Source: Candidatus Peregrinibacteria bacterium RIFOXYA2_FULL_41_18 (GTDB taxonomy: Bacteria; Patescibacteriota; Gracilibacteria; UBA1369; UBA12470). Taken from it: a stretch of 64,000 bases of DNA. The stretch is taken from NCBI GenBank assembly GCA_001788795.1, contig MFXH01000016.1, forward strand, positions 1-64,000, written 5' to 3'. The position numbers and the translations under genes were made by a program. Shown piece after piece: positions 1 through 64,000 of this stretch; the stretch's first letter is position 1, and each line of letters begins with the position of its first letter. Below the pieces are notes generated by a model that was given only the letters and a program-made list of their open reading frames with translations, was not told where the DNA came from and did not search any database.

Positions 1-307
1 CAGCCCAAAAGCTTGCGGTCTCAACTGTTGCAATTGCCACGACAGGTTTTACGCAATTAATTCCTTTTTCCTCTACCACCTTCTTGAGCTCGGGCTTGTC
101 CTCAACAGCGCGAACAACCCACAACGCGGTATCAACTTGCGACTTACTCATTCCCGCCAATTTCGCTGCATATTCGTAAATACTTCCGAAACCTTTTGCA
201 CGCCAAATCTCTTGGCGAGCGATCTCAGGCAGTAAGAGTGCACATTGACGCAACCAATGCCGCGCGTTCGCGCCATACTTAACGAATTCTTCGTGCAGTT
301 TTGTCAT
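1..307 (-). CDS. HNH endonuclease-like protein, N-terminal part (cut by window edge)
   Basis: The reverse strand reads an open frame of 102 codons from an ATG at 305-307 to the left edge without a stop. The visible part is helical: it begins MTKLHEEFVKYG and contains RQCALLLPEIARQEIW, SIYEYAAKLAGMS and a WVVRAVEDKPELKKVVEEKG stretch, ending in ATVETASFWA. I recognise this N-terminal region from HNH-endonuclease proteins common in Patescibacteria, where the same helices precede a C-terminal HNH zinc motif. The catalytic part lies outside the window, so the nuclease call is inference from family resemblance. A GATAAT box lies 8 nt before the ATG and a perfect 7-bp inverted repeat lies just upstream of that. 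Confidence 0.55.
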   Translation of the reverse strand, partial: MTKLHEEFVKYGANARHWLRQCALLLPEIARQEIWRAKGFGSIYEYAAKLAGMSKSQVDTALWVVRAVEDKPELKKVVEEKGINCVKPVVAIATVETASFWA

Positions 308-325
308 AAAATAGAATTATCAAAT

Positions 326-347
326 GGTACGACCAATATATCGTACC
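326..347. promoter_or_regulatory. Inverted repeat in front of the HNH-like gene
   Basis: GGTACGA (326-332) and TCGTACC (341-347) form a perfect 7-bp dyad with an 8-nt centre, 19 nt upstream of the ATG at 307 and just upstream of a GATAAT box (316-321, reverse strand). Its placement fits an operator, but no binding protein is known. Confidence 0.35.
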
Positions 348-473
348 AACAGGAGAAATCAACCATTCCAGCTAGACTTTTTGGCAAGTGATTGCGCGCT
401 CACCCTTTTCGAATTGCGCGGAACGAAAAACGTGTCACGAATTCGCCCCGCCCATGTCGCCCCACCACCCCCT

Positions 474-3400
474 CTATTCCATCACCGCCCGAATCTCTTT
501 TTCCAATTCCTCCGTAAACTTCACATTAAAAGGCACCTTAATCCTTTTCGCAGCCTCTCCGACTCCGACAACTATTTCAACAGGCTTATCTCCACCGCTA
601 TTAGCTGTAAGAATTTCCTTAATTCGCGGCAAAATATCAACTCGCGACTGATCGACCTCTATAACATAAGGCACCACGCCGGCAACCTCTTCTTCTTCGA
701 CAACAATATCTTCAATCACGCCTTCTTCGGGGACCTCTTTTTCATCAGCCCCTCCAAACTGCTCCATTGACAATTTTTTAACAATTCTTGCCGCCTTCTC
801 ATCAGCGTCAAAAAGTCCGGCATTCTTCGCATTCTCTATCATCTTTTCAAGCGAAACAACTTTTGCTTCATCGCATGCGAATTGGATATCGCCACGTTTG
901 TTATCAATCCGCCCGCCCATTACAACAAGCACATCTTCTTCAAAAACATGCCCGTATTTCTGGAACTGTTTCGGAAATATTATACAATCGACTCGACCAA
1001 CCGGATCTTCAAGAATAAAAGAAGCCATATAAGAACCGCTCTTTGTCATAATCTTACGATAAGACGTGACAATTCCGACCATAGTAATTCTTTTACCCAT
1101 CATTTTTTTATCAACCTGATCGACAAGCACAGCCTTTTTCTTGATATATTTGCGCAAGCCTTGTAACGGATGACCGGAAACATAAAGCCCGAGCAGTTTC
1201 TTTTCCCATAAAAGCCTTTGATAAGGAGTCATCGGTTCGATCTCTTTCAACTTGAGAGAAGGGGTGACCGACTCCATACCTCCGAATAAATCCGACTGAC
1301 CTTCGACCTTTGCCGCTTGAATATTTTTCGCAAAATCCACAATATCCGGAATACTCTCGGCAATTTGCTTGCCTTCGCCAAGGCAACTTAAAGCTCCCGA
1401 ATAGGCGAGTGCCTCCATTGTTTTTTTATTCAATAACTTCACAGGAATTCTTTCCGCAAGATTTTCGACAGACTTGAAATGACCTCCGTCCTGGCGAACA
1501 CTTATAATCGTTCTGGCAGCATTTTCGCCAAGACCTTTTATAGCTCCGAGACCGAATCTTATAGTCATATCGTCGACAACCGTGAAATTAGCCAACGACT
1601 CATTAATATCTGGGGGCAAAACCTTAATTCCCATCTCCTCGCATTCGGTAATCTCAATAACGACTCGCTCGGTATTGTCAGAATCACTTGTGAGCAAAGC
1701 CGCCATAAAAGCAACTGAATAATGAGCCTTCATATAAGCGGTCTGGTATGCAATAAGCGAATAGCAGGCTGAGTGAGATTTGTTGAAGCCGTATCCGGCA
1801 AAAGGCTCAATTACATTTTCAAAAACATCCTCTGCAAGTTTCTCCGTATGTCCTTGAACCACAGAACCGCTAATAAATTTCGCTCTCATCTGCTTCACAA
1901 TCTTAGGATCTTTCTTCGCGATACCTTTTAGAAGTAAATAAGCCTCGCCAAGCTCAAGTCCGGCAAAAATCTGTGACAATGTCATAATTTGCTCTTGGAA
2001 AACAACAACACCATAAGTTTCTTTAAGAACAGGCTCGAGCGACGCATGGAGATATTTAATCTTACTCGAATTATGTTTGCCCTTAATATAGTTAGGAATC
2101 CACTCCATCGGACCGGGTCTGTAGAGTGCATTCATCGCAATAAGATCGCTTAATTGGGTCGGCTTCAAATCCTTCAAGTACCTTTTCATACCTCCCGATT
2201 CGAATTGAAAAACACCAGTCGTACATCCGTCAGCCATAAGTTTAAACGTAGCTTCGTCATCAAGAGGAAGCGTCTTTAGGTCGATGGTGATTCCTTTGGT
2301 TCTTTTTACAATCGCAAGCGCCGTCTGCAAAATCGTTAAGTTCTTCAGCCCCAGAAAATCCATCTTAAGCAATCCCAAATCCGCAATCGGTTTCATTGAG
2401 TACTGGGTAACAATTCCCTCCTTGTCGCCGGCAGCTTTCTGCAAAGGAGTATATTCGGTCAATGGAGCATCCGAAATAACAACCGCGCACGCATGAGTAC
2501 CGGCATGCCTTATCGTTCCCTCTATTTTAATAGCCATGTCTAGAACCTGCTTGGTAGTCTCTTCTTTCTCGTAAGAATTCTTAAGCTCGGGATCGTTTTT
2601 TATGGAAACCTTAAGCGGGACATGCTTGCCAAGCACAGGAGGTGGAACCATTTTTGCAATTCGATCGATATCTGCATAAGGATGACCCAGTGCGCGACCG
2701 ACATCGCGAACAGCGGCCTTCGGCGCCATAGTTCCAAAAGTAATTATTTGAGCGACATTGTCGATACCGTATTTATTAATGACATACTGAAGCACTTCAT
2801 CGCGCCTGTTATCTGCGAAATCCACGTCTATATCGGGCATGCTGACACGTGCGGGATTTAAGAATCTTTCAAAAAGCAAATTGTATTCAAGCGGATCAAG
2901 GTCGGTAATTCCTATGGAATAAGAAATGATCGAACCTGCCGCAGAACCTCTTCCGGGGCCAACAACTATACCTTGCGACTTGGCATAACTTACGAAATCA
3001 TGAACGATTAAGAAGTAAGTGGAAAAACCAAGCTTGCTAATTATACTAAGCTCGTATTCAAGCCTTTCGGAAGCCTTTTTTGGCACGGGGTCGCCATATC
3101 TCTTTTTGAGACCTTCTTCGCATATTTCACGCAAATACAAATCAGAGTTTTTACCACCGGGAGTTTTGAAAGAAGGAATTTTATTTTCACCAAACTTAAG
3201 TTCGAGGTTACACATATCGGCAATTGCGAGGGTGTTTTTCATGCAGTCCTCGGAAATTTTATCAAAATATTTCTTCATCTTGGCGGGATCTCTCATTGAG
3301 AAATCGCCATTGTATTTCATACGAGTCTCATCATGAACGGTAGTTTGAGTCTGGATACAAAGTAGCAGGTCATGCGCAGCCGCATCATCAGGCCGAGCGT

Positions 3401-4016
3401 AATGACAATCGTTTGTAGCAACTAGGGGAGCGCCGGTTTCCTTCGATAAGATTGGCAGCATATCATTAACGATAGACCACTCTTCGATTTCGGGATGGTT
3501 CTGCATCTCGAGGAAAAAAGAGTCTTTGCCAAAAATTTTCTGAAATTTCTTAATAAGTTCACGTGCCTTCATGTTATCTCCCGACAATATCGCCTTAGGG
3601 ATGTCTCCGCTTATACAAGCCGTCAAGCCGACAAGCCCATCGCCATATTTTTCAAGCATTTCAAAATCTATCCTCGGCTTGTAATAGAACCCTTTCAAAT
3701 GCGCCAAGGTAATCAGCTGCATCAAGTTTTTATAGCCCTTCTCGTTCTTCGCCAAAAGAACCAAATGGCTGTATCTGGCGGAATTATCCTTAACGCCGAC
3801 ATCACCTGTAATATAAGCCTCGCATCCGATAATAGGTTTGATTCCGGCGGCTTTGAATTTCTGATAAAACTCAATCGCGCCATACATAACTCCATGATCG
3901 GTAATAGCCATCGCTGGAAGCGAAAACTCCTTGCAAAGATCAACGTACTCGTTAACTTTGGCGAGCCCGTCTAGAAGGCTGTAATGGGTATGATTGTGAA
4001 GGTGAACGAAAGACAT
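474..4016 (-). CDS. dnaE: DNA polymerase III subunit alpha
   Basis: Replicative polymerase catalytic subunit, 1180 residues, normal for bacterial DnaE (about 1160). An N-terminal PHP domain starts at HLHNHTHYSLLDG. Its metal-binding set looks complete (HNH, AITDHG, GCEAY, the His of YSHLVLLAKN, ACISGD, DCHYA), unlike the degenerate PHP of E. coli, so it may have its own proofreading exonuclease activity. The palm carries GPGRGSAAGS and PDIDVDF (residues about 392-398), which hold the catalytic aspartates. The helix-hairpin-helix region and a C-terminal OB fold (RITMVGIVTSYRKI) follow. The ATG is 3 nt from the stop of the small membrane protein gene at 4020, so the two are co-transcribed. No Shine-Dalgarno motif precedes the ATG. 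Confidence 0.97.
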   Translation of the reverse strand: MSFVHLHNHTHYSLLDGLAKVNEYVDLCKEFSLPAMAITDHGVMYGAIEFYQKFKAAGIKPIIGCEAYITGDVGVKDNSARYSHLVLLAKNEKGYKNLMQLITLAHLKGFYYKPRIDFEMLEKYGDGLVGLTACISGDIPKAILSGDNMKARELIKKFQKIFGKDSFFLEMQNHPEIEEWSIVNDMLPILSKETGAPLVATNDCHYARPDDAAAHDLLLCIQTQTTVHDETRMKYNGDFSMRDPAKMKKYFDKISEDCMKNTLAIADMCNLELKFGENKIPSFKTPGGKNSDLYLREICEEGLKKRYGDPVPKKASERLEYELSIISKLGFSTYFLIVHDFVSYAKSQGIVVGPGRGSAAGSIISYSIGITDLDPLEYNLLFERFLNPARVSMPDIDVDFADNRRDEVLQYVINKYGIDNVAQIITFGTMAPKAAVRDVGRALGHPYADIDRIAKMVPPPVLGKHVPLKVSIKNDPELKNSYEKEETTKQVLDMAIKIEGTIRHAGTHACAVVISDAPLTEYTPLQKAAGDKEGIVTQYSMKPIADLGLLKMDFLGLKNLTILQTALAIVKRTKGITIDLKTLPLDDEATFKLMADGCTTGVFQFESGGMKRYLKDLKPTQLSDLIAMNALYRPGPMEWIPNYIKGKHNSSKIKYLHASLEPVLKETYGVVVFQEQIMTLSQIFAGLELGEAYLLLKGIAKKDPKIVKQMRAKFISGSVVQGHTEKLAEDVFENVIEPFAGYGFNKSHSACYSLIAYQTAYMKAHYSVAFMAALLTSDSDNTERVVIEITECEEMGIKVLPPDINESLANFTVVDDMTIRFGLGAIKGLGENAARTIISVRQDGGHFKSVENLAERIPVKLLNKKTMEALAYSGALSCLGEGKQIAESIPDIVDFAKNIQAAKVEGQSDLFGGMESVTPSLKLKEIEPMTPYQRLLWEKKLLGLYVSGHPLQGLRKYIKKKAVLVDQVDKKMMGKRITMVGIVTSYRKIMTKSGSYMASFILEDPVGRVDCIIFPKQFQKYGHVFEEDVLVVMGGRIDNKRGDIQFACDEAKVVSLEKMIENAKNAGLFDADEKAARIVKKLSMEQFGGADEKEVPEEGVIEDIVVEEEEVAGVVPYVIEVDQSRVDILPRIKEILTANSGGDKPVEIVVGVGEAAKRIKVPFNVKFTEELEKEIRAVME

Positions 4017-4019
4017 ATT

Positions 4020-4322
4020 CTATTTTTGATAACTCTGAAGATTAGTAGCAAGCCAATCATTCAGCCATGCAAAAAACTGACCGACAATAGGTACATTGGC
4101 AAGCACATTCCCCAAAATATAAGCAATTATTGTAACAAGCAGAGCGGCTCCGATAATGAATCCGAGTCCATAAGCCGTACCGGCCAAGAAGTTGCTAAAA
4201 AAGATTTTCCACGGAGATGAGTAATATCGAACAAAATCCGTAAGAACCGAGAATTTTTCAAGCTTAAACTCGACATTAACAGGAGTAAGTGTCTCAACTT
4301 TTGTTTTTTTATTTTGGGACAT
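4020..4322 (-). CDS. Small membrane protein, DUF5665-like
   Basis: 100 residues. The N-terminal 35 are polar and the central block (FFSNFLAGTAYGLGFIIGAA, then LLVTIIAYILGNVLANVP) makes one or two membrane helices, followed by an amphipathic tail (FAWLNDWLATNLQSYQK). The 'NFLAG..YGLGFIIG' pattern resembles DUF5665 proteins of Patescibacteria, whose function is unknown. It is the first gene of the transcript that continues into dnaE 3 nt downstream. Family assignment is from memory of the pattern. Confidence 0.6.
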   Translation of the reverse strand: MSQNKKTKVETLTPVNVEFKLEKFSVLTDFVRYYSSPWKIFFSNFLAGTAYGLGFIIGAALLVTIIAYILGNVLANVPIVGQFFAWLNDWLATNLQSYQK

Positions 4323-4417
4323 ATGTGGAGGTTATTTGATCGAATTAAAAGTAACATTTTGATTTAAGTTTGACTAGTTCAAAACTAAAAAATAATATGC
4401 CTTCGCATTGAAAACAT

Positions 4418-4501
4418 GCTGCGGTGGTGGAATGGTATACACGCTGGTCTTAGGAACCAGTGGGGAAACCCGTGAGAGTTCGAGTCTCTCCCGCAGCACC
4501 A
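4418..4501 (+). tRNA. tRNA-Leu (anticodon UAG)
   Basis: 84 nt with a perfect 7-bp acceptor stem (GCTGCGG / CCGCAGC). The anticodon stem CTGGT/ACCAG encloses CTTAGGA, giving anticodon UAG. There is a class II variable arm, a T-arm AGTTCGAGT, and an encoded 3' CCA (4499-4501). A run of seven T (4530-4536) follows downstream after a weak dyad and may end the transcript. Confidence 0.95.
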
Positions 4502-4597
4502 GAATGGGCGTTCAGGATCGAACCAAACGTTTTTTTATGATAAATTGATTGTGAACACGCTCTATTAATAAGATATTTCTTTTTAGATAAAAACAAA

Positions 4598-4603
4598 TAT
4601 AAT
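4598..4603 (+). promoter_or_regulatory. -10 box for the restriction-modification operon
   Basis: Perfect TATAAT, 6 nt before the ATG of the methyltransferase at 4610. Transcription would then start at or next to the ATG, giving a leaderless mRNA. No good -35 box is visible 17 nt upstream. Confidence 0.5.
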
Positions 4604-4609
4604 CATATT

Positions 4610-5581
4610 ATGAAATTTATAGATTTATTTGCAGGAATTGGCGGTTTCCACTTGGGACTTCACAACATTGGCGGTGAATGTGTTTTTGTATCTGAATGGG
4701 ACGACAAAGCACGCATAACTTATGAGGAGAATTTTAAAACGATTTCTCCAAAAGTTTTCGAAACGGGATTGTTTTCAAAAGGAGTTAATTTATTTGAAGG
4801 CGACATAACAAAAGTTGACGAGAAGAACATACCAAAATTTGATATTCTTTGTGCGGGGTTCCCTTGTCAGCCATTTTCTAACGCCGGATTGAAAAAAGGC
4901 TTTGAAGATTCTAGAGGAACTTTATTTTTTGATGTATCCAGAATTATAAAACATCACAAACCAAAGGTCGTTTTTCTTGAAAACGTAAAAGGATTTAAAA
5001 ATCATAACAAAGGAAATACTTTTCATATAGTTAAAGAGACTTTAGAAAATTTAGGCTATAAGGTTTATGCCGAAGTTCTAAACGCTAAGGATTATGGAGT
5101 GCCACAAAACAGAGAAAGAATTTACATTTTAGGATTTTTAGACGATGTTGATTTTAAATTCCCCAAGCCTACCAAGAAAATAAAAGTTGGTGATATTTTA
5201 GAAAAAGAGGTTGATGATAAGTACACGCTATCTGATAAATTATGGGCTGGTCATCAAAGACGAAAAAAAGAACACAGAGAGAAAGGAAACGGTTTCGGAT
5301 ATTCGCTGTTTGATGAAAATTCAGAATATACAAGCACGATTTCAGCAAGGTATTATAAAGATGGATCTGAAATCTTAATAAAACAGAAAAATAAAAATCC
5401 AAGGAAGCTAACTCCAAGAGAGGCAGCTAGACTTCAAGGTTATCCAGAAACATTTGAAATTCCTGTCAGCGACACATCTGCATATAAACAATTTGGAAAC
5501 AGTGTTGCGGTCCCTGTTATTATTGCAATAGCAAAAGAAATTAAGAAGGCCTTGGATTCATTTAAAGATAAAAAACTATGA
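4610..5581 (+). CDS. DNA (cytosine-5-)-methyltransferase, type II R-M system
   Basis: 323 residues with the C5-methyltransferase motifs in canonical order: I (FAGIGG, 7-12), IV (GFPCQPFS, about 83-90, catalytic Cys), VI (ENV, about 123-125), VIII (QNRER, about 166-170) and X (FGNSVAVP, about 295-302). The target-recognition region holds GNGFGY and SARYYKDG.EILI. I recognise these from Dcm, M.EcoRII, M.HpaII and M.SsoII, all of which methylate a cytosine in CCGG, CCWGG or CCNGG. It overlaps the following nuclease gene by 4 nt (ATGA), so the two are translationally coupled. Base composition is more AT-rich than the neighbours and the module follows a tRNA gene, both consistent with acquisition by transfer. 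Confidence 0.93.
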   Translation: MKFIDLFAGIGGFHLGLHNIGGECVFVSEWDDKARITYEENFKTISPKVFETGLFSKGVNLFEGDITKVDEKNIPKFDILCAGFPCQPFSNAGLKKGFEDSRGTLFFDVSRIIKHHKPKVVFLENVKGFKNHNKGNTFHIVKETLENLGYKVYAEVLNAKDYGVPQNRERIYILGFLDDVDFKFPKPTKKIKVGDILEKEVDDKYTLSDKLWAGHQRRKKEHREKGNGFGYSLFDENSEYTSTISARYYKDGSEILIKQKNKNPRKLTPREAARLQGYPETFEIPVSDTSAYKQFGNSVAVPVIIAIAKEIKKALDSFKDKKL

Positions 5582-6594
5582 AAATAAGAAAACTACAAGT
5601 CGGCAAGGAAAAACTAGATATAAATTTAAAATTTTATTTTTTATTGAAGCAATTAGTAAAAGCTAAATTATCAGAAAAACAGGCACTTAATTTCTTGGAA
5701 ATTCACACGTTATTCAAAGATTCTAAAATCGAGCCATGTAATGATAAATTCCGAGAAATTACTCAGCAAATCGGAAGCGAAGAAAAGAAAAATATTTTAT
5801 ATACAATTATCGAGACACTAGAAAGCAAAACAGAATTAGATCTTTTTATATTCAGTTTGAGATTATATCTGATAAAAGATCTTCTTTTGGAAGAAGCAAA
5901 GTTAACAGATGTAATAAGGCTTGAGGACTTGGAAAAGCTGGACCCTTTATCATTAAGTTATGACAAGGTTTCAGTATATAGACCATATGCTACAAGAGTT
6001 AACGGAGCGCTATTGGCACTACTTTTCTTCTCTCAAATTGAACAAGGAAAGACAAATTTTATGTCAGATGATACTCGTAAGTTTATTAAAAAGCTGTCAG
6101 AATTTGCTATTAAGCTTAAGAAAAACGGCGTTGAACCGAATCAAATTTTCATGTTGATGTTTTCAGAAAGCGTAAACCAATCAATTATTGCCGATTCCGG
6201 AACGAACTATGAAGATAGGATTCTATCTGTACTTACAAAAATAGGAATACCAGAAGGAAAAATTACGAAAACTCATGATAAAAATGATTCAAGCACTGAA
6301 TTTGATTTCTTTTTTGAGCTAGGTAGCAAAACATTTGGGATAGGAGCAAAGAGAACACTTAGAGAAAGATATAAACAATTCATAAAAACTGCTCAAATGA
6401 GCAAGATAGACATAATGATAGAAATAACATTAGGATTAGACTTGAACGAAGAAAAGGCTAAAAGTATAAGAAATCATAATGTTTATATTTTTGTTGCAGA
6501 TGAAGTTTATAACTCAAGAGAGTTTTTGAGAAAAATGAAAGGAGTCTTCTCTGTTAAAGAGCTAAATTTAAACACTTTGAAAAGTCTCAAATAG
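5578..6594 (+). CDS. Type II restriction endonuclease, EcoRII/Ecl18kI-like
   Basis: 338 residues, starting inside the methyltransferase stop. The N-terminal two thirds are helical and not recognised. The C-terminal part has a PD-(D/E)XK-type core: D243 in TEFDFFFE, then GIGAKRTLRERYKQ with K258 and R262-E263-R264. The KxTxxRxRxxQ pattern matches the catalytic lysine plus the (R/D)(E/D)R recognition motif of Ecl18kI, EcoRII and NgoMIV nucleases, which contact the GG/CC parts of CC..GG sites. At the position of the third acidic residue of EcoRII (13 residues after the Lys) there is Thr, so the acidic ligand must come from elsewhere or activity is reduced. Its pairing with a Dcm-like methyltransferase supports the call. 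Confidence 0.75.
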   Translation: MKIRKLQVGKEKLDINLKFYFLLKQLVKAKLSEKQALNFLEIHTLFKDSKIEPCNDKFREITQQIGSEEKKNILYTIIETLESKTELDLFIFSLRLYLIKDLLLEEAKLTDVIRLEDLEKLDPLSLSYDKVSVYRPYATRVNGALLALLFFSQIEQGKTNFMSDDTRKFIKKLSEFAIKLKKNGVEPNQIFMLMFSESVNQSIIADSGTNYEDRILSVLTKIGIPEGKITKTHDKNDSSTEFDFFFELGSKTFGIGAKRTLRERYKQFIKTAQMSKIDIMIEITLGLDLNEEKAKSIRNHNVYIFVADEVYNSREFLRKMKGVFSVKELNLNTLKSLK

Positions 6595-6618
6595 AATTTA
6601 CCTCTTATATATTATTTT

Positions 6619-6831
6619 ATGCCGGAAAAAGTAATATTCAGAGCTAAATCTGATTTTCAAAAAACTGATTGCATCAGGCATGGCTGCACGGAAATATCTA
6701 CCCTTGAGGCAGTTTTCGGTAACGCAATGATTCGTTGTTGCGAACAGGATGAATACAAGAAAATAGCGGCCGAACAAGCAATTACATACGGAAAATTAAT
6801 GGATAGAGTCTTCTTTGGACAAATAAACTAG
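6619..6831 (+). CDS. Small hypothetical protein
   Basis: 70 residues, 24 nt after the restriction endonuclease gene. It has four cysteines (DCIRHGC and MIRCCEQ) and a helical C-terminal half (DEYKKIAAEQAITYGKLM). I do not recognise a family. It shares the low GC content of the restriction module and may travel with it. No Shine-Dalgarno motif is present, as for the rest of the window. Confidence 0.45.
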   Translation: MPEKVIFRAKSDFQKTDCIRHGCTEISTLEAVFGNAMIRCCEQDEYKKIAAEQAITYGKLMDRVFFGQIN

Positions 6832-6934
6832 TCTCTATAATCTTCTTCTGTTACCTACGGCTACTTGCTGTTTGCCGATTTTCATTCTATAATCACACTC
6901 CCATGGTTGACTTAAACGATTTTTGATTTTGTAG

Positions 6935-6963
6935 TTGACAAACTATCACTACGGAGATACAAT
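6935..6963 (+). promoter_or_regulatory. Near-consensus sigma-70 promoter
   Basis: TTGACA (6935-6940), a 17-nt spacer and TACAAT (6958-6963): five of six and six of six matches at ideal spacing. It drives the regulator gene at 7001 and the HIT gene behind it, with a leader of about 30 nt. Confidence 0.85.
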
Positions 6964-7000
6964 CCACCCCTTTATAGATACAAGACTTAATATCTAACCT

Positions 7001-8077
7001 ATGACATCCAACACTCAAAACAACCCGATTGCAGAGATTAATCTCGCAGAAGTACTCGAAGAACTTTTCATGGTTTTATCAGAAAAAGAAAAGGATGTCG
7101 TAGTTAAGAGATTTTCCCTCAATAACAAGCCTAGACAAACTCTCGAAAGCATTGGAAAAGGTCTGTCAGTCACAAGGGAACGCGTCAGGCAGATCGAGAA
7201 AATCGCATTAAGCAAACTAAAGAGGACATCTAAGAACACCAAGTTAAACCTTATCGCCGACATTACATTAGCGCTTGTTAAGAAGGCGGGTGGTGTAATG
7301 CTTGAAGACGAAATAATCGCCGGCATATTGAACGAAATCAAGAATCCAACCGAAATAGATAGATACATCATAGTTCTCAGCCTTTCTGTAAACGAAGGAA
7401 TCGAGAAGAACGAACAGATCAACATCTATCATCCTTTCTGGTACTCGAAAGGTATGAAACAAGAGTCTCTTGAGAAGACTCTTACATTGGCAAAAGCAAA
7501 ATTGTCCGAAAAAGGAGATGTAATAGCTGAAATGAAACTCGCTCGCGATATCCAAGCGGATTTGAAAGCGGCGGGGGAGGATTTGGAAGAAAATTTCATC
7601 ACTTCATGCTTAAAAACAGATAAGCAATTGAAAAGAGTAGGCTCGGAATACGGACTTATGACATGGAGACACGTCAATCCGAAAAGCATAAGAGATAAGG
7701 CTTATATTGTATTGAAGAAGGCGGGAAGATCTCTTCATTTCGTAGAAATCGCAAACAAGATTACAGAAGCAAGATTCGATAAAAAAGTTGTCACTGTTCA
7801 AGCCGTACATAACGAGCTTATCAGATGCGAGAAATTCGTTCTTGTCGGTCGCGGATTATACGCGCTTAGAGAATGGGGATATAACGAAGGAACGGTTGCA
7901 GATATTATAGAAAAACTTCTTGAGAAGAATGGCAAAATGACAAAAAAAGAGATAATCGAAGGCGTACTCAAACAACGCCAAGTAAAGATTGGAACAATCT
8001 CATTGAATTTACAAAAGAGGAAATCTTTTGTTAGAGTTGGGCGTGCAACTTATGCGCTCGATCTAACAAAAAACTAA
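7001..8077 (+). CDS. Sigma-region-4 / winged-helix (HARE-HTH-like) transcription regulator
   Basis: 358 residues. Residues about 20-78 are a sigma-70 region 4 helix-turn-helix (LSEKEKDVVVKRF, then ESIGKGLSVTRERVRQIEKI), the part of a sigma factor that binds the -35 element and the RNA polymerase beta flap. No region 2 or 3 is present, so it cannot be an ordinary sigma factor. After a helical middle, residues about 225-295 (RDKAYIVLKKAGRSLHFVEI ... GRGLYALREWG) and about 300-355 (RVGRATYAL) look like two winged helices of the HARE-HTH type also found in the delta subunit of Firmicutes RNA polymerase. The role is probably a polymerase-associated regulator; this is inference from domains. It has its own strong promoter and is followed 2 nt later by the HIT gene. 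Confidence 0.75.
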   Translation: MTSNTQNNPIAEINLAEVLEELFMVLSEKEKDVVVKRFSLNNKPRQTLESIGKGLSVTRERVRQIEKIALSKLKRTSKNTKLNLIADITLALVKKAGGVMLEDEIIAGILNEIKNPTEIDRYIIVLSLSVNEGIEKNEQINIYHPFWYSKGMKQESLEKTLTLAKAKLSEKGDVIAEMKLARDIQADLKAAGEDLEENFITSCLKTDKQLKRVGSEYGLMTWRHVNPKSIRDKAYIVLKKAGRSLHFVEIANKITEARFDKKVVTVQAVHNELIRCEKFVLVGRGLYALREWGYNEGTVADIIEKLLEKNGKMTKKEIIEGVLKQRQVKIGTISLNLQKRKSFVRVGRATYALDLTKN

Positions 8078-8079
8078 AC

Positions 8080-8391
8080 ATGTGCATCTTCTGCAAGATT
8101 ATCTCGGGTGAAATCCCCGCGTCAAAAGTCCACGAGGACGAAATTTGCATTGCCTTCAAGGATATCCATCCTAAGGCACCTATTCACTTATTGATAGTCC
8201 CGAAAGAACATATTGCCATGATTTCAGACCTTCAAGAAGGCAAGCACGACCATCTCGTAGGTCACTTGGTAAACGTAGCCAATAAGCTGGCAAAACAAGA
8301 AGGCGCGGAAGGCTACCGCCTCCAATTCAACGTCGGTGAAAAAGGTGGCCAAGAGGTCATGCATATCCATATGCATTTGATGGGGTGGTAG
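8080..8391 (+). CDS. HIT family (histidine triad) nucleotide-binding protein
   Basis: 103 residues, starting with CIFCKIISGEIPASKV and ending with the histidine triad HIHMHLMGW, the AMP-binding and catalytic loop of Hint-type purine nucleoside phosphoramidases. The mid-protein HPKAPIHLLIVPKEHI strand pair is also typical. The Cys pair in CIFC is the usual zinc half-site. Length is normal for bacterial Hint (about 105-115). It lies 2 nt behind the region 4/winged-helix regulator gene in the same operon and converges with nadC (1-nt gap). Confidence 0.93.
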   Translation: MCIFCKIISGEIPASKVHEDEICIAFKDIHPKAPIHLLIVPKEHIAMISDLQEGKHDHLVGHLVNVANKLAKQEGAEGYRLQFNVGEKGGQEVMHIHMHLMGW

Positions 8392-8392
8392 T

Positions 8393-9286
8393 TCACTTCC
8401 TGCTGTCTGTGTCTTGTGTCTTGCTGACTACCTCCATCCCCAAATCCATCGCCTTCGCATTCTGCGTCAGGCTTCCCATCGAAATAACATCGGGCCTGAA
8501 TTTCGCATATTCAACAAGATTTTTCTCGTTAATCCCTCCTGAAATTTCGACTGTAATACCTTCCGCCCGCAACTTTTTAATCGCCTCGGGAATTTTTTTA
8601 ATATTGAAGTTATCAAGCATCACAACTTTTGGCAGTTTTACGCTCTTAAGTTTCGCCATAGCCTTGTCGAGCTGGCGTAAATTTTCCACCTCAATTTCAA
8701 CAAACTTCACATTCTTCACTCGCTTCAAATCAAATCCCATTCCAAAATGATTATCCTTGATCATCACAGCATCCCAAAGCCCAAGCCGATGAGTCAACCC
8801 TCCACCGACCGCACACGCTTTTTTATCAAGCATTCCCCAATAAGTCTTGCGAGTACAAGCCAACTTCACTCCATACTTGCGAACCTTTGCCGATAGGGAA
8901 GCGGTACAAGTCGCAATTCCGCTCATTCGCTGAAGAATATTGAGTAAAATCCTCTCGTATCGCATCAAAACCTTATAATCTCCCTTAATTCGTGCAATTA
9001 CTTGTCCTTTTTTAACCTTATCACCATCTGCAATCTGCCATCTGCAATCTAACTTCTGACTACCACACAACCATTCGATTTCCTCAATGCCCGCGATAAT
9101 TCCATCACTCTTACAAACAATCTCCACCTCGGCCGTCTTAGGACAAGATACAACCTCAATAGTGGCATCACGCTCGGACTTGCCAAGATCGGACATTAAC
9201 CATAATTCAACAAACGCACGCAAATAATCGGAATACAATTTATTTGTAACAGTAAGTGAATTCGTATCTGTAAATTCCTTAATCAT
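8393..9286 (-). CDS. nadC: Nicotinate-nucleotide pyrophosphorylase (quinolinate phosphoribosyltransferase)
   Basis: 297 residues. It converts quinolinate and PRPP to nicotinate mononucleotide in de novo NAD synthesis. Family signatures: RILLNILQRMSGIAT, TRKTYWGMLDKKACAVGGG, HRLGLWDAVMIKDNH, EIEVENLRQL and EISGGINEKNL. The start chosen is the ATG at 9284-9286, which overlaps the nadA stop by 8 nt (ATGATTAA) and gives the usual N-terminus. A longer frame back to 9361 only reads the nadA sequence. Residues encoded by 9023-9050 come from a perfect 14-bp tandem duplication, and the last residues (SKTQDTDSRK) are encoded by an intergenic-type repeat. No nadB is seen here. Confidence 0.94.
   Translation of the reverse strand: MIKEFTDTNSLTVTNKLYSDYLRAFVELWLMSDLGKSERDATIEVVSCPKTAEVEIVCKSDGIIAGIEEIEWLCGSQKLDCRWQIADGDKVKKGQVIARIKGDYKVLMRYERILLNILQRMSGIATCTASLSAKVRKYGVKLACTRKTYWGMLDKKACAVGGGLTHRLGLWDAVMIKDNHFGMGFDLKRVKNVKFVEIEVENLRQLDKAMAKLKSVKLPKVVMLDNFNIKKIPEAIKKLRAEGITVEISGGINEKNLVEYAKFRPDVISMGSLTQNAKAMDLGMEVVSKTQDTDSRK
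9023..9050. repeat. 14-bp tandem duplication inside nadC
   Basis: Two adjacent copies of (A/G)CCATCTGCAATCT (9023-9036 and 9037-9050), identical except for the first base. They encode LDCRWQIADGD on the reverse strand. The wording resembles the ATCT-rich ladder repeats seen between genes. Confidence 0.85.
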
Positions 9287-10187
9287 TCCTTCCAGCTTTA
9301 AGCATTTTTGTAATCGCCTTAAGCGCACCTGCCGCAACTTGCGGATCAACGGTAATCTCATTCTTCTCGTCTCTCAAGCACTCGTAAACCCTTTCAAGAT
9401 TAACCTTCTTCTGCTGAATGCATTGACCTCCAACGCCGTAAAAAACTTTATCCGGCGCATGTGAAGTCAAAACCTCGAGCATTCCTTCTTCAGTTCCAAT
9501 TATAAATTCACGGCGATCAGACTTAAGAACATGATTCAACATTCCTGCAGTACTCAAAACCTTATCGGCCAATTTAAGCGTTTCCGGCGGACATTCTGGA
9601 TGGAGGAGGACTTCTGCTTGCGGATGCGCGCTCTTGGCTGACTCAACCGCAAGAGGGAAAATCTTGCTGTGAACATAGCAAAAACCTTCCGCAGGTATGA
9701 TTCTTTTTTTGGTATGGATCTGGACATAATCGGCAAGGTTTTTATCAGGCACCATTATAACCTCATCTTGAGGAAGTGAGTTAACTATTTTCACGGCATT
9801 AGCTGACGTGCAACAAATATCGCATAACGCCTTAACGTCGGCGGTGGTATTCACATAACAAACAACAGCGGCATTAGGATGAGCCTTCTTAAGCTCAAGA
9901 ACACGCGTTACATCTATCATCGCAGCCATCGGACAAACCGCACCGAGACTAGGCAACAAGACCTTTTTCTTAGGAGTTAAAATTTTGGCAGTCTCAGCCA
10001 TAAAACTCACTCCGCAAAAAACTATAATATCGGCATCCGTTTCAATTCCACGCTGCGCAAGATTGAAAGAATCACCAACAAAATCGGCAACCTCTTGAAC
10101 TTCCGCGCGTTGATAATTATGCGCGAAAATCACTGCGTTTTTCTCTTTTTTGAGAGCCAGAATTTTTGACTTCAAATCTGTATTCAT
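9279..10187 (-). CDS. nadA: Quinolinate synthase
   Basis: 302 residues. It condenses iminoaspartate with dihydroxyacetone phosphate to quinolinate using a [4Fe-4S] cluster. The three cluster ligands are C85 (GAVCPMA), C170 (AEGFCYVH) and C256 (GQCIQQKK); spacings of 85 and 86 match the family. AHNYQ and the VGDSFNLAQ region near the N-terminus bind substrate. It forms an operon with nadC (8-nt overlap). Its partner L-aspartate oxidase (nadB) is not in the window, so iminoaspartate may come from a distant gene or from an aspartate dehydrogenase. Confidence 0.96.
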   Translation of the reverse strand: MNTDLKSKILALKKEKNAVIFAHNYQRAEVQEVADFVGDSFNLAQRGIETDADIIVFCGVSFMAETAKILTPKKKVLLPSLGAVCPMAAMIDVTRVLELKKAHPNAAVVCYVNTTADVKALCDICCTSANAVKIVNSLPQDEVIMVPDKNLADYVQIHTKKRIIPAEGFCYVHSKIFPLAVESAKSAHPQAEVLLHPECPPETLKLADKVLSTAGMLNHVLKSDRREFIIGTEEGMLEVLTSHAPDKVFYGVGGQCIQQKKVNLERVYECLRDEKNEITVDPQVAAGALKAITKMLKAGRND

Positions 10188-10224
10188 AACACCGTTAAAA
10201 AGCCGACAGAATTATAGCATGAGA

Positions 10225-10285
10225 ACTGGTAGCTTGTAACTGGTAACTTTTCCACTATGTCACTTCTCCTACTTCCCCGACTTCT
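10225..10285. repeat. Intergenic ladder repeat (two families back to back)
   Basis: ACTGGTAGCTTGTAACTGGT (family 'GTTACCAGTTAC', reverse-oriented) is followed by CTATGTCACTTCTCCTACTT and CCCC (family 'CTACGTCACTTCTTC'). It lies between the nadA start and the stop of the 10286 gene. Related copies are at 18579, 21537, 40667, 42711 and 62617. Confidence 0.7.
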
Positions 10286-10756
10286 TCAAACTTTCCTTTC
10301 ATTCTGCACATACTTCATCCAGAAATTCTTAAGCGCTTCATAAGTGGCCTTGGCCAAATCGGCAAGAATAAACCTTATTTCCCTTATCTTTTGCAGAGCG
10401 ATATTTAAGTTGTGGAAATTCCCATGTCTTCGGTATTTGCCGGCCTCCGCCATCAGCTCATCTTCCTGTTTCAAAAGCGCAACCCTAACCTGTTTTTTCA
10501 TAATATGCCTTGGTGGGAATTCTTGAGGTTCAAGCTCACCAATTAATGTTGCGGACTTGTCATCTTTTGCAGCCTGTCCTCCGGAAGAAACTACTGCGGA
10601 ATCCTCGGAAGATTTTTCTCCGGCTTCGCTCGGCAATTTATCGACAAATTCAGAGGCATCACTTGACTCTTGAATCGAAGCATCAGGTGAAACTTCTGTT
10701 TTAGTAGAGACAGATGTTTTTATTTCGGCGGATTTTTTTGATAATTCGTCAGCCAT
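10286..10756 (-). CDS. Hypothetical protein with disordered N-terminus and helical C-terminus
   Basis: 156 residues. The first 85 are Ser/Glu/Asp/Lys-rich and look disordered. Residues about 88-150 form a helical domain (IMKKQVRVALLKQEDELM, YRRHGNFHNLNIALQKIREI, ATYEALKNFWMKYVQ). I do not recognise the family. It has a near-consensus promoter of its own (10781-10809), so it is probably well expressed. Stop codon TGA. Confidence 0.6.
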   Translation of the reverse strand: MADELSKKSAEIKTSVSTKTEVSPDASIQESSDASEFVDKLPSEAGEKSSEDSAVVSSGGQAAKDDKSATLIGELEPQEFPPRHIMKKQVRVALLKQEDELMAEAGKYRRHGNFHNLNIALQKIREIRFILADLAKATYEALKNFWMKYVQNERKV

Positions 10757-10780
10757 TTGCTGTTTATTTAACTCTTGTTA

Positions 10781-10809
10781 ACTATACACCTATAGGATAG
10801 GATTGTCAA
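10781..10809 (-). promoter_or_regulatory. Near-consensus sigma-70 promoter
   Basis: On the reverse strand: TTGACA (10804-10809), a 17-nt spacer and TATAGT (10781-10786), giving a leader of roughly 20 nt before the ATG at 10756. Confidence 0.8.
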
Positions 10810-10852
10810 ACTTTACTCCTGATAGACTTTTCTGATATAAGTACCATGAGTT

Positions 10853-10916
10853 TACAGAATTTTCGTTGTTAATTAACAATTCTGTAACTCTGTAATTCTG
10901 TAACTCTAAGCTCCCC
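10853..10916 (+). repeat. Ladder repeat forming the valS leader
   Basis: The motif (A)ATTCTGTAACTCTGT recurs three times after a perfect palindrome TTGTTAATTAACAA, then ends in CTCCCC directly before the valS ATG. ACAGAATT...AATTCTGT can also pair. No Shine-Dalgarno is present. Confidence 0.7.
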
Positions 10917-13526
10917 ATGCTCGAAAAAGCTTATACCGCAAAACAGTTTGAAGACAAAATCTATAAGAAATGGGAAAGTCATGGCAGCTTCAAACCATCG
11001 GATGCAAAAAAGACATTTTCAATAGCAATGCCGCCGCCAAACGCAACCGGAACTCTTCATCTTGGACATGCGATAATGCTAGCTATTCAGGACATACTTA
11101 TAAGATATAAACGCATGGATGGTTACGCCTCTCTGTGGCTACCGGGAACTGATCATGCGGCAATAGCGACTCAAAACAAAGTGGAAAAAGTGCTTGCGGA
11201 GCAGGGAATATCAAGACACGACCTTGGCAGAAAGAAATTTCTAGATGAAGTGAAAAAATTTGTTGCAAATTCTCAGTCTACGATAAGAAATCAAATAAGA
11301 AAAATGGGCTCAAGTTGTGACTGGAGCCACGAGAGATATACGCTTGACGATGGGCTTTCCGAGGCGGTACTTGAGATATTTACAAGAATGTACGAAGACG
11401 GACTTATCTATAGGGGAGACCGCATAGTCAACTGGTGTCCGAGATGCGGATCAACGCTTGCGGATGACGAAGTCGATTACAAGGAAGAGAAAGGCAAGCT
11501 TTATTGGCTCAAATACGGCCCTTTTTCGCTCGCTACGACGAGACCAGAGACAAAACTTGGTGATACGGCAGTTGCAGTTCATCCGAAGGATAAAAGGTAT
11601 AAGAAGATGATAGGTAAAAAATATATGATACCGGGAGTACTTGGCGATTTCGAGATAGTTGTAGTTGCAGATGAAGCTGTAGATCCGGAATTCGGCTCGG
11701 GAGCGATAAAAGTTACACCAGCACACAGTTTTACGGATTTCGATATAGCAAAAAGACACGGTGTTCCTCTCAAGAAAATAATAGACGAAGAAGGCCGCAT
11801 GATGAAGAATTGCGGTAAATACGCCGGAATGACAACTCTCGAGTGCAGAAAAGCTATTTTGGAAGACATGGACAAGATGGGACTTCTTGAAAAAACCGAA
11901 GATTACAATCATCAATTGTCGGTATGTTATAGATGTGGAACATCTGTTGAACCTTTAACATCAAAACAATGGTTTATAGATGTTAATAAAAAAATCAAAC
12001 GTCTTGGCGGCAAAACATTGAAAGAAAAATCAATTGAAGTCGTAAAAGATGGCTCTGTGAAAATTCTGCCAAACAGATTTAACAAAACTTATTATCACTG
12101 GATGGAAAATCTTCGCGACTGGTGTGTTTCCAGACAGATATGGTGGGGACATAGAATCCCTGTTTATTATTGCGAGGATTGCAACGAAATGATGGTTTCA
12201 GTACAAGCTCCAAAAAAATGTACCAAATGTCACAAGTCGAATCTCAGACAAGATGAAGATACTTTAGACACATGGTTTTCTTCCGGTCTTTGGACTTTTT
12301 CAACTCTCGGTTGGCCAAAACAAACGGAAGACCTCAAACGCTTCCATCCCACGTCAGTTATGGAAACAGGTTACGATATATTATTTTTCTGGGTTGCAAG
12401 AATGATTCTCATGACAACTTATGCGCTTAACGAAATACCTTTCAAGACAGTTTATCTTCACGGACTAGTTCGCACAAAAACAGGAGAGAAAATGAGCAAA
12501 TCCAAGCCGGAGACCTGCATAGATCCTCTGGATATGATTCAAAAATACGGAGCAGATGCACTTAGGTTGAGCCTTGTAATAGGTTCAAGTCCGGGAAACG
12601 ATATAAGGCTTTATGAGGAAAAAATCGCCGGATATAGAAATTTTGTTAATAAAATCTGGAACAGTGCAAGATTCGTACTGATGAACATTGAGGAAAAAGA
12701 TTATAATGCGAACGAAAAAGACGTGCTTAATTCGGAACTATCAAAGACCGACAAATGGATTCTTACGCGTTTAAACGAGGTCATAGAAGACACCACCAAG
12801 AAGCTTGAAAAATACGCTCTTTCAGATGCGGGAACGGAAATATACGATTTCCTCTGGGGCGAGTTTTGCGATTGGTATCTTGAGATGAGTAAGGTCAATA
12901 AAAATCCCAAGGTTTTAAGTTTTGTTCTGAAAAAAATCTTAGTATTACTTCATCCTTTTACGCCTTTTGTAACAGAGGTTGTTTGGGAGAATTTAAATCA
13001 GAAAAATCTTCTTATAAACGAACCGTGGCCCAAGAAAAACAAAGATATGTTATTCAAAAAAGAGAAATCGGAAATCAAGATCGTAAAGGATATCATTACA
13101 AACATTAGAGCACTAAGAGTTGAGAGTAACGTTGATGTTACAAGGAAAATAAAAGCTGTGATTTACGCAGGGAAACACGAAGGACTGATGAAGAAAAAAT
13201 CGACAATTATATCCAGAATGGCGAATCTGGGAGAGCTTGAAATATTGAAATCCGGCTCTAAGCTCAAAAACGCCCTGATGTCTGTCGTAGAAGATGTAGA
13301 GATATTCTTGCCCTTGGAAGGACTTATGGATATCGATAAAGAGAGGAAAAGAATGCAAAAAGAGATAACCGAGATGAAAAATAATATAGATTTTATCGAG
13401 AAGAAACTGGCAAATGACGGATTCGTAAACAAGGCCCCGAAGGAAGTTGTAGCAAAAGAACGTGCCAGAAGAGAAGATTTGATTGCGAGGCTGGAAAAAC
13501 TAAGAAAACAATTAGAGAGCTTGTAG
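10917..13526 (+). CDS. valS: Valyl-tRNA synthetase
   Basis: 869 residues, normal for ValS. The Rossmann core has HLGH (near residue 48) after PPPNATGT and KMSKS (near 525). The editing domain begins with TTRPETKLGDTAVAVHP. Zinc knuckles occur at CPRCGS, CYRCGTS and a larger CEDCNE/CTKCHK insert before the DTLDTWFSSGLW motif. The C-terminus (from about 800) is the long coiled-coil arm with DKERKRMQKEI and VNKAPKEVVAKERAR, typical of ValS and absent from IleS. The start is the first ATG, reached directly from a CCCC-ending ladder repeat. Confidence 0.98.
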   Translation: MLEKAYTAKQFEDKIYKKWESHGSFKPSDAKKTFSIAMPPPNATGTLHLGHAIMLAIQDILIRYKRMDGYASLWLPGTDHAAIATQNKVEKVLAEQGISRHDLGRKKFLDEVKKFVANSQSTIRNQIRKMGSSCDWSHERYTLDDGLSEAVLEIFTRMYEDGLIYRGDRIVNWCPRCGSTLADDEVDYKEEKGKLYWLKYGPFSLATTRPETKLGDTAVAVHPKDKRYKKMIGKKYMIPGVLGDFEIVVVADEAVDPEFGSGAIKVTPAHSFTDFDIAKRHGVPLKKIIDEEGRMMKNCGKYAGMTTLECRKAILEDMDKMGLLEKTEDYNHQLSVCYRCGTSVEPLTSKQWFIDVNKKIKRLGGKTLKEKSIEVVKDGSVKILPNRFNKTYYHWMENLRDWCVSRQIWWGHRIPVYYCEDCNEMMVSVQAPKKCTKCHKSNLRQDEDTLDTWFSSGLWTFSTLGWPKQTEDLKRFHPTSVMETGYDILFFWVARMILMTTYALNEIPFKTVYLHGLVRTKTGEKMSKSKPETCIDPLDMIQKYGADALRLSLVIGSSPGNDIRLYEEKIAGYRNFVNKIWNSARFVLMNIEEKDYNANEKDVLNSELSKTDKWILTRLNEVIEDTTKKLEKYALSDAGTEIYDFLWGEFCDWYLEMSKVNKNPKVLSFVLKKILVLLHPFTPFVTEVVWENLNQKNLLINEPWPKKNKDMLFKKEKSEIKIVKDIITNIRALRVESNVDVTRKIKAVIYAGKHEGLMKKKSTIISRMANLGELEILKSGSKLKNALMSVVEDVEIFLPLEGLMDIDKERKRMQKEITEMKNNIDFIEKKLANDGFVNKAPKEVVAKERARREDLIARLEKLRKQLESL

Positions 13527-13593
13527 AAAGAGTGCGGAGCCTATAATCCCATTCTTCTCTGTAATTCTGCTTTCTGTGTTTTGTTTTCTATGG

Positions 13594-13599
13594 TATAAT
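13594..13599 (+). promoter_or_regulatory. Extended -10 promoter of the subtilase gene
   Basis: TGGTATAAT is a TGn-extended TATAAT ending 6 nt before the ATG at 13606, so the mRNA is predicted to be leaderless. The same TGGTATAAT word precedes the genes at 17661 and 35085. Confidence 0.65.
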
Positions 13600-13605
13600 T
13601 TAACG

Positions 13606-14796
13606 ATGCCTAAAATAAACAAGAAAAAACTGGCAATATCGGTATTTGCAACAGCTGCACTGACAATAACATTTGCAGCTATTCTTAGCTTGAAAACGGC
13701 TGAAATATCTGAGAACTCAATAGCGGCTCTGAAAGAGCTTAATTCCGATTACGGGATGGTAATGACAGAAAATCTTTTAGAGGAAACCACGTATCCTCAG
13801 TTAATGGTGGATATATTTAAGGCGGACGAATATTCGACTGAAAACAGAGGTCTAATCGCCAATACCGGCGAGGACATGGTACTGCTTCAGCCGATAGAAG
13901 AAATATCTGATAACGAGCTGAATGAAATTGCACGAAAATACAACGAAAAAGTGCCTGAAATTCATTTCGAAATAGATCAAGAAGTATCGATTACGGAAGA
14001 TGGTATGGCGGATGGATTAATAGAAGAAAATATTGGTGCAATCATAGATCCTATAAATGTATATATTGAAACATCAGGAAATAGCGTAAGAGTGGCGGTA
14101 ATCGATACGGGAATTCAAGAAGACCATCCGCGATTCGCGAATGCTTCATTGGAAATAGAAGAAAACAGTAATGTCATGGATGGAAATTCCGAACCGGCCG
14201 ATGACGTAGGGCATGGAACCCATATAGCCGGAATAATAGCGAAAAACGCAGAGAATTCGATAATAATACCGTTCAAAATAGTGAATAAAGACGGAGGAAA
14301 ACTATCAGATGTAATAAAAGCTATTGACCAGTCTATTGATGCAGAAGTGGATGTTATAAATATCAGTCTTGGAGTACAAGAAGCTTCTTTTTCTCTTGAA
14401 GAAATAGTGGAAAAAGCTTCCGAGAAGGGAGTGATAATCGTCGCAGCAGCAGGGAATTTTTCATCTTCAGAGAAATTTTATCCAGCAGCTTATGAGGAGA
14501 CTATTTCCGTAGCGGCAACATACTACAGCGGAAAGAAACTTGAGAGCTCAAATTACGGTGATTGGATCGACGTAGCGGCAAAGGGGTATCATATCTATTC
14601 ATCAGTTCCTTACAACGATTACGGATTCAAAAACGGCACATCTCAAGCCGCCGCAATCGTAACCGCAAAAGTTTCAAAACTGTTATCTGATAACCCCGAC
14701 ATGACATTTGATAGCGTAATAGAAGCACTATCAACAACAAGCAGTTTTGTTAAGGATGACGAATTATCAAATGTGCCGATCGTAACACTATATTAA
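13606..14796 (+). CDS. Exported subtilisin-like serine protease (S8 family)
   Basis: 396 residues from the ATG at 13606; a GTG 30 nt upstream lies within the promoter and is less likely. A single N-terminal hydrophobic segment (LAISVFATAALTITFAAI) is a signal or anchor. A propeptide-like region runs to about residue 150. The catalytic triad is visible: Asp in VAVIDTGIQ, His in GHGTHIAGI, Ser in NGTSQAAAIVTAK, with the oxyanion Asn in VAAAGNFS. The enzyme works outside the cell or at the envelope, perhaps in surface-protein maturation. It converges with the large SLH surface-protein gene, sharing a bidirectional terminator. Confidence 0.95.
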   Translation: MPKINKKKLAISVFATAALTITFAAILSLKTAEISENSIAALKELNSDYGMVMTENLLEETTYPQLMVDIFKADEYSTENRGLIANTGEDMVLLQPIEEISDNELNEIARKYNEKVPEIHFEIDQEVSITEDGMADGLIEENIGAIIDPINVYIETSGNSVRVAVIDTGIQEDHPRFANASLEIEENSNVMDGNSEPADDVGHGTHIAGIIAKNAENSIIIPFKIVNKDGGKLSDVIKAIDQSIDAEVDVINISLGVQEASFSLEEIVEKASEKGVIIVAAAGNFSSSEKFYPAAYEETISVAATYYSGKKLESSNYGDWIDVAAKGYHIYSSVPYNDYGFKNGTSQAAAIVTAKVSKLLSDNPDMTFDSVIEALSTTSSFVKDDELSNVPIVTLY

Positions 14797-14802
14797 TTTT
14801 AT

Positions 14803-14845
14803 AAAAAAAGCTCCGCTGGATAATTATCCGAACGGAGCCTTTTTA
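14803..14845. terminator. Bidirectional rho-independent terminator
   Basis: AAAAAGCTCCG (14804 on) pairs with CGGAGCCTTTTT (about 14833-14844), with an additional TGGATAATTATCC inner stem. It has A- and T-runs on both sides and sits between the convergent subtilase and surface-protein genes. Confidence 0.85.
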
Positions 14846-14864
14846 AACTTAAACGAAATCCTTC

Positions 14865-17555
14865 TTAATCAGAGATGTATTGATCCATGAATTCTATAAA
14901 CCTTCCTCTTGAAACCGTAGAACCATTGTCGCTATAAGCTGATAAATCAACGGATCCACCAACTATTCTTTCTATAAGAGTTTCAATATCGGAAACCGTC
15001 ATAGCTTCATCAAAATCGAAACCACCTTCTTCGTTTTCATAACCTTCAAGCAATCCAACCTGATTCAATACCAATACGTAAGGAGATAGGTCTTGGCTCG
15101 GATCGACATCTGTATATGGAGTCCAGTCAAGAGATGTAACAGGAGGGTATCCGAAAGTAAGAGCAACTACCTTTGCAACTTCACCTCTTAAGATTTGATC
15201 TGACGGAGTAAACATAGTAGGAGTTCTTCCATCAACTATTTCCTTGCACCAAGCATTGTAGATTGCATCATAATAAGATGCATTTGGATTAACATCAGTG
15301 AAAGGCATTTCTCCGCATTCTCCGGAAGCCGTACCTTCTTCAGCGATTACAACACCCTGATCACCAGAAGATGAGGAACTGCTACCGCCAGCGCTATAAT
15401 AACCACCTGCACCACCTCCATAAGTTGCACTTGAAGAAGATAAAGAAGAGCCGCTGCCGGAATCGGTAGTACCTCCGTCAGTCGTACCACCATCAGTAGT
15501 ACCTCCATCGGTTGTGCCACCATCTGTAGTACCACCGTCAGTTGTACTGCCATCTGTAACGGTAATCGTAAGCGTATCTGAAACAGTACTTATATCAGCA
15601 TAATCGACATCATACTGAGTAGCCTCAACTGTAACGACATAACTTCCTGTAGCGGTATAAGTATGAGTTTCTGTAAATGTAACGCCCGAAGCATCAAGGA
15701 CACCTGTCGAATGAGTCAAGACACCATCAGCCCAGTTAATATTTGCAACTGCTCCCATAGCTGTAGCATCAAGAGATGTTGCTATAGCTGTAACCGTGAC
15801 AGTATCGCCAAGAGTGATCGTCTGATCAGCTCCGGCTTCAACAGTAAAGGACGTAGTAGTATCTCCATCGTCGTCACCATCATCAGTTTCAGGAAGTTCA
15901 TTTACAACACGAGTTGCACAGTTGTTTTGTTCGCTACTTTCAAGAACCAAGTCGCTAGCATCAACACAAATCTCTATCGTATAGATATTCGTAAGATCCA
16001 TTGTACCCGCACCGAATTGGAAATCCGAAGATCCTTCTGCGGACAAGAAATCCAGACTGCCTAATGTAGTCCACGAGAAAGCACGAGTGATTTCTGTTCC
16101 ATCAAGATTTGTAATGTTTACATAATTACTACCTTCAGTAGCAGAATCAACACTTACAAGTCCTTCGTTTGAAACAGTATAGCTCAATACGCCTGATGTA
16201 GCGTCGTAATCAGTAATTTCGACTGAAAGATCAGGGAGTAAAGAGATAGACATACAGTTATTGTCTTCATCATTTTCAGAGACAACATTCAAAGCGTCTA
16301 CGCATATCTCAACAGATGAAAGCTGGGTAAAGTCAAACGCACCCATTCCATAACTGTAGCTAGAAGAACCTTCAGCAGATAAGAATGATATATCGGTAAG
16401 AGTGCTCCAGCTATAAGCTCTTGAGTCTGTAGTACCATCTGTATTTGTGAATACTAAGAATGTATGTCCATCAGTAGCAGTATCAATATCGACAATACCG
16501 TTATTTACAACAGTATAATCGACACTATTTGAAGTTTCATCATAAGTAAGAGATGTAACAGCCAAATCAGGAATCAATGAAAGATCCATACAGTTGTTAT
16601 CCTCATTGCTTTCTGTAACGATATTGTCGTCATCTACACATACCGTAACAAGCTGTGTACCTTCAGGTATTATACCAGATATAAATCTAGTCGAACCTTG
16701 AGCAGCCAAGAAGTCATAATCTCCATACGAAGACCAATCATATGCAGGCCCTTCAACACCATCATAGTAGAATTGAGTAACACCTGCAGTATCTTCTGAA
16801 ACAGAGCCGTCGCTCTGATTAGCCAAGGTATAATAAACCGTAGAGTCATCGGCATTATATTCGATAGCCGTAACTGTCAAATCAGGCAAAGGTACTTGCT
16901 CAACAGTTACAGACAAAGTGTCGCAAACCGTGACAAGTCCGTCATTTGCACAAACCTCAACAGAATAACTACCGGCAGTTGCATATGAATGAGTTGGCGT
17001 AATAGCCAAATCTCCGGCAGGCAAAGCATTATAAAAATCATACATAGTACCATCATTCCATTCGACTTGAGCCCATGAAAGAGTACCGCTTCCGCCTGTA
17101 GAAGTTGGAGCGATAGAAACAGTTTCACCTTCGTAAACAGACTGATCGGAACCGGCTTCAACAACCAATGGAAGGTTGGAAACCGTAATTGTAATAGAAG
17201 AAGACAAAACAGTAGAAACCGTTCCATCAACATTGTATTCGTACAATTCGGCAGACACAGAATAATCTCCGGTTGTTCCATACTGATAAGTAGAAGAACA
17301 TTTGAATGTTCCTGTGCCATCATCAGAACATGAAACGGCGGCAACATAGCCATCGCCCCAGTTCAAATTTCCGGCAACAGACGTGACAACAGTAGTGTCA
17401 ACGCCAACATCGGCGATCTGTACGGTTACAGTATCTCCGACATAAACAGTGGTCGCATCAGCTGTGATTTCTACACTTCCAGCAAATGCCTGAGGAACTG
17501 CGATCGTGGCGATAAATATCGTCCACAATGCGATTTTCGAGATGATTTTTCTCAT
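14865..17555 (-). CDS. Large secreted surface protein with PKD, CARDB and SLH domains
   Basis: 896 residues. A Sec signal peptide (first 25, cleaved near AFAGS) is followed by two PKD-like Ig modules (about 26-220) and three CARDB repeats (about 221-550). Each repeat ends in a conserved CVD..(N/D).V.E..E.NNC cysteine pair. A third PKD module spans about 565-665 (TFTETHTYTATGSYVVTV), then a (TTDGG)n linker (about 667-698) and a Ser/Gly-rich stretch. The protein ends in two S-layer homology domains (from about 745: FTDVNPNASYYDAIYNAWCK; then YTDVDPSQDLSPYVLVLNQV). It is probably anchored to the cell surface through the SLH part, with the Ig-like arms outward. An inverted repeat overlaps its promoter. 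Confidence 0.9.
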   Translation of the reverse strand: MRKIISKIALWTIFIATIAVPQAFAGSVEITADATTVYVGDTVTVQIADVGVDTTVVTSVAGNLNWGDGYVAAVSCSDDGTGTFKCSSTYQYGTTGDYSVSAELYEYNVDGTVSTVLSSSITITVSNLPLVVEAGSDQSVYEGETVSIAPTSTGGSGTLSWAQVEWNDGTMYDFYNALPAGDLAITPTHSYATAGSYSVEVCANDGLVTVCDTLSVTVEQVPLPDLTVTAIEYNADDSTVYYTLANQSDGSVSEDTAGVTQFYYDGVEGPAYDWSSYGDYDFLAAQGSTRFISGIIPEGTQLVTVCVDDDNIVTESNEDNNCMDLSLIPDLAVTSLTYDETSNSVDYTVVNNGIVDIDTATDGHTFLVFTNTDGTTDSRAYSWSTLTDISFLSAEGSSSYSYGMGAFDFTQLSSVEICVDALNVVSENDEDNNCMSISLLPDLSVEITDYDATSGVLSYTVSNEGLVSVDSATEGSNYVNITNLDGTEITRAFSWTTLGSLDFLSAEGSSDFQFGAGTMDLTNIYTIEICVDASDLVLESSEQNNCATRVVNELPETDDGDDDGDTTTSFTVEAGADQTITLGDTVTVTAIATSLDATAMGAVANINWADGVLTHSTGVLDASGVTFTETHTYTATGSYVVTVEATQYDVDYADISTVSDTLTITVTDGSTTDGGTTDGGTTDGGTTDGGTTDGGTTDSGSGSSLSSSSATYGGGAGGYYSAGGSSSSSSGDQGVVIAEEGTASGECGEMPFTDVNPNASYYDAIYNAWCKEIVDGRTPTMFTPSDQILRGEVAKVVALTFGYPPVTSLDWTPYTDVDPSQDLSPYVLVLNQVGLLEGYENEEGGFDFDEAMTVSDIETLIERIVGGSVDLSAYSDNGSTVSRGRFIEFMDQYISD
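15462..15556. repeat. 15-bp minisatellite encoding TTDGG units
   Basis: Six degenerate 15-bp units inside the surface-protein gene encode Thr-Thr-Asp-Gly-Gly repeats. The third-position differences between units show that it is not a very recent expansion, but copy number could vary between strains. Confidence 0.85.
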
Positions 17556-17590
17556 GCCTTAAATGGGTTAAAATTTAGAGAAAGGGTGTA

Positions 17591-17618
17591 ATGGTACTCG
17601 AAATTGACAAAATGTCAA
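17591..17618 (-). promoter_or_regulatory. Promoter with overlapping operator-like dyad
   Basis: Reverse strand TTGACA (17613-17618), 16-nt spacer, TACCAT (17591-17596), leading to the surface-protein ATG at 17555. The -35 box is one arm of a perfect inverted repeat TTGACAAAATGTCAA (17604-17618), a likely binding site for a dimeric regulator. Confidence 0.55.
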
Positions 17619-17648
17619 GTATATATGGCGCGATAAGTAATTTTCTGG

Positions 17649-17654
17649 TATAAT
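17649..17654 (+). promoter_or_regulatory. Extended -10 promoter of the TPR-like gene
   Basis: TGGTATAAT, with TATAAT ending 6 nt before the ATG at 17661, predicting a leaderless mRNA. Confidence 0.65.
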
Positions 17655-17660
17655 TAATGG

Positions 17661-18578
17661 ATGAAAAATGAAATAAAAGAATTTACAGAAAGAGGTATAA
17701 AAATAGCCGAAACCCTTATGAAAGAGGGGAAGTATCTCGATTCATTACAAGCTTGCAAAGAAATATTGCAGGTCGATCCGGACAATGCAAAAACTAATCA
17801 AATCATTGCAGAAATTGGAGACAGAATGTTCAAAAAAAACTTTCCGCTTTTAAAAGATTTATATAAGAAAGGACATTATGAAGAAGCCATAGCAGCAGGT
17901 GAAAAAATCGGAATAATTATAAGAAACAATCATCTTTCAAAATTCATAGCGAAATGCAAATCAAAACTCGCCAAGAAACAGAATCAAGAGATTGGAATTT
18001 ATCTTAGAAACGGAATTAAGAATCACAAGAGTTTGGCCAAAAAAAAAGACTGGTTAAGTGCCATAGCGATTTTAACCGAATTACAATCGGTAGATCCAAG
18101 AAACGAAAAGATCAGGGAAATGCTGAAAAATGACAGAATCAAGTACATAGACAACCAAATGCACTCGGATATAAAACAGAACCTTTTAAAAGAAAAAAAA
18201 TACGAAGAATTGTACGGATTTTACAGAAATCTTTTTGCAGTATTCCCAGAATACAAAAAACTCAAAAACGAAATGCAAAAGCTCGAAGAAGAAATTGATA
18301 AAAAAAATCAAGAAACGAAATCCGCATATACAGAGGAGAATTTGAAAAAAATAAAAACCATGCTTGAGAATAAGCAGTTCGAGGATGCGGTAAAAGCATC
18401 TCAAGAAACAGTAATAACAACCAAGTTCAAGAACAAAAAAGCTATAACTGCTTACAAAAAAGCTATAGCCTCAAACGAAGCCGATACAGATCGAAAATTA
18501 ACAGGCATGATAGACAAAATAATCACGGATTTAAAAGCCGATTCCTTGGCAAATCCGGAGAACTTCATTCGTATTTAA
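17661..18578 (+). CDS. TPR-like helical repeat protein
   Basis: 305 residues, all helical and strongly charged, with no signal peptide or membrane segment. Repeated helix pairs such as LMKEGKYLDSLQACKEIL followed by VDPDN, LYKKGHYEEAIAAGEKI, KKDWLSAIAILTELQSVDPRN and MLENKQFEDAVKASQE have the spacing of tetratricopeptide repeats. Such proteins are scaffolds; the partner is unknown. It is divergent from the surface-protein gene, with the dyad 17604-17618 between them, and converges on purA (14-nt gap). Confidence 0.7.
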   Translation: MKNEIKEFTERGIKIAETLMKEGKYLDSLQACKEILQVDPDNAKTNQIIAEIGDRMFKKNFPLLKDLYKKGHYEEAIAAGEKIGIIIRNNHLSKFIAKCKSKLAKKQNQEIGIYLRNGIKNHKSLAKKKDWLSAIAILTELQSVDPRNEKIREMLKNDRIKYIDNQMHSDIKQNLLKEKKYEELYGFYRNLFAVFPEYKKLKNEMQKLEEEIDKKNQETKSAYTEENLKKIKTMLENKQFEDAVKASQETVITTKFKNKKAITAYKKAIASNEADTDRKLTGMIDKIITDLKADSLANPENFIRI

Positions 18579-18605
18579 CTACGTCACTTCTTCTACTTCT
18601 TCACA
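18579..18605. repeat. Ladder repeat at the purA stop
   Basis: CTACGTCACTTCTTCTACTT followed by CTTCACA, a copy of the family at 10225, 21537, 40667 and 62617. It supplies the purA stop codon on the reverse strand. Confidence 0.7.
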
Positions 18606-19891
18606 ATCATCTGATCCCTTCTTTGTCCAACTCCTATAAATGTAATCGGAGTACCAATTAATTCTTCAAGTTTTTTAACATAATTTCGCGCATTCTGAGG
18701 CAACTCTTCAAGCTTAGTAGCACCGGAAATATCCTCATCCCATCCGAGCATTTCAATGTATTCAACAGTAGATTTTTCGAGCATATCAAGATCGGCGGGG
18801 AAGGAGTCGAGAGTCTTACCTTCATACTTATACGCAACGCCGATTTTCACAGTCTTAAGCCCTGTCATAACATCTAGCTTTGTAAGATTTATACCTGTAT
18901 ATCCATTCATTCGAGCTGAATACTTGGCGACGACAGAATCAAACCATCCGCATCTTCTTGGACGACCTGTTGTTGCGCCATATTCTCCGCCTTTTTCTCG
19001 AAGCATATTGCCGGTTTCATCAAGAAGTTCGGTAGGGAATGGTCCTGCCCCAACACGTGTAACGTAAGCCTTCATTATACCCGTTAAGCTTGTTAAATGG
19101 CTGTTTGGTATACCGGTTCCGGTTCCAAGACCTCCAACCATCGGATTGGAAGATGTAACATACGGATAAGTACCATGATCAAGATCGAGCATAACTCCAT
19201 TCGCACCTTCGAACACGATAGATTTTCCACTTTCAAGAGCTTCATGCAAATAAACAAAAGTATCCTTAATCATAGGAACGATTCGATCACGAATAGTTCT
19301 GTAATAAGCGATTTCTTTTTCAACATCATATTCAAAACCATACTGCTTCATTAATCCGCCAGAAACTTCGCGCAATTTAGCCTCGAAAACATCTTGTTTC
19401 AAGAAATCACAGGCGCGAATGCCTTTGCGAGAAGCCTTATCCATATAGCAAGGTCCGATTCCACGATTGGTTGTGCCAACCTTTTTATCGCCCTTGCTCG
19501 CCTCCTGCAAACCATCGATCACTCTATGATAATCAAACAACAAATGAACGCGATCAGATAATAATATACGACCATCAGTCTTAAGTCCGCTTTTTTGAAT
19601 AACATCTATTTCCTCAAGTAGGGTAGGTAAGTGAACAACGCATCCATTTCCGATTACACAAATAGTATGTTCATGAAGAGCACCTGAAGGCAACAAGTGA
19701 AAAACATATTTCTTGGTCTCGCCGGTTTGAGGATCTTTTACATAAACCGTATGTCCGGCATTTGCACCACCTGTAGCACGAGCAATGATGTCGTATTCTG
19801 AAGAAACTATATCAACGAGCTTTCCCTTTCCTTCATCACCCCATTGAGCACCTATAATTGCCGTAACTCGACCAAGTTTTTCTTTTATCAT
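18593..19891 (-). CDS. purA: Adenylosuccinate synthetase
   Basis: It joins IMP and aspartate with GTP to make adenylosuccinate. Signatures: GAQWGDEGKGKLVD (P-loop), NAGHTV, GIGPCYMDKASRKGIR, GTYPYVTSSNP, TRVGAGPFPTEL and TTGRPRRCGW. From the ATG at 19891 it is 432 residues, close to the usual 425-430. An ATG at 19918 would add nine residues and is less likely. Its last two codons and stop (AAG AAG TAG) lie inside a CTACGTCACTTCTTC-type ladder repeat. It is part of a purine gene cluster, divergent from purC. Confidence 0.95.
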   Translation of the reverse strand: MIKEKLGRVTAIIGAQWGDEGKGKLVDIVSSEYDIIARATGGANAGHTVYVKDPQTGETKKYVFHLLPSGALHEHTICVIGNGCVVHLPTLLEEIDVIQKSGLKTDGRILLSDRVHLLFDYHRVIDGLQEASKGDKKVGTTNRGIGPCYMDKASRKGIRACDFLKQDVFEAKLREVSGGLMKQYGFEYDVEKEIAYYRTIRDRIVPMIKDTFVYLHEALESGKSIVFEGANGVMLDLDHGTYPYVTSSNPMVGGLGTGTGIPNSHLTSLTGIMKAYVTRVGAGPFPTELLDETGNMLREKGGEYGATTGRPRRCGWFDSVVAKYSARMNGYTGINLTKLDVMTGLKTVKIGVAYKYEGKTLDSFPADLDMLEKSTVEYIEMLGWDEDISGATKLEELPQNARNYVKKLEELIGTPITFIGVGQRRDQMIVKK

Positions 19892-19970
19892 ATTTTTAGT
19901 TTTAAAAATCTTGTGCATTTAAAAAATAACATTACGATTGCCAGCAGGCAAATCCTTATCTAAAATAACA

Positions 19971-20029
19971 GCGCAAGGAAGCGAAGCGATCCTAGCGCAA
20001 TATTATAAGCCGTTTCGCAACCGCGAAAC
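19971..20029 (+). repeat. Paired-hairpin intergenic element, copy A
   Basis: Hairpin 1 (GCGC...GCGC, 19971-19998, with inner GGA/TCC) is followed by the core AATATTATAAGC (19999-20010) and hairpin 2 (GTTTCGC-AACC-GCGAAAC, 20012-20029). It lies just upstream of purC. It shares architecture with copies at 29947, 32482 and 33526, whose hairpin 2 arms differ by compensating changes. Confidence 0.75.
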
Positions 20030-20057
20030 TCAATACAAATCAATAACCAAAAAATAC

Positions 20058-21026
20058 ATGCTTACAAAAGAACAGATTGCCAGCCAGATAAGTCACTGTT
20101 TGGCGGGTACGAATTTCACGAACCTTGGCACGAGATATGAAGGAAAAGTTCGCGACAATTATACGAAAGATGAAAAAAGAATACTCATTACAACAGATAG
20201 ACTATCCGCATTTGATAAAGTGATCGCATTGGTTCCTTTCAAAGGACAGGCACTAAATGCACTATCGAAATTCTGGTTCGAACGAACAAAAGATATTGTC
20301 GGAAATCATGTCGTAGAATATCCGGATCCAAACGCTGTAGTAGGCGAGGAATGCACCCCGTTGGCAGTTGAAATGGTTGTTCGAGGCTATATAACCGGAA
20401 GCACAACAACATCAGCTTGGTACAATTACCAAAAAGGAGTTAGAAACTTTTGTGGCAATCCTTTGCCGGAAGGGATGAAAAAGGATCAAAAACTCGATCA
20501 CGCAATAATCACTCCTACCACAAAAGCGGCTCATGGAGATCACGATGAATCTCTTGCACCTGAAGAATTAATCAAGAGGGGACACATAACAAAAGACGAC
20601 TGGGATAAGCTCGCAGCAATTTCATTGAAGCTATTTGCACGCGGACAAGAGATCGCTGCTAAACAAGGAATAATTTTGGTAGATACCAAATACGAATTCG
20701 GGAAAAATAAAAAGGGTGAAATAGTCCTTATAGACGAAATCCACACTCCTGACTCCTCAAGATTCTGGAAATCCGCAACTTATCAAGCAAAATTCGATAA
20801 AGGTGAGGATCAAGACAATATAAACAAAGAGTACCTACGCTTATGGCTATCCGAAAAAGGTTTCATAGGCGAAGGCGCAATACCAGCTATCCCAGAAGAT
20901 GTAATAGTCGAAACGGCACGCAGATATATAGAAGCTTATGAATTGATAACAGGCCAAACATTCGAAGGAACTCCGGGAGATCCATTGCCAAGAATCGAAA
21001 AGAATCTCGCGAAATACATGTCTTAA
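20058..21026 (+). CDS. purC: Phosphoribosylaminoimidazole-succinocarboxamide (SAICAR) synthase
   Basis: 322 residues from the ATG at 20058. It ligates CAIR with aspartate. Signatures: YEGKVRDNY, ITTDRLSAFD, AVEMVVRGYITGST, LVDTKYEFGK, IDEIHTPDSSRFW and DNINKEYLRLWLSEKGF. The length and the APEEL/FARGQE region match the longer, yeast Ade1-like form rather than the 240-residue E. coli form. In-frame codons upstream of 20058 translate hairpin element A and are not part of the gene. purE follows 60 nt later, then purB. Confidence 0.96.
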   Translation: MLTKEQIASQISHCLAGTNFTNLGTRYEGKVRDNYTKDEKRILITTDRLSAFDKVIALVPFKGQALNALSKFWFERTKDIVGNHVVEYPDPNAVVGEECTPLAVEMVVRGYITGSTTTSAWYNYQKGVRNFCGNPLPEGMKKDQKLDHAIITPTTKAAHGDHDESLAPEELIKRGHITKDDWDKLAAISLKLFARGQEIAAKQGIILVDTKYEFGKNKKGEIVLIDEIHTPDSSRFWKSATYQAKFDKGEDQDNINKEYLRLWLSEKGFIGEGAIPAIPEDVIVETARRYIEAYELITGQTFEGTPGDPLPRIEKNLAKYMS

Positions 21027-21086
21027 TAGCCGCAAAGCGGCCTCTTCTCTCAAATCTCTAATCTTTTATCTTTAATCTATCACCCC
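21027..21086 (+). repeat. Ladder repeat forming the purE leader
   Basis: A short hairpin CCGC-AAA-GCGG is followed by AATCTCTAATCTTTTATCTT and TAATCTATCACCCC ending at the purE ATG. It belongs to the ATCT family, also seen at 27481. Confidence 0.65.
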
Positions 21087-21536
21087 ATGCTCGTCTCAAT
21101 CATAATGGGCTCAAAATCAGATCAAGAACACGCAGATAAGATTACTCAAAAACTGGATAAACTTGGCGTACCTCACGAAACGCATGTTGCATCAGCACAC
21201 AAGGTCCCTGAAAAGGTTCTAGAAGTTCTGAAAACAAACGAATCAAAAAGGGAAGCCGTTTGCTATATCACAATAGCGGGTCGCTCAAACGCACTCTCGG
21301 GATTCGTGGCTGCCAATACAGCCTATCCGGTAATCGCATGTCCTCCTTTTGCTACAAAAGAAGATTTTATTATAAATATAAACTCAACTCTTGTTATGCC
21401 ATCAGACACGCCGGCCCTTACAGTAATAGATCCGGGCAACGCAGCTTTGGCCGCAGCAAGAATACTAGGAGTATCAGATGCGAAATTACTAGCAAAAAAC
21501 CGTGAATACATCGCAACAGTAAAAGCAAACTTCTAA
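21087..21536 (+). CDS. purE: Phosphoribosylaminoimidazole carboxylase, class II type PurE
   Basis: 149 residues. GSKSD and the SAHK segment mark the PurE fold. The middle reads AGRSNALSGFVAANTAYPVI, which matches the animal PAICS carboxylase domain (AGRSN...NTAYPVI) rather than the bacterial class I AGAGGAAHLPG motif. Class II enzymes carboxylate AIR directly with CO2 and do not need PurK, so this organism may lack purK. It lies between purC and purB, and the gene order purC-purE equals the domain order of the PAICS fusion. The class call rests on motif memory. Confidence 0.9.
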   Translation: MLVSIIMGSKSDQEHADKITQKLDKLGVPHETHVASAHKVPEKVLEVLKTNESKREAVCYITIAGRSNALSGFVAANTAYPVIACPPFATKEDFIININSTLVMPSDTPALTVIDPGNAALAAARILGVSDAKLLAKNREYIATVKANF

Positions 21537-21593
21537 CTACGTCACTTAACTACGTCACTTCTTCTACTTCCCCTACTTCTTCACACTTCCCCT
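21537..21593 (+). repeat. Ladder repeat forming the purB leader
   Basis: CTACGTCACTTAACTACGTC, then ACTTCTTCTACTTCCCC and TACTTCTTCACACTTCCCC, running into the purB ATG. This is the longest copy of the family. Confidence 0.75.
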
Positions 21594-22943
21594 ATGCTCA
21601 CAGCAATTTCTCCTCTCGACGGTCGCTACGCACGCAAGCTCGATCCGTTACGCGAATATTTTTCCGAAGCCGCTCTCATTAGGGCTAGGATTTATGTCGA
21701 ATGCACATGGCTTATGTTTTTATGCAACGATGCCAAGCTGAAAGGAACGAGGAAGATTACAAAAAAAGAGGAAGCAATATTAAATTCTTTCTGGAAAGAT
21801 TGGGATGAAAAAGCCCTCAGTTTTTATATGCGAGCAAAGGAGATAGAAAAAGTGACAAACCACGACGTTAAATCGATTGAATATCTCATGAAAGAAGAGA
21901 TGAAGAAAACTTCACTGAAAGACCTGCTCGAGTTCGTACATTTCGCCTGCACATCCGAAGATATAACGAACTTGTCTTATGCAGTTTTGCTTAAAAAATC
22001 ACTCGAAGAAGTTTTCCTTCCGAAACTGCATGGACTCAATAAAAACCTAATAGACCTTTCTAAGAAATTCCAAAATATTCCGATGATGGCGCATACGCAC
22101 GGCCAACCGGCAAGTCCGACAACGGTAGGGAAAGAACTAAAAGTATTCGTACGCAGACTTGAACGACAAATCATACAACTCAAGACGCAACCGCATTTCG
22201 GTAAGATAAACGGTGCAACAGGCAATTACAACGCTCACATGGCCGCATATCCTGAAGTAGATTGGGTGCATGTTAGCGAAGGAATGGCGGAAAAACTTGG
22301 ACTGACCGCCAATCTCCACACTACTCAAATTGAATCACATGACTACTTGGCGGAAATTTTTCATAATATAATCCGTATAAACACGATATTAATAGATCTT
22401 GACCGCGACATTTGGAGCTATATTTCCAAGCATTATTTCAAGCAAAAAGTAATAGCGGGCGAAGTCGGCTCTTCGACCATGCCACACAAGGTAAATCCGA
22501 TAGATTTTGAAAACAGCGAAGGGAATCTGGGAATAGCGAATGCAGTTCTGAGCTTCATGGCGGAGAAACTGCCAACATCTCGAATGCAGAGAGACCTCAC
22601 GGATTCCACAGTATTACGAAATATGGGTGTTGGAATAGGGCATAGCTACTTGGCTTACGACAGCACTATGAAAGGATTGAGCAAGCTTGAAATCAACACG
22701 CCGGCAATAGATGCCGATCTTAACGACAACTGGGAAGTCCTTGCCGAACCGATTCAGACAGTAATGAGAAAATATAAGGTTGAAGGTGCTTATGAAAAAT
22801 TAAAAGCACTTACAAGGGGTAAGAAACTGAATCAGAAAGCTTTTCATAAATTTATCGACACCCTCAAGATTCCGGAAAAAGATAAGAAGTCATTAAAAAA
22901 ACTCACACCTCGTACATATATCGGACTTGCCGACAAGCTGTAA
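21594..22943 (+). CDS. purB: Adenylosuccinate lyase
   Basis: 449 residues, E. coli PurB-like in length and ending. It cleaves SAICAR to AICAR and adenylosuccinate to AMP. It starts LTAISPLDGRYARKLDPL. Catalytic signatures: MAHTHGQPASPTTVGKE (general acid His), TSEDITNLSYA, and the mobile loop GSSTMPHKVNPIDFENSEGN (catalytic Ser). With purA, purC and purE it covers both arms of late purine synthesis, although other pur genes are not in the window. Confidence 0.97.
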   Translation: MLTAISPLDGRYARKLDPLREYFSEAALIRARIYVECTWLMFLCNDAKLKGTRKITKKEEAILNSFWKDWDEKALSFYMRAKEIEKVTNHDVKSIEYLMKEEMKKTSLKDLLEFVHFACTSEDITNLSYAVLLKKSLEEVFLPKLHGLNKNLIDLSKKFQNIPMMAHTHGQPASPTTVGKELKVFVRRLERQIIQLKTQPHFGKINGATGNYNAHMAAYPEVDWVHVSEGMAEKLGLTANLHTTQIESHDYLAEIFHNIIRINTILIDLDRDIWSYISKHYFKQKVIAGEVGSSTMPHKVNPIDFENSEGNLGIANAVLSFMAEKLPTSRMQRDLTDSTVLRNMGVGIGHSYLAYDSTMKGLSKLEINTPAIDADLNDNWEVLAEPIQTVMRKYKVEGAYEKLKALTRGKKLNQKAFHKFIDTLKIPEKDKKSLKKLTPRTYIGLADKL

Positions 22944-22954
22944 GCTGTTATAAT
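22927..22954 (+). promoter_or_regulatory. Promoter of the ileS leader
   Basis: TTGCCG (22927-22932), 16-nt spacer, TATAAT (22949-22954), overlapping the purB 3' end. Transcription from about 22961 would give an ileS leader of about 280 nt, long enough for a riboswitch. Confidence 0.6.
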
Positions 22955-22994
22955 CCAACTTGCTCTTTTGAAATTTCGTTATTAAATGCGCATT

Positions 22995-23210
22995 CAAGCG
23001 GCAATCACCGCTTGGCAGGAAGAAGAAAGTGTCAGTTCGCAACAAGGATTTAATCTCTTTCGCATCCCTCTGCTGTCTGCTCCTTGTGTCTTGCTGTCTA
23101 CCCTAGACCTTCCCGGCGACAAAACGCCGTCAATAAATGCAATTAAGAACTATCCAAGGTGGTACCTGTCCCGCTCTGCGAGACCCATGGAAAAACGTAC
23201 CTCTTTTTTT
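22995..23210 (+). promoter_or_regulatory. Putative T-box riboswitch upstream of ileS
   Basis: The T-box sequence AAGGTGGTACC is at 23156-23166; its UGGU would pair with the ACCA end of uncharged tRNA-Ile. An antiterminator folds as CCAAGG (23154-23159) with CCATGG (23185-23190) around the bulge UGGUACC and an upper stem GTCcCGC/GCGaGAC. A competing terminator pairs AAGGTGGTAC (23156-23165) with GTACCTCTTT (23197-23206), followed by a T-run. A Stem III-like hairpin CGGCG/CGCCG is at 23114-23129. Upstream, CAAGCGG/CCGCTTG (22995-23014) carries the loop CAATCA with an Ile codon AUC (23004-23006). This resembles the ultrashort Stem I class known from actinobacterial ileS. A 7-bp stem ACAAGGA/TCCTTGT lies between them. 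Confidence 0.72.
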
Positions 23211-23244
23211 ATGTTACAAGTTACTAACTACTAACTATATACCC

Positions 23245-26200
23245 ATGTTTAAACCGGTAGATCCGAAGCAGTCTTTCCCTATAATGGAAGAAAAACTCAT
23301 AAAGCATTGGAAAAAAGAGAAAATATTTGAAAAATCCATTTCTACCAAATCCAAGAAAAAAGAATATGTATTCTATGATGGCCCTCCGTTTGCAACCGGC
23401 CTTCCTCATTACGGCCATATACTTGCAGGTACGTTAAAGGATGTCACACCAAGATACTGGACAATGCGCGGATATAGAATAGAGAGGAAATTCGGATGGG
23501 ATTGCCATGGCCTTCCTGTCGAATATGAAGTCGAGAAAGAACTTGGACTCTCCGGCAAAAAAGATATTGAAGAAAAATACGGCGTACATGAATTCTGTGA
23601 GAAATGCCGCTCGATAGTTCTCCGTTATACAAAAGAATGGGAAGAAACCGTCGATAGAATGGGCAGATGGGTGGACTTCCGAAACGACTACAAAACAATG
23701 AGTCCGGAATATATGGAAACGATCTGGTGGGTTTTTCGTCAATTATGGGACAAGGGACTTCTTTATGAAGGCCATAAGCCGATGCATATATGTCCGCGTT
23801 GCGTAACACCTCTTTCCAATTTCGAGGTAACACAAGGCTACAAAGACATCACTGACCAAACAGTTACAGCCAAGTTCAAACTGGATGGAGAAGAAAATAC
23901 TTACATATTGGCATGGACGACAACTCCTTGGACGCTTGGAGGCAACTTCTTTTTGGCGGTAGGGAAGAATATAGAGTATGTAAAAATCGAACTTGATGGC
24001 GAAAAATTCATTTTAGCAAAAGACTTGCTAGCAAAAGTTGTAGGTCAAAAAGAATACAAGCTGCTGAAAACCTTCAAGGGCTCCGAACTCGAAGGCAAAA
24101 CCTACGAACCTCTACTTCCATATTACGCCCATACCAAGAAGGAAGGCGGATTCAAGGTTTTAACTGCGAATTTTGTTTCAACCGAAGACGGAACTGGAAT
24201 CGTACATATTGCTGGAGGATTCGGTGAGGACGATATGCTTCTAACGCAAAAACAGGGATTCCCGATAATTCAACACGTCGGAATGGATGGGAGATTCAAG
24301 CCGGAAGTAAAAGACTTCGCAGGCGAAGAAGTGAAGCCAACAGACGATCCAATGAAAACAGATCGTAAGATGGTCGAATTCTTAAAGTCCAAAAACAAAG
24401 TATTCAAAGCCGAAACTTACCGCCATTCATATCCACACTGCTGGAGATGCGATTCGCCGCTACTCAACTATTCGACAACATCTTGGTTTGTAAAAGTAAT
24501 GGACATAAAAGCAAAAATGCTAAAAGCGAACCAAAAGATCAACTGGGTTCCGGATCACCTGAAAAACGGCCGTTTTGGCGACTGGCTTGAGAATGCTCGC
24601 GACTGGTGCATCAGTAGAAATCGGTTCTGGGGCGCACCTTTGCCTATATGGCGCGCTGAAGATGGAGAATGTATATGCATAGGTTCGATAAAAGAGCTCG
24701 AGAAGCTTTCTGGCAAAAAAGTAACAGATTTGCACAAGCATTATGTGGACAAAATAGAATTCAAAAAGAATGGAAAAATTTACAAACGAGTTCCGGAAGT
24801 TTTGGACTGCTGGTTTGAATCCGGTTCAATGCCTTATGCGCAAGAACATTATCCGTTTCAAAACAAAGCGAAATTCGAACGCAATTTTCCGGCTAAATTC
24901 ATAGCTGAAGGCTTGGATCAAACAAGAGGATGGTTCTATACGCTCGTCGTACTCGGAACTGCACTTTTCAATACAAGTCCTTTCAAGAATGTAATTGTAA
25001 ACGGACTCGTGCTTGCCGAAGATGGCAAGAAGATGAGTAAGAGACTGAAAAACTACCCGGAACCCGGTCTTGTATTCGACAAATATGGCGCAGACGCACT
25101 TCGCTTCTACATGATGAATTCACCGGTAGTAAAAGCCGAAGTATTAAGGTTTTCGGAAAAAGGAGTTGAAGAGGTTGTAAAAAGTACGCTACTGCCATTG
25201 TGGAACTCTTATAGTTTCTTCGTGACCTATGCCAATATCGATAAATGGACACCTAAGAAGACAGCGCGCATAACAAACAAACTTGATAAATGGATTCTTT
25301 CAGAACTGCAAATTTTGATAAAAGATGTTACAAAACAAATGGATGCCTACGATCTGCAAAAAGCAACAGATCCACTTCAGCAATTTATAGACAATTTAAC
25401 AAACTGGTACATAAGAAGATCCAGAAGGAGATTCTGGAAAAACGAAAATGATTCCGACAAAAATTCCGCATACAAAACCCTTCACGAAGTTCTAACAACA
25501 GTATCAAAAGTATTGGCACCTTTCTGCCCGTTCATAAGCGAAGAAATATTCCGCAATTTAACCGGCAAAGAATCTGTTCATCTTGAAGATTGGCCGAAAG
25601 CAAAAGAAGCACTAATAGATAAGAAGCTCAGCCAAGAAATCGCAGTAACTCGCGCAATAGTCACTCTTGGACACGGAGTAAGAGCGCAGAAACAGATAAA
25701 AGTTCGCCAACCTCTGAAAAAAGTCAGAGTCGCCCTGCCGAAACACCTGCATACAAAGTTCGAAGACAATGTGATCAAAGAAGAGCTCAATGTAAAAGAG
25801 TTCGAAATCCTCAAAGATGCTTCACTTGTTGCGGAAATGAAGGTAACACCAAACGCGAAAATTCTAGGTCCGAAATTCGGAGGAAAGGTACAAGAAATAA
25901 TCAAACTTGCTCGCGAGGGCAAATTCGAAATCAAAGGCGACAAGGTGAAAATTGCCGGAATCGAACTCTCAGGCGAAGAAGTCCAACTCGGCTACCAAGG
26001 CCGCGAAGGATTCGATGTTGCAAGCGAAAACGGAATCGTAGTTGCACTAGACACAACAATTACGGAAGAATTGAAACAAGAGGGGATAGCGCGCGACATC
26101 ATTAGATCAATACAAGACATGAGAAAAGAAGCCGAATACGAAGTATCCGATCGCATATTCGTAGCCATAGACGCAAAAAACGAAGTCCTAAAGGCCGTTA

Positions 26201-26334
26201 TAAAATTCGAGCACTATATAAGCGGTGAAACTCTTGCCAATAAAATAGCCGATACCATTCAAGGCAGCGAATGGGATCTCGAAAAAGAGCTCGATATCGA
26301 AGGTGAAAAAATCAAAATTGCTCTTCGCCGATAA
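23245..26334 (+). CDS. ileS: Isoleucyl-tRNA synthetase, type 2-like
   Basis: 1029 residues from the ATG at 23245; in-frame codons further upstream translate the T-box leader and are not coding. HYGH (about 54-57) follows DGPPFATGLP, then GWDCHGLPVEYEVEKELGL. The editing domain has TTTPWTLGGNFFLAVG, and KMSKR is near residue 597 (EDGKKMSKRLKNYPEP). The tRNA-binding region and a long C-terminal extension (about 850-1029) follow. The HYGH/KMSKR combination and the C-terminal extension are features of the eukaryote-like IleS2 group, often less sensitive to mupirocin; this subgroup call is inference. The 3' end overlaps the convergent gene at 26312 by 23 nt. Confidence 0.97.
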   Translation: MFKPVDPKQSFPIMEEKLIKHWKKEKIFEKSISTKSKKKEYVFYDGPPFATGLPHYGHILAGTLKDVTPRYWTMRGYRIERKFGWDCHGLPVEYEVEKELGLSGKKDIEEKYGVHEFCEKCRSIVLRYTKEWEETVDRMGRWVDFRNDYKTMSPEYMETIWWVFRQLWDKGLLYEGHKPMHICPRCVTPLSNFEVTQGYKDITDQTVTAKFKLDGEENTYILAWTTTPWTLGGNFFLAVGKNIEYVKIELDGEKFILAKDLLAKVVGQKEYKLLKTFKGSELEGKTYEPLLPYYAHTKKEGGFKVLTANFVSTEDGTGIVHIAGGFGEDDMLLTQKQGFPIIQHVGMDGRFKPEVKDFAGEEVKPTDDPMKTDRKMVEFLKSKNKVFKAETYRHSYPHCWRCDSPLLNYSTTSWFVKVMDIKAKMLKANQKINWVPDHLKNGRFGDWLENARDWCISRNRFWGAPLPIWRAEDGECICIGSIKELEKLSGKKVTDLHKHYVDKIEFKKNGKIYKRVPEVLDCWFESGSMPYAQEHYPFQNKAKFERNFPAKFIAEGLDQTRGWFYTLVVLGTALFNTSPFKNVIVNGLVLAEDGKKMSKRLKNYPEPGLVFDKYGADALRFYMMNSPVVKAEVLRFSEKGVEEVVKSTLLPLWNSYSFFVTYANIDKWTPKKTARITNKLDKWILSELQILIKDVTKQMDAYDLQKATDPLQQFIDNLTNWYIRRSRRRFWKNENDSDKNSAYKTLHEVLTTVSKVLAPFCPFISEEIFRNLTGKESVHLEDWPKAKEALIDKKLSQEIAVTRAIVTLGHGVRAQKQIKVRQPLKKVRVALPKHLHTKFEDNVIKEELNVKEFEILKDASLVAEMKVTPNAKILGPKFGGKVQEIIKLAREGKFEIKGDKVKIAGIELSGEEVQLGYQGREGFDVASENGIVVALDTTITEELKQEGIARDIIRSIQDMRKEAEYEVSDRIFVAIDAKNEVLKAVIKFEHYISGETLANKIADTIQGSEWDLEKELDIEGEKIKIALRR

Positions 26335-26998
26335 AAGTCGCATAAAATTCCCAGTCCAAAATATCCTTACCGGCATTATCTCGGCATGATGCGAATGCAA
26401 TTTTCTCTTTTGCAACATACTTATCAGAATCAGCAAAAGTAAACTCGCCAATCGCTATACCAAATGGTGTCGACAATACACCCGAATCAACAACAGAATC
26501 GGGACGATAAGTCCTTCTACCAATAAATTCAGCCCATTTCCAAGGGGGATCCATCTCGGTTATCGGATTCCCGTTTGGAGATGGATAAAAAAACTCTTTT
26601 CTTATGCCAACAACAGTATTGCCTCCATTAATAAAAGCACCCCATTTCGGATAAATAGGTCTGCTTAAAAGACCTCTCCTGAAACAAATACCAGCAGGCT
26701 TTCTATCTATAACAGGCATATAAACAGGGTGACTGCTGTCTGAACTTGGCGCAGCCGGCAAGACCAACGAAACAGCTCTATCAACAAAAACTTTTCTAAA
26801 AAAATCCGTCTTATCGTCAATCCTGTCCGCAACAAGAAAATAATTACTCAAAGCGCATCTAAAAGCAGCACGCAAATTTCTTACCTTCCCGTCATCTAAA
26901 TTGCAAGTATTAACATTATGATCAAGAAAAGCTCTTCTTGTGCGGTCCTTTTTAAGCTTGTCTAACGAAGGTCTTTGTAATTTAAACTCAATTCCCAA
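26312..26998 (-). CDS. Hypothetical protein, start uncertain
   Basis: About 228 residues, not recognised. The frame is open from 27028 but has no ATG; the best start is TTG at 26998 (GIEFKLQRPSLDKLKKDR). Near the middle are several aromatic/Gly/Pro-rich loops (CFRRGLLSRPIYPKWGAF, PPWKWAEFIGRRTYRP), and the C-terminus reads DWEFYATFIGEEQF. There is no signal peptide or membrane segment. It overlaps the ileS 3' end by 23 nt in the convergent direction. The lack of a good start could mean a truncated remnant or rare TTG use. Confidence 0.5.
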   Translation of the reverse strand: MGIEFKLQRPSLDKLKKDRTRRAFLDHNVNTCNLDDGKVRNLRAAFRCALSNYFLVADRIDDKTDFFRKVFVDRAVSLVLPAAPSSDSSHPVYMPVIDRKPAGICFRRGLLSRPIYPKWGAFINGGNTVVGIRKEFFYPSPNGNPITEMDPPWKWAEFIGRRTYRPDSVVDSGVLSTPFGIAIGEFTFADSDKYVAKEKIAFASCRDNAGKDILDWEFYATFIGEEQF

Positions 26999-27053
26999 CT
27001 TTTTGGATTTAAAAGATTCAAGAGTCCATCAATTTAATGAAAACCAATAGAAA

Positions 27054-27082
27054 TTGCAATCCGAATCAATAACAAGTAAAAT
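27054..27082 (+). promoter_or_regulatory. Sigma-70 promoter
   Basis: TTGCAA (27054-27059), 17-nt spacer, TAAAAT (27077-27082), giving a leader of about 20 nt to the ATG at 27109. Confidence 0.65.
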
Positions 27083-27108
27083 CCAGACAGACAATAAAAA
27101 CAAAATCT

Positions 27109-27477
27109 ATGCTAAAAAGAACAGCTTTAGCAGTCGGCATGAATATGGGAGCGCTATGGGCGGTATCCATGATTCTCGACAAATTCAACTACGAAGGAGG
27201 ATTGGTATTCCTATTGGTATCGGGAATAATTATGGGAATATTAAATTCCTGCATGAAACCTGTAATAAAACTGCTTTCATTCCCGTTAATATTCTTCAGC
27301 GCAGGATTGTTTTTGATGGTAATTAATGCACTGATTTTGTGGATGTTGGACTACGCATTGGAAGTTCTGGATTTTACAGGAGTAGACCTAAACATTGAAG
27401 GCACCTTGACTTATTTATGGGCGGCTATTATCTTTGGCGTCGTGAATTGGTTCGAACGATGGGTCTTAAAGGAGTAA
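27109..27477 (+). CDS. Phage holin family 4 (YvlD-like) membrane protein
   Basis: 122 residues with four hydrophobic helices. The NSCMKPVIKLLSFPLIFFSAGLF segment contains the 'N...KP....L..P......GL' signature of the phage holin family 4 superfamily (YvlD). Despite the name, chromosomal members are small inner-membrane proteins of unknown role and not lysis factors. It heads a run of membrane and secretion genes (secG, peptide-binding protein). Confidence 0.8.
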   Translation: MLKRTALAVGMNMGALWAVSMILDKFNYEGGLVFLLVSGIIMGILNSCMKPVIKLLSFPLIFFSAGLFLMVINALILWMLDYALEVLDFTGVDLNIEGTLTYLWAAIIFGVVNWFERWVLKE

Positions 27478-27480
27478 TCC

Positions 27481-27527
27481 ACAAGTCTCCATTCTGCATT
27501 TCTACAATCTATAATCTCCAATCTTCC
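27481..27527 (+). repeat. ATCT-family ladder repeat forming the secG leader
   Basis: TCTCCATTCTGCATTTCTAC, AATCTATAATCTCCAATCTTCC, ending at the secG ATG; related to 21027-21086. It contains a TATAAT (27510-27515) that could act as a -10 box. Confidence 0.55.
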
Positions 27528-27743
27528 ATGAAAACAGCTTTACTGGCAGCACACATAACAGTTTCAATTCTATTGATATTCGCAATACTCATACAGCAAA
27601 GAGGTACGGGCTTATCTGCAACTTTTGGAGGCGGAGGAAATTTCTATGCGACAAAAAGAGGAGCCGAGAAAATTCTAAGCAAAATCACAATAGTTTTAGC
27701 AATCCTATTCGCAGGTTTGTCACTTGGAATGCTTTTTGTATAA
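27528..27743 (+). CDS. secG: Preprotein translocase subunit SecG
   Basis: 71 residues: two membrane helices (AHITVSILLIFAILIQQ and ITIVLAILFAGLSLGMLF) joined by a loop GTGLSATFGGGGNFYATKRG, the hallmark SecG loop. It assists SecYE in protein export. The start is ATG 27528, and the upstream codons in frame belong to the preceding gene and its spacer. Confidence 0.92.
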   Translation: MKTALLAAHITVSILLIFAILIQQRGTGLSATFGGGGNFYATKRGAEKILSKITIVLAILFAGLSLGMLFV

Positions 27744-27779
27744 ATACTCGAAACATTCCATTAATAGCTTCGCGCTAGT

Positions 27780-29474
27780 ATGAAAAAAATCAAAAAACTC
27801 CTAGACTTCTTTAAGGCGATTTTCCGCTTGTGCATCAAGACGATAAGATCTTTTTCAAGTAAGGAAAAAATATCTTCAATCGTAGTTATACTAGTGATGC
27901 TTGTTATTATAATACCGCCTATATTCAGAGACGAACGGACTTCGGACGTAACAGAAGGAACAGACAATACGGCAACCCTATACTCGGAAGGCTTGATAGG
28001 ACAAATAATACATCTCAACCCAGTATTCACGGAATTCAACGAAGTTGATCAAGATATAAGCAACCTTATTTTCTCAGGTCTTAGTAAATACAATCAATCA
28101 GAAGGGACTGTCGTTGAAGACATAGCAACACATACGCTAAGCGAAGATAAAAAAACCTATACTTTCACTCTCAAAAACAACATTTATTGGCACGATGGAG
28201 TAGAGGTAACGGCAGAAGATGTATATTTCACATATAATGACGTAATTCAGAGTACCGACTTCCAGAATCCAATACTCAGAGCAAATTTCGAAGGAGTAGA
28301 GATTGAAATGATTGATAGTAGAACAATTACTTTTACTCTCGATCAGCCTAACTCTTTCTTTTTTACGCATACAACCGTAGGACTTCTCCCAAAACATATA
28401 CTTGGAGAAACTCCGATAACAGAGCTGGATACAAGCGATTTTAACAAAAATCCGATTGGAACAGGGCCTTATAAGGTAACAACAGGATACGAAAGCGTAT
28501 CTGATACCGAACAGGTTGTCGAACTGGAAATTTTCAATCAGTATTATGGGGATATGCCGAAGATAACAAATATAAGATTCCACACATTCCCTGACCTAGA
28601 AACATTGCTGGAAAACGAAGGTCAATGGCATGGAACAGCAAGAATACCAAAATATTTGCTTATACAGGCTCAGACAGACAGATTATCCGCATATCAATAT
28701 GAACTTCCTCAATACACAGCATTGTTCATAAATACAGATGCGCAATATCTTACGAAGAAAAACGTAAGACTCGCCATCTCGAAAGCAATAGACAAAGGCT
28801 ATCTCATAGAACAAATAGGATATTCGAAAGCAATAGACACTCCTCTGCTAGAGCTGAACCAAGAAGACTGGATTCATCAAACGGACATTGAACAAGCTCA
28901 AGGGGCATTATATGACGCAGAATGGTATTTAAACGACGAAGGAATCAGGGAAAACTACGAGGGAGAAACTTTAACACTAAGATTACTAAGAAGAACTTTT
29001 ACAGATCCAAACCAAGAACAGGTATCGTCTATGACAGCGGAAATCATAAAAACTCAATTGGCGAATATCGGCATAGAAGTCGTAATAGAAGCCTATGATA
29101 ATGAAACCTTACAGGAAAAAATCGAAGCAAGAGATTACGATTTGCTTTTATACGGCCAGAACTTAGGCTATAATCTCGACACCTATTCTTACTGGCACTC
29201 AAGCCAAGCTACGGAATACGGATTGAATCTTTCAAATTACAGGAACCCGAACGCAGACGCGACAATCGAGAAGATCAGACAAACATTCGATGAAACGGAA
29301 AGGACGGACCTCATGAACGACCTAGCTGAAACAATCGAAGAAGACGTACCGGCGGTATTCCTATACACCCCAAGTTATTACTTCTTAGTGGACGAAAGAG
29401 TAAAAGGGATAGAAATAGACAACTTAAGATTCCCTTCAGACAGATTCAGCAACATATCAAATTGGTACTTTTAA
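27780..29474 (+). CDS. Membrane-anchored peptide ABC transporter substrate-binding protein (family 5)
   Basis: 564 residues. Residues about 33-50 (IVVILVMLVIIIPPIF) form an uncleaved anchor. The rest is a solute-binding protein of the DppA/OppA family: LNPVFTEFNEVDQDISNLIF, the WHDGVEVTAEDVYFTYN motif, NPIGTGPYKV, and a C-terminal VKGIEIDNLRFPSDRFSN. It binds peptides or a similar ligand outside the cytoplasmic membrane. No permease or ATPase genes are adjacent, so partners must be elsewhere. It sits between secG and rplI. Confidence 0.9.
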   Translation: MKKIKKLLDFFKAIFRLCIKTIRSFSSKEKISSIVVILVMLVIIIPPIFRDERTSDVTEGTDNTATLYSEGLIGQIIHLNPVFTEFNEVDQDISNLIFSGLSKYNQSEGTVVEDIATHTLSEDKKTYTFTLKNNIYWHDGVEVTAEDVYFTYNDVIQSTDFQNPILRANFEGVEIEMIDSRTITFTLDQPNSFFFTHTTVGLLPKHILGETPITELDTSDFNKNPIGTGPYKVTTGYESVSDTEQVVELEIFNQYYGDMPKITNIRFHTFPDLETLLENEGQWHGTARIPKYLLIQAQTDRLSAYQYELPQYTALFINTDAQYLTKKNVRLAISKAIDKGYLIEQIGYSKAIDTPLLELNQEDWIHQTDIEQAQGALYDAEWYLNDEGIRENYEGETLTLRLLRRTFTDPNQEQVSSMTAEIIKTQLANIGIEVVIEAYDNETLQEKIEARDYDLLLYGQNLGYNLDTYSYWHSSQATEYGLNLSNYRNPNADATIEKIRQTFDETERTDLMNDLAETIEEDVPAVFLYTPSYYFLVDERVKGIEIDNLRFPSDRFSNISNWYF

Positions 29475-29484
29475 TCTAAATAAT

Positions 29485-29931
29485 ATGCAAGCAATATTCA
29501 TTCGCGACATCAAAGGCATCGCCCGAAAAAATGATGTCAAAAACGTAAAACCGGGCTATCTGCACAACTATCTTATACCAAACGGTTTGGCTATTCCTGC
29601 AACACCTGAGAAGTTGAAATATATCGCAGATAAGAAATCAAAAGAAGCTCTAAGAATAGAAGAATTGGAAAAGAACGCAGCAGATGTCGAGAAAAAACTT
29701 TCTAAAGCAAAAATCGTAATCAAGGGAGATGGTACGGAAAAAGGCAAGTTGTACGCATCTATAACGGAAAAAGACATCGTAAATGCTGTTAAAGAACAGG
29801 CAAAAATCGAACTGGGTATCGACAATATTAAGATGGGCAAACACATCAAGACAACAGGCGCTCATGAAATAGAGATCGTATTACCTCAAGACCACAAGGC
29901 AACCTTGAAGGTTACAGTAGAGACTAAATAA
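29485..29931 (+). CDS. rplI: Large ribosomal subunit protein bL9
   Basis: 148 residues. The N-domain reads MQAIFIRDIKGIARKNDV, then VKPGYLHNYLIPNGLA, the bL9 signature. A long connecting helix (EELEKNAADVEKKLSKAK) leads to a C-domain with KLYASITEKDIVNAVKEQ. The length equals E. coli L9 (149). bL9 is reported missing from several CPR lineages such as Microgenomates, so its presence helps place the organism. It starts 10 nt after the peptide-binding protein gene. Confidence 0.96.
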   Translation: MQAIFIRDIKGIARKNDVKNVKPGYLHNYLIPNGLAIPATPEKLKYIADKKSKEALRIEELEKNAADVEKKLSKAKIVIKGDGTEKGKLYASITEKDIVNAVKEQAKIELGIDNIKMGKHIKTTGAHEIEIVLPQDHKATLKVTVETK

Positions 29932-29946
29932 CCACGCCCGAAGGTC

Positions 29947-29977
29947 GCTTATTATAAGCCTGTTTGCGCATGCAAAC
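29947..29977 (+). repeat. Paired-hairpin intergenic element, copy C
   Basis: Perfect palindrome GCTTATTATAAGC (29947-29959), containing the ATTATAAGC core, followed by hairpin 2 GTTTGC-GCAT-GCAAAC (29962-29977). It lies upstream of ruvX. Hairpin 1 is not clear in this copy. Confidence 0.7.
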
Positions 29978-30000
29978 ACCACTCGAAACTTGCGCGATAT

Positions 30001-30006
30001 TATAAT
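30001..30006 (+). promoter_or_regulatory. -10 box of ruvX
   Basis: TATAAT ending 5 nt before the ATG at 30012, after TTGCGCGATAT. This predicts a leaderless transcript. No -35 box is evident. Confidence 0.5.
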
Positions 30007-30011
30007 TCCTT

Positions 30012-30422
30012 ATGGATAAAATTCTTGGCTTAGATTACGGGAAACGCCGAACGGGCGTCGCAATAAGCGATGGCACTCATAGCATAGCGTTCACACGAAA
30101 CACGATATCTTTTAATAAAGAAGAGGCTGTTCTGAAAGAAATCGAAAAAATTTGTAAAATTGAAAATGTATCAAAAATCGTAATCGGATTACCTTGCAAT
30201 ATGAGCGGAGAATACACCCCTCAGACTGAAGAAACATTGGCATTTGCCGAAAGACTGAAGAAACATACCGGAGAACGAGAAATAGAAATGTTCGACGAAC
30301 GCCTAAGCAGTCTTCAAGCCGAAAAAGCATTGGTAGATAAAAAAATGAAGAAGTACTCTGAAATAGATTCAATAGCGGCTCAAATTATTTTGCAGGCTTA
30401 CTTAGATAAACATAGATCTTAA
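30012..30422 (+). CDS. ruvX: Putative pre-16S rRNA nuclease / Holliday junction resolvase-like RuvX
   Basis: 136 residues of the YqgF/RuvX family with an RNase H-like fold: ILGLDYGKRRTGVAISD (first catalytic Asp), VIGLPCNMSGEYTPQTEE, MFDERLSSLQAEKAL (Glu) and EIDSIAAQIILQAYLD (last Asp). The length is typical (about 138). In E. coli it acts in 16S rRNA 5' end maturation. Confidence 0.93.
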   Translation: MDKILGLDYGKRRTGVAISDGTHSIAFTRNTISFNKEEAVLKEIEKICKIENVSKIVIGLPCNMSGEYTPQTEETLAFAERLKKHTGEREIEMFDERLSSLQAEKALVDKKMKKYSEIDSIAAQIILQAYLDKHRS

Positions 30423-30434
30423 AACGATATATAT

Positions 30435-30641
30435 ATGACAATAAACGGCGTACCAGAAGGAGTAGACGTAGAAATTTATCATTCCGGATTTCAGAATCCA
30501 ATTATGACTGCAGAATGCGCACAAGGAAGACCTGAAACGACAAGAGATAACGCACCAGATGTACTTCAATGTATGAGAGAAGGAATGGGCCTAGGAATGA
30601 CGGCCTCATGCTTTGACCTTCCGGAACATCTTAGAGATTAA
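30435..30641 (+). CDS. Small hypothetical protein
   Basis: 68 residues, 12 nt after ruvX, acidic with three cysteines (TAECAQG, VLQCMREG, TASCFDLP). No family is recognised. Its 3' end overlaps the convergent gene at 30606 by 36 nt. Placement directly behind ruvX and composition make it plausible, but the evidence is weak. Confidence 0.4.
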   Translation: MTINGVPEGVDVEIYHSGFQNPIMTAECAQGRPETTRDNAPDVLQCMREGMGLGMTASCFDLPEHLRD

Positions 30642-30884
30642 TAAGACCGGTAGAGATCCATAAATCATCAAAAGACCATAATTTATAAAATCTATAAAAT
30701 CATTTGTCGTATAAGTAAGTGCATCGTGAAAATCACTGAAACCAAGCTGATACCCACCATCCCAATAATCATTAGGTCCCCATTCTTCCCAGAAAGTATA
30801 GCTGATAAACACTGGGAGTTTTCGTATGAAAAAAATCGCAATAATAAATACAGCCAGTAGACCTACGGTTTTCAAGATTTTCAT
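30606..30884 (-). CDS. Small two-helix membrane protein
   Basis: 92 residues. There is an N-terminal helix (TVGLLAVFIIAIFFIRKL), an aromatic acidic extracytoplasmic loop (YTFWEEWGPNDYWDGGYQLG) and a second helix (FINYGLLMIYGSLPVLLI) before a basic tail (KMFRKVKA). No family is recognised. It starts 2 nt after the pgk stop, so it is the last gene of the ribE-ribH-pgk transcript. Confidence 0.6.
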   Translation of the reverse strand: MKILKTVGLLAVFIIAIFFIRKLPVFISYTFWEEWGPNDYWDGGYQLGFSDFHDALTYTTNDFIDFINYGLLMIYGSLPVLLISKMFRKVKA

Positions 30885-30886
30885 AT

Positions 30887-32071
30887 CTATTTCTTAAGTA
30901 TCTTTACTCCGGGAAGTTCTTTCCCTTCAAGAAACTCCAACATCGCACCGCCTCCGGTAGAAATATGCGTGAAGCTCTCTTTTGGTATCCCAAATTTATT
31001 TATGGCATCAATAGTATCTCCACCGCCAAGAATCGTCACACCCTTACAATCGGCAACAGCTTGGGCAATCTTGCACGTCCCATTTGCGAAAGGGGAGTAC
31101 TCATACAATCCAACCGGACCATTCCATATAACAGTACCGGCGGTTTTAATCACTTCGCAGAATCTCTCAATGGATTTTTCACCTATATCAAAAATCTTCA
31201 TATCTCCATCTATATCATGAACCGGAACATGAATAGTTTCGGCAACTTCACTAATTTCACTGGCAACAATACTGTCTGAAGGAAGTATAAATTTTTCCTG
31301 CGCCTTTTCCGCGCTCAACATAATTTCACGCGCAATATCGGCCTTATCGAACTCGCACAAAGACTTCCCGACATTATGCCCAGCAGCATGAAGGAATGTA
31401 TTAGCCAATCCTCCACCAATCAAAAAAGCATCAGCCTTGCCGATAAAATTCTTAAGAACACCTATCTTCGTATCTATCTTCGCACCTCCCATAATCAATA
31501 CAATAGGCCTCTTAGGGGACTCAAGAAGCGCAGAAAGCACCTCTATCTCCCTTTCGAGGAGCAACCCCGCATAAGCAGGCAGAAAATCAGCAAGACCGAC
31601 AGTTGTTGCATGCGCCCTGTGAACAGTCCCGAAAGCATCGCTGACAAAAACATCACCAAGCGCAGCTATTTGAGAAGTAAACTCACGATCATTCATTTCC
31701 TCACCATGATAAAAACGCGTATTTTCAAGAACCAAAATTTCACCATCTTTCATCGTATTAACCATATATTTCACCCCTTCGCCTATACACTCATGAACTT
31801 TTTTAACAGGCATCGCGATAATATCGGATAATTTTCTCGCAACTTTATCCAGCCTTAAATCATCCATAACTTTACCCTTGGGTCGTCCCATATGTGACAT
31901 AACAATCACTCGCGCACCGCGCTCAACAAGATGCTTGATAGTGGGAACAGCCTCTCGAATCCTCGTATCATCGGTTACATCACCGTTATCATCAATAGGC
32001 ACGTTAAAATCAACTCTTAGAAGAACTCTTTTTCCTTTCGGATCTAAGTCGTGGAGAGTTTTTAGCTTCAT
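30887..32071 (-). CDS. pgk: Phosphoglycerate kinase
   Basis: 394 residues, typical for bacterial PGK. Signatures: GKRVLLRVDFNVPIDDNG, VIVMSHMGRPKG, LLEREIEVLSALLESPKRP, MGGAKIDTKIGVL, GPVGLYEYSPFANGTC, GGGDTIDAINKFG and ISTGGGAMLEFLEGKELPGV. It makes ATP from 1,3-bisphosphoglycerate in the cytoplasm. Its start overlaps the ribH 3' end by 62 nt in a different frame on the same strand, an unusually long overlap. The start cannot move inward without losing the conserved N-terminus. Confidence 0.97.
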   Translation of the reverse strand: MKLKTLHDLDPKGKRVLLRVDFNVPIDDNGDVTDDTRIREAVPTIKHLVERGARVIVMSHMGRPKGKVMDDLRLDKVARKLSDIIAMPVKKVHECIGEGVKYMVNTMKDGEILVLENTRFYHGEEMNDREFTSQIAALGDVFVSDAFGTVHRAHATTVGLADFLPAYAGLLLEREIEVLSALLESPKRPIVLIMGGAKIDTKIGVLKNFIGKADAFLIGGGLANTFLHAAGHNVGKSLCEFDKADIAREIMLSAEKAQEKFILPSDSIVASEISEVAETIHVPVHDIDGDMKIFDIGEKSIERFCEVIKTAGTVIWNGPVGLYEYSPFANGTCKIAQAVADCKGVTILGGGDTIDAINKFGIPKESFTHISTGGGAMLEFLEGKELPGVKILKK

Positions 32072-32456
32072 TTTTGTTTAAATTAAGGAGTTTAAAAGCC
32101 ACCTGAGCGGCATTATAGCCTTTTTCAACACGCATAAGCGCATCTCCCATTTTTGTAACCATCAAAACCTCAAAAACAATCGGAACATCTGTCGCAAGCT
32201 GAACTCTCATTATTCCGTCCACACAAGACCTGCAAACCATATCGTAATGATCTGTTTTACCTTTTATGAGACATCCGAGAGCAATAATTACTGTACATTT
32301 TTTGGACAATTTTTTAGCCATCAAAGGGATCTCAAAAGCTCCGGGAACTCGTACGATCTTATATTCAAGCTTAAGCTCGCGAAGCCCACGCTCGCAGCTC
32401 TCAAGAAGCTTCTCGGTAACGAAATCATTGAATTCTGAAACTATTACGCCTATCAT
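32010..32456 (-). CDS. ribH: 6,7-dimethyl-8-ribityllumazine synthase
   Basis: 148 residues. It joins ArP and DHBP into lumazine in riboflavin synthesis. Signatures: VSEFNDFVTEKLLESCERGL, VPGAFEIPLMAKKL, ALGCLIKGKTDHYDMVC (catalytic His) and DVPIVFEVLMVTKMGDAL. A standard RibH ends near AFKLLNLNKNEA; the remaining 18 residues are a basic tail (RLRSERKKSSSKS) read out of frame from the pgk 5' end. Together with ribE only the last two pathway steps are visible. Confidence 0.94.
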   Translation of the reverse strand: MIGVIVSEFNDFVTEKLLESCERGLRELKLEYKIVRVPGAFEIPLMAKKLSKKCTVIIALGCLIKGKTDHYDMVCRSCVDGIMRVQLATDVPIVFEVLMVTKMGDALMRVEKGYNAAQVAFKLLNLNKNEAKNSPRLRSERKKSSSKS

Positions 32457-32481
32457 ATAAAATTTCTTTCTTTAAGCCATA

Positions 32482-32543
32482 GCGCATGGGAAGCAAAGCG
32501 TTCCCTTGCGCCATATTATCAAGTTTGTTTTGCGTAAGCAAAA
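32482..32543 (+). repeat. Paired-hairpin intergenic element, copy D
   Basis: Hairpin 1 (GCGCA...TGCGC, 32482-32511, with inner GGGAA/TTCCC) is followed by the core CATATTATCAAG and hairpin 2 TTTTGC-GTAA-GCAAAA (32528-32543). It fills the ribH-ribE gap and extends 25 nt into ribE, encoding its last residues and stop. Confidence 0.75.
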
Positions 32544-33112
32544 CTCCTCTCATACTTAGTCTGACCTGCTTGAGCTTCCAGCAACCTATTCAAATACCTG
32601 GCGATCATATCAACCTCAACATTAACTTTATCATTTTTCGCAACTTCGCCCAAATTGGTATTTTTTAGAGTAAAACTAACCAGCGAAACCTCGAAATAAT
32701 CTTCTCCTAGTGCGCTAATCGTAAGGCTAACTCCATTAATGGCAACCGAACCTTTTATTGCAAAAAACTTGCTGTATTCAAGTGGGAATCGAACCCTTAA
32801 AACACCTTTGTTAAGACTTAATACTTCCGCCACGAAATCAACATGCCCAGAAACAAAATGCCCATCGATTTTGCCATTAGCCGCAACTGCAGGTTCAAGA
32901 TTAACCTTCACGCCTTTTTTAAGTAGCCTCAAATTAGTTCTTTTCAAGGTCTCTTCCATAACATCAAAACTAGAATCATTCTTTACAGTCAAACAAACAC
33001 CATTAACGGCCAAACTATCTCCGGCACTCAAAACGATCTTATGAGAAATTCTGACTGTACCTGCGGCAAAACTATCAACAACCCCAACTTCTCTTATAAT
33101 TCCGGTAAACAT
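32519..33112 (-). CDS. ribE: Riboflavin synthase, alpha chain
   Basis: 197 residues, two lumazine-binding barrels. The first starts MFTGIIREVG, with AVNGVCLTV and DVMEETLKRTNL; the second has GHFVSGHVD, AINGVSLTIS and LKNTNLGEV. It dismutates two lumazines to riboflavin. The C-terminal RSFAYAKQT is encoded by hairpin 2 of repeat element D. The order ribE-ribH-pgk on the reverse strand suggests an operon; ribA/B and ribD are not seen. Confidence 0.95.
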   Translation of the reverse strand: MFTGIIREVGVVDSFAAGTVRISHKIVLSAGDSLAVNGVCLTVKNDSSFDVMEETLKRTNLRLLKKGVKVNLEPAVAANGKIDGHFVSGHVDFVAEVLSLNKGVLRVRFPLEYSKFFAIKGSVAINGVSLTISALGEDYFEVSLVSFTLKNTNLGEVAKNDKVNVEVDMIARYLNRLLEAQAGQTKYERSFAYAKQT

Positions 33113-33114
33113 AT

Positions 33115-33459
33115 TTAATTCTTTTTCTTAATAAGACCCGCCAAATACGCAACAACAGCATTTTTCATATCGTCACCCTCTCGAAATTTCATTTTTTCTA
33201 TAGGGATTCCTTCTTTTACAACTCTAAGAGAGGCCTGCTTTACATCATATTCCCATTGCTTCTTCGGATCGTTCGGAAACTGAACCTTGCGATTATCCGC
33301 AAGTGGCCACCAAGTCTTCTTAACAGGAGATAGACTCTCTACATCAACTTCATCCATATCAAGCAAATCCATAACATATCGTCTGGTTTCACTAGTATCT
33401 ATCGGCAAGCCGTCAAGCACAGCCTTGCACATCGCATCATGAAAGTTTTTTTCGAGCAT
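33115..33459 (-). CDS. Hypothetical protein
   Basis: 114 residues, unrecognised, soluble. It has a helical N-terminus (FHDAMCKAVLDGLPIDTSET), a central SPVKKTWWPLADNRKVQFP and a helical end (MKNAVVAYLAGLIKKKN). Its stop is 2 nt before the ribE ATG, so it leads the ribE-ribH-pgk transcript. Confidence 0.55.
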   Translation of the reverse strand: MLEKNFHDAMCKAVLDGLPIDTSETRRYVMDLLDMDEVDVESLSPVKKTWWPLADNRKVQFPNDPKKQWEYDVKQASLRVVKEGIPIEKMKFREGDDMKNAVVAYLAGLIKKKN

Positions 33460-33525
33460 GGGATAAAATTAAATCGAGAGAATCATAGCATAATTTAAAG
33501 CTTTATTGTACTTGAACGACCTTCA

Positions 33526-33568
33526 GGCCGGAACGGCCCATATTATAGGCATATTTGCGTATGCAAAT
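33526..33568 (+). repeat. Paired-hairpin intergenic element, copy E
   Basis: Hairpin 1 GGCCG-GAA-CGGCC (33526-33538), core CATATTATAGGC, hairpin 2 ATTTGC-GTAT-GCAAAT (33553-33568). It lies between the divergent genes at 33459 and 33681. Confidence 0.75.
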
Positions 33569-33680
33569 TCCTTTTGATTCTGATCACGGGAGTGAAAGTG
33601 CAATAAAGCGCGCTTTTCCACTTTTTTTTAATGTCCGCATGTTAAAACGGGTAAGCTTTTATATTTTAACCCAACAAAAA

Positions 33681-34049
33681 ATGCAGTACCTAAACAAAGT
33701 CATGCTGCTTGGGCACCTCGCGAGCGATCCCGAGAGTAAAAAAACGGAAAACAACCACACTCTCACCAAGTTTTCCGTAGCAACAAACAAATCTTTTACA
33801 AACCAAAACGGTGAGAAAGAAGACCGCGCTCAATTCCACAGAATTGTCGCGTGGAGAGGACTGGGTGACATATGCGCCAAACATCTTACGAAAGGAAGCC
33901 TAGTGCTTGTCGAAGGAGAACTTACTTACAGAAACTATGAAGACAAAGAGGGTAAATCACACTTCATAACAGAGATAAACGCAAGCAAAGTCATTTTCTT
34001 GAAAATCAAGAAAAACGAAATAGAAATGACATCTGCGGAAGCCGAATAG
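33681..34049 (+). CDS. ssb: Single-stranded DNA-binding protein
   Basis: 122 residues from the ATG at 33681; codons in frame before it translate repeat E and spacer. It is one OB fold: YLNKVMLLGHLASDPESK, TKFSVATNKSF, AQFHRIVAWRGLGDICAKHL and KGSLVLVEGELTYRNYED. Most SSBs run to 140-180 residues and end in an acidic DDDIPF tip that recruits repair partners; this one stops at EMTSAEAE without it. It may be a secondary SSB, or the interaction tip has been lost. A dyad GTTAAAA/TTTTAAC (33641-33670) surrounds a TATATT box upstream. Confidence 0.92.
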   Translation: MQYLNKVMLLGHLASDPESKKTENNHTLTKFSVATNKSFTNQNGEKEDRAQFHRIVAWRGLGDICAKHLTKGSLVLVEGELTYRNYEDKEGKSHFITEINASKVIFLKIKKNEIEMTSAEAE

Positions 34050-34083
34050 CTGAAAACAGCAAATTTAACATATACAGGTAGGG

Positions 34084-34119
34084 GTAAAGGTCACCTCCAT
34101 ATTGGGTGGTGACTTTTAC
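34084..34119 (+). terminator. Strong 12-bp hairpin after ssb
   Basis: GTAAAGGTCACC (34084-34095) pairs with GGTGACTTTTAC (34108-34119), with one G-T pair and a 12-nt loop. There is no T-run, so it may be a terminator, an mRNA 3' stabiliser or a regulatory hairpin next to the promoter at 34131. Confidence 0.5.
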
Positions 34120-34130
34120 TGTAAACTGTC

Positions 34131-34136
34131 TATAAT
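34131..34136 (+). promoter_or_regulatory. -10 box of the glycosyltransferase gene
   Basis: TATAAT ending 7 nt before the ATG at 34144, predicting a leaderless or near-leaderless mRNA. Confidence 0.55.
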
Positions 34137-34143
34137 ACTCTCG

Positions 34144-35073
34144 ATGCAAACGCCGTTTTTTACAGTAATAATTCCAACCTTCAATCGAGCAGAGATTTTG
34201 GATCGAAATCTCGAGGCTTTAAACAAGCAGACAATTCCTCAATCCGAAATTCAAATCATAGTAGTAAATGACGGAGGGAATGACAAAACGGATGAAGTAA
34301 CCAGTAAATGGTCTAAGATTTTCAAAAATCTCAAATACATAAAGCAGCAAAACCTCGGCCAAGGCATCGCACGAAATAACGCACTCAAATACGCAGAAGG
34401 CGAGTTAATTTTGTTTATCGGCGACGACATAATTCTTGAAGAAAACGCCTTGGAGGAACACAGAAAAATACACGAAAAACACCCTGAATTAAACGTAGCA
34501 GTACTCGGCTTCACAACATGGCATCCGGAAATAAAAGTGACACCTTTCATGAAATGGCTTACCGAAGGACGAAAAGGTGGCCCTCAATTCGCATACGACA
34601 TGTTAGAAAACAAAAAAACCGCAGACTATAGATTTTTTTACACATCAAACCTTTCTCTTAAAAAATCCATACTGGTCAAACACCAATTCGATCCGGACTT
34701 CAAGAACTACGGATGGGAAGATATCGAACTCGGCTATCGTCTGACAAAAAAAGAAAATTTAAAAATCTACTACAACAAGTCCGCAATAGGATATCATTAT
34801 CACGAAATAGACGAATCAAGTCTTGAGCATCGAATGATTTCGATAGGGAAATCGGCCAAGATTTTTCAAAAAAAACACCCAGAACTGAAAATCCTGCCTT
34901 CACAATATAAGAAAATAATCTTTCAAGTAATAACATCAACTCCATTCCTAACATTTGTAAAAATTGTAAACAAAAATTTTTACTACTACTGTCTTTCCAA
35001 GAAATTCTTCCTAAAAGGCATTGAATCTTCCTCTTCTATTACTCCTCATGGTATAATCACCCTCGAAAAATAA
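34144..35073 (+). CDS. Family 2 glycosyltransferase
   Basis: 309 residues from ATG 34144. A GT-A fold begins TPFFTVIIPTFNRAEILDRN, with IIVVNDGGNDKT, GQGIARNNALKYAEGELILF, the metal-binding GDDI (DxD equivalent), and a GWEDIELGYRL acceptor loop. It transfers a sugar from a nucleotide donor, probably in envelope glycan synthesis given the nearby O-antigen-ligase-like gene. Codons in frame before 34144 start inside the promoter region and are not used. Confidence 0.9.
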   Translation: MQTPFFTVIIPTFNRAEILDRNLEALNKQTIPQSEIQIIVVNDGGNDKTDEVTSKWSKIFKNLKYIKQQNLGQGIARNNALKYAEGELILFIGDDIILEENALEEHRKIHEKHPELNVAVLGFTTWHPEIKVTPFMKWLTEGRKGGPQFAYDMLENKKTADYRFFYTSNLSLKKSILVKHQFDPDFKNYGWEDIELGYRLTKKENLKIYYNKSAIGYHYHEIDESSLEHRMISIGKSAKIFQKKHPELKILPSQYKKIIFQVITSTPFLTFVKIVNKNFYYYCLSKKFFLKGIESSSSITPHGIITLEK

Positions 35074-35084
35074 ACAAAATAAAA

Positions 35085-36512
35085 ATGAAAAAACACATAG
35101 CAATTCTCATGCTGACAACACTCATGGTGCCAACCGTAAGCGGTTGTCTCAAGAAAACAACAACCTCAACAACAAGCACTACGAACGTAGAACTGACTAT
35201 GTACGGACTTTTTGACGACTCAGATGTATTTCAACCTCTAATTCAAGAATACGAAAGCACTCATAAAGGCGTGACAATCAACTACAAGCAATTTACAGAT
35301 CCCAGCGAATATCTCGACTTGGTGGTTAACGAACTTGCAGAAGGGGAAGGCCCAGATATTTTTGCAATGCATAACAGCTGGATTTACGAGCACTTCAAAA
35401 AAATAAACCCGATGGACGCAAGCCTTATGACCGCTCAAGAACTTGAAGAGACTTTTGTCCAAACGGTTTCTGATGACTTCCTCCGAACATATACTGACGA
35501 AGAGGGTACGGCTGTGAGCGCAATATACGGATTACCGCTTTATGTGGACACGATTGCCCTATACTACAACCAAGACCAATTCGAAGACGCAATCCCTTCG
35601 CGAGGAACACCATCGACAACATGGGACGGCATAAAAGACGATGTATTCAAATTAACAAAAACCGATAATAGTTTCGAAAGATTCGAACAGGCTGGTATAG
35701 CAATGGGCAGGTCGGATAACATATCGAGATTCTTAGACATTTTATATACGCTATTCCTTCAATACGACACTCAATTCTACGACGACAATTATACGATGTC
35801 GACAATAACCTCAACCGAAGTTTCAACGACAGACGGAGTTATGGCTCCCGGAAAAGAGGCACTGGATCTCTATACTTCTTTTGGAATACCTAGCAATAAA
35901 AACTATTGCTGGAACGAATACATATCAGACTCCGAAAGCGCAGAACAAGAGATGATGTCATTCATAGAAGGAAAAGCATCTATGATTCTCGGCTACTCAT
36001 ATCTATATGAACAACTTACGAATTTAATATCAACCGAGAGCAAAAAAGGAACAAAAACGATAGACGCGGACTCTATTAAAATAGCGGAAGTTCCACAAGT
36101 TTATGACCCTGAAACAAGTACAGAAAAAAGAGATGTATACGCAAGTTATTTTGCATATACGGTATCAAGAACATCTGAAAATCCGGATGAAGCTTGGGAA
36201 TTCTTGAAGTTCTTAACATCAGCAGAAAGCGAACAATATTATTTTGATCAAACACATAGGCCATCTTCAAGAAGAGATCTCCTTGAGGAACAAGCAAAAG
36301 ATCCGATATATGGAGTTTTTGCAGAACAGGTTGGCTTCGCAGAAACAATACCAATAGCCGATGCTGAAAAATATGAAGAGATCTTCAAGGAAGCTATTGA
36401 ATCAGTCTTATCGACTGTAAAGGTTGATACGGCACTAAACACAGCTGAAGAACAAATTAACGCAATAATGCCAGAAGATGGTCTTTTCCCCAACATTCTC
36501 ACAGAAGATTGA
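35085..36512 (+). CDS. Sugar ABC transporter substrate-binding lipoprotein (family 1)
   Basis: 475 residues. A lipoprotein signal (first 20, lipobox VSGC) is followed by a Ser/Thr linker and a family 1 solute-binding fold: LTMYGLFDDSDVFQPLIQEY, GEGPDIFAMHNSWIYEHF, IYGLPLYVDTIALYYNQDQF, MILGYSYLYEQL and NPDEAWEFLKFLTSAESEQY. It binds an oligosaccharide or polyol outside the membrane. No permease genes are adjacent. A TGGTATAAT box lies 30 nt before the ATG. The stop is TGA, and the next gene starts 35 nt before it. Confidence 0.92.
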   Translation: MKKHIAILMLTTLMVPTVSGCLKKTTTSTTSTTNVELTMYGLFDDSDVFQPLIQEYESTHKGVTINYKQFTDPSEYLDLVVNELAEGEGPDIFAMHNSWIYEHFKKINPMDASLMTAQELEETFVQTVSDDFLRTYTDEEGTAVSAIYGLPLYVDTIALYYNQDQFEDAIPSRGTPSTTWDGIKDDVFKLTKTDNSFERFEQAGIAMGRSDNISRFLDILYTLFLQYDTQFYDDNYTMSTITSTEVSTTDGVMAPGKEALDLYTSFGIPSNKNYCWNEYISDSESAEQEMMSFIEGKASMILGYSYLYEQLTNLISTESKKGTKTIDADSIKIAEVPQVYDPETSTEKRDVYASYFAYTVSRTSENPDEAWEFLKFLTSAESEQYYFDQTHRPSSRRDLLEEQAKDPIYGVFAEQVGFAETIPIADAEKYEEIFKEAIESVLSTVKVDTALNTAEEQINAIMPEDGLFPNILTED

Positions 36513-37722
36513 TAATATAAAAGTTGCCAAACTGCTGTTTTACGGAGCGATCTTTCTTTTGCCATTTCAGATCTCAACAATAATATTCCAACCGGATATT
36601 TATTTGAGCGGTCAGGCAAATCAATTCAACAACGCAACACTCTATCTGACAGATATTCTAGTCATTTTAAGCGCCATTTTTTTCTTCCCGAAAAAATCCA
36701 AAAAAGAATTATCAATAGGGGATAAACGGATAACAATCGTACTCGCAACAATCGCAGTAATAATACTCGCGTTAAATTTTTCAAACGATATTTTTCCCAT
36801 GCATTGGATGTTGTTCAGAATTCTTATCTTCGCAATAATCTACCTTCTCTTAATAAATAAAATAGCTACACAGGATAGCCTAACAAAAGTATTAATACTT
36901 GCAGGAACGTTCCAATCAATAATTGCAATAATGCAATTCGGAGAGCAGAAGAGTATCGGCCTAAGCTTCCTCGGAGAACCGAATCTCGAAGCCAGCAATA
37001 TAGCAAAAATAGACGTAAATGATAGTAAGATAATAAGAAGTTACGGAACAATGCCTCATCCAAATATTCTAGCCGGATTTCTAACTATATCGGTAATACT
37101 AGGCATGAAATTCAAGAAATGGATGCCACTTATAGGGCTCTGCATAGTTGGGATCATACTTACATTCTCAAGATCAGCCATGGTTGCAATAGCGATATGC
37201 ATGCTGTTATTTACAATAGCAAACATCAGACAGTTAAAAAAATATTACATATATGCATTGATCGGAGTAATCGCTGTAAGTATTGCAGTTTTCTTCACAT
37301 ATCCATCACTCAAATCACACATATTTAGTACTTATGAAATAAATGAGCGATTAGAATCGATTCCAATAGCAATATCAATGATTGAAGGAAACCTGCTGGG
37401 CGTAGGATGGCAAAATTCATCAAATTTGATGCAGCAATATACGGAAGAAAAAATAAAACCATGGGACTATCAGCCAATACACAATATATACCTTCTTATA
37501 ACCGCAGAATTGGGGATCTTCGGCATAGCCTTAGTACTATTTTTGATATTTTATTCTATTACTAGCGGAAAAGACCCAACAATAAAATACGCACTCATAG
37601 CACTATGCATAATAGGACTATTCGACCATTACTTATACACTCTTTATCAAGGACAAGTAATCGCAATAATAATTATCTCTATTCAACAACTTGAGAGGAA
37701 AACCTACCATTCCCAGCAATGA
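36478..37722 (+). CDS. O-antigen ligase (Wzy/WaaL-like) family membrane protein
   Basis: 414 residues with about ten to twelve membrane helices. The Wzy_C region reads GTMPHPNILAGFL, then IILTFSRSAMVAIAI, and the large periplasmic-type loop ends in PIHNIYLLITAELG, the usual ligase/polymerase signature. It probably polymerises or ligates a lipid-linked glycan on the outer face of the membrane, in line with the GT2 gene two genes upstream. The chosen ATG overlaps the lipoprotein gene by 35 nt; a TTG at 36509 is an alternative. The 3' end overlaps fmt (convergent) by 44 nt. Confidence 0.85.
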   Translation: MVFSPTFSQKIDNIKVAKLLFYGAIFLLPFQISTIIFQPDIYLSGQANQFNNATLYLTDILVILSAIFFFPKKSKKELSIGDKRITIVLATIAVIILALNFSNDIFPMHWMLFRILIFAIIYLLLINKIATQDSLTKVLILAGTFQSIIAIMQFGEQKSIGLSFLGEPNLEASNIAKIDVNDSKIIRSYGTMPHPNILAGFLTISVILGMKFKKWMPLIGLCIVGIILTFSRSAMVAIAICMLLFTIANIRQLKKYYIYALIGVIAVSIAVFFTYPSLKSHIFSTYEINERLESIPIAISMIEGNLLGVGWQNSSNLMQQYTEEKIKPWDYQPIHNIYLLITAELGIFGIALVLFLIFYSITSGKDPTIKYALIALCIIGLFDHYLYTLYQGQVIAIIIISIQQLERKTYHSQQ

Positions 37723-38614
37723 AAGATTTTGCATCCATCTCCTTTTTTCCCTCAAGCTGCAACCTGCGAATCTCCAATACTCCATTTTTCGACTGAATAT
37801 AGATTTTATTATTATCAAACTTAACCTCACCTGCTTTACCAAAATCAGACAAAGAGCATTTTGAAATTTCATGCAATATAAGACGCTTACCGGAAATACG
37901 AGTAAAAATACCGGGCCATCTGTAAAAAGCGCGATATCTTCGGATGATCTCATCGGAATCCATATTGGCAAAAGAAATTTCTCCACTCGCACGATCTATT
38001 TTCTTACAATAAGTCGCATCAGAATCTTTTTGAACCATAGGCTGCTTAAAAGCGCCGAAGTTGATAATAGCATCTATGATTAACTCTGCTCCGACACGAG
38101 CCAATTCTTCACTCAAAGAAATTGCATTTTTATCTCCAATAATTACCTCTCGTACGGTATAGACAGGCCCATTATCCATCTTCTGGCGCACACCCATTAC
38201 GGACACTCCTGTCTTCTCGCATCCATCCAGAATAGCAGATTGGATAGGGGAGGCACCTCTATATTTAGGCAACAAAGATGCATGCAAATTCAGAATCTCT
38301 TTTTTCGCCAAAGAGAGCCATTTATCCTTAAGTATTTGTCCATATGCAACAACGATAATAAAATCGGGGTCAACCGCCTTAACCATATCTACAACATTAT
38401 CACTATTAACATTATCAGGTTGAACTATGGTGACATTGGACTGTTGAGCTATCACTTTTATTGGAGGAGGCGTCATAACGGCATTCCTGCCAACCGGTTT
38501 ATCGGGTTGAGTTACGACAAAAGATACCTCTATTGACGGATGCTCCAATAGCAACTTCAAAGAAGGGATTGCAAACTCCGGAGTACCTAGAAAAACTATT
38601 TTTATTTTATTCAT
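37679..38614 (-). CDS. fmt: Methionyl-tRNA formyltransferase
   Basis: 311 residues. It formylates initiator Met-tRNA. Signatures: KIVFLGTPEFAIPSLKLL, VVTQPDKPVGR, DFIIVVAYGQIL, the catalytic loop LNLHASLLPKYRGASPIQSA and TGVSVMGVRQKMDNGPV. The C-terminal OB-like domain follows (YRAFYRWPGIFTRI). Its own promoter reaches 6 nt from the ATG. Confidence 0.96.
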   Translation of the reverse strand: MNKIKIVFLGTPEFAIPSLKLLLEHPSIEVSFVVTQPDKPVGRNAVMTPPPIKVIAQQSNVTIVQPDNVNSDNVVDMVKAVDPDFIIVVAYGQILKDKWLSLAKKEILNLHASLLPKYRGASPIQSAILDGCEKTGVSVMGVRQKMDNGPVYTVREVIIGDKNAISLSEELARVGAELIIDAIINFGAFKQPMVQKDSDATYCKKIDRASGEISFANMDSDEIIRRYRAFYRWPGIFTRISGKRLILHEISKCSLSDFGKAGEVKFDNNKIYIQSKNGVLEIRRLQLEGKKEMDAKSFIAGNGRFSSQVVE

Positions 38615-38620
38615 ACTTTG

Positions 38621-38650
38621 ATTTTAACATTAATACCAATTCGCAATCAA
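38621..38650 (-). promoter_or_regulatory. fmt promoter
   Basis: Reverse strand TTGATT (38645-38650), 18-nt spacer, TAAAAT (38621-38626), 6 nt before the ATG at 38614; predicted leaderless. Confidence 0.6.
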
Positions 38651-38707
38651 AACATTGCGCATTGTTATTAATTTGGTAAATTAAAAAACAGATAATAAAA
38701 ATAAAAC

Positions 38708-39697
38708 ATGATAAGAAATATTTTCGCTTCGATTATATTGCTGTTTATATTATTGATCACTCCGTTATTAAGCATGCTTTGTGCAGCATTCGAAACGTAT
38801 TTGAATCCGGATTTTTATCAAAAAGAAGAAGTCCTAGAAGAGACATATGACGCAGCAATATCTTATGGCAGCGCAATATTGCAAACATATATCGCTCAAA
38901 GCGGAAATCCTGATCTTTTCACAGAAAATGAAATAAAAGAACAGCTGGAGAAACTAATTACGCTTGAAACTTTTTCAGATATTAACAAGGATTTATTCTC
39001 TCAGATAAGCCAATCCCCGTTGCCGGACCAAATCATCGTGGATTTAACTAAGATCAAGGAAACACTACCGGAAGCAATAAGAGAAGTGGCGAACGAATAT
39101 GTTGAGAAACTGGAACCATGCACGGAAGAAGAACTTATGAATATCTCAACAGGCATACAGACAGTACCGACATGTATTCCCGAAGGTATATCGAAAGAAG
39201 AAATTACAAATTCTATCGCTGGGATAGAATCATCAGATACATATAAAAACATACCTCCTCAATTAAGTTTCGATTTAAGCACTTTGCCGGCACAACCGAA
39301 AATGCTTATCGAATTTATGATCCAAAAAAACAACCTAATAAGAGCAATATTAATAGCGCTTTTCGTAATTCCAACGTTACTAATGGGTCTTATAATATTT
39401 AAACCATTTAAAAGCGTATTGCGATGGATAGGGAATGCATTTTTCTGGGGAGGATTGCCATTGCTATTCATGAATATGACAATAGACGGAACTGTAAAGG
39501 TTGTAACAACCAACATAGCAGCTCAAAACCCGAACATTGACTTAACGCAATACGAACAAACTACTCAATTCATAACAACAATTATAAAATTCCTTACAGG
39601 CAATATGGTTTTTCATGGAATAGTAATGGTAAGCATAGGCGTTGCACTATTTATCCTTAGCCTATTAATATCAAGAAAAAATGATGACATTAAATGA
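38708..39697 (+). CDS. Membrane protein with large extracytoplasmic region
   Basis: 329 residues, unrecognised. An N-terminal helix (ASIILLFILLITPLLSMLC) is followed by about 190 mostly helical, acidic extracytoplasmic residues with two cysteines (LEPCTEEEL and VPTCIPEG) that could form a disulfide. Three C-terminal helices follow (ILIALFVIPTLLMGLIIF, IGNAFFWGGLPLLFMNM, VFHGIVMVSIGVALFILSLL). It overlaps the uracil-DNA glycosylase gene by 17 nt. Confidence 0.6.
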   Translation: MIRNIFASIILLFILLITPLLSMLCAAFETYLNPDFYQKEEVLEETYDAAISYGSAILQTYIAQSGNPDLFTENEIKEQLEKLITLETFSDINKDLFSQISQSPLPDQIIVDLTKIKETLPEAIREVANEYVEKLEPCTEEELMNISTGIQTVPTCIPEGISKEEITNSIAGIESSDTYKNIPPQLSFDLSTLPAQPKMLIEFMIQKNNLIRAILIALFVIPTLLMGLIIFKPFKSVLRWIGNAFFWGGLPLLFMNMTIDGTVKVVTTNIAAQNPNIDLTQYEQTTQFITTIIKFLTGNMVFHGIVMVSIGVALFILSLLISRKNDDIK

Positions 39698-40271
39698 AAT
39701 TGAGAACACATGTAGAAATTGCAAAAAATGCATACTTTGGGAAGGCAGAACTAATTCAGTTCCGGGAGAGGGTAGTCCTCGTGCGGAAATCATGTTTATC
39801 GGCGAAGGCCCAGGAAAAGATGAGGATGCTCAAGGGAAACCTTTTGTTGGTGCGGCAGGAAAATTTTTAAATCAAATCATCGAAAGCATAGGTCTTAAAC
39901 GTGAAGATGTATTCATCGCCAATGTTGTAAAATGCAGACCTCCAAACAACAGAGACCCAGAACCAGAAGAAATACAAGCTTGCTGGCCATATCTAGAAGA
40001 ACAAGTAAGAATAATCAAACCACAACTGATTATAACTCTTGGAAGACACTCAATGGGAAGGTTCCTTCCGGGCTTGAAAATATCTGAAGCTCATGGCAAG
40101 CCAAAAAGATACAAAGGTATAGATGGAGGTAAGCAAGTTTATTATCCTATGTATCATCCGGCTGTAGCGCTATACAACGGCTCATATAGAAAAGTTCTGT
40201 TGGAAGATGCAAGCCGAATCCCAAAACTTTTAAAAAAAATTAAAGAAGAAAATCTAAATGAACGAAGCTGA
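39681..40271 (+). CDS. Uracil-DNA glycosylase, family 4
   Basis: 196 residues. It removes uracil from DNA. Four Fe-S cysteines in family spacing: CRNCKKC near the N-terminus, then VVKCRPPNNRDPEPEEIQAC. Active site GEGPGKDEDAQGKPFVGAAG and the C-terminal YPMYHPAVALYNGS motif. It starts with two consecutive ATGs inside the upstream membrane-protein gene and overlaps the next gene by 14 nt. Confidence 0.95.
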   Translation: MMTLNEIENTCRNCKKCILWEGRTNSVPGEGSPRAEIMFIGEGPGKDEDAQGKPFVGAAGKFLNQIIESIGLKREDVFIANVVKCRPPNNRDPEPEEIQACWPYLEEQVRIIKPQLIITLGRHSMGRFLPGLKISEAHGKPKRYKGIDGGKQVYYPMYHPAVALYNGSYRKVLLEDASRIPKLLKKIKEENLNERS

Positions 40272-40659
40272 ACCAATTCCTTTCAACCCCGAGAAGAGAT
40301 ATCTGAAACCACTAATAACAGCAGGTGCAATAAGCTGGGCGGGATTTACCGTGGTATTAACAAAACTTGATCCATATGAATCAACAGGGCTAGCTCTAGC
40401 GCTTTTTTTCTTAAGCTTGCTTATCGCGCTAACATGCACATTTACAGTAACAGGATTCTATCTTCGCAAATGGATTACATCAAACGAAGTTGGAATAAGC
40501 TATGTGAACACATCAATCAGACAAGGACTGCTTTTGTCTCTTTGTACACTTATCTGCTTGGCATTCTTACTCCTTGGCGTGCTTACATGGTGGAACGGCC
40601 TCCTTGTTGTAACTGTAATAGTCCTGCTCGAATTCTATGTCACAAGCCGGAACTATTAA
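40258..40659 (+). CDS. Small four-helix membrane protein
   Basis: 133 residues, unrecognised. Four hydrophobic segments: LITAGAISWAGFTVVL, LALALFFLSLLIALTCTF, GLLLSLCTLICLAFLLLG and WWNGLLVVTVIVLLEFYV. It overlaps the glycosylase gene by 14 nt and ends the 38708-40659 transcript. Confidence 0.6.
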   Translation: MNEAEPIPFNPEKRYLKPLITAGAISWAGFTVVLTKLDPYESTGLALALFFLSLLIALTCTFTVTGFYLRKWITSNEVGISYVNTSIRQGLLLSLCTLICLAFLLLGVLTWWNGLLVVTVIVLLEFYVTSRNY

Positions 40660-40666
40660 CTAAATA

Positions 40667-40720
40667 ACTACGTCACTCCTGCCTACCGGCAGGCAGGTCC
40701 CATACTTCTTCTCCTTCCGC
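40667..40720. repeat. Ladder repeat with embedded CCTGCC/GGCAGG palindrome
   Basis: CTACGTCACT (family of 21537) is interrupted by CCTGCCTACCGGCAGGCAGG (40678-40697), then CATACTTCTTCTCCTTCCGC. The palindrome recurs at 60564 and is a type of short hairpin widespread in CPR genomes. It lies in the convergent gap before lepB. Confidence 0.75.
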
Positions 40721-40721
40721 C

Positions 40722-41456
40722 TTACATTCCATAATCATAGTCTCCAACCAGCCTAATTCTATCAACAGGCCAAACGATTACGAGCCCTTTTCCCTGTATG
40801 AGATCTTCCTCTAGAAAAGCACCTTCTTCAGTACAATCACTTACACCGAAACATCTCCTCGAATCACTACTAGCCCTCCTGTTATCTCCCATTACGAAAT
40901 ACATTCCCTCCGGAATTGTAAATTCACTCAAAGAGGTATCAAAAGCATAAGTCTTTCCATAATTAGATTCGTTTAAATACTTCTCATCAAGTTTAAAACC
41001 ATCAGGATATTCATCGTTATAAATATAGACTTCTCCATCAACAAGCTTCACGGTTTCTCCGGGTAAACCTATAACTCTCTTTATAAAAAACTCACCATCA
41101 TCACCTTCAGGAGGAGTAAAAACGATAATATCACCACGCTCATAATCGAACAAAGACCAACCGAAAATTTCAACATAAGGAATCTTATTCACGATAATAT
41201 ATTCGCCATTACCATGGACGCATTTGCCATTGAAATTATTAAGAGTATCGCACATGGAAGGACCGCTAACCTGAAAAGGGGAAAATATAAAATGCCTTAT
41301 TATAAAAACCAAAACTATAATAATTGCCGCATTTATAGCCACATCTAAAAGAAACATCAAAACACCCTTCATGGCATACCCAACCTTAGAAGACCCGTCA
41401 TACTCGACTTCGTCTTCTTTATTCTCCGAAACAGAATCTTCGTCCTCGGATAACAT
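40722..41456 (-). CDS. lepB: Signal peptidase I
   Basis: 244 residues. An acidic cytoplasmic N-terminus (about 25) precedes one membrane anchor (AAIIIVLVFIIRHFIF). The catalytic Ser is in VSGPSMCDTL and the general-base Lys in FFIKRVIGLPGE, with box MGDNRRASSDSRR near the C-terminus. It cleaves Sec signal peptides such as those of the 14865 surface protein. Extra extracytoplasmic cysteines (NGKCVHG, RRCFGVSDC) could form a disulfide, unusual for LepB. Confidence 0.95.
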   Translation of the reverse strand: MLSEDEDSVSENKEDEVEYDGSSKVGYAMKGVLMFLLDVAINAAIIIVLVFIIRHFIFSPFQVSGPSMCDTLNNFNGKCVHGNGEYIIVNKIPYVEIFGWSLFDYERGDIIVFTPPEGDDGEFFIKRVIGLPGETVKLVDGEVYIYNDEYPDGFKLDEKYLNESNYGKTYAFDTSLSEFTIPEGMYFVMGDNRRASSDSRRCFGVSDCTEEGAFLEEDLIQGKGLVIVWPVDRIRLVGDYDYGM

Positions 41457-41497
41457 ATTATATTTTTATTAGCAGGGAGTAATCTACAAGAAGCGCA

Positions 41498-41526
41498 TTT
41501 ACAAGGCAAACCTTTTTAGGTAAATT
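41498..41526 (+). promoter_or_regulatory. Sigma-70 promoter
   Basis: TTTACA (41498-41503), 17-nt spacer, TAAATT (41521-41526), in the divergent gap between lepB and the PH-domain gene at 41564. Confidence 0.5.
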
Positions 41527-41563
41527 TAATGATGTAAAAAGTAAAAGGTAAATAAAAAAACAA

Positions 41564-42133
41564 ATGATATTTGCCCATATAGCTTTCAGAGGATGCCTCA
41601 ACAGAGGAGAAACAATTAGATTTGTCGCACACGTTCATCCTTTTATAACCTACGCAGAATTTTTCAAACTTATATTTTTGGGAATCATCCTCCCGCTGGG
41701 ATTCAATCTGATAATGCCTCCTTTCCAAGTTGTATGGATGGGATGGATTATATGCGGATTGATCGCGCTCATTTATGAAATTTTTAATTGGTATCTGGAC
41801 GCATGGATAATAACCAACATGGGTATTATAGATTATCAATGGGATGGTTTTTTCAAGAAATCATCAACCAGAATCGAATACAATACGATTGAAGGCGTCA
41901 CATATAACATACAAGGGTTCTGGGCTACAATCATGAATTACGGAGATATAATGATAGAGCGAATGGGATCCGGAACGGTTGTCACTTTGAAAAACGTCAC
42001 AGCACCAAAAAGTGTAGAAAGAGAAGTTCTGAAGAATCAAAAAGAGTTCCTTCAAAATAAAAACATGAAAGATCAGACCGTTCTACGGGATTTACTGGTA
42101 AGCATGGTGCAAGATAAGAAGCTTGGGAAATAG
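41564..42133 (+). CDS. PH-domain (bPH2/YdbT-like) membrane protein
   Basis: 189 residues. An N-terminal cytoplasmic strand (NRGETIRFVAHVHPF) is followed by two membrane helices (LIFLGIILPLGFNLIM, WMGWIICGLIALIYEIF). A bacterial PH domain follows: DAWIITNMGIIDYQW, RIEYNTIEGVTY, NYGDIMIERMGSG and VTLKNVTAPKSVEREV. The layout equals single-copy YdbS/YdbT-type proteins; the function in bacteria is unclear. coaE follows 21 nt later. Confidence 0.75.
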   Translation: MIFAHIAFRGCLNRGETIRFVAHVHPFITYAEFFKLIFLGIILPLGFNLIMPPFQVVWMGWIICGLIALIYEIFNWYLDAWIITNMGIIDYQWDGFFKKSSTRIEYNTIEGVTYNIQGFWATIMNYGDIMIERMGSGTVVTLKNVTAPKSVEREVLKNQKEFLQNKNMKDQTVLRDLLVSMVQDKKLGK

Positions 42134-42154
42134 CAGCGCAAAAGCGATCTCAAT

Positions 42155-42718
42155 ATGCAAAAAAAACATATAATAGGATTGATCGGCGGTATATCTTGCG
42201 GAAAATCATTTGCAGGAAAATTTTTCGAAAACCTCGGGTCAGGATTCATAGATTGCGACAAAATAGTTCATGAATTATATAAACCAAACGGATTAGGAGC
42301 CAAAAAAATCGAAACATTCTTCGGAGAGGAATTTGTCAAAAAAGATGGATCGGTAAACCGCACGCGTCTCGGCATATTCGTATCCAAAGATGAAAAAAAA
42401 CTCCGAATTCTCGAAAAAATAATACACCCAGTTGTCCTAAGCGAATTACAAAAAAGAATCGATAAAAGCGATAAAGATGTAGTATTTGTAGAAATCAACA
42501 CCCCTGCAGAAAAATTCTTAAACTTATGCGAGAAAATAATAAAAATAACATCAGATAAAAAAAACGAAAACATACCAAGGTACATATCAAGAATAGATAG
42601 CTTCAAAAATCTGAAAATAAAACCCGATTTCACAATAGAAAACACCTTTGACCCAAAGGATTTCAAAACACGCCTTGCCTCAATACATAAGAATCTCCTA
42701 CAATCTTTTCGTTACTAG
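42155..42718 (+). CDS. coaE: Dephospho-CoA kinase
   Basis: 187 residues. It phosphorylates dephospho-CoA, the last step of CoA synthesis. Signatures: P-loop GLIGGISCGKS, FIDCDKIVHELY, LEKIIHPVVLSEL and a lid with NIPRYISRID. FTIENTFDPKDF is the usual DFVIDNSGS-like strand in degenerate form. The protein is slightly short (200 usual) and the lid lacks the RQ motif common in E. coli-like enzymes. It starts 21 nt behind the PH-domain gene. Confidence 0.88.
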   Translation: MQKKHIIGLIGGISCGKSFAGKFFENLGSGFIDCDKIVHELYKPNGLGAKKIETFFGEEFVKKDGSVNRTRLGIFVSKDEKKLRILEKIIHPVVLSELQKRIDKSDKDVVFVEINTPAEKFLNLCEKIIKITSDKKNENIPRYISRIDSFKNLKIKPDFTIENTFDPKDFKTRLASIHKNLLQSFRY

Positions 42719-42746
42719 TTACTAACTACAAGTTACCAGTTACCCC
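42711..42746 (+). repeat. Ladder repeat forming the gatB leader
   Basis: GTTACTAGTTACTAACTACA then AGTTACCAGTTACCCC, ending at the gatB ATG. The reverse complement of this wording is at 10225, and a similar run precedes ileS (23214-23244). Confidence 0.7.
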
Positions 42747-44165
42747 ATGTACGAACCAATAATCGGATTGGAAATCCACGCTCAGATCAATACAAAGACG
42801 AAAATGTTTTGCAGTTGCAATAACGACTCTTTTCGCGCAATACCGAACACAAATGTTTGCCCTATATGCATGGGATTTCCGGGAGTATTGCCTGTTATCA
42901 ACAAAGAAGCTTATTTAAAAGGTATAAAAGCGGCATTAGCGCTCAACTGCTCAATTCCTAAGTTTTCTAAATTCGATAGGAAAAATTATTTTTACCCAGA
43001 CCTTCCAAAAGGATTCCAGATATCCCAGTACGATCAACCGATATCCGAGAAAGGATATTTGGAATTTGAAGTTGAAGGAAAAATAAAAAAAGTTGGCATA
43101 ACAAGACTGCATCTCGAAGATGACGCCGGAAAACTATCGCACGAGAGAGACGGAACATTGTGCGACTATAACAGATCGGGCACTCCACTGATGGAAATAG
43201 TTTCCGAACCTGAAATATATTCGACTAGCGAAGCATCCGCATATGCAAGAGAGATACAAAAAGTATTGAGACACATAGGATCATCCGACTGCGATATGGA
43301 AAAAGGAATGATGAGATTCGACATAAACATCTCAATAAGAAAAAAAGGCGAAAAGAAATTCGGGACAAAAGTTGAAGTCAAAAATCTAAACTCATTCAAA
43401 TTTCTTGAACAAGCACTTGATTACGAATTTGAAAGACAAGTAAAAGCACTCGAAGCGGGCGAAAAAATAGTCCAAGAAACAAGAGGCTGGAATACAGAGA
43501 CGGGAACTACGGAAAGCCAGAGATCAAAAGAAGAAGCCCACGACTACAGATATTTCCCTGAACCGGACTTGCCACCAATGACAATAACAGCAGAAGAAAT
43601 TGAAAATATTAAAAGCTCGATAGGGGAGTTGCCATTAGTCAAAAAAACTAGATTCATAAAAGATATGGATCTAAAAGAAGATGATGCAAGACTGCTAAGT
43701 GAAACTCCGGAACTTGCAAAATATTTCGAAGAAGTAGCTGCGAAATCAAAAGATCCTAAATCCGCAAACTCATTCATTACAACGGTTTTAATTGGCAAAC
43801 TTGAAGGCAAGCCAATATCCGAATCACCTATAACAACAGACAATTTAGCAAATCTAATAAAACTGATAAACAAAAACGAGATCTCAAACAATATGGCAAA
43901 AACCGAAGTCTTCGACGAAATGTTCGCAACAGGCAAACCTCCGTCGGAAATAGTTGAAGAAAAAGGATTGAAACAGGTTTCAGATACAGGGGAAATAGAG
44001 AAAATATGCAAGAAAATAATAGAAGAGAATCCAAGCGTAATAGCGGACATAAAAGCCGGCACAAACAAAGCCGAAGGATTCCTAGTCGGACAAGTTATGA
44101 AAGCATCAAAAGGCAAAGCGAATCCAAAAATAGCAGCCGAAATAATAAAAAAATTACTGCAATAG
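42747..44165 (+). CDS. gatB: Aspartyl/glutamyl-tRNA(Asn/Gln) amidotransferase subunit B
   Basis: 472 residues. This is the tRNA-binding kinase subunit of GatCAB, which converts Glu-tRNA(Gln) and/or Asp-tRNA(Asn). Signatures: IGLEIHAQINTKTKMFCSC, CPICMGFPGVLPVIN, RKNYFYPDLPKGFQISQYDQ, LEDDAGKLSHE, DYNRSGTPLMEIVSEPE and HDYRYFPEPDLPP. The C-terminal YqeY-like domain ends GFLVGQVMKASKGKANPK. gatA and gatC are not in the window. Confidence 0.97.
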   Translation: MYEPIIGLEIHAQINTKTKMFCSCNNDSFRAIPNTNVCPICMGFPGVLPVINKEAYLKGIKAALALNCSIPKFSKFDRKNYFYPDLPKGFQISQYDQPISEKGYLEFEVEGKIKKVGITRLHLEDDAGKLSHERDGTLCDYNRSGTPLMEIVSEPEIYSTSEASAYAREIQKVLRHIGSSDCDMEKGMMRFDINISIRKKGEKKFGTKVEVKNLNSFKFLEQALDYEFERQVKALEAGEKIVQETRGWNTETGTTESQRSKEEAHDYRYFPEPDLPPMTITAEEIENIKSSIGELPLVKKTRFIKDMDLKEDDARLLSETPELAKYFEEVAAKSKDPKSANSFITTVLIGKLEGKPISESPITTDNLANLIKLINKNEISNNMAKTEVFDEMFATGKPPSEIVEEKGLKQVSDTGEIEKICKKIIEENPSVIADIKAGTNKAEGFLVGQVMKASKGKANPKIAAEIIKKLLQ

Positions 44166-44166
44166 C

Positions 44167-44196
44167 TTTACACAACTATCAAGTCCAAATTATACT
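44167..44196 (+). promoter_or_regulatory. Sigma-70 promoter
   Basis: TTTACA (44167-44172), 18-nt spacer, TATACT (44191-44196), with a leader of about 25 nt to the ATG at 44227. Confidence 0.65.
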
Positions 44197-44226
44197 TAGC
44201 TAAAGAATCCTTAAACAAAAACAAAA

Positions 44227-44511
44227 ATGCTAACACCAATAGACTTGCTCTACATCACATTGGCAATTGCCGCATCCCTTGTGACACTTTTTCTATGTAT
44301 AACACTGATTTATCTGATACTGATACTGAGAGACGCAAATAAGGTTGTATCTTCGGCAAAAGATACTGTCGAGAAAATAAATTTATATGTAATGAAACCG
44401 GTAAGAGCCGTACAAAACATGGGCAAATACATGGGTCCAATAATAAAGATCGTCGAAAAGAAAATCGAAGAAAGACTCGAAGAAGACGACAAGCCTAAGA
44501 AGAAAAAGTAA
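44227..44511 (+). CDS. Small single-pass membrane protein, DUF948-like
   Basis: 94 residues. An N-terminal helix (LAIAASLVTLFLCITLIYLILIL) is followed by an amphipathic helix (RDANKVVSSAKDTVEKI) and a charged tail ending in DDKPKKKK. This resembles the short DUF948 proteins common in CPR; function unknown. The 3' end overlaps the convergent tagA-like gene by 17 nt. Confidence 0.55.
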   Translation: MLTPIDLLYITLAIAASLVTLFLCITLIYLILILRDANKVVSSAKDTVEKINLYVMKPVRAVQNMGKYMGPIIKIVEKKIEERLEEDDKPKKKK

Positions 44512-45298
44512 TCCTGATCTTATTCACCAAAAGAACATAAGGGAATACGAATACCGCATTCCAAATTCTTTTTATACGCTTAGGTTCCATAACAAGCCTC
44601 CAAAGCCATTCAATCCTTAATTTTCGTAAAATCTTTGGAGCACGCGCAACTCTTTCGGCAATAAAATCAAAAGCTCCACCAACCCCGACAGCAACTCTCA
44701 CAGACGGCATTTTTTTCAAATTGCGATAAATCCATTTTTCCTGAGCAGGGCTGCCATAAGCAACAAACAGCACGTCCGGCTTGGCATGATTTATCAATTT
44801 AATAATATTATCTTCTTCTTTCAGGCTTGGAGAACCCTCGTATGCGCCAACAACACACGAACTGAATTTTTCCATAACCTCTTTGCCAGCACCATCCTTA
44901 GCACCGAGCAAGAACACTTTATAATCAAGAGACTCTTTTGAAACTTTATTCAAAAAATCATCCATCAAATCCGTACCGGTAACTCTTTCCGGAAGAGGAC
45001 ATCCGGCCTTTTTCGGAGCAAAAACCATGAGAAATCCTTTCACAAAACCATTTACAAGCGATCTGCGTTCACCAAGACTTGCCGCCCATAAAACACCATT
45101 GCCATCTGCAATACTAAGAGAAGCTCTATTCAAAACCTGACGATATTTATCATCTTTCCGAGATATCAAAAGTATCTCCGGATTAGGAGTTACAATCTGA
45201 TGTTGACCTTCGCGAAGCAAGAAAAACATCTTATCAAGCGCCTCCTTTTGAGTAACGGAATCAAACTTCACACCCATTACTTTTACCTCTTTTGCCAT
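44495..45298 (-). CDS. WecG/TagA/CpsF family glycosyltransferase
   Basis: 267 residues. Signatures of the TagA fold (GT26): VTPNPEILLISRKDDKYR, SIADGNGVLWAA, ERVTGTDLM, FLLGAKDGAGKEV, PDVLFVAYGSPAQEKWI, VGVGGAFDFIAERVARAPK and LRIEWLWRLVMEPKRIKR. It transfers ManNAc-like sugars to undecaprenyl-linked GlcNAc during surface-polymer synthesis. Its start overlaps the Trm9-like gene by 38 nt on the same strand. Confidence 0.93.
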   Translation of the reverse strand: MAKEVKVMGVKFDSVTQKEALDKMFFLLREGQHQIVTPNPEILLISRKDDKYRQVLNRASLSIADGNGVLWAASLGERRSLVNGFVKGFLMVFAPKKAGCPLPERVTGTDLMDDFLNKVSKESLDYKVFLLGAKDGAGKEVMEKFSSCVVGAYEGSPSLKEEDNIIKLINHAKPDVLFVAYGSPAQEKWIYRNLKKMPSVRVAVGVGGAFDFIAERVARAPKILRKLRIEWLWRLVMEPKRIKRIWNAVFVFPYVLLVNKIRITFSS

Positions 45299-45971
45299 TT
45301 TTAGAGAAAATTATTACGAAATTCTTTTTACTTGGAGATAACGACACGTTTTCGAGCTGTAAACCACTCTTCTGGAACAGATTCACAAGCTCATGTTGAG
45401 TAAACGCATGGTAGTATCTCTTAACCTTCTTACCCCATGTAATAAAAAAGTCATGCCTATCGTATTTACCAAAACTGAACAAAAAACGCAATAAGGACTT
45501 GATATAAGCCAAAAAATACCTTTTCTGCCATAAATTCCAAACCAAAAAAACGCCAACTCCTCCATCCTTCATAACTCTCGAAACCTCATCTAACGCCTCA
45601 ACTCTTAACTTACGAGATGGTATGTGGTGAAAAACCGCAACGCTAAGCACTAAATCAAATTCGCAATTGGAGTAAGGAAGAGCCAAAAAATCACCGATCT
45701 TAAAGAAAGAACCCTTCTTTTTAGCAATTTCTATAAATTTCTCATTATTATCGACACCTTTATAGCTAATACGCGCTTTTTCATTCAAATAATCCAAAAG
45801 CCGCCCGTTTCCACATCCTATATCGAGAATTTCATATCCATCCTTCAAATACTTATCGAAAACCGAGAAATCCTCCCAGTTCCCACGTCTTGTCATATCA
45901 AAATCAGAAGCTATAAGCGCATAATCTCGCTTCACTTTTTCCAACAATTGTTTTGCAGTAGACTCCTTCAT
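45261..45971 (-). CDS. SAM-dependent methyltransferase, Trm9/ALKBH8-like
   Basis: 236 residues. Class I methyltransferase motifs: ILDIGCGNGRLLDYL (SAM loop), YKGVDNNEKFIEIA and FDLVLSVAVFHHIPS. Beyond the generic fold, several stretches match yeast Trm9: DYALIASDFDMTRRGNW at the N-terminus, LPYSNCEFDLVLSVAVFHH with RKLRVEALDEVSRVMKDGG, and KRYYHAFTQHELVNLFQKSG near the end. Trm9 methylates the carboxymethyl group that Elongator (Elp3) installs on wobble U34 of tRNA. Here the gene is divergent from elp3 with only 34 nt between, strongly supporting a shared pathway. The enzymatic assignment is inference from motifs and context. Confidence 0.78.
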   Translation of the reverse strand: MKESTAKQLLEKVKRDYALIASDFDMTRRGNWEDFSVFDKYLKDGYEILDIGCGNGRLLDYLNEKARISYKGVDNNEKFIEIAKKKGSFFKIGDFLALPYSNCEFDLVLSVAVFHHIPSRKLRVEALDEVSRVMKDGGVGVFLVWNLWQKRYFLAYIKSLLRFLFSFGKYDRHDFFITWGKKVKRYYHAFTQHELVNLFQKSGLQLENVSLSPSKKNFVIIFSKNGKRGKSNGCEV

Positions 45972-45991
45972 AAGATAGATTAATCGAAGAA

Positions 45992-45999
45992 ATTATACA
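45992..45999. promoter_or_regulatory. Overlapping divergent -10 boxes of the trm9-like gene and elp3
   Basis: ATTATACA contains TATAAT on the reverse strand (45992-45997, 20 nt before the methyltransferase ATG) and TATACA on the forward strand (45994-45999, 6 nt before the elp3 ATG). The two promoters would compete for polymerase. -35 boxes are weak. Confidence 0.45.
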
Positions 46000-46005
46000 T
46001 TTATC

Positions 46006-47574
46006 ATGCGAAACGAAAAGCTTTTACTGGAAATACTGAAAACAGCAATAGAAGAACGTCCGAAAGATGCAAAAGAGTTTCAGCGAATAAAAAACAGATT
46101 TTCAGGCGAACTTCAATCTTATTCGGCATCCAATTACGAACTGAATAAGTTCTATCAGGAAGCCGTAAAAAAAGGATTGCTGAAAGATGATCAAGCAATA
46201 AAAAAACTCATAAAAAAACGTACCGTAAGGTCATTATCAGGAGTCGCGATAATAACAGTACTGACTAAGCCATATCCATGCCCGGGAAAATGTGTATTTT
46301 GCCCAAACGAGAAAGGTATGCCAAAAAGCTACCTCTCAAATGAACCGGCGGCAATGAGAGCCCTACTTAACGACTTCGACCCAACCAAACAGATAGGGAA
46401 ACGATTGATAAGCTTGAAAAACCAAGGCCATCCAACAGACAAAATAGAGCTCATAGTACTTGGTGGAACTTTCTCTTTTTATCCAAAAAGATACCAAAAA
46501 GACTTCATAAGAAAATGTTTCAACGCCCTAAACGAAGGAGCGCCCGAAAAAACACTTGCACTGGCTCAGAAAAAGAATGAAAAAGCACTCCACAGGGTCG
46601 TTGGCCTAAGCCTTGAAACAAGACCGGACTTCGTCACAAAAGACGAAATTAGGTGGCTCAGAGAGCTGGGATGCACCAAGATTCAACTAGGGGTACAACA
46701 TCTGGACAACGAAATCCTTAAATATGTTAAACGCGGACACCTGAAAGAAGACTCAATTCGCGCGATTAAGCTTGCAAGAGACGCAGGCCTAAAAATCTGC
46801 CTGCACATAATGCCGAACCTACCGGGCAGCACACCTGCAAAGGATATAGAAGTTTTTAAGGAACTATTTGGCAACCAAGATTTTCGACCTGATTATCTCA
46901 AGATATATCCATGCACAGTCACTCCGTTTAGCGAACTAGAAACATGGTTCAAGAAAGGCAAATACAAGAGTTATACCGATAAAGAGTTACGAGATTTGAT
47001 AGTAAAAATAAAAGCACTGATTCCGGAATATGTAAGAATCGAACGACTTGTCCGCGACATACCGGGAGAAAGCATCCTTGAAGGAAGTCGAGTTACAAAC
47101 CTTAGACAAGAATTACAAAGGGAATATCCGAATATGAATTGCCGCTGCATACGTTGCCGCGAAATAAAAGGAGAAGAAATAGACCCGTCAAAGCTGGAAC
47201 TTAAGATTGAAGAGTTCGAAGCATCGAATGGAAGAGACTTTTTCATCTCTTATAACCAAAACGACAAAATCTGCTCGCTCTTAAGATTAAGATTTCCCTC
47301 ATTAGATCAAGTTGTTCCGGAAATAGATCCACATACAACTTCAATAATCCGCGAAGTACACACTTACGGTTCCCAACTAAAAATCGACAAAGAAAGCAGG
47401 GGAGAGGCGCAGCACATCGGACTTGGCAAGAAACTCATACTAAAAGCGGAGGAAATCTCGCGCAAAAACGGATATAAACGCATAGCGGTAATAAGCAGTA
47501 TCGGAACAAGAGAATACTATAAAAAATGGGGATTTAAGCTGAAAGGGACTTATATGGTGAAAAATCTAGGCTGA
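46006..47574 (+). CDS. elp3: Elp3-type tRNA uridine(34) modification enzyme (radical SAM + GNAT)
   Basis: 522 residues. The N-terminal tRNA-binding region is followed by a radical SAM domain with PYPCPGKCVFCPNE (Fe-S cysteines), VLGGTFSFYPKRYQKDFI, SLETRPDF and IQLGVQHLDNEILKYVKRGH. A zinc-binding linker NCRCIRCREI follows, then a C-terminal acetyltransferase domain (VREVHTYG-like REVHTYGSQL, HIGLGKKLILKAEEISRKNG, EYYKKWGFKLKGTYMVK). It makes 5-carboxymethyl-U34 from acetyl-CoA; bacterial homologues such as the Dehalococcoides enzyme are known. Stop is TGA. The gene is predicted leaderless. Confidence 0.95.
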   Translation: MRNEKLLLEILKTAIEERPKDAKEFQRIKNRFSGELQSYSASNYELNKFYQEAVKKGLLKDDQAIKKLIKKRTVRSLSGVAIITVLTKPYPCPGKCVFCPNEKGMPKSYLSNEPAAMRALLNDFDPTKQIGKRLISLKNQGHPTDKIELIVLGGTFSFYPKRYQKDFIRKCFNALNEGAPEKTLALAQKKNEKALHRVVGLSLETRPDFVTKDEIRWLRELGCTKIQLGVQHLDNEILKYVKRGHLKEDSIRAIKLARDAGLKICLHIMPNLPGSTPAKDIEVFKELFGNQDFRPDYLKIYPCTVTPFSELETWFKKGKYKSYTDKELRDLIVKIKALIPEYVRIERLVRDIPGESILEGSRVTNLRQELQREYPNMNCRCIRCREIKGEEIDPSKLELKIEEFEASNGRDFFISYNQNDKICSLLRLRFPSLDQVVPEIDPHTTSIIREVHTYGSQLKIDKESRGEAQHIGLGKKLILKAEEISRKNGYKRIAVISSIGTREYYKKWGFKLKGTYMVKNLG

Positions 47575-47578
47575 CGGA

Positions 47579-47607
47579 TTGCAAAAACAACCAAAAAGTG
47601 GTAAAAT
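47579..47607 (+). promoter_or_regulatory. Promoter of the giant gene
   Basis: TTGCAA (47579-47584), 17-nt spacer ending in TGG, TAAAAT (47602-47607), which is an extended -10. The leader to the ATG at 47630 is about 15 nt. Confidence 0.7.
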
Positions 47608-47629
47608 TACAAGATATAAAAATAAAAAA

Positions 47630-50600
47630 ATGCCACTTTTCAAAGAAAACAGACTGGTTTTTAAAGCTCCACAGCAAAAAGGTAAATCTGTTGAAGTTCC
47701 AAAAGAAGGTTCTGGCGAATCAAAGGAATCAAGTTTTCAAGAAGAAAGAAGAAGTCTTCTACTTGATACCATTGCCGAAAATATAGAAAAAAAAGACATA
47801 TTGAAAGAGGCTGGCAAAAGCAGAGCTGAACAAATAGAACTGGTTACAACAATAGACCTAGATAAGACTGAAAAAGAACAACAGTCCAATATAGACACGA
47901 TGGAAGGATTTTTACTTACCGGACTGCCAAAATTATTTGAAGCCGGAATCAAAATAGAAAAACTGACAGACGTACCAACTGCAATAGAACAAATAAATGA
48001 AAAAACAGCTGAAAAACTAGATCCGTACGGAGAAGTTCAGTCAATGATAGTACTGAGAAAAATTGCAAGCAATCCTTCATGCAAATTAGGAACTTCATGG
48101 GAATTTGAGAAGAAGATATTACCAAAAATCAAGGAGGACTACGAAAGAGCGGTTAAATTACGAGATACAAAAGTCGAAGATGTAAAAGAAGAGGAACCAA
48201 AAGACTTTTTCGGCAAAATGATAAAATGGATAAAAGACAATAAAAAAGCTGTTATAGGAGCTGTAGCTCTGGCTGGAGCAATAGGAGCAGGCGTATATGT
48301 TTACAAGAAAATCAAAAACAAAACAGATTCAAATCTCATAAAATTCGGCGCAACAGGATTGAGTGCCATAAGCACCGGCCTTGTACTTGGATCAATACTT
48401 GGAACAGATGGATGGAAAGAATGGATTAACGAAAAACTTGGAACAAATTTCGCGCTTACAAACATTCTCGAAGCAATTCCATACCTTTTCAAAGGAGAAT
48501 TCGTAAAAGCTTGGGAAATTCTGAGAAGAGGCGAAGTGGAAATCGATCCGGTATCAAAACTTATAGCCAAACGTCTTGATATAGATGCGGAGAAAGTAGC
48601 ACTTCTAAGAGATCAGGATCTTGATAAATTTATGAGCAAAGGGAACGAACTTTTAACAAAAACCATCGAAACCGGAACAGAAATAGGAACATCTATCCTG
48701 TCTGTGATTTCACCATCAAAAGAACAAACATTCATCGGTGAAAATCTAGAAGAAAAAGATAAGTTGGTAAAAGCTGAAAAAGCATTAATAGAGTATTTCA
48801 AAAGACCGGATATAGAAAAAGCAATTTCGGAAATGTCTCCAAAACCAAAAACAATAGGAGAATTACTGGACGAATTATCAAGACAAGGCTATCTAAATAC
48901 TGCCGGAGTCGCCGCAGCTCCAAGAACACCTGACGAATCAAAAGATTCCAAAGAAAAACCGGAAGATCAAGAGCTTGGAATATTTGTAGATGGAGGAAGC
49001 TGGGAAAGATTCAAAGATCTCGGAACAGATCATTTCCCAAAAACAGCAGAGCATTTGGGAAGCTTCATCGAAAGCCCAGGTAAAAGCTTAATAAGCATGG
49101 ATTTTTATTCAGGATTGATTACTTCGGTAAAAGAAGATGGAGGAGCTTTAATGTCGATAGGCGGAATCCTTTATTTGGTAAAAGATGGATATACATTTTT
49201 TGCTCTCGGCTCATCTGAAATAATTTTAAATTCGCTTAAAGAACTTGGCGAAGCGTTCATGTTTGAAGACGAATCCTATCTTGATGCCGGAAAAAGCTGG
49301 GTAAAAGACAGCATGGGATTTGTTGTAATAATGTCAGCCTTTAGAATAACAACAGGGTTAGCAGAAGCTATTTACAATAACATAAAACATTCGGAAGCAG
49401 GCAAGCAAAGACCAATAATCAGAAGTATTGGAAGAGGCGCGTTGCAAGGCACATTGGAAGGCATAGCCATGCCTGTAACGGTAGTAAAAGCACACGTATT
49501 CGGCGGTCAAGCCTCATATAGATTTATAAAAGATACAAAACTTGGACGAGATATTGCGGCGGCAGATGAAGCCCTGAAAACGCTTACGAGGAATGGTATT
49601 TCAACGGAATCAGATCAGTTTAGATCTGCCGTAGAAACAGCAAGTTCTGCAAAAATGCAAAGACTTAGATTCTATGCGGAAATATATAAGAAATATAACG
49701 ACATATACGAACAAACCAGAGGATTAAGCCTATCAAACCCCGGTAAAAAAGCATGGGCGGAAGCGAATCTGGCAAGAATCGAATCATTAAGGAAGTCATA
49801 CGCATTAAAATTTTCAAAATTATACGGGGAAATGCATCAAGCAGGACTATTACCTGAAGAGTTTGAAGCAATCAACGAAGATATGTCAAAAGAGAATCCA
49901 AGCAAGGTAAAAACACACACGGAAAAAATCATCGAATTGGCAAGACAAAAAGAAGCACAAGCTAGGGAAACAAGAATCACTGAGCGTACTCAAGAAATCA
50001 GGAAACTAAGAAAAAGTGGCAAACTAAACGAATCGGGAATAAAAGGATTATCGAATATAAATACCGATGAAATCCTTGAATCTAGGGGAATAGATCCGAA
50101 CAGTACTAGAGCGGAAGCCTATTTGGAAGAATGGGATAAACGCATGGCTGAACAAATGGAAACAGGACGTAGTGTGAATCCAAGACTCGATTTCAAATTT
50201 GAAGGCGCAAAGCCATCTATAGAGTTGAGAATTGGAAAATCCGGACAAATGACAGCGAGATACCTTGGCACAGAAATACCTATGGAAGGAATCAAAGAAT
50301 CGGCAATCACAAATCCAACACTAGCAGAACTCGCTGATGTTAGAGCTCAATGTGAAGCAAAATGGAAACTTACAGCGGAAGCCCTAACTCAAGCGGATTA
50401 TGTTTATAAAAACGGAAAATTCGAATTAACATTAAACGGACAAGAACTTCCGGAAGGAATTCTTGATGGAGCGGATAGTATAGAAGCGGCAACAAAGAGA
50501 TATGTACAAGCATTGGAAGACGGGGGGATGGAAGTGCCAAAAGATTTCGTCAGAAATATGGCTAAATATGGAACATGCATCCCACAATTGGAAATAGCTC

Positions 50601-51688
50601 TAGGTACGGCAGGTGCTGCATTCATGTTGTATGAAATAGAGACAGCAGAAGACAAGAAGGCAACATTGATAAAACAAATGACTCTTCTTGGAACAGGCCT
50701 GTACGCAGCAGGAAAATTTGAAAAAAAATGGGGCTACAAAATCAAAAATCCGTGGCTGAATTTTTTCGGCGCATTATTGGCAGGAATTATTGGTGCAACT
50801 CTTGGCGATAAAATGATAGAGCCGATCGTCCAAGAAATAACACCTAACATACCTGGAATTAACGGAATAAGCTTAGAACTTGGTGAAATACTCTCAAGAT
50901 ATGTAGGATATAAGTTCACGATCAAGCCGGCTATAGAATTAGCATCAAGGAAAGGCTTAACAAGAGGAATCGAGCGTCAATTGGCAAGATATATGGAAAG
51001 AACAGTTATGAAAGAAAGCACAAACAAAGGAATTCGAGCCGCAATAAAAAGAATCGTAACAAGCCAAGTAATAAAGAGAGTAATCATAGCGGCAGTCGGA
51101 CCAAAAAGAGCAGCTGCAATACTCGCATGTTTCGCAGATGACGTCGTAGGATTCTCTCCATACGCACCCGTAGCCATAATAACAGATATAGTCGGCGCAG
51201 GCATGTTGATATGGTCAGGATGGGATATTTATCAAGCTATAGCTGTTTATATGAATGCTGTTAAATTAGACAAAGAACTAACAGCCAGAGACGGCTTAAA
51301 AATAAAAGAAGATTCAATAAGAATAATGGAGCCTGAAGTGATAGAAGAAATTGAAGAAAAAGGAATATCTCTCGGAGATTTAAGTCAAAACGAACAAGCA
51401 TTTTTCGACTTCTTAGCTCGCCAACCAAAAGTAACAATAGAAATGGGACGAGAGGGGAGAGTAGGCTTGGAAAGATGGACTTTTGAAAACGGCGTAGCTA
51501 CAGGTATAGAAATATGGAATGGGAAAGAAAAAATAGCATCGATAACAGGCATGGATGCGGAAATGATGGAAGAAGGCGCTCATGAAATAGAAAGACAACA
51601 TCCGGAACTAACGTCAAGTGGCGGAGGAGATCTATTGTCAGAAACAGACACGGCCGGAAACAAACAAGTGGAAAAGATGGCCGCATAA
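47630..51688 (+). CDS. Giant hypothetical protein with several Gly-rich hydrophobic segments
   Basis: 1352 residues from ATG 47630; an in-frame TTG at 47579 is the -35 box and unlikely to be a start. No family is recognised and there is no signal peptide. The first 190 residues are helical and charged. Hydrophobic, Gly/Ala-rich stretches occur near 205-225 (AVIGAVALAGAIGAGVYVY), 236-260, 509-530, 985-1003, 1042-1062 (FFGALLAGIIGATLG) and 1180-1207 (AIITDIVGAGMLIWSGW). A coiled, Arg/Glu-rich middle lies near 740-860 (KIIELARQKEAQARETRITE). The tail is Ser/Gly-rich and polar. The pattern suggests an internal membrane-associated or membrane-inserting protein; this is inference only. Composition matches the neighbours. 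Confidence 0.75.
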   Translation: MPLFKENRLVFKAPQQKGKSVEVPKEGSGESKESSFQEERRSLLLDTIAENIEKKDILKEAGKSRAEQIELVTTIDLDKTEKEQQSNIDTMEGFLLTGLPKLFEAGIKIEKLTDVPTAIEQINEKTAEKLDPYGEVQSMIVLRKIASNPSCKLGTSWEFEKKILPKIKEDYERAVKLRDTKVEDVKEEEPKDFFGKMIKWIKDNKKAVIGAVALAGAIGAGVYVYKKIKNKTDSNLIKFGATGLSAISTGLVLGSILGTDGWKEWINEKLGTNFALTNILEAIPYLFKGEFVKAWEILRRGEVEIDPVSKLIAKRLDIDAEKVALLRDQDLDKFMSKGNELLTKTIETGTEIGTSILSVISPSKEQTFIGENLEEKDKLVKAEKALIEYFKRPDIEKAISEMSPKPKTIGELLDELSRQGYLNTAGVAAAPRTPDESKDSKEKPEDQELGIFVDGGSWERFKDLGTDHFPKTAEHLGSFIESPGKSLISMDFYSGLITSVKEDGGALMSIGGILYLVKDGYTFFALGSSEIILNSLKELGEAFMFEDESYLDAGKSWVKDSMGFVVIMSAFRITTGLAEAIYNNIKHSEAGKQRPIIRSIGRGALQGTLEGIAMPVTVVKAHVFGGQASYRFIKDTKLGRDIAAADEALKTLTRNGISTESDQFRSAVETASSAKMQRLRFYAEIYKKYNDIYEQTRGLSLSNPGKKAWAEANLARIESLRKSYALKFSKLYGEMHQAGLLPEEFEAINEDMSKENPSKVKTHTEKIIELARQKEAQARETRITERTQEIRKLRKSGKLNESGIKGLSNINTDEILESRGIDPNSTRAEAYLEEWDKRMAEQMETGRSVNPRLDFKFEGAKPSIELRIGKSGQMTARYLGTEIPMEGIKESAITNPTLAELADVRAQCEAKWKLTAEALTQADYVYKNGKFELTLNGQELPEGILDGADSIEAATKRYVQALEDGGMEVPKDFVRNMAKYGTCIPQLEIALGTAGAAFMLYEIETAEDKKATLIKQMTLLGTGLYAAGKFEKKWGYKIKNPWLNFFGALLAGIIGATLGDKMIEPIVQEITPNIPGINGISLELGEILSRYVGYKFTIKPAIELASRKGLTRGIERQLARYMERTVMKESTNKGIRAAIKRIVTSQVIKRVIIAAVGPKRAAAILACFADDVVGFSPYAPVAIITDIVGAGMLIWSGWDIYQAIAVYMNAVKLDKELTARDGLKIKEDSIRIMEPEVIEEIEEKGISLGDLSQNEQAFFDFLARQPKVTIEMGREGRVGLERWTFENGVATGIEIWNGKEKIASITGMDAEMMEEGAHEIERQHPELTSSGGGDLLSETDTAGNKQVEKMAA

Positions 51689-52140
51689 ATAAACACTCAA
51701 AACAAAAAATCTCAACCCAAGCGGGGGAACACACCCATTCATCCAATCCCGCACAATATATCTTGTGCGAGCTATAGTGTGTTTGGAATAGATAACCCCT
51801 CTTTCAAACCTCTTAAGTCGCAAATACAGGTAAAAACAATAACATCACACCTCCCTATTCTGGCTTACACTAGCCAAGAACCTAAAAACCTTCGTTTTTA
51901 AGCGTCCTAACTAAAAAGACGACTTTTGATACGTCTAACCGGCCATTTAGAACCTCCGTTTTATCCAAACCGCCCATTTTATTAAATTTTTAAAAAATTA
52001 AATTTAATCACATTATTTAAACAATTTTTCAAAAAAATAAATCTTCAAAAAACAATTTTGCATAAAAAAACATACAATATACAGAAAATATTCAAAACAA
52101 CACTTTTTGACCGAACCGGCAAAGATGTTGTAATTAAAAG
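51689..52140. other. AT-rich noncoding region with four hairpins
   Basis: 452 nt between convergent genes with no convincing gene. Four short perfect hairpins: CGCACAA/TTGTGCG (51750-51769), TGGCT/AGCCA (51861-51876), AAAAAC/GTTTTT (51884-51899) and AGACG/CGTCT (51917-51936). Read on the reverse strand, the last is followed by TTTTT and could terminate recG; the third could terminate the giant gene. From about 51972 to 52070 the sequence is almost pure A/T, with runs of A and T and internal palindromes. Confidence 0.6.
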
Positions 52141-54123
52141 TCAGATTTTCAATATTCCATCATTGTGCCCACCAACAAACTTAATTGCCATATCTCTCGA
52201 CAATTTAATAAGCTCACTATCGGCAAAAGACGCAACTTTTAAATCGGGAATTCCACTTTGACGAGTTCCATATATTTCACCGGGTCCGCGTAATTTCAAA
52301 TCCGCTTCAGCCAATTCAAATCCGTTATCGGTCTTCTGAAGAGCCGACAATCTTGTCATACCTTCGGGCGTATATTTAGAAGGGAACAAAAAGCAATAAG
52401 ACTGTTTTTCACCGCGTCCAACGCGACCACGAAACTGATGCAACTGAGATAATCCGAATCTTTCAGATCCTTCAATCATCATAATAGTTGCATTCGCCAC
52501 ATCGATTCCAACTTCAATAACAGATGTAGAAACAAGTACGTCGATATCATGATTCTTAAAAGCCATCATAACTTCATCCTTTTCGGCACCAGACATACGA
52601 CCATGCAACAAGCCAATACTCAACCCCTTAAAAGGCCCTTCACGCAAATACTCAAACTCCTTAATAACAGATTTAACTTCTGTAAGTGCATCAGATTCGT
52701 CAATCAACGGACAAATTACATAAACTTGGTCGCCATTATTCGAAACTTGGGATCTAATCCAATCATAAGCCGACTGCCTCTTGTCATCAGTAATAATACG
52801 AGTCACAATTTTCTTCCTACCGGGAGGCAGCTCGTCTATTAATGAAATATCCAAATCGCCATAGACAATCATGGCAAGCGTCCTCGGTATAGGTGTCGCA
52901 GTCATGGATAACAGATGCGGAGTACCATGAGAAGCCAATTGCCTTCGCTGATCAACACCGAATCTATGTTGCTCATCAACGATCGCCAACCCAAGCTTTT
53001 TAAAAGAAACCTTATCCTGAATAAGCGCATGCGTGCCTATAACCAAATCTATATCACCAACCTTTATGCGGTCATGAATTTTCGACTTGCCCCCTACCCC
53101 GCCGATCAAAATTTCACTTCTAATCCCAAGCCTGTCAAACAATGGCTTCAACTTAGAGTAATGTTGTTTAGCCAAAACTTCAGTCGGTACCATAAACGCA
53201 ACTTGCGCACCTGACGAGACAACATTAAGAGCAGCCAAAGCCGCAACAACGGTTTTACCCGAACCGACATCTCCCTGTACCAATCTTAACATTGGCACTC
53301 CCCTACTCATATCATTCAGCACCTCTACCAGACTTCTCTTTTGGGCTTGTGTAAGCACGAAACCGAGCTCTCCGGCGAACCTCTTCATGGCATCATTATC
53401 AAGCTTAACTTGAAAAGCGGAAGAAGCCTGTCGCCAAGACGCTCTCCTCTTAAGAGCCGATACTTGTAAGTAAAAAAGTTCATCAAAAGCCAACCTCCTT
53501 TGAGCCGACTTAAGAGCATCAGGAGACTCAGGGAAATGAATATTCTTAACTGCGAAACCCAAATCAAAAAGTTTCAACTCTTGCTTAATCCATTCAGGTA
53601 ATTCATCGGGGATTTCGTTCGCGAATTTAATAAGAGAAAAAATCTTGTCTCTAAGCCACTTTGACGTAAGACCTTCAGTTTCATGATATACGGGAACAAT
53701 TCTCCCTGTATGCAACATATTCGCCGAAACCTCTTCAACCTTCGGACTCGCAAAGACACTCCTGCCTTTATCATATTTAAGCTTTCCGGAAAAATAATAT
53801 TTCTTACCAACCCTGAGCATCCCAGCAAGAAATCGTTGATTAAACCAAATAACCGGAACACTTCCGCTGTCATCGCTTATAATTCCTTCACTCACATACA
53901 TTCCATTTCTACTTTTTCTGGAATGAAAAGCCGTAAGTCTGCCACAAACCACATTGTTAACATCAAGTTTCATATCGGCAATACGAACACTCTCTCGTTC
54001 ATCGGTATAAGCTCTGGGATAATATTCAAGTAAATCCCTAACAGTATTTATATTAAGAGAAGCCAACAAGCTCAAATGCTTTTTGGTAGTTTTCAACGCC
54101 TTGCTTAACTTCATGTCCAACAT
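52141..54123 (-). CDS. recG: ATP-dependent DNA helicase RecG
   Basis: 660 residues (E. coli 693). An N-terminal wedge/OB domain (VRDLLEYYPRAYTDERE, VCGRLTAFHSRKSRNG) is followed by superfamily 2 helicase motifs: LVQGDVGSGKTVVAALAAL (Walker A), DEQHRFGVDQR (motif II), MTATPIPRTLAM (III), LLHGRMSGAEKDEVM, STSVIEVGIDVANATIM and RFGLSQLHQFRGRVGRGE (VI). The TRG-like end RGPGEIYGTRQSG is present. It remodels stalled forks and Holliday junctions. Stop is TGA. Confidence 0.97.
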   Translation of the reverse strand: MLDMKLSKALKTTKKHLSLLASLNINTVRDLLEYYPRAYTDERESVRIADMKLDVNNVVCGRLTAFHSRKSRNGMYVSEGIISDDSGSVPVIWFNQRFLAGMLRVGKKYYFSGKLKYDKGRSVFASPKVEEVSANMLHTGRIVPVYHETEGLTSKWLRDKIFSLIKFANEIPDELPEWIKQELKLFDLGFAVKNIHFPESPDALKSAQRRLAFDELFYLQVSALKRRASWRQASSAFQVKLDNDAMKRFAGELGFVLTQAQKRSLVEVLNDMSRGVPMLRLVQGDVGSGKTVVAALAALNVVSSGAQVAFMVPTEVLAKQHYSKLKPLFDRLGIRSEILIGGVGGKSKIHDRIKVGDIDLVIGTHALIQDKVSFKKLGLAIVDEQHRFGVDQRRQLASHGTPHLLSMTATPIPRTLAMIVYGDLDISLIDELPPGRKKIVTRIITDDKRQSAYDWIRSQVSNNGDQVYVICPLIDESDALTEVKSVIKEFEYLREGPFKGLSIGLLHGRMSGAEKDEVMMAFKNHDIDVLVSTSVIEVGIDVANATIMMIEGSERFGLSQLHQFRGRVGRGEKQSYCFLFPSKYTPEGMTRLSALQKTDNGFELAEADLKLRGPGEIYGTRQSGIPDLKVASFADSELIKLSRDMAIKFVGGHNDGILKI

Positions 54124-54157
54124 ATCTAAATCGTATCACAACCAAGACATGAACACA

Positions 54158-55885
54158 TCATTTCCTCTCCGCTATCGCCGAAAGTCCTATAACATTACCG
54201 TTATTATCTTTGATTGGAGACAATGTAAGAGACATATCAACTATTTTCCCATCATCTGCAACTCGCTTTGCACTAATGTTTTTGACAACATCACCTGCCA
54301 TAACACTTTTAACCAAATCAGATCTCTGCGTACGCCAGTTTCTAGGGATTACAGCAGAAACGTCTCGACCAATAACCTCAGAAGACTTGTAACCGAATAT
54401 ATTTTCAGCTTCTTTGTTCCACAAGAATATATTCTTATTCGCATCAACACCTATAATCGCTTGTCCTGCAGACTCTATTAGATTCCCTACATACCTTCCA
54501 TCTCGCTCAGATTCGATTCTCCTAGTAACATCTCTCAAAACACCTTCTATACCCTTAACCTTGCCATTTTCATCTTTAAGCTCGTTAGCCGTAACGGAAA
54601 CCGAGATAGTGGTACCATCTTTCTTCCTAAGATGCACAATATAATCTTGAACAAAACCGTTTTTAGAAACAGCATCCAAGAAATCTATTCTTTCGCTCGG
54701 ATCAATATAAAGACCAACTATATTTCTACCTATTACATCGGAAATATCATCGTATCCGAACATATTGAGAGCGGCTTTATTAAACGCTCTAATAGTGCCC
54801 GTATTATCAACCATATAAACCCCCTCCCTCATCGAATCAAAAAGTTCTTTGTATTTTTCTTTCGCATCCCTCATTTGAGCCTCCATTTTGATCGAGTGAT
54901 CTATATTGTGCAAGAACCCATCTATCTTTTGCAAATCACCATCCTGATCATATGTAGCATTACTGTTAAGTTCAAAATAAACAGGATTTAGATTCTTAGA
55001 CAAAATCCTGAATCTAAGCCCCTTAGTCTTAGCTTTCATTTTGCCTTTTAATTCCAAAAAAGAGTTGTTAACAATCTGCAAATCATCCTTATAAACAAAT
55101 TCGGAAAAATGTTTACCAACAACATCTTCTTTGCTATATCCAATAGACTCCACGCAAGCATTAATATCAGTAAAAACACCTGAAGAATCAACCGTATAAA
55201 TTATATCGAGCGCATTATCAAAAATACTTCTATATCGCTCCTCCGATCTGCGAAGCTCATCCGTCTTTTTCATAATTTCTTTCTCCAGAAGCTCATTCAA
55301 ATGCAAAGCTTCGGTAGCTTTGCTCTTTGCAAGTTGTCCGGAAACAGCAAGATTGGAGATAGTATTTGCAATAACACTAAGAAGCTCCATCGATGCATCA
55401 ACTTTCTCCTCACTAAAAAGAGGAATAGCCAAAAACATTTCCAAATAAGTATCAAAATCCAACCCATAAGTATCAGCCAAAGTTTTGCATTTAACGATAT
55501 CGGGATTAGACAATCTAATTTGCCCACCCTTAAAATAAGCAACAATCCTACCGCTAAGCATAATCGGAACGGTGAAGCCGTATAAACCGGCATGACATTC
55601 GAACACAGAAGCCTTATTTGCATTCAAACAAACCTGTCCACAATGAAGATCGTGTTTATTACACTCTCCTATAAAAGATTCTATATTACGCATATGAGCA
55701 CAGAAAATACTCATATTACTGCGTTTAGTAATGGGCTCTTTCGAGAAAGCGTCGATAATAACCAATGAAATACCAAGTGCCTGAGCAAAAGTATCCTGAA
55801 TTCTTTGTAAAGTCTTCAAAGACACAAAATCGGACAGCAAAACTTTCTTATCTTTGCCGACAACATGAACAGTTGATACTGTCAT
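54158..55885 (-). CDS. PocR-PAS-PAS-PAS sensory protein without output domain
   Basis: 575 residues from ATG 55885; an ATG at 55930 would add 15 residues of doubtful value. Residues about 10-185 form a PocR-type ligand domain with its cysteine set (SIFCAHMRN, GECNKHDLHCGQVC, VFECHAGLYGFTVPIML). A helical linker (about 190-225) leads to three PAS domains: RSIFDNALDIIYTVDSSG, ELFDSMREGVYMVDNTG and NLIESAGQAIIGVDANK, each followed by its GYS/GYD/GYK helix. PAC motifs are also present (GTTISVSVTANELKDENG). No histidine kinase, GGDEF, EAL or DNA-binding domain follows, as the protein ends right after PAS3. It may signal by protein-protein contact. It sits downstream of tyrS. Confidence 0.85.
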   Translation of the reverse strand: MTVSTVHVVGKDKKVLLSDFVSLKTLQRIQDTFAQALGISLVIIDAFSKEPITKRSNMSIFCAHMRNIESFIGECNKHDLHCGQVCLNANKASVFECHAGLYGFTVPIMLSGRIVAYFKGGQIRLSNPDIVKCKTLADTYGLDFDTYLEMFLAIPLFSEEKVDASMELLSVIANTISNLAVSGQLAKSKATEALHLNELLEKEIMKKTDELRRSEERYRSIFDNALDIIYTVDSSGVFTDINACVESIGYSKEDVVGKHFSEFVYKDDLQIVNNSFLELKGKMKAKTKGLRFRILSKNLNPVYFELNSNATYDQDGDLQKIDGFLHNIDHSIKMEAQMRDAKEKYKELFDSMREGVYMVDNTGTIRAFNKAALNMFGYDDISDVIGRNIVGLYIDPSERIDFLDAVSKNGFVQDYIVHLRKKDGTTISVSVTANELKDENGKVKGIEGVLRDVTRRIESERDGRYVGNLIESAGQAIIGVDANKNIFLWNKEAENIFGYKSSEVIGRDVSAVIPRNWRTQRSDLVKSVMAGDVVKNISAKRVADDGKIVDMSLTLSPIKDNNGNVIGLSAIAERK

Positions 55886-55930
55886 ATATAGAAAGATGTT
55901 AGTCAAATGGGTACCTGAATTATCACACAA

Positions 55931-57127
55931 CTACTTCAGCTTAGCAAGAACGAATTTGCGTTTTCCGACTTGCACAAGCCTTCCTTCTTTATTCAACTCA
56001 ATCGAATCTTCATGAGAAGAAATCTTCTCATTATCAACCTTAACTCCACCGCCCTGTATAAGCCTCCTAGCCTCCCCTTTCGAAGAAACCATTTTAGCTT
56101 CATTGATCAACTCAACTATATTCCAATCTTTTTTGTTAAATTTCACCTCTTCAATCTGATCGGGAGTCTGCTTATTTCTAAAAATATTTATAAACTCTTC
56201 TTCCGCTTCCTTCGCGGATTTCTCATCATGATATAAAGCAACTATATCTCGAGCCAATCTCATTTTCAAATCTCTCGGATTTGCACCATCATCAAGCTGT
56301 TTTTTGATAGCAACAATCTCTTCCATGGACTCATCTGTAGCCAACTCGAAATACTTAACAATCAAGTTGTCCGGAATCGACATAGTCTTCCCATAAATCT
56401 CCTTCGGACTTTCGTTCACGCCAATATAATTGTTCTCCGATTTACCCATCTTCTTTTTCCCATCAAGCCCTTCAAGAATCGGAACTGTCAAAATATTCTG
56501 CGGCTCTTGGCCATAAGCTTTTTGCAAAATTCTTCCAGCCAAAAGATTAAAAGTCTGATCGGTTCCGCCGATCTCAACATCAGCCTTAAGAGCAACCGAA
56601 TCATAACCCTGCATAAGAGGATAAAAGAACTCATGCATCGAAATCGGCTGATTATTCGCAATCCTCTCCTGAAACATATCTCGCTCAAGCATTTGAGCGA
56701 CAGTAAAATGCGTAGCCAATTTAATAACATCTTGAAAAGTCATAGAAGCAAGCCAATCCGCATTCCACACAACTTCAACCTTTTTAACATCAAGAATCTT
56801 ACCAACCTGCTTCAAATAATGTTGCGCATTCTTCTCCAACTGTTCCTGAGTCTTGGGAGCACGAGTCTCCGACTTACCGGTCGGATCTCCTATTTGCCCT
56901 GTAAAATTGCCAAATAGAAGCAGAATATGATGTCCAAGATCCTGAAACTCCTTTAATTTCTTAATCACAACCATATGTCCTACATGCAAATCCGCCCCAG
57001 AAGGATCTATCCCCAGTTTTATCCTTAATTTTTTTCCACTCTTTAATTTTTTCTCCAAATCATCTTTAACAATGGCATCAACAACACCTTTATTCAGCAG
57101 AGTTAATAACATGTTTGAATCTGACAT
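55931..57127 (-). CDS. tyrS: Tyrosyl-tRNA synthetase
   Basis: 398 residues. Class I core with GIDPSGADLHVGHMVVI (HVGH), LLFGNFTGQIGDPTGKSETR, the tyrosine-binding HEFFYPLMQGYDSVAL and EIGGTDQTFNLLAGR. The KMSKS variant is KKKMGKSENN. A C-terminal S4 domain follows (SKGEARRLIQGGGVKVDNEK). The KMGKS/HVGH form resembles the TyrZ (TyrRS2) branch, which is inference. No T-box motif lies upstream. Confidence 0.97.
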   Translation of the reverse strand: MSDSNMLLTLLNKGVVDAIVKDDLEKKLKSGKKLRIKLGIDPSGADLHVGHMVVIKKLKEFQDLGHHILLLFGNFTGQIGDPTGKSETRAPKTQEQLEKNAQHYLKQVGKILDVKKVEVVWNADWLASMTFQDVIKLATHFTVAQMLERDMFQERIANNQPISMHEFFYPLMQGYDSVALKADVEIGGTDQTFNLLAGRILQKAYGQEPQNILTVPILEGLDGKKKMGKSENNYIGVNESPKEIYGKTMSIPDNLIVKYFELATDESMEEIVAIKKQLDDGANPRDLKMRLARDIVALYHDEKSAKEAEEEFINIFRNKQTPDQIEEVKFNKKDWNIVELINEAKMVSSKGEARRLIQGGGVKVDNEKISSHEDSIELNKEGRLVQVGKRKFVLAKLK

Positions 57128-57192
57128 AATATTTTGATTTTTAAATTATCGGATTAAATTCTATACTAAAAGCCACTAAAAACGAAATTCTA

Positions 57193-58104
57193 ATGAAAAA
57201 GACAATAAAAGCAAAAACAGACGGGCGACTAGATAAGATCTTAACCGAATCACTAGAAGGAATAACTCGCCAAAAAATTCAACTGCTAATAAAAGACGGT
57301 CTGGTAAAGGTAAATCATGAAAAATCAACAAAGCCTAACAAACAGATCAAAGAAGGAGATTTCATAAATGTAGAGATAATCAAGAAACCTCTCGAATGGG
57401 CCAAACCGCAAAAAATGGACATAGAAATAATTCACGAAGATGGAAACTATCTTGTTATAAATAAACCTGCGGGACTGGTCGTCCATCCTGCTCCGGGACA
57501 TAAAGAAAACACACTTGTAAACGGCATCCTATATCACCTCAAGAACTCTATAAGTAAAAAAGAGGACTCGGTTCGCCCTGGAATAGTCCACAGATTAGAC
57601 CAAGACACTTCCGGAATACTGGTAATAGCAAAAAATGATGAATCACATTACGACCTATCACGCCAAATAGAGAAACGTATGGTCAAAAAAACCTATGTAG
57701 CACTAGTAAACGGCATTATAGACCACAAAGGCAGGATAGAAGCTCCAATCATGAGACATCCGATCAAGCGCGAAGAAATGACGGTAGATTCAAGAGGAAA
57801 AGAAGCTATAACGGAATTCAAGCCTTTGAGAATCTTTAGAGATAAAAACTGCACTCTTATAGAAGTTGATCTGAAAACCGGTCGAACTCACCAAATCAGA
57901 GTACATATGGCATCAATAGGCCATCATATAATCGGAGACCAGAAATACGGCGATAAAAAACGTAACGAAGAGTTCGAGAACTACGGACTGCACCGTCAAT
58001 TTCTACACGCACAAACACTTACATTTAGAAATTTGCAAAAAAAACAGGTCTCCTATGAAGCTAAGCTTCCAAAAGACCTGCAATCTATAATATCAAGCCT
58101 ATAA
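57193..58104 (+). CDS. RluA/RluD-family 23S rRNA pseudouridine synthase
   Basis: 303 residues. An N-terminal S4 domain (RLDKILTESLEGITRQKIQL, LVKVNHEKSTKPNKQI) is followed by the catalytic RluA fold: VINKPAGLVVHPAPGHKENT, GIVHRLDQDTSGILVIAKN (catalytic Asp in HRLD), KKTYVALVNGII, KTGRTHQIRVHMASIGHHII and LHRQFLHA. The S4 domain and length favour RluD (helix 69 of 23S rRNA), but the exact target is uncertain. A TATACT box lies at 57162-57167. It is convergent with rplU with a 1-nt gap. Confidence 0.93.
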   Translation: MKKTIKAKTDGRLDKILTESLEGITRQKIQLLIKDGLVKVNHEKSTKPNKQIKEGDFINVEIIKKPLEWAKPQKMDIEIIHEDGNYLVINKPAGLVVHPAPGHKENTLVNGILYHLKNSISKKEDSVRPGIVHRLDQDTSGILVIAKNDESHYDLSRQIEKRMVKKTYVALVNGIIDHKGRIEAPIMRHPIKREEMTVDSRGKEAITEFKPLRIFRDKNCTLIEVDLKTGRTHQIRVHMASIGHHIIGDQKYGDKKRNEEFENYGLHRQFLHAQTLTFRNLQKKQVSYEAKLPKDLQSIISSL

Positions 58105-58105
58105 T

Positions 58106-58525
58106 TTACTCCTTGCTCTTTACAGCTTTCTTAGCCGGAGCCTTCTTTGCCTTTGCCTTAACAGGTTCAGCAACCTCTTCAGATTTAACAGAAGCAGCAA
58201 CCTTACCTGCGACCTTGGTTATCTTAAGAACTTTAACCTTAAAGTATTTCTGTACATGGCCTTGTCTTTTCTCATAATGATCCTTCGCTTTCATCTTAAA
58301 AATCCTTACCTTATCTCCCCTAACCTCTTCAAGAACCTTCAATTCAACAGTAGCTCCTCCGACATAAGGCATCCCGATCTCGACATCCGACTCATCTTTA
58401 GCCAAAAGAACAACAGTCTTAACTGTAACATTTTTGCCAATCTCAGAATCGAGTTTTTCAATAATAAACTCGTCTTTCTCAGCAACTTTAAACTGTCTAC
58501 CGCCCAATTCAATTATTGCGAACAT
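58106..58525 (-). CDS. rplU: Large ribosomal subunit protein bL21
   Basis: 139 residues. bL21 signature: MFAIIELGGRQFKVAEKDEF, VEIGMPYVGGATVELKVLEE, then RIFKMKAKDHYEKRQGHVQKY. The first 105 residues are the normal protein. A Lys/Ala/Val-rich tail (KAKAKKAPAKKAVKSKE) is an added basic extension that could contact rRNA. rpmA (bL27), usually next to rplU, is absent here; pth and obg lie upstream. Confidence 0.96.
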   Translation of the reverse strand: MFAIIELGGRQFKVAEKDEFIIEKLDSEIGKNVTVKTVVLLAKDESDVEIGMPYVGGATVELKVLEEVRGDKVRIFKMKAKDHYEKRQGHVQKYFKVKVLKITKVAGKVAASVKSEEVAEPVKAKAKKAPAKKAVKSKE

Positions 58526-58580
58526 TTTGTATCTGATTAAACCTTAAAAAAATAACGCGCTTAATTTACTGGCTTTCCCG

Positions 58581-59114
58581 TTAAATTGCAAGCGTATTTT
58601 TGATTTTCGCAACCGCATCTTGAATAGCAGGCTTTATTTTTTCCATATCCTCACCTGAAAAACGTCCCAAAACATAAGAACTCAAATCATCAACCTTAAA
58701 ACCGTTATTTATACCTATTCTCAATCTTCGCACCTCCTCCGTACCAAGAATTTCCACGCAAGACTTCATACCATTATGAGTTCCTGCACTTCCATTTTCC
58801 CTGTAACGTATTTCACCCACAGGAAGGTCGTAATCATCATAAACAACCATTAAATCCTTCAAATCCACTTTGTAAAAAGTCTTAACTGCAAGAGCAGCCT
58901 CACCTGATTTATTCATAAACGTATCCGGCTTAACAAGAACAACCTTTTCTCCATCAAAAACACCTTCAGAGATATAAGATTTAAGCTTAGATTTAGCCCC
59001 AAAATCATCAAATCCAAACTCCTCACGAATCTTATCAAGAACCATAAAACCGACATTGTGCCGTGTCTTAACATATTCGGGACCTGGATTTCCCAACCCT
59101 ATTACAATTTTCAT
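58581..59114 (-). CDS. pth: Peptidyl-tRNA hydrolase
   Basis: 177 residues. It releases peptides from stalled peptidyl-tRNA. Signatures: VIGLGNPGPEYVKTRHNVGF (catalytic His, Asn), LVKPDTFMNKSGEA, VVYDDYDLPVGEIRYRENGS and GTHNGMKSCVEILG. The N-terminus overlaps the obg stop by 4 nt (ATGA), so the two are translationally coupled. Confidence 0.97.
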   Translation of the reverse strand: MKIVIGLGNPGPEYVKTRHNVGFMVLDKIREEFGFDDFGAKSKLKSYISEGVFDGEKVVLVKPDTFMNKSGEAALAVKTFYKVDLKDLMVVYDDYDLPVGEIRYRENGSAGTHNGMKSCVEILGTEEVRRLRIGINNGFKVDDLSSYVLGRFSGEDMEKIKPAIQDAVAKIKNTLAI

Positions 59115-60481
59115 CCTCTGAATTCAAAAAATACATTTGCGATATTAACATAATCACCCTTTTTAGCACCAAGTCTTTTTAATAATTTATTAACCGCAAA
59201 TTTATCGAAAACATCATAAACCCTTCGTACAGCACCCTCATTGTATATATCAGTCATTTTAATAATCTGCTCGAGTCTTTTCCCTTTCACCTTGAAATAT
59301 TGTCTGACAGGTTTCTCTTCAGGCATCATTATCTGTCCAACCAAATAATCGACACAACCGGCCTTCACCTCCCCTTCTAGAGTCGCTGTAATCGATCTTG
59401 GATCCAAATCAAGATGAGGCTGGTACAACTTAACTTCATCAGTAACGACAACGACATCTTTTTTGAGCTTTTTCCTGCTTTTCTCAAGCTCTTTCCATAT
59501 CCTGAAAACTAACTGCTTAATCCCCTCTCCGGAAACCGCAGAAACAAACATAAGTTTGGTTTTCAACTTAGGATAAGCCTCAATAAAAAGATCTTTCAAT
59601 ATACTCCTAGTATCTTCATCCAAAACATCTATCTTATTTATAATAATTACATGAACCTTTTTTATAAGATTGGCATCATAAAGTTCAAGTTCTTTCCTGA
59701 TAACTCGATAATCATTTACCGGATCGCCGGAAGTACCATCAAGCATATGGATAAGAATTCCGGTTCTTGAAATATGCTTAAGAAAATCAACACCAAGGCC
59801 TTTTCCTTCGTGCGCACCTTCTATAAGTCCGGGAATATCAGCCATAAGGAAAGATTGACCCTTGTCGCCTCCAAACTTCTTCAAATCAACAACTCCGAGA
59901 TTAGGGATTAAAGTAGTAAAAGGATAATCGGCTATCTTAGGCTTCGCATTTGAAACACGAGAGATAAGAGTCGATTTACCGCAAGAAGGAAGTCCTACTA
60001 TTCCAACATCTGCAACCATTCGGAGTTCAAGCCTTGCTTCAAGTTCCTCCCCAGGCTCTCCAAGTTCAGCAAACTCGGGGGTCTGTCTTACACTTGTGAC
60101 GAAATGTGAATTACCAAATCCTCCCTTGCCTCCCATAGCTATAACGATTTTATCACCATTACCAACCAAATCAGCCAAAACTTCATTATCAACATGCACA
60201 ATAGTCCCTACAGGCACTTTCAGCACCAAATCCTCACCATTTTTACCATAGCAGTTATTTAGACCACCCTTTTCACCATCTGGAGCAAAAAATTGCTTCC
60301 TCGAAGCAAAATCAGAGAGAGTATTAAGATTTTCATCTGCAAGCAAAATAATATTTCCACCTTTTCCACCATTACCGCCATCAGCTCCTCCCCTAGGAAC
60401 AAACTTCTCTCGATGATAGCTGATAGATCCATTACCACCATTTCCAGCCTTGAATTTCACTTTTACTTCATCGCAAAACAT
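59111..60481 (-). CDS. obg: Obg/CgtA family GTPase
   Basis: 456 residues. There is a Gly-rich Obg fold (about 1-158: NGGNGSISYHREKFVPRGGA, GKGGNIILLADENL), then a GTPase domain with G1 VGLPSCGKSTL, the switch I DYPFTTLIPNLGVV, G3 DIPGLIEGAHEGKGLG and G4 NKID. An OCT-type C-terminal domain carries VKGKRLEQIIKMTDIYNEGA. It acts in large-subunit assembly and stress control. G1 has SC in place of the common NV. The order obg-pth-rplU is a translation-related run. Confidence 0.96.
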   Translation of the reverse strand: MFCDEVKVKFKAGNGGNGSISYHREKFVPRGGADGGNGGKGGNIILLADENLNTLSDFASRKQFFAPDGEKGGLNNCYGKNGEDLVLKVPVGTIVHVDNEVLADLVGNGDKIVIAMGGKGGFGNSHFVTSVRQTPEFAELGEPGEELEARLELRMVADVGIVGLPSCGKSTLISRVSNAKPKIADYPFTTLIPNLGVVDLKKFGGDKGQSFLMADIPGLIEGAHEGKGLGVDFLKHISRTGILIHMLDGTSGDPVNDYRVIRKELELYDANLIKKVHVIIINKIDVLDEDTRSILKDLFIEAYPKLKTKLMFVSAVSGEGIKQLVFRIWKELEKSRKKLKKDVVVVTDEVKLYQPHLDLDPRSITATLEGEVKAGCVDYLVGQIMMPEEKPVRQYFKVKGKRLEQIIKMTDIYNEGAVRRVYDVFDKFAVNKLLKRLGAKKGDYVNIANVFFEFRG

Positions 60482-60497
60482 AAATTGAAATATATAA

Positions 60498-60532
60498 ATA
60501 AAAAGCGCGGAGAGATTTTAACAGCTCCGCGC
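60498..60532 (-). terminator. Rho-independent terminator of the DsbA-like gene
   Basis: On the reverse strand GCGCGGAG (60525-60532) pairs with CTCCGCGC (60505-60512), an 8-bp GC stem followed by CTTTTTATTT. It separates the DsbA-like gene from obg. Confidence 0.85.
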
Positions 60533-60563
60533 CTTTAAGGAAAGAAATACTTAAGCCGTTCGC

Positions 60564-60584
60564 CCTGCCTACCGGACAGGCAGG
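60564..60584. repeat. CCTGCC/GGCAGG palindromic repeat
   Basis: CCTGCC-TACCGGACA-GGCAGG, second copy of the palindrome at 40678-40697; short hairpins of this wording are common in CPR intergenic regions. Confidence 0.7.
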
Positions 60585-60599
60585 TTCGCTTCCGACCTG

Positions 60600-61346
60600 C
60601 TACTCGCCAATCATTTGCATCAAAATAGTCTTGAATCCTTGCTTGGATTGACCATTTTGATCAACATAATCTTCATAAGGCATAACACCCATTATCTTTT
60701 CTCCGTTAACAAAGAACGAAGGAGTACCTTGTACACCGGCATCTCTTCCGTCACTCATATCAGCCTCAACTTCGTCATAGTAAGTACCATTGTCCAAACA
60801 AGCCTTAAACGCAGTTGTATCAACACCTTCAAGAGTAGCGGCATAATCTGTCAACAACTGATTTACATCACCTGTATAAGTAGACCATTCATCATAATTC
60901 GCAATAATCAAATCTTGATATTCATAATACATACCATAATCATCGGCGCATTCGGCAGCTTCGCCTGTTATATGAGCCATTGGATGCTTGGAAGTTAGAG
61001 GAAAATCTCTATAAATAAACTTAACCTTGCCGGTATCGATAAAATCAGCCTTTATAGAAGGGAATATCTCCGTCTCGAAGTAATAACAAGCAGGACATTC
61101 ATAATCGCTGAACATAATCATCTCAATAGGAGCATTCTCATCTCCTAAAACGGCATCGTCATCTGCGTCAGGCAATACATAACTGGTAGTATCTTCAGTA
61201 CCACCGGTTGAATCGGTAACATTTGTTGTAGTTGAAGATCCGTCCAAAGACGATATACCCAACCCTACAAGAACGCCTATAAGCGCAAATGTACTTAACA
61301 TCCAAACAATACCGCCACTTTTACTTGAGCCACCTGTGTTTTCCAT
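60600..61346 (-). CDS. Membrane-anchored DsbA-like thioredoxin-fold protein
   Basis: 248 residues. One N-terminal membrane helix (GIVWMLSTFALIGVLVGLGI) and a Ser/Thr/Asp linker precede a thioredoxin_4 (DsbA/BdbD-like) domain: PIEMIMFSDYECPACYYFET with the CPAC redox pair, FIYRDFPLTSKHPMAH, the inserted helical domain, and GVQGTPSFFVNGEKI with the cis-Pro loop. It probably forms disulfides in exported proteins such as the CARDB surface protein. A terminator follows the gene. Confidence 0.93.
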   Translation of the reverse strand: MENTGGSSKSGGIVWMLSTFALIGVLVGLGISSLDGSSTTTNVTDSTGGTEDTTSYVLPDADDDAVLGDENAPIEMIMFSDYECPACYYFETEIFPSIKADFIDTGKVKFIYRDFPLTSKHPMAHITGEAAECADDYGMYYEYQDLIIANYDEWSTYTGDVNQLLTDYAATLEGVDTTAFKACLDNGTYYDEVEADMSDGRDAGVQGTPSFFVNGEKIMGVMPYEDYVDQNGQSKQGFKTILMQMIGE

Positions 61347-61378
61347 AAGAAATTTAGGTTAAATAATAAGGTCAATGA

Positions 61379-61465
61379 TGGTGCCGAAGGAGAGAATCGA
61401 ACTCTCACTCCCTTGCGAGAACACGATTTTGAGTCGTGCGCGTCTACCAATTCCGCCACTTCGGC
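61379..61465 (-). tRNA. tRNA-Leu (anticodon CAA)
   Basis: 87 nt; acceptor GCCGAAG/CTTCGGC, anticodon stem CACGA/TCGTG around CTCAAAA giving CAA, class II variable arm, T-arm GAGTTCGATTC, encoded CCA. It is divergent from tRNA-Asp. Confidence 0.95.
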
Positions 61466-61496
61466 TAGTACAGAGATTCTACCTGAAATTTTTCTA

Positions 61497-61525
61497 TTGC
61501 AAAGAGAAAATTTGTAATGTAAATT
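61497..61525 (+). promoter_or_regulatory. Promoter of tRNA-Asp
   Basis: TTGCAA (61497-61502), 17-nt spacer, TAAATT (61520-61525); the start would be about 48 nt before the mature tRNA. Confidence 0.5.
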
Positions 61526-61561
61526 TGCGCACGCAAGCTACAGGAAGCATTATCGCTTTCC
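61525..61561 (-). repeat. Paired-hairpin element, divergent reverse-oriented copy G
   Basis: Read on the reverse strand: GGAAAGC-GATAAT-GCTTCC, linker TGTAGC, then TTGC-GTGC-GCAA. Order and loops resemble copies A, D and E, but the core is changed. It lies in the tRNA-Asp leader. Confidence 0.4.
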
Positions 61562-61579
61562 ATAGCCACAAAAAATCGC

Positions 61580-61656
61580 GGAGCGGTAGTTCAGCTGGTT
61601 AGAACGCCACACTGTCACTGTGGAGGTCGCGGGTTCGAATCCCGTCCGTTCCGCCA
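61580..61656 (+). tRNA. tRNA-Asp (anticodon GUC)
   Basis: 77 nt, closely similar to E. coli tRNA-Asp: GGAGCGG acceptor, D-arm AGTTCAGCTGGTTAGAA, anticodon loop CTGTCAC giving GUC, T-arm GGGTTCGAATCCC, encoded CCA (61654-61656). Confidence 0.97.
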
Positions 61657-61675
61657 AAAATCAGAGATAATATAG

Positions 61676-62569
61676 CTACTCGAATATAGTGGAATAAGCC
61701 ACTACGCTAATTTTCTTGTGTAAAACAGAAACTTCCAAGTCTTCCCCATCAAACAAATCTCCATCAATCTGATACCCTCGTTCACGCTCTGAATGGACTA
61801 TAACGTGCTTCCCTTCGAAAAACTTAACCTTAGGGTGTTTCTTCGTTGTCCTTCTTATTACAAAAAACACAAGCATCTTAAACAAATCCCAAAAACTGGA
61901 AGGATTAACAGCGACAACCTCAAGCAATCCATCATCAGGCTTGAATCCAACTCCAAGTTTTTCAGAACTAAATCTCAGATAATTAAAAACAAAAACAACT
62001 TTCGCCACCACTTGATGTGAAATACCATCTACAGTAACAACATACTCGCGCCTTGGATGAGCCAGATAAGTAGTCAAAAAACTCCAAACATAAGCAAAAA
62101 AACCAATTTTACGCTTCAGTTCTCGAGGAGCACCTCTCATAAAAACATTATCATAACCTTTACCGGCACCAATCAGCATAATTTTTTTATCATTCACAAG
62201 TCCAACATCAACTTTTCTAACATCTCCATTCACAGCAAACTCGACCGCACTGCCAACATCAACAACCGGTACCAAAAAAGACCACGCGAACAAATTAGTC
62301 GATCCCAAACCGACAATTCCAATCGGTATATCAAGTTCGTTTTGAAACAAATATGTAGCGACCATAGAAACGGTCCCATCGCCTCCACAAGCCAAAACCA
62401 AATCATATCCACCAGTCTTGAGCGCTGAAAAATCATTGCCGTTTTTTCGCGTCTCATACCAATCATAAGAACAACAAAGCTTATCAAGTCGCGCACGAAT
62501 AACGCGCTCAACATTACGAAGTTTCTTTGCCCCCGAAACCGGATTGTAAACAACAAAAACCTTTTTCAT
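61676..62569 (-). CDS. Diacylglycerol/lipid kinase family protein (YegS/DagK-like)
   Basis: 297 residues. It starts with VFVVYNPVSGAKKLRN, then the nucleotide-binding LVLACGGDGTVSMVATYL and the IGIVGLGSTNLFAWSF loop, where most relatives have PLGTGNDFAR. KVDVGLVNDKKIMLIGAGKG and the C-terminal YQIDGDLFDGEDLEVSVL complete the fold. It phosphorylates a lipid alcohol such as diacylglycerol or undecaprenol; the substrate is uncertain. It is convergent with tRNA-Asp. Confidence 0.9.
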   Translation of the reverse strand: MKKVFVVYNPVSGAKKLRNVERVIRARLDKLCCSYDWYETRKNGNDFSALKTGGYDLVLACGGDGTVSMVATYLFQNELDIPIGIVGLGSTNLFAWSFLVPVVDVGSAVEFAVNGDVRKVDVGLVNDKKIMLIGAGKGYDNVFMRGAPRELKRKIGFFAYVWSFLTTYLAHPRREYVVTVDGISHQVVAKVVFVFNYLRFSSEKLGVGFKPDDGLLEVVAVNPSSFWDLFKMLVFFVIRRTTKKHPKVKFFEGKHVIVHSERERGYQIDGDLFDGEDLEVSVLHKKISVVAYSTIFE

Positions 62570-62616
62570 AAGCGCAAGTACACGAAGTCGTAAATCATAA
62601 ACATAAGTCCGTCCTA

Positions 62617-62657
62617 ACTATGTCACTTCTTCTACTTCCCCAACTTCTTCTACTTCT
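62617..62657. repeat. Ladder repeat at the yqeY stop
   Basis: CTATGTCACTTCTTCTACTT, CCCCAACTTCTTCTACTTCT; it supplies the yqeY stop (reverse strand AAG TAG), as another copy does for purA. Confidence 0.7.
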
Positions 62658-63102
62658 GCAGCAACTCTTTCACCACTTTATTCACCAATCCACCATCAGC
62701 CTTCCCTTTCACCTTCCCCATCAACGCACCCATAACTTTTCCGATATCAGCCATTGAAGTTGCACCAACTTGCGCAATAACTTGGATTGCAATCTCACGC
62801 ACCTGCTCTTCACTCATCTGCTCAGGCATATAAACCTCAAGGATTTTCATTTCAGCCTGCTCTTTTTTCGCCAAATCCTCCCTGTTACCGGCCATAAACT
62901 GGTCATAAGAATCTTTGCGTGACTTAACCTCTTTTTTAATCATCGACATAACATCATCATCAGTTGCCTCTTTTTTTTCAGTACCAGAAACTTCAAATTT
63001 CATAACCGCCGCCTTAAGCATCCTAAGAGTAGAAACTCGAATTTCATCATGAGCAAGCATCGCCTCTTTTAAATCCGCAGTAATTTTTTCTTTTAGAGCC
63101 AT
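62650..63102 (-). CDS. yqeY: GatB/YqeY domain protein
   Basis: 150 residues. YqeY signature: LKEKITADLKEAMLAHDEIR, STLRMLKAAVMKFEV, KEVKSRKDSYDQFMAGNRED, ILEVYMPEQMSEEQVREI and GKVMGALMGKVKGKADGGLV. The family shares the tRNA-binding tail of GatB and may influence amidotransferase-related tRNA handling; its exact role is unknown. It starts 4 nt after the uvrC stop. Confidence 0.95.
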   Translation of the reverse strand: MALKEKITADLKEAMLAHDEIRVSTLRMLKAAVMKFEVSGTEKKEATDDDVMSMIKKEVKSRKDSYDQFMAGNREDLAKKEQAEMKILEVYMPEQMSEEQVREIAIQVIAQVGATSMADIGKVMGALMGKVKGKADGGLVNKVVKELLQK

Positions 63103-63106
63103 TTGT

Positions 63107-64000
63107 TTATTTGGTTAAGAAGTTAATATGCTGCTTTTCACGCAAACCATTTGCAAACCTATGCGCTTCATCAATCACCCTCATCAATAAATAAAAAACA
63201 TTGGAATCAGCCTTAATATCTGTCTCTTTTATCTCGCCGTCAAACACAAAAACTTTTTTACCACTCTTATCTAGCGATATAAGAGGAATTTTTGAGTTAA
63301 AAGCTCCCCAAACTTTCGCAACAGATGACAACTGCCCCCTACCTCCATCTATCAAAACCAAATCGGGTCGAACAGAAAAAGATTTATCAACCTTTTTTTC
63401 ATAAACAAAATAAGCCAAAACATTGCAACTTATCGTACAATTACTATCAAGTTCCTTAACAAAAGACGGAACTTCTCTAATAAGTCTGAAACCGAATTTT
63501 TCATAAAAACCTGCGTTTTTCGGATGACAACCGATATAAATTCTTTTAGCCTTGGACCTTTTAACCAAAGCATGCAGAATGAGATGTCCCAATCCGGTAC
63601 CTCTCATTTTTTTATCAACAAACAATGACGAAATAACATCCCTATTTCCAAAACGAATCAACCTGCCACATCCCACAATCTTCTTCCCTGACTCGACAAC
63701 AACAAAATCTCTCATCACCATATTAACTGAATTCAATCCTTCACGATCGAGCATTTTCTTAACAACCTTCTCGTCTTTCTTAAGCCCTTTTCTTGCAATC
63801 ACACGCGAAACCGAGGGCGCATATAAATACTTAAGCCTCCTGCTCAAAACTTCAATCAAAGAAGCATAATCATCAATCTTTTTATCCTTCAGGCTTTTAA
63901 TATTAAAACTCCTATAATCACCATTCTTAGGCTCGCCATTCTCCATCACAGCCATCGACCCGACAGTAAACTCTCCATTCATATGAGAAATATCATATCC
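63107..64000 (-). CDS. uvrC: UvrC C-terminal nuclease half with inserted GNAT acetyltransferase domain (5' end beyond window)
   Basis: The frame is open through the right edge: codons before the Met at 63982 read GYDISH, giving UvrC's DIS(H) strand. Then come EFTVGSMAVMENGEPKNGDY and SFNIKSLKDKKIDDYASLIE, classic UvrC C-terminal endonuclease. At about 63823 the UvrC match stops. The next ~147 codons encode a GNAT domain with an intact acetyl-CoA loop (VDKKMRGTGLGHLIL) and KNAGFYEKFGF. UvrC resumes at RPDLVLIDGGRGQLSSVAKV and ends MRVIDEAHRFANGLREKQ. The nuclease residues remain: Asp of YDISH, Asp of LIDGG, Asp and His of DEAHRF. The C-terminal (HhH)2 DNA-binding domain is missing. The nucleotide-excision repair role is established for the family; the acetylation role is unknown. 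Confidence 0.88.
   Translation of the reverse strand, partial: GYDISHMNGEFTVGSMAVMENGEPKNGDYRSFNIKSLKDKKIDDYASLIEVLSRRLKYLYAPSVSRVIARKGLKKDEKVVKKMLDREGLNSVNMVMRDFVVVESGKKIVGCGRLIRFGNRDVISSLFVDKKMRGTGLGHLILHALVKRSKAKRIYIGCHPKNAGFYEKFGFRLIREVPSFVKELDSNCTISCNVLAYFVYEKKVDKSFSVRPDLVLIDGGRGQLSSVAKVWGAFNSKIPLISLDKSGKKVFVFDGEIKETDIKADSNVFYLLMRVIDEAHRFANGLREKQHINFLTK

Follow-up and report, generated by a model that had tools for sequence, protein, structure and literature searches.

The window, that is, the whole stretch of 64,000 nucleotides that was analysed, derives from a genome of 1.24 Mb with a completeness of 99% and ends within a uvrC gene on the minus strand. The gene is a single frame of 700 amino acids; it occupies positions 63107 to 65209 and thus extends beyond the window. 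With a whole-protein score of 464 bits, its product exceeds the cut-off of the UvrC family model TIGR00194 (285 bits). The Pfam domains found above cut-off are GIY-YIG, UVR, PF22920, and PF08459, the latter being split in two, and the GNAT matches of Pfam fall between both PF08459 pieces. The features of this locus are the following:

63107..64000, minus strand: C-terminal part of uvrC, residues 404-700 (TIGR00194, 464 bits)
63836..64000, minus strand: first half of the RNase H nuclease domain, residues 404-458 in the window (PF08459, 2nrt alignment, model)
63992-63994, minus strand: D406 of DISH, in the first half of the RNase H domain
63368..63835, minus strand: inserted segment, residues 459-614 (alignments including 2nrt)
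63395..63805, minus strand: GNAT fold, residues 469-605 (AlphaFold2 model)
63587..63604, minus strand: acetyl-CoA pyrophosphate loop RGTGLG, R536-G541 (sequence, conservation)
63488..63508, minus strand: FYEKFGF, residues 568-574 (alignment)
63110..63367, minus strand: second half of the RNase H nuclease domain, residues 615-700 (Pfam, 2nrt alignment, model)
63347-63349, minus strand: D621, in the second half of the RNase H domain
63161-63163, minus strand: H683, in the second half of the RNase H domain

The inserted segment takes the place of a linker of 7-37 residues that is found in the 35 insert-less UvrC proteins compared; in the UvrC protein of T. maritima, four residues are present at this position (2nrt alignment). 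In the AlphaFold2 model (mean pLDDT 86), the GNAT fold comprises approximately residues 469-605 and is located between helix α1 (residues 447-462, most of which lie in the first RNase H half within the window) and strand β4 of the RNase H domain. Residues D406, D621, and H683, which we take to be the DDH catalytic residues of the UvrC 5' nuclease, align to 2nrt and are invariant in alignment A3, which takes in 102 of the 125 proteins fetched; Y569, G573, and F574 of the FYEKFGF motif are likewise invariant there. The first-pass annotation had proposed one uninterrupted UvrC-GNAT-UvrC frame, in which a complete GNAT domain is placed between the first and second catalytic aspartates and the nuclease residues are kept, and all of this is borne out by the intact frame, the predicted GNAT fold with both of its motifs, and the comparison with 2nrt. 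The RGTGLG loop fits the acyl-CoA P-loop consensus Gln/Arg-x-x-Gly-x-Gly/Ala as given in the available part of PMC4964394. The nearest folds to the inserted GNAT are amino-acid acetyltransferases, namely ArgA/N-acetylglutamate synthase (2r8v, 5yge); its nearest PDB sequence match is human GNA1 (glucosamine-6-phosphate N-acetyltransferase; 2huz, 3cxp), with an E value of only 1.6e-5. In the window's lineage, the inserted GNAT has probably remained an acetyl-CoA enzyme, for which acyl transfer is predicted.

The C-terminal (HhH)2 domain is absent from the window's UvrC, where a tail of 15 residues follows DEAHRF. This domain is usual and not universal, a short tail being found also in 5 of 35 insert-less UvrC proteins. 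Since the family model and the nuclease features agree with UvrC, the protein is filed as such despite the absent domain. No Hint/intein family is among its Pfam matches. Elsewhere in the window, a PF13508 match at 47404 belongs to the ordinary GNAT domain of an Elp3-like protein (46006-47574, plus strand; named from sequence); this gene is directly followed by a frame of 1369 amino acids (47579-51688, plus strand) for a large, partly membrane-like protein.

GNAT-in-UvrC is a genuine fusion, and one that is both old and common within the window's class. The nuclease domain was found in 182 of the 192 sampled genomes of the class, and it is interrupted in all 34 genomes of the window's order in this sample. 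Not counting the window's own cluster, 15 public protein clusters show the same architecture, as do further genomes of the class, and the named public relatives are Gracilibacteria, Peregrinibacteria, or Patescibacteria. All of the best 120 of 6439 public proteins matching the GNAT-bearing profile carry the insert, which is partly so by construction. Outside the class, a split nuclease match was obtained in six genomes of the phylum sample, five of which could be judged at the site (all but G316, L087); the count covers split matches and does not include four single matches of 648-705 nt (G214, G300, G333, and G388). A window-type GNAT is inserted at the same site in G209 and G245, which belong to one family outside the class; in G201, G204, and G384, the match is split and the site is occupied by a linker of 10-16 amino acids. 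Two public UvrC proteins with the window-type GNAT (P0059, P0069) are labelled Nitrospirae/Nitrospirota at their source, which would reflect either transfer or a mis-binned contig. In the genomes where TGA encodes an amino acid (families f20, f24, f28, and f29), 17 UvrC proteins were read, and these have a linker of 7-11 amino acids without insert. Within the open-licence PMC literature, no paper was found that deals with a GNAT inside UvrC or with comparable inserts in this group; the first-pass annotation knew of no described function for such a fusion.

Besides the window-type GNAT, the site between α1 and β4 has taken up four other passengers, which are unrelated to it or were acquired separately. 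The sample consisted of 85 UvrC cores, made up of the class-search matches listed with coordinates, a hand-picked set, and one further locus; of the 86 UvrC proteins read, all but L087 entered the tree, which is a quick one and does not contain L107-L111 and L148-L166. A linker of 7-37 amino acids is present in 35 cores, and 38 contain the window-type GNAT (GNAT-A), 22 of them with and 16 without the acetyl-CoA loop. A second GNAT type is found in three cores, which form a single clade with support of 100. One core each carries a DUF559 nuclease (PF04480; E 8e-35), a nucleotidyltransferase-like domain (PF10706; E 1.7e-6), and a serine hydrolase (PF06821; E 7.6e-12; genome G008). The remaining six inserts (L045, L064, L072, L073, L082, L085) are beyond the reach of the profile and may be decayed GNATs. 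On the tree, the second GNAT, the DUF559, and the nucleotidyltransferase inserts are placed among insert-less relatives of one family (f16). L018 has a linker of 25 amino acids and yet is found among GNAT bearers, a position that suggests loss of the insert. Two GNAT units each are present in L062, P0106, and P0109, and perhaps in L060.

Concerning the origin of these domains, the nucleotidyltransferase-like insert matched nothing but itself in the 192 genomes, and a public search with the insert only, directed at a free-standing close parent, yielded one match among 79 candidates, which is a UvrC fragment. Weak free-standing GNAT relatives exist within the class, two of which (L112, L113) also possess an RGxKLG loop and a YYxxxGF motif. 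The window-type GNAT gave 74 match rows in 72 of the 192 genomes. Eight of these rows lie in frames of 139-172 amino acids and the other 66 in frames of 338-1029 amino acids, all those read being UvrC; thus, among the long frames read in the 192 genomes, no host protein other than UvrC was met. UvrC may be special for the window-type GNAT, because this type was met only there or free-standing.

Relatives of two of the other passengers reside in further housekeeping proteins. In the class search, the second GNAT type was also detected inside frames of 1406, 1490, and 1805 amino acids, which are isoleucyl-tRNA synthetases (IleRS) of three genomes; there it sits within the catalytic domain, and in two of the three a histidine phosphatase follows further on. 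Relatives of the hydrolase from the G008 UvrC are found in LeuRS of five genomes and in IleRS of G138, in the latter at the loop that holds the GNAT in other IleRS. In UvrB of G008, whose UvrC also holds the hydrolase, a hydrolase relative adjoins a histidine phosphatase. Histidine phosphatase is present inside open frames of at least 900 amino acids in at least 55 of the 192 genomes (at least 56 if a match spanning TGA is counted), the hosts looked at being IleRS, ValRS, and UvrB. Twelve further loci that were read comprise three ValRS (L133, L136, L138) and nine IleRS, with 11 of the 12 synthetase names taken from NCBIfam above cut-off and that of L134 from Pfam and motifs; two of the IleRS with histidine phosphatase (L128, L129) belong to the window's order. 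In many genomes of the class, IleRS contains a histidine phosphatase, a GNAT, or a serine hydrolase in frame (loci L104, L105, L106, L122, L128-L132, L134, L135, L137, and L139); L134 contains three histidine phosphatase stretches in one frame of 1572 amino acids, and L106 shows a MuF_C-like match as well. A serine hydrolase is contained in the LeuRS loci L121 and L124-L127, and serine hydrolase and histidine phosphatase are arranged in tandem in the UvrB locus L123. In the window's own genome, there is no sign of an insert in IleRS, ValRS, and LeuRS (frames of 1065, 876, and 811 amino acids, identified solely by their length and position in the family search), and no histidine phosphatase was matched at E 1e-10.

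Insert and host do not always share their descent. The window's cluster (P0001) shares 86% of its core residues with P0004, compared with 56% of those in the GNAT. Between P0001 and P0002, P0003, and P0005, the core is 60-61% identical and the GNAT 67-70%, and in no other pairs of the 102-row alignment does the GNAT exceed the core by as much as in these three; by simple arithmetic, a GNAT identity of about 38% would be expected at a core identity of 61% under the usual rate ratio. Sliding identity shifts near residues 460-470 and 605-615, which are the insert borders. A further pair, P0033 and P0040, shows 93% identity in the core and 55% in the GNAT. Unequal rates could explain a core that is more conserved than the GNAT, but hardly the reverse pattern. 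These identities indicate that the GNAT of the window's family has its own inheritance, which disagrees with the descent of the host. The correlation between insert and core distances is weak but exceeds chance (Mantel r 0.199, a value reached in 23 of 999 permutations). In 26 of 36 cases, the closest insert belongs to the same family; L060 and L062 were left out of both comparisons. Inheritance of the insert would thus be largely vertical, exchange being shown only in some pairs.

Terminal repeats were rejected as a general insertion mechanism, since only two of 14 inserts (L038, L123) are notable in this respect. At the window's insert, the longest inverted repeat has 6 nt and the longest direct repeat 7 nt, equal to random windows, and notable repeats are missing at 12 of the 14 insert boundaries tested. 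Among the nine UvrC inserts tested, the DUF559 insert of L038 alone stands out, with an inverted repeat of 15 nt, a length reached by 1% of random windows; the UvrB insert of L123 stands out by a direct repeat of 11 nt. The repeat at the bounds of the DUF559 insert (L038:1991-2521) is perfect and is flanked by GC-rich, stem-loop-like repeats, which gives this insert the look of a mobile element.

The state of the acetyl-CoA loop varies considerably. In 168 aligned GNAT stretches from 164 of 173 inserts, the full consensus is present in 25; in 109, R/Q and the last G/A are kept and the middle G is gone, and 34 keep less of the loop (one, in L060, misses the loop region), these counts including near-identical pairs (e.g., L043 and P0014) and depending on a profile alignment that can slip in far relatives. 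R/Q is kept in 140 of the 168 stretches. As most stretches retain R and the last G, most inserts may bind acetyl-CoA. Human GNA1 has the loop RGKQLG, which is similar to the RGKKLG common among the insert's relatives; absence of the middle G therefore does not by itself imply inactivity. According to the available part of PMC4964394, the inactive GNAT domain of Eis is devoid of the loop R/Q and some active GNATs have atypical loops; loss of R/Q is more telling than loss of the middle G. On the tree, the loop-less state requires 11 changes, at least seven of which are forced by starred branches.

At the amino acid level, the GNAT diverges 1.96 times as much as the core (median of 2160 pairs). 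In three pairs of one genus (dS 0.56-1.45), dN/dS is 0.17-0.22 for the insert versus 0.05-0.06 for the core. Values of 0.07 versus 0.05 were obtained for the pair L046-L157, in which the loop is lost, and of 0.05 versus 0.06 for L153-L154; in L041-L148, with saturated dS, both insert and core are at 0.02, and the loop-less insert of L069-L081 is at 0.29. Saturation of dS applies to many of the pairs used. Purifying selection shows that the insert matters; in several pairs it is weaker than on the host, in some it is equal. Because the insert of L046-L157 is still constrained after loop loss, the constraint is not everywhere one for acetyl-CoA binding. GNAT-A inserts are basic, with a mean net charge of +9.8 with and +9.4 without the loop.

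Several explanations have to be weighed against this background. That two genes were fused by an artefact of assembly or gene prediction is extremely improbable: an assembly join is refuted by the recurrence of the architecture in the other public clusters and class genomes, dN/dS is well under 1 for insert and core in the pairs computed, one confident model spans the protein, and no support for a join was found. The idea that excision repair is linked to acetylation, as had been suggested from the sequence of the locus, would have the GNAT acetylate UvrC, UvrB, or another repair protein, or sense acetyl-CoA, and thereby tune the 5' incision. The finding of the window-type GNAT, among the frames read, solely in UvrC or free-standing, the retention of loop and Y569 in the window's family, and a purifying selection that in some pairs equals that on the core are in line with such a partnership. 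It is nevertheless quite improbable, given that unrelated passengers occupy the same site, that the loop was lost repeatedly with insert and nuclease remaining, that some UvrC proteins of the class have no insert, L018 even being placed beside GNAT-bearing relatives, that the nearest folds are amino-acid acetyltransferases, and that no repair-related GNAT fusion was found in the open-licence PMC literature. Together with the passenger relatives in IleRS, LeuRS, and UvrB and the GNAT's own inheritance, these observations leave the proposed link unsupported.

It is also unlikely that the insert has become a structural module of UvrC, or one contacting DNA or UvrB, with acetyl-CoA binding as a relic that decays by lineage. 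Such a role would accord with the retention of loop-less inserts in 16 of the 38 GNAT-A cores and their constraint in L046-L157 and L069-L081, with the basic charge irrespective of the loop, and with the lack of the DNA-binding (HhH)2 tail in the window's protein. Against it stand the loop R/Q retained in the great majority of aligned stretches and the circumstance that domains as different as DUF559 and the hydrolase would need to do the same job. If a tail of at least 60 residues is used as a stand-in for (HhH)2, 31 of 50 insert bearers have a long and 19 a short one, compared with 30 and 5 of the 35 proteins without insert; since long tails occur with insert and short ones without, the insert does not simply replace (HhH)2, and its role as a substitute for the lost tail is not supported.

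The GNAT in the window's 700-amino acid UvrC is probably an exchangeable passenger enzyme, a separate predicted fold not built for excision repair, because in relatives this site of UvrC is occupied by enzyme domains of quite different kinds. A compact domain would be tolerated in the α1-β4 loop, as this loop joins the end of β4 that is remote from the catalytic D621, and cassettes would arrive and be exchanged by in-frame recombination. In the window's lineage, the GNAT would still bind acetyl-CoA and acetylate some acceptor, perhaps an amino-acid-like small molecule as in the case of ArgA/N-acetylglutamate synthase, its nearest structural relatives. UvrC would go on cutting DNA, with nuclease and GNAT activities uncoupled; once inside, the segment would probably be kept by purifying selection on folding, even without the acetyl-CoA loop. 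The age and wide distribution of the GNAT type in the class and its presence in two genomes outside speak against a passenger, as do the purifying selection on the insert, the loop R and last G kept in most stretches, the largely vertical inheritance, and the lack of mobile-element ends at the window's insert; the strongest point against it is that this type was met in no other host among the frames read. More tentatively, loops of UvrC, UvrB, IleRS, ValRS, and LeuRS might serve the whole class as docking sites, receiving exchangeable enzyme cassettes (GNAT, histidine phosphatase, serine hydrolase, DUF559 nuclease, nucleotidyltransferase) that move in-frame between hosts and alleles, GNAT-in-UvrC being the oldest and most widespread case. 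If true, protein domains in the essential genes of very small genomes would come close to behaving as mobile cassettes. Protein engineering would gain natural insertion sites already tested by evolution, and there would be a warning that a fused domain need not belong to the pathway of its host.

Compared with known systems, the window's protein shares with UvrC (TIGR00194) the GIY-YIG, UVR, PF22920, and RNase H domains, the DDH residues, and a score above cut-off; it differs by the GNAT inside the RNase H domain and by the lack of the (HhH)2 tail. The fold of the inserted GNAT resembles the acetyltransferase domain of ArgA/N-acetylglutamate synthase (2r8v, 5yge), but it is embedded in a nuclease, and its scores are far below the family cut-offs (PRK07922, 31.1 versus 180 bits; PRK07757, 32.7 versus 154 bits). 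Human GNA1, in contrast, is a free-standing enzyme. Rickettsial palindromic elements are short repeats that land in-frame inside protein genes; in-frame landing is alike here, whereas whole enzyme domains are concerned and 12 of 14 boundaries are without notable repeats. NCBIfam already lists, as a named exception, IleRS carrying an N-acetyltransferase domain (NF040702, ileS_w_GNAT), but the three GNAT-bearing IleRS described here, at 240-295 bits, remain far short of the cut-off of 1999 for that model; the available part of PMC6331615, which deals with IleRS and GNAT, describes separate enzymes and no fusion. RNase H-like proteins with inserted domains include PARN (R3H) and the Hermes transposase (helical domain), and insertions between α1 and β4 are relatively rare, as stated in the part of PMC3985635 at hand. 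UvrC is alike in receiving a foreign domain in the RNase H fold, but here several unrelated enzymes share the one site between α1 and β4. Domain insertion itself is known; what sets this case apart is that a rare insertion place of the RNase H fold has received several unrelated enzymes, relatives of some of which reside in tRNA synthetases and UvrB.
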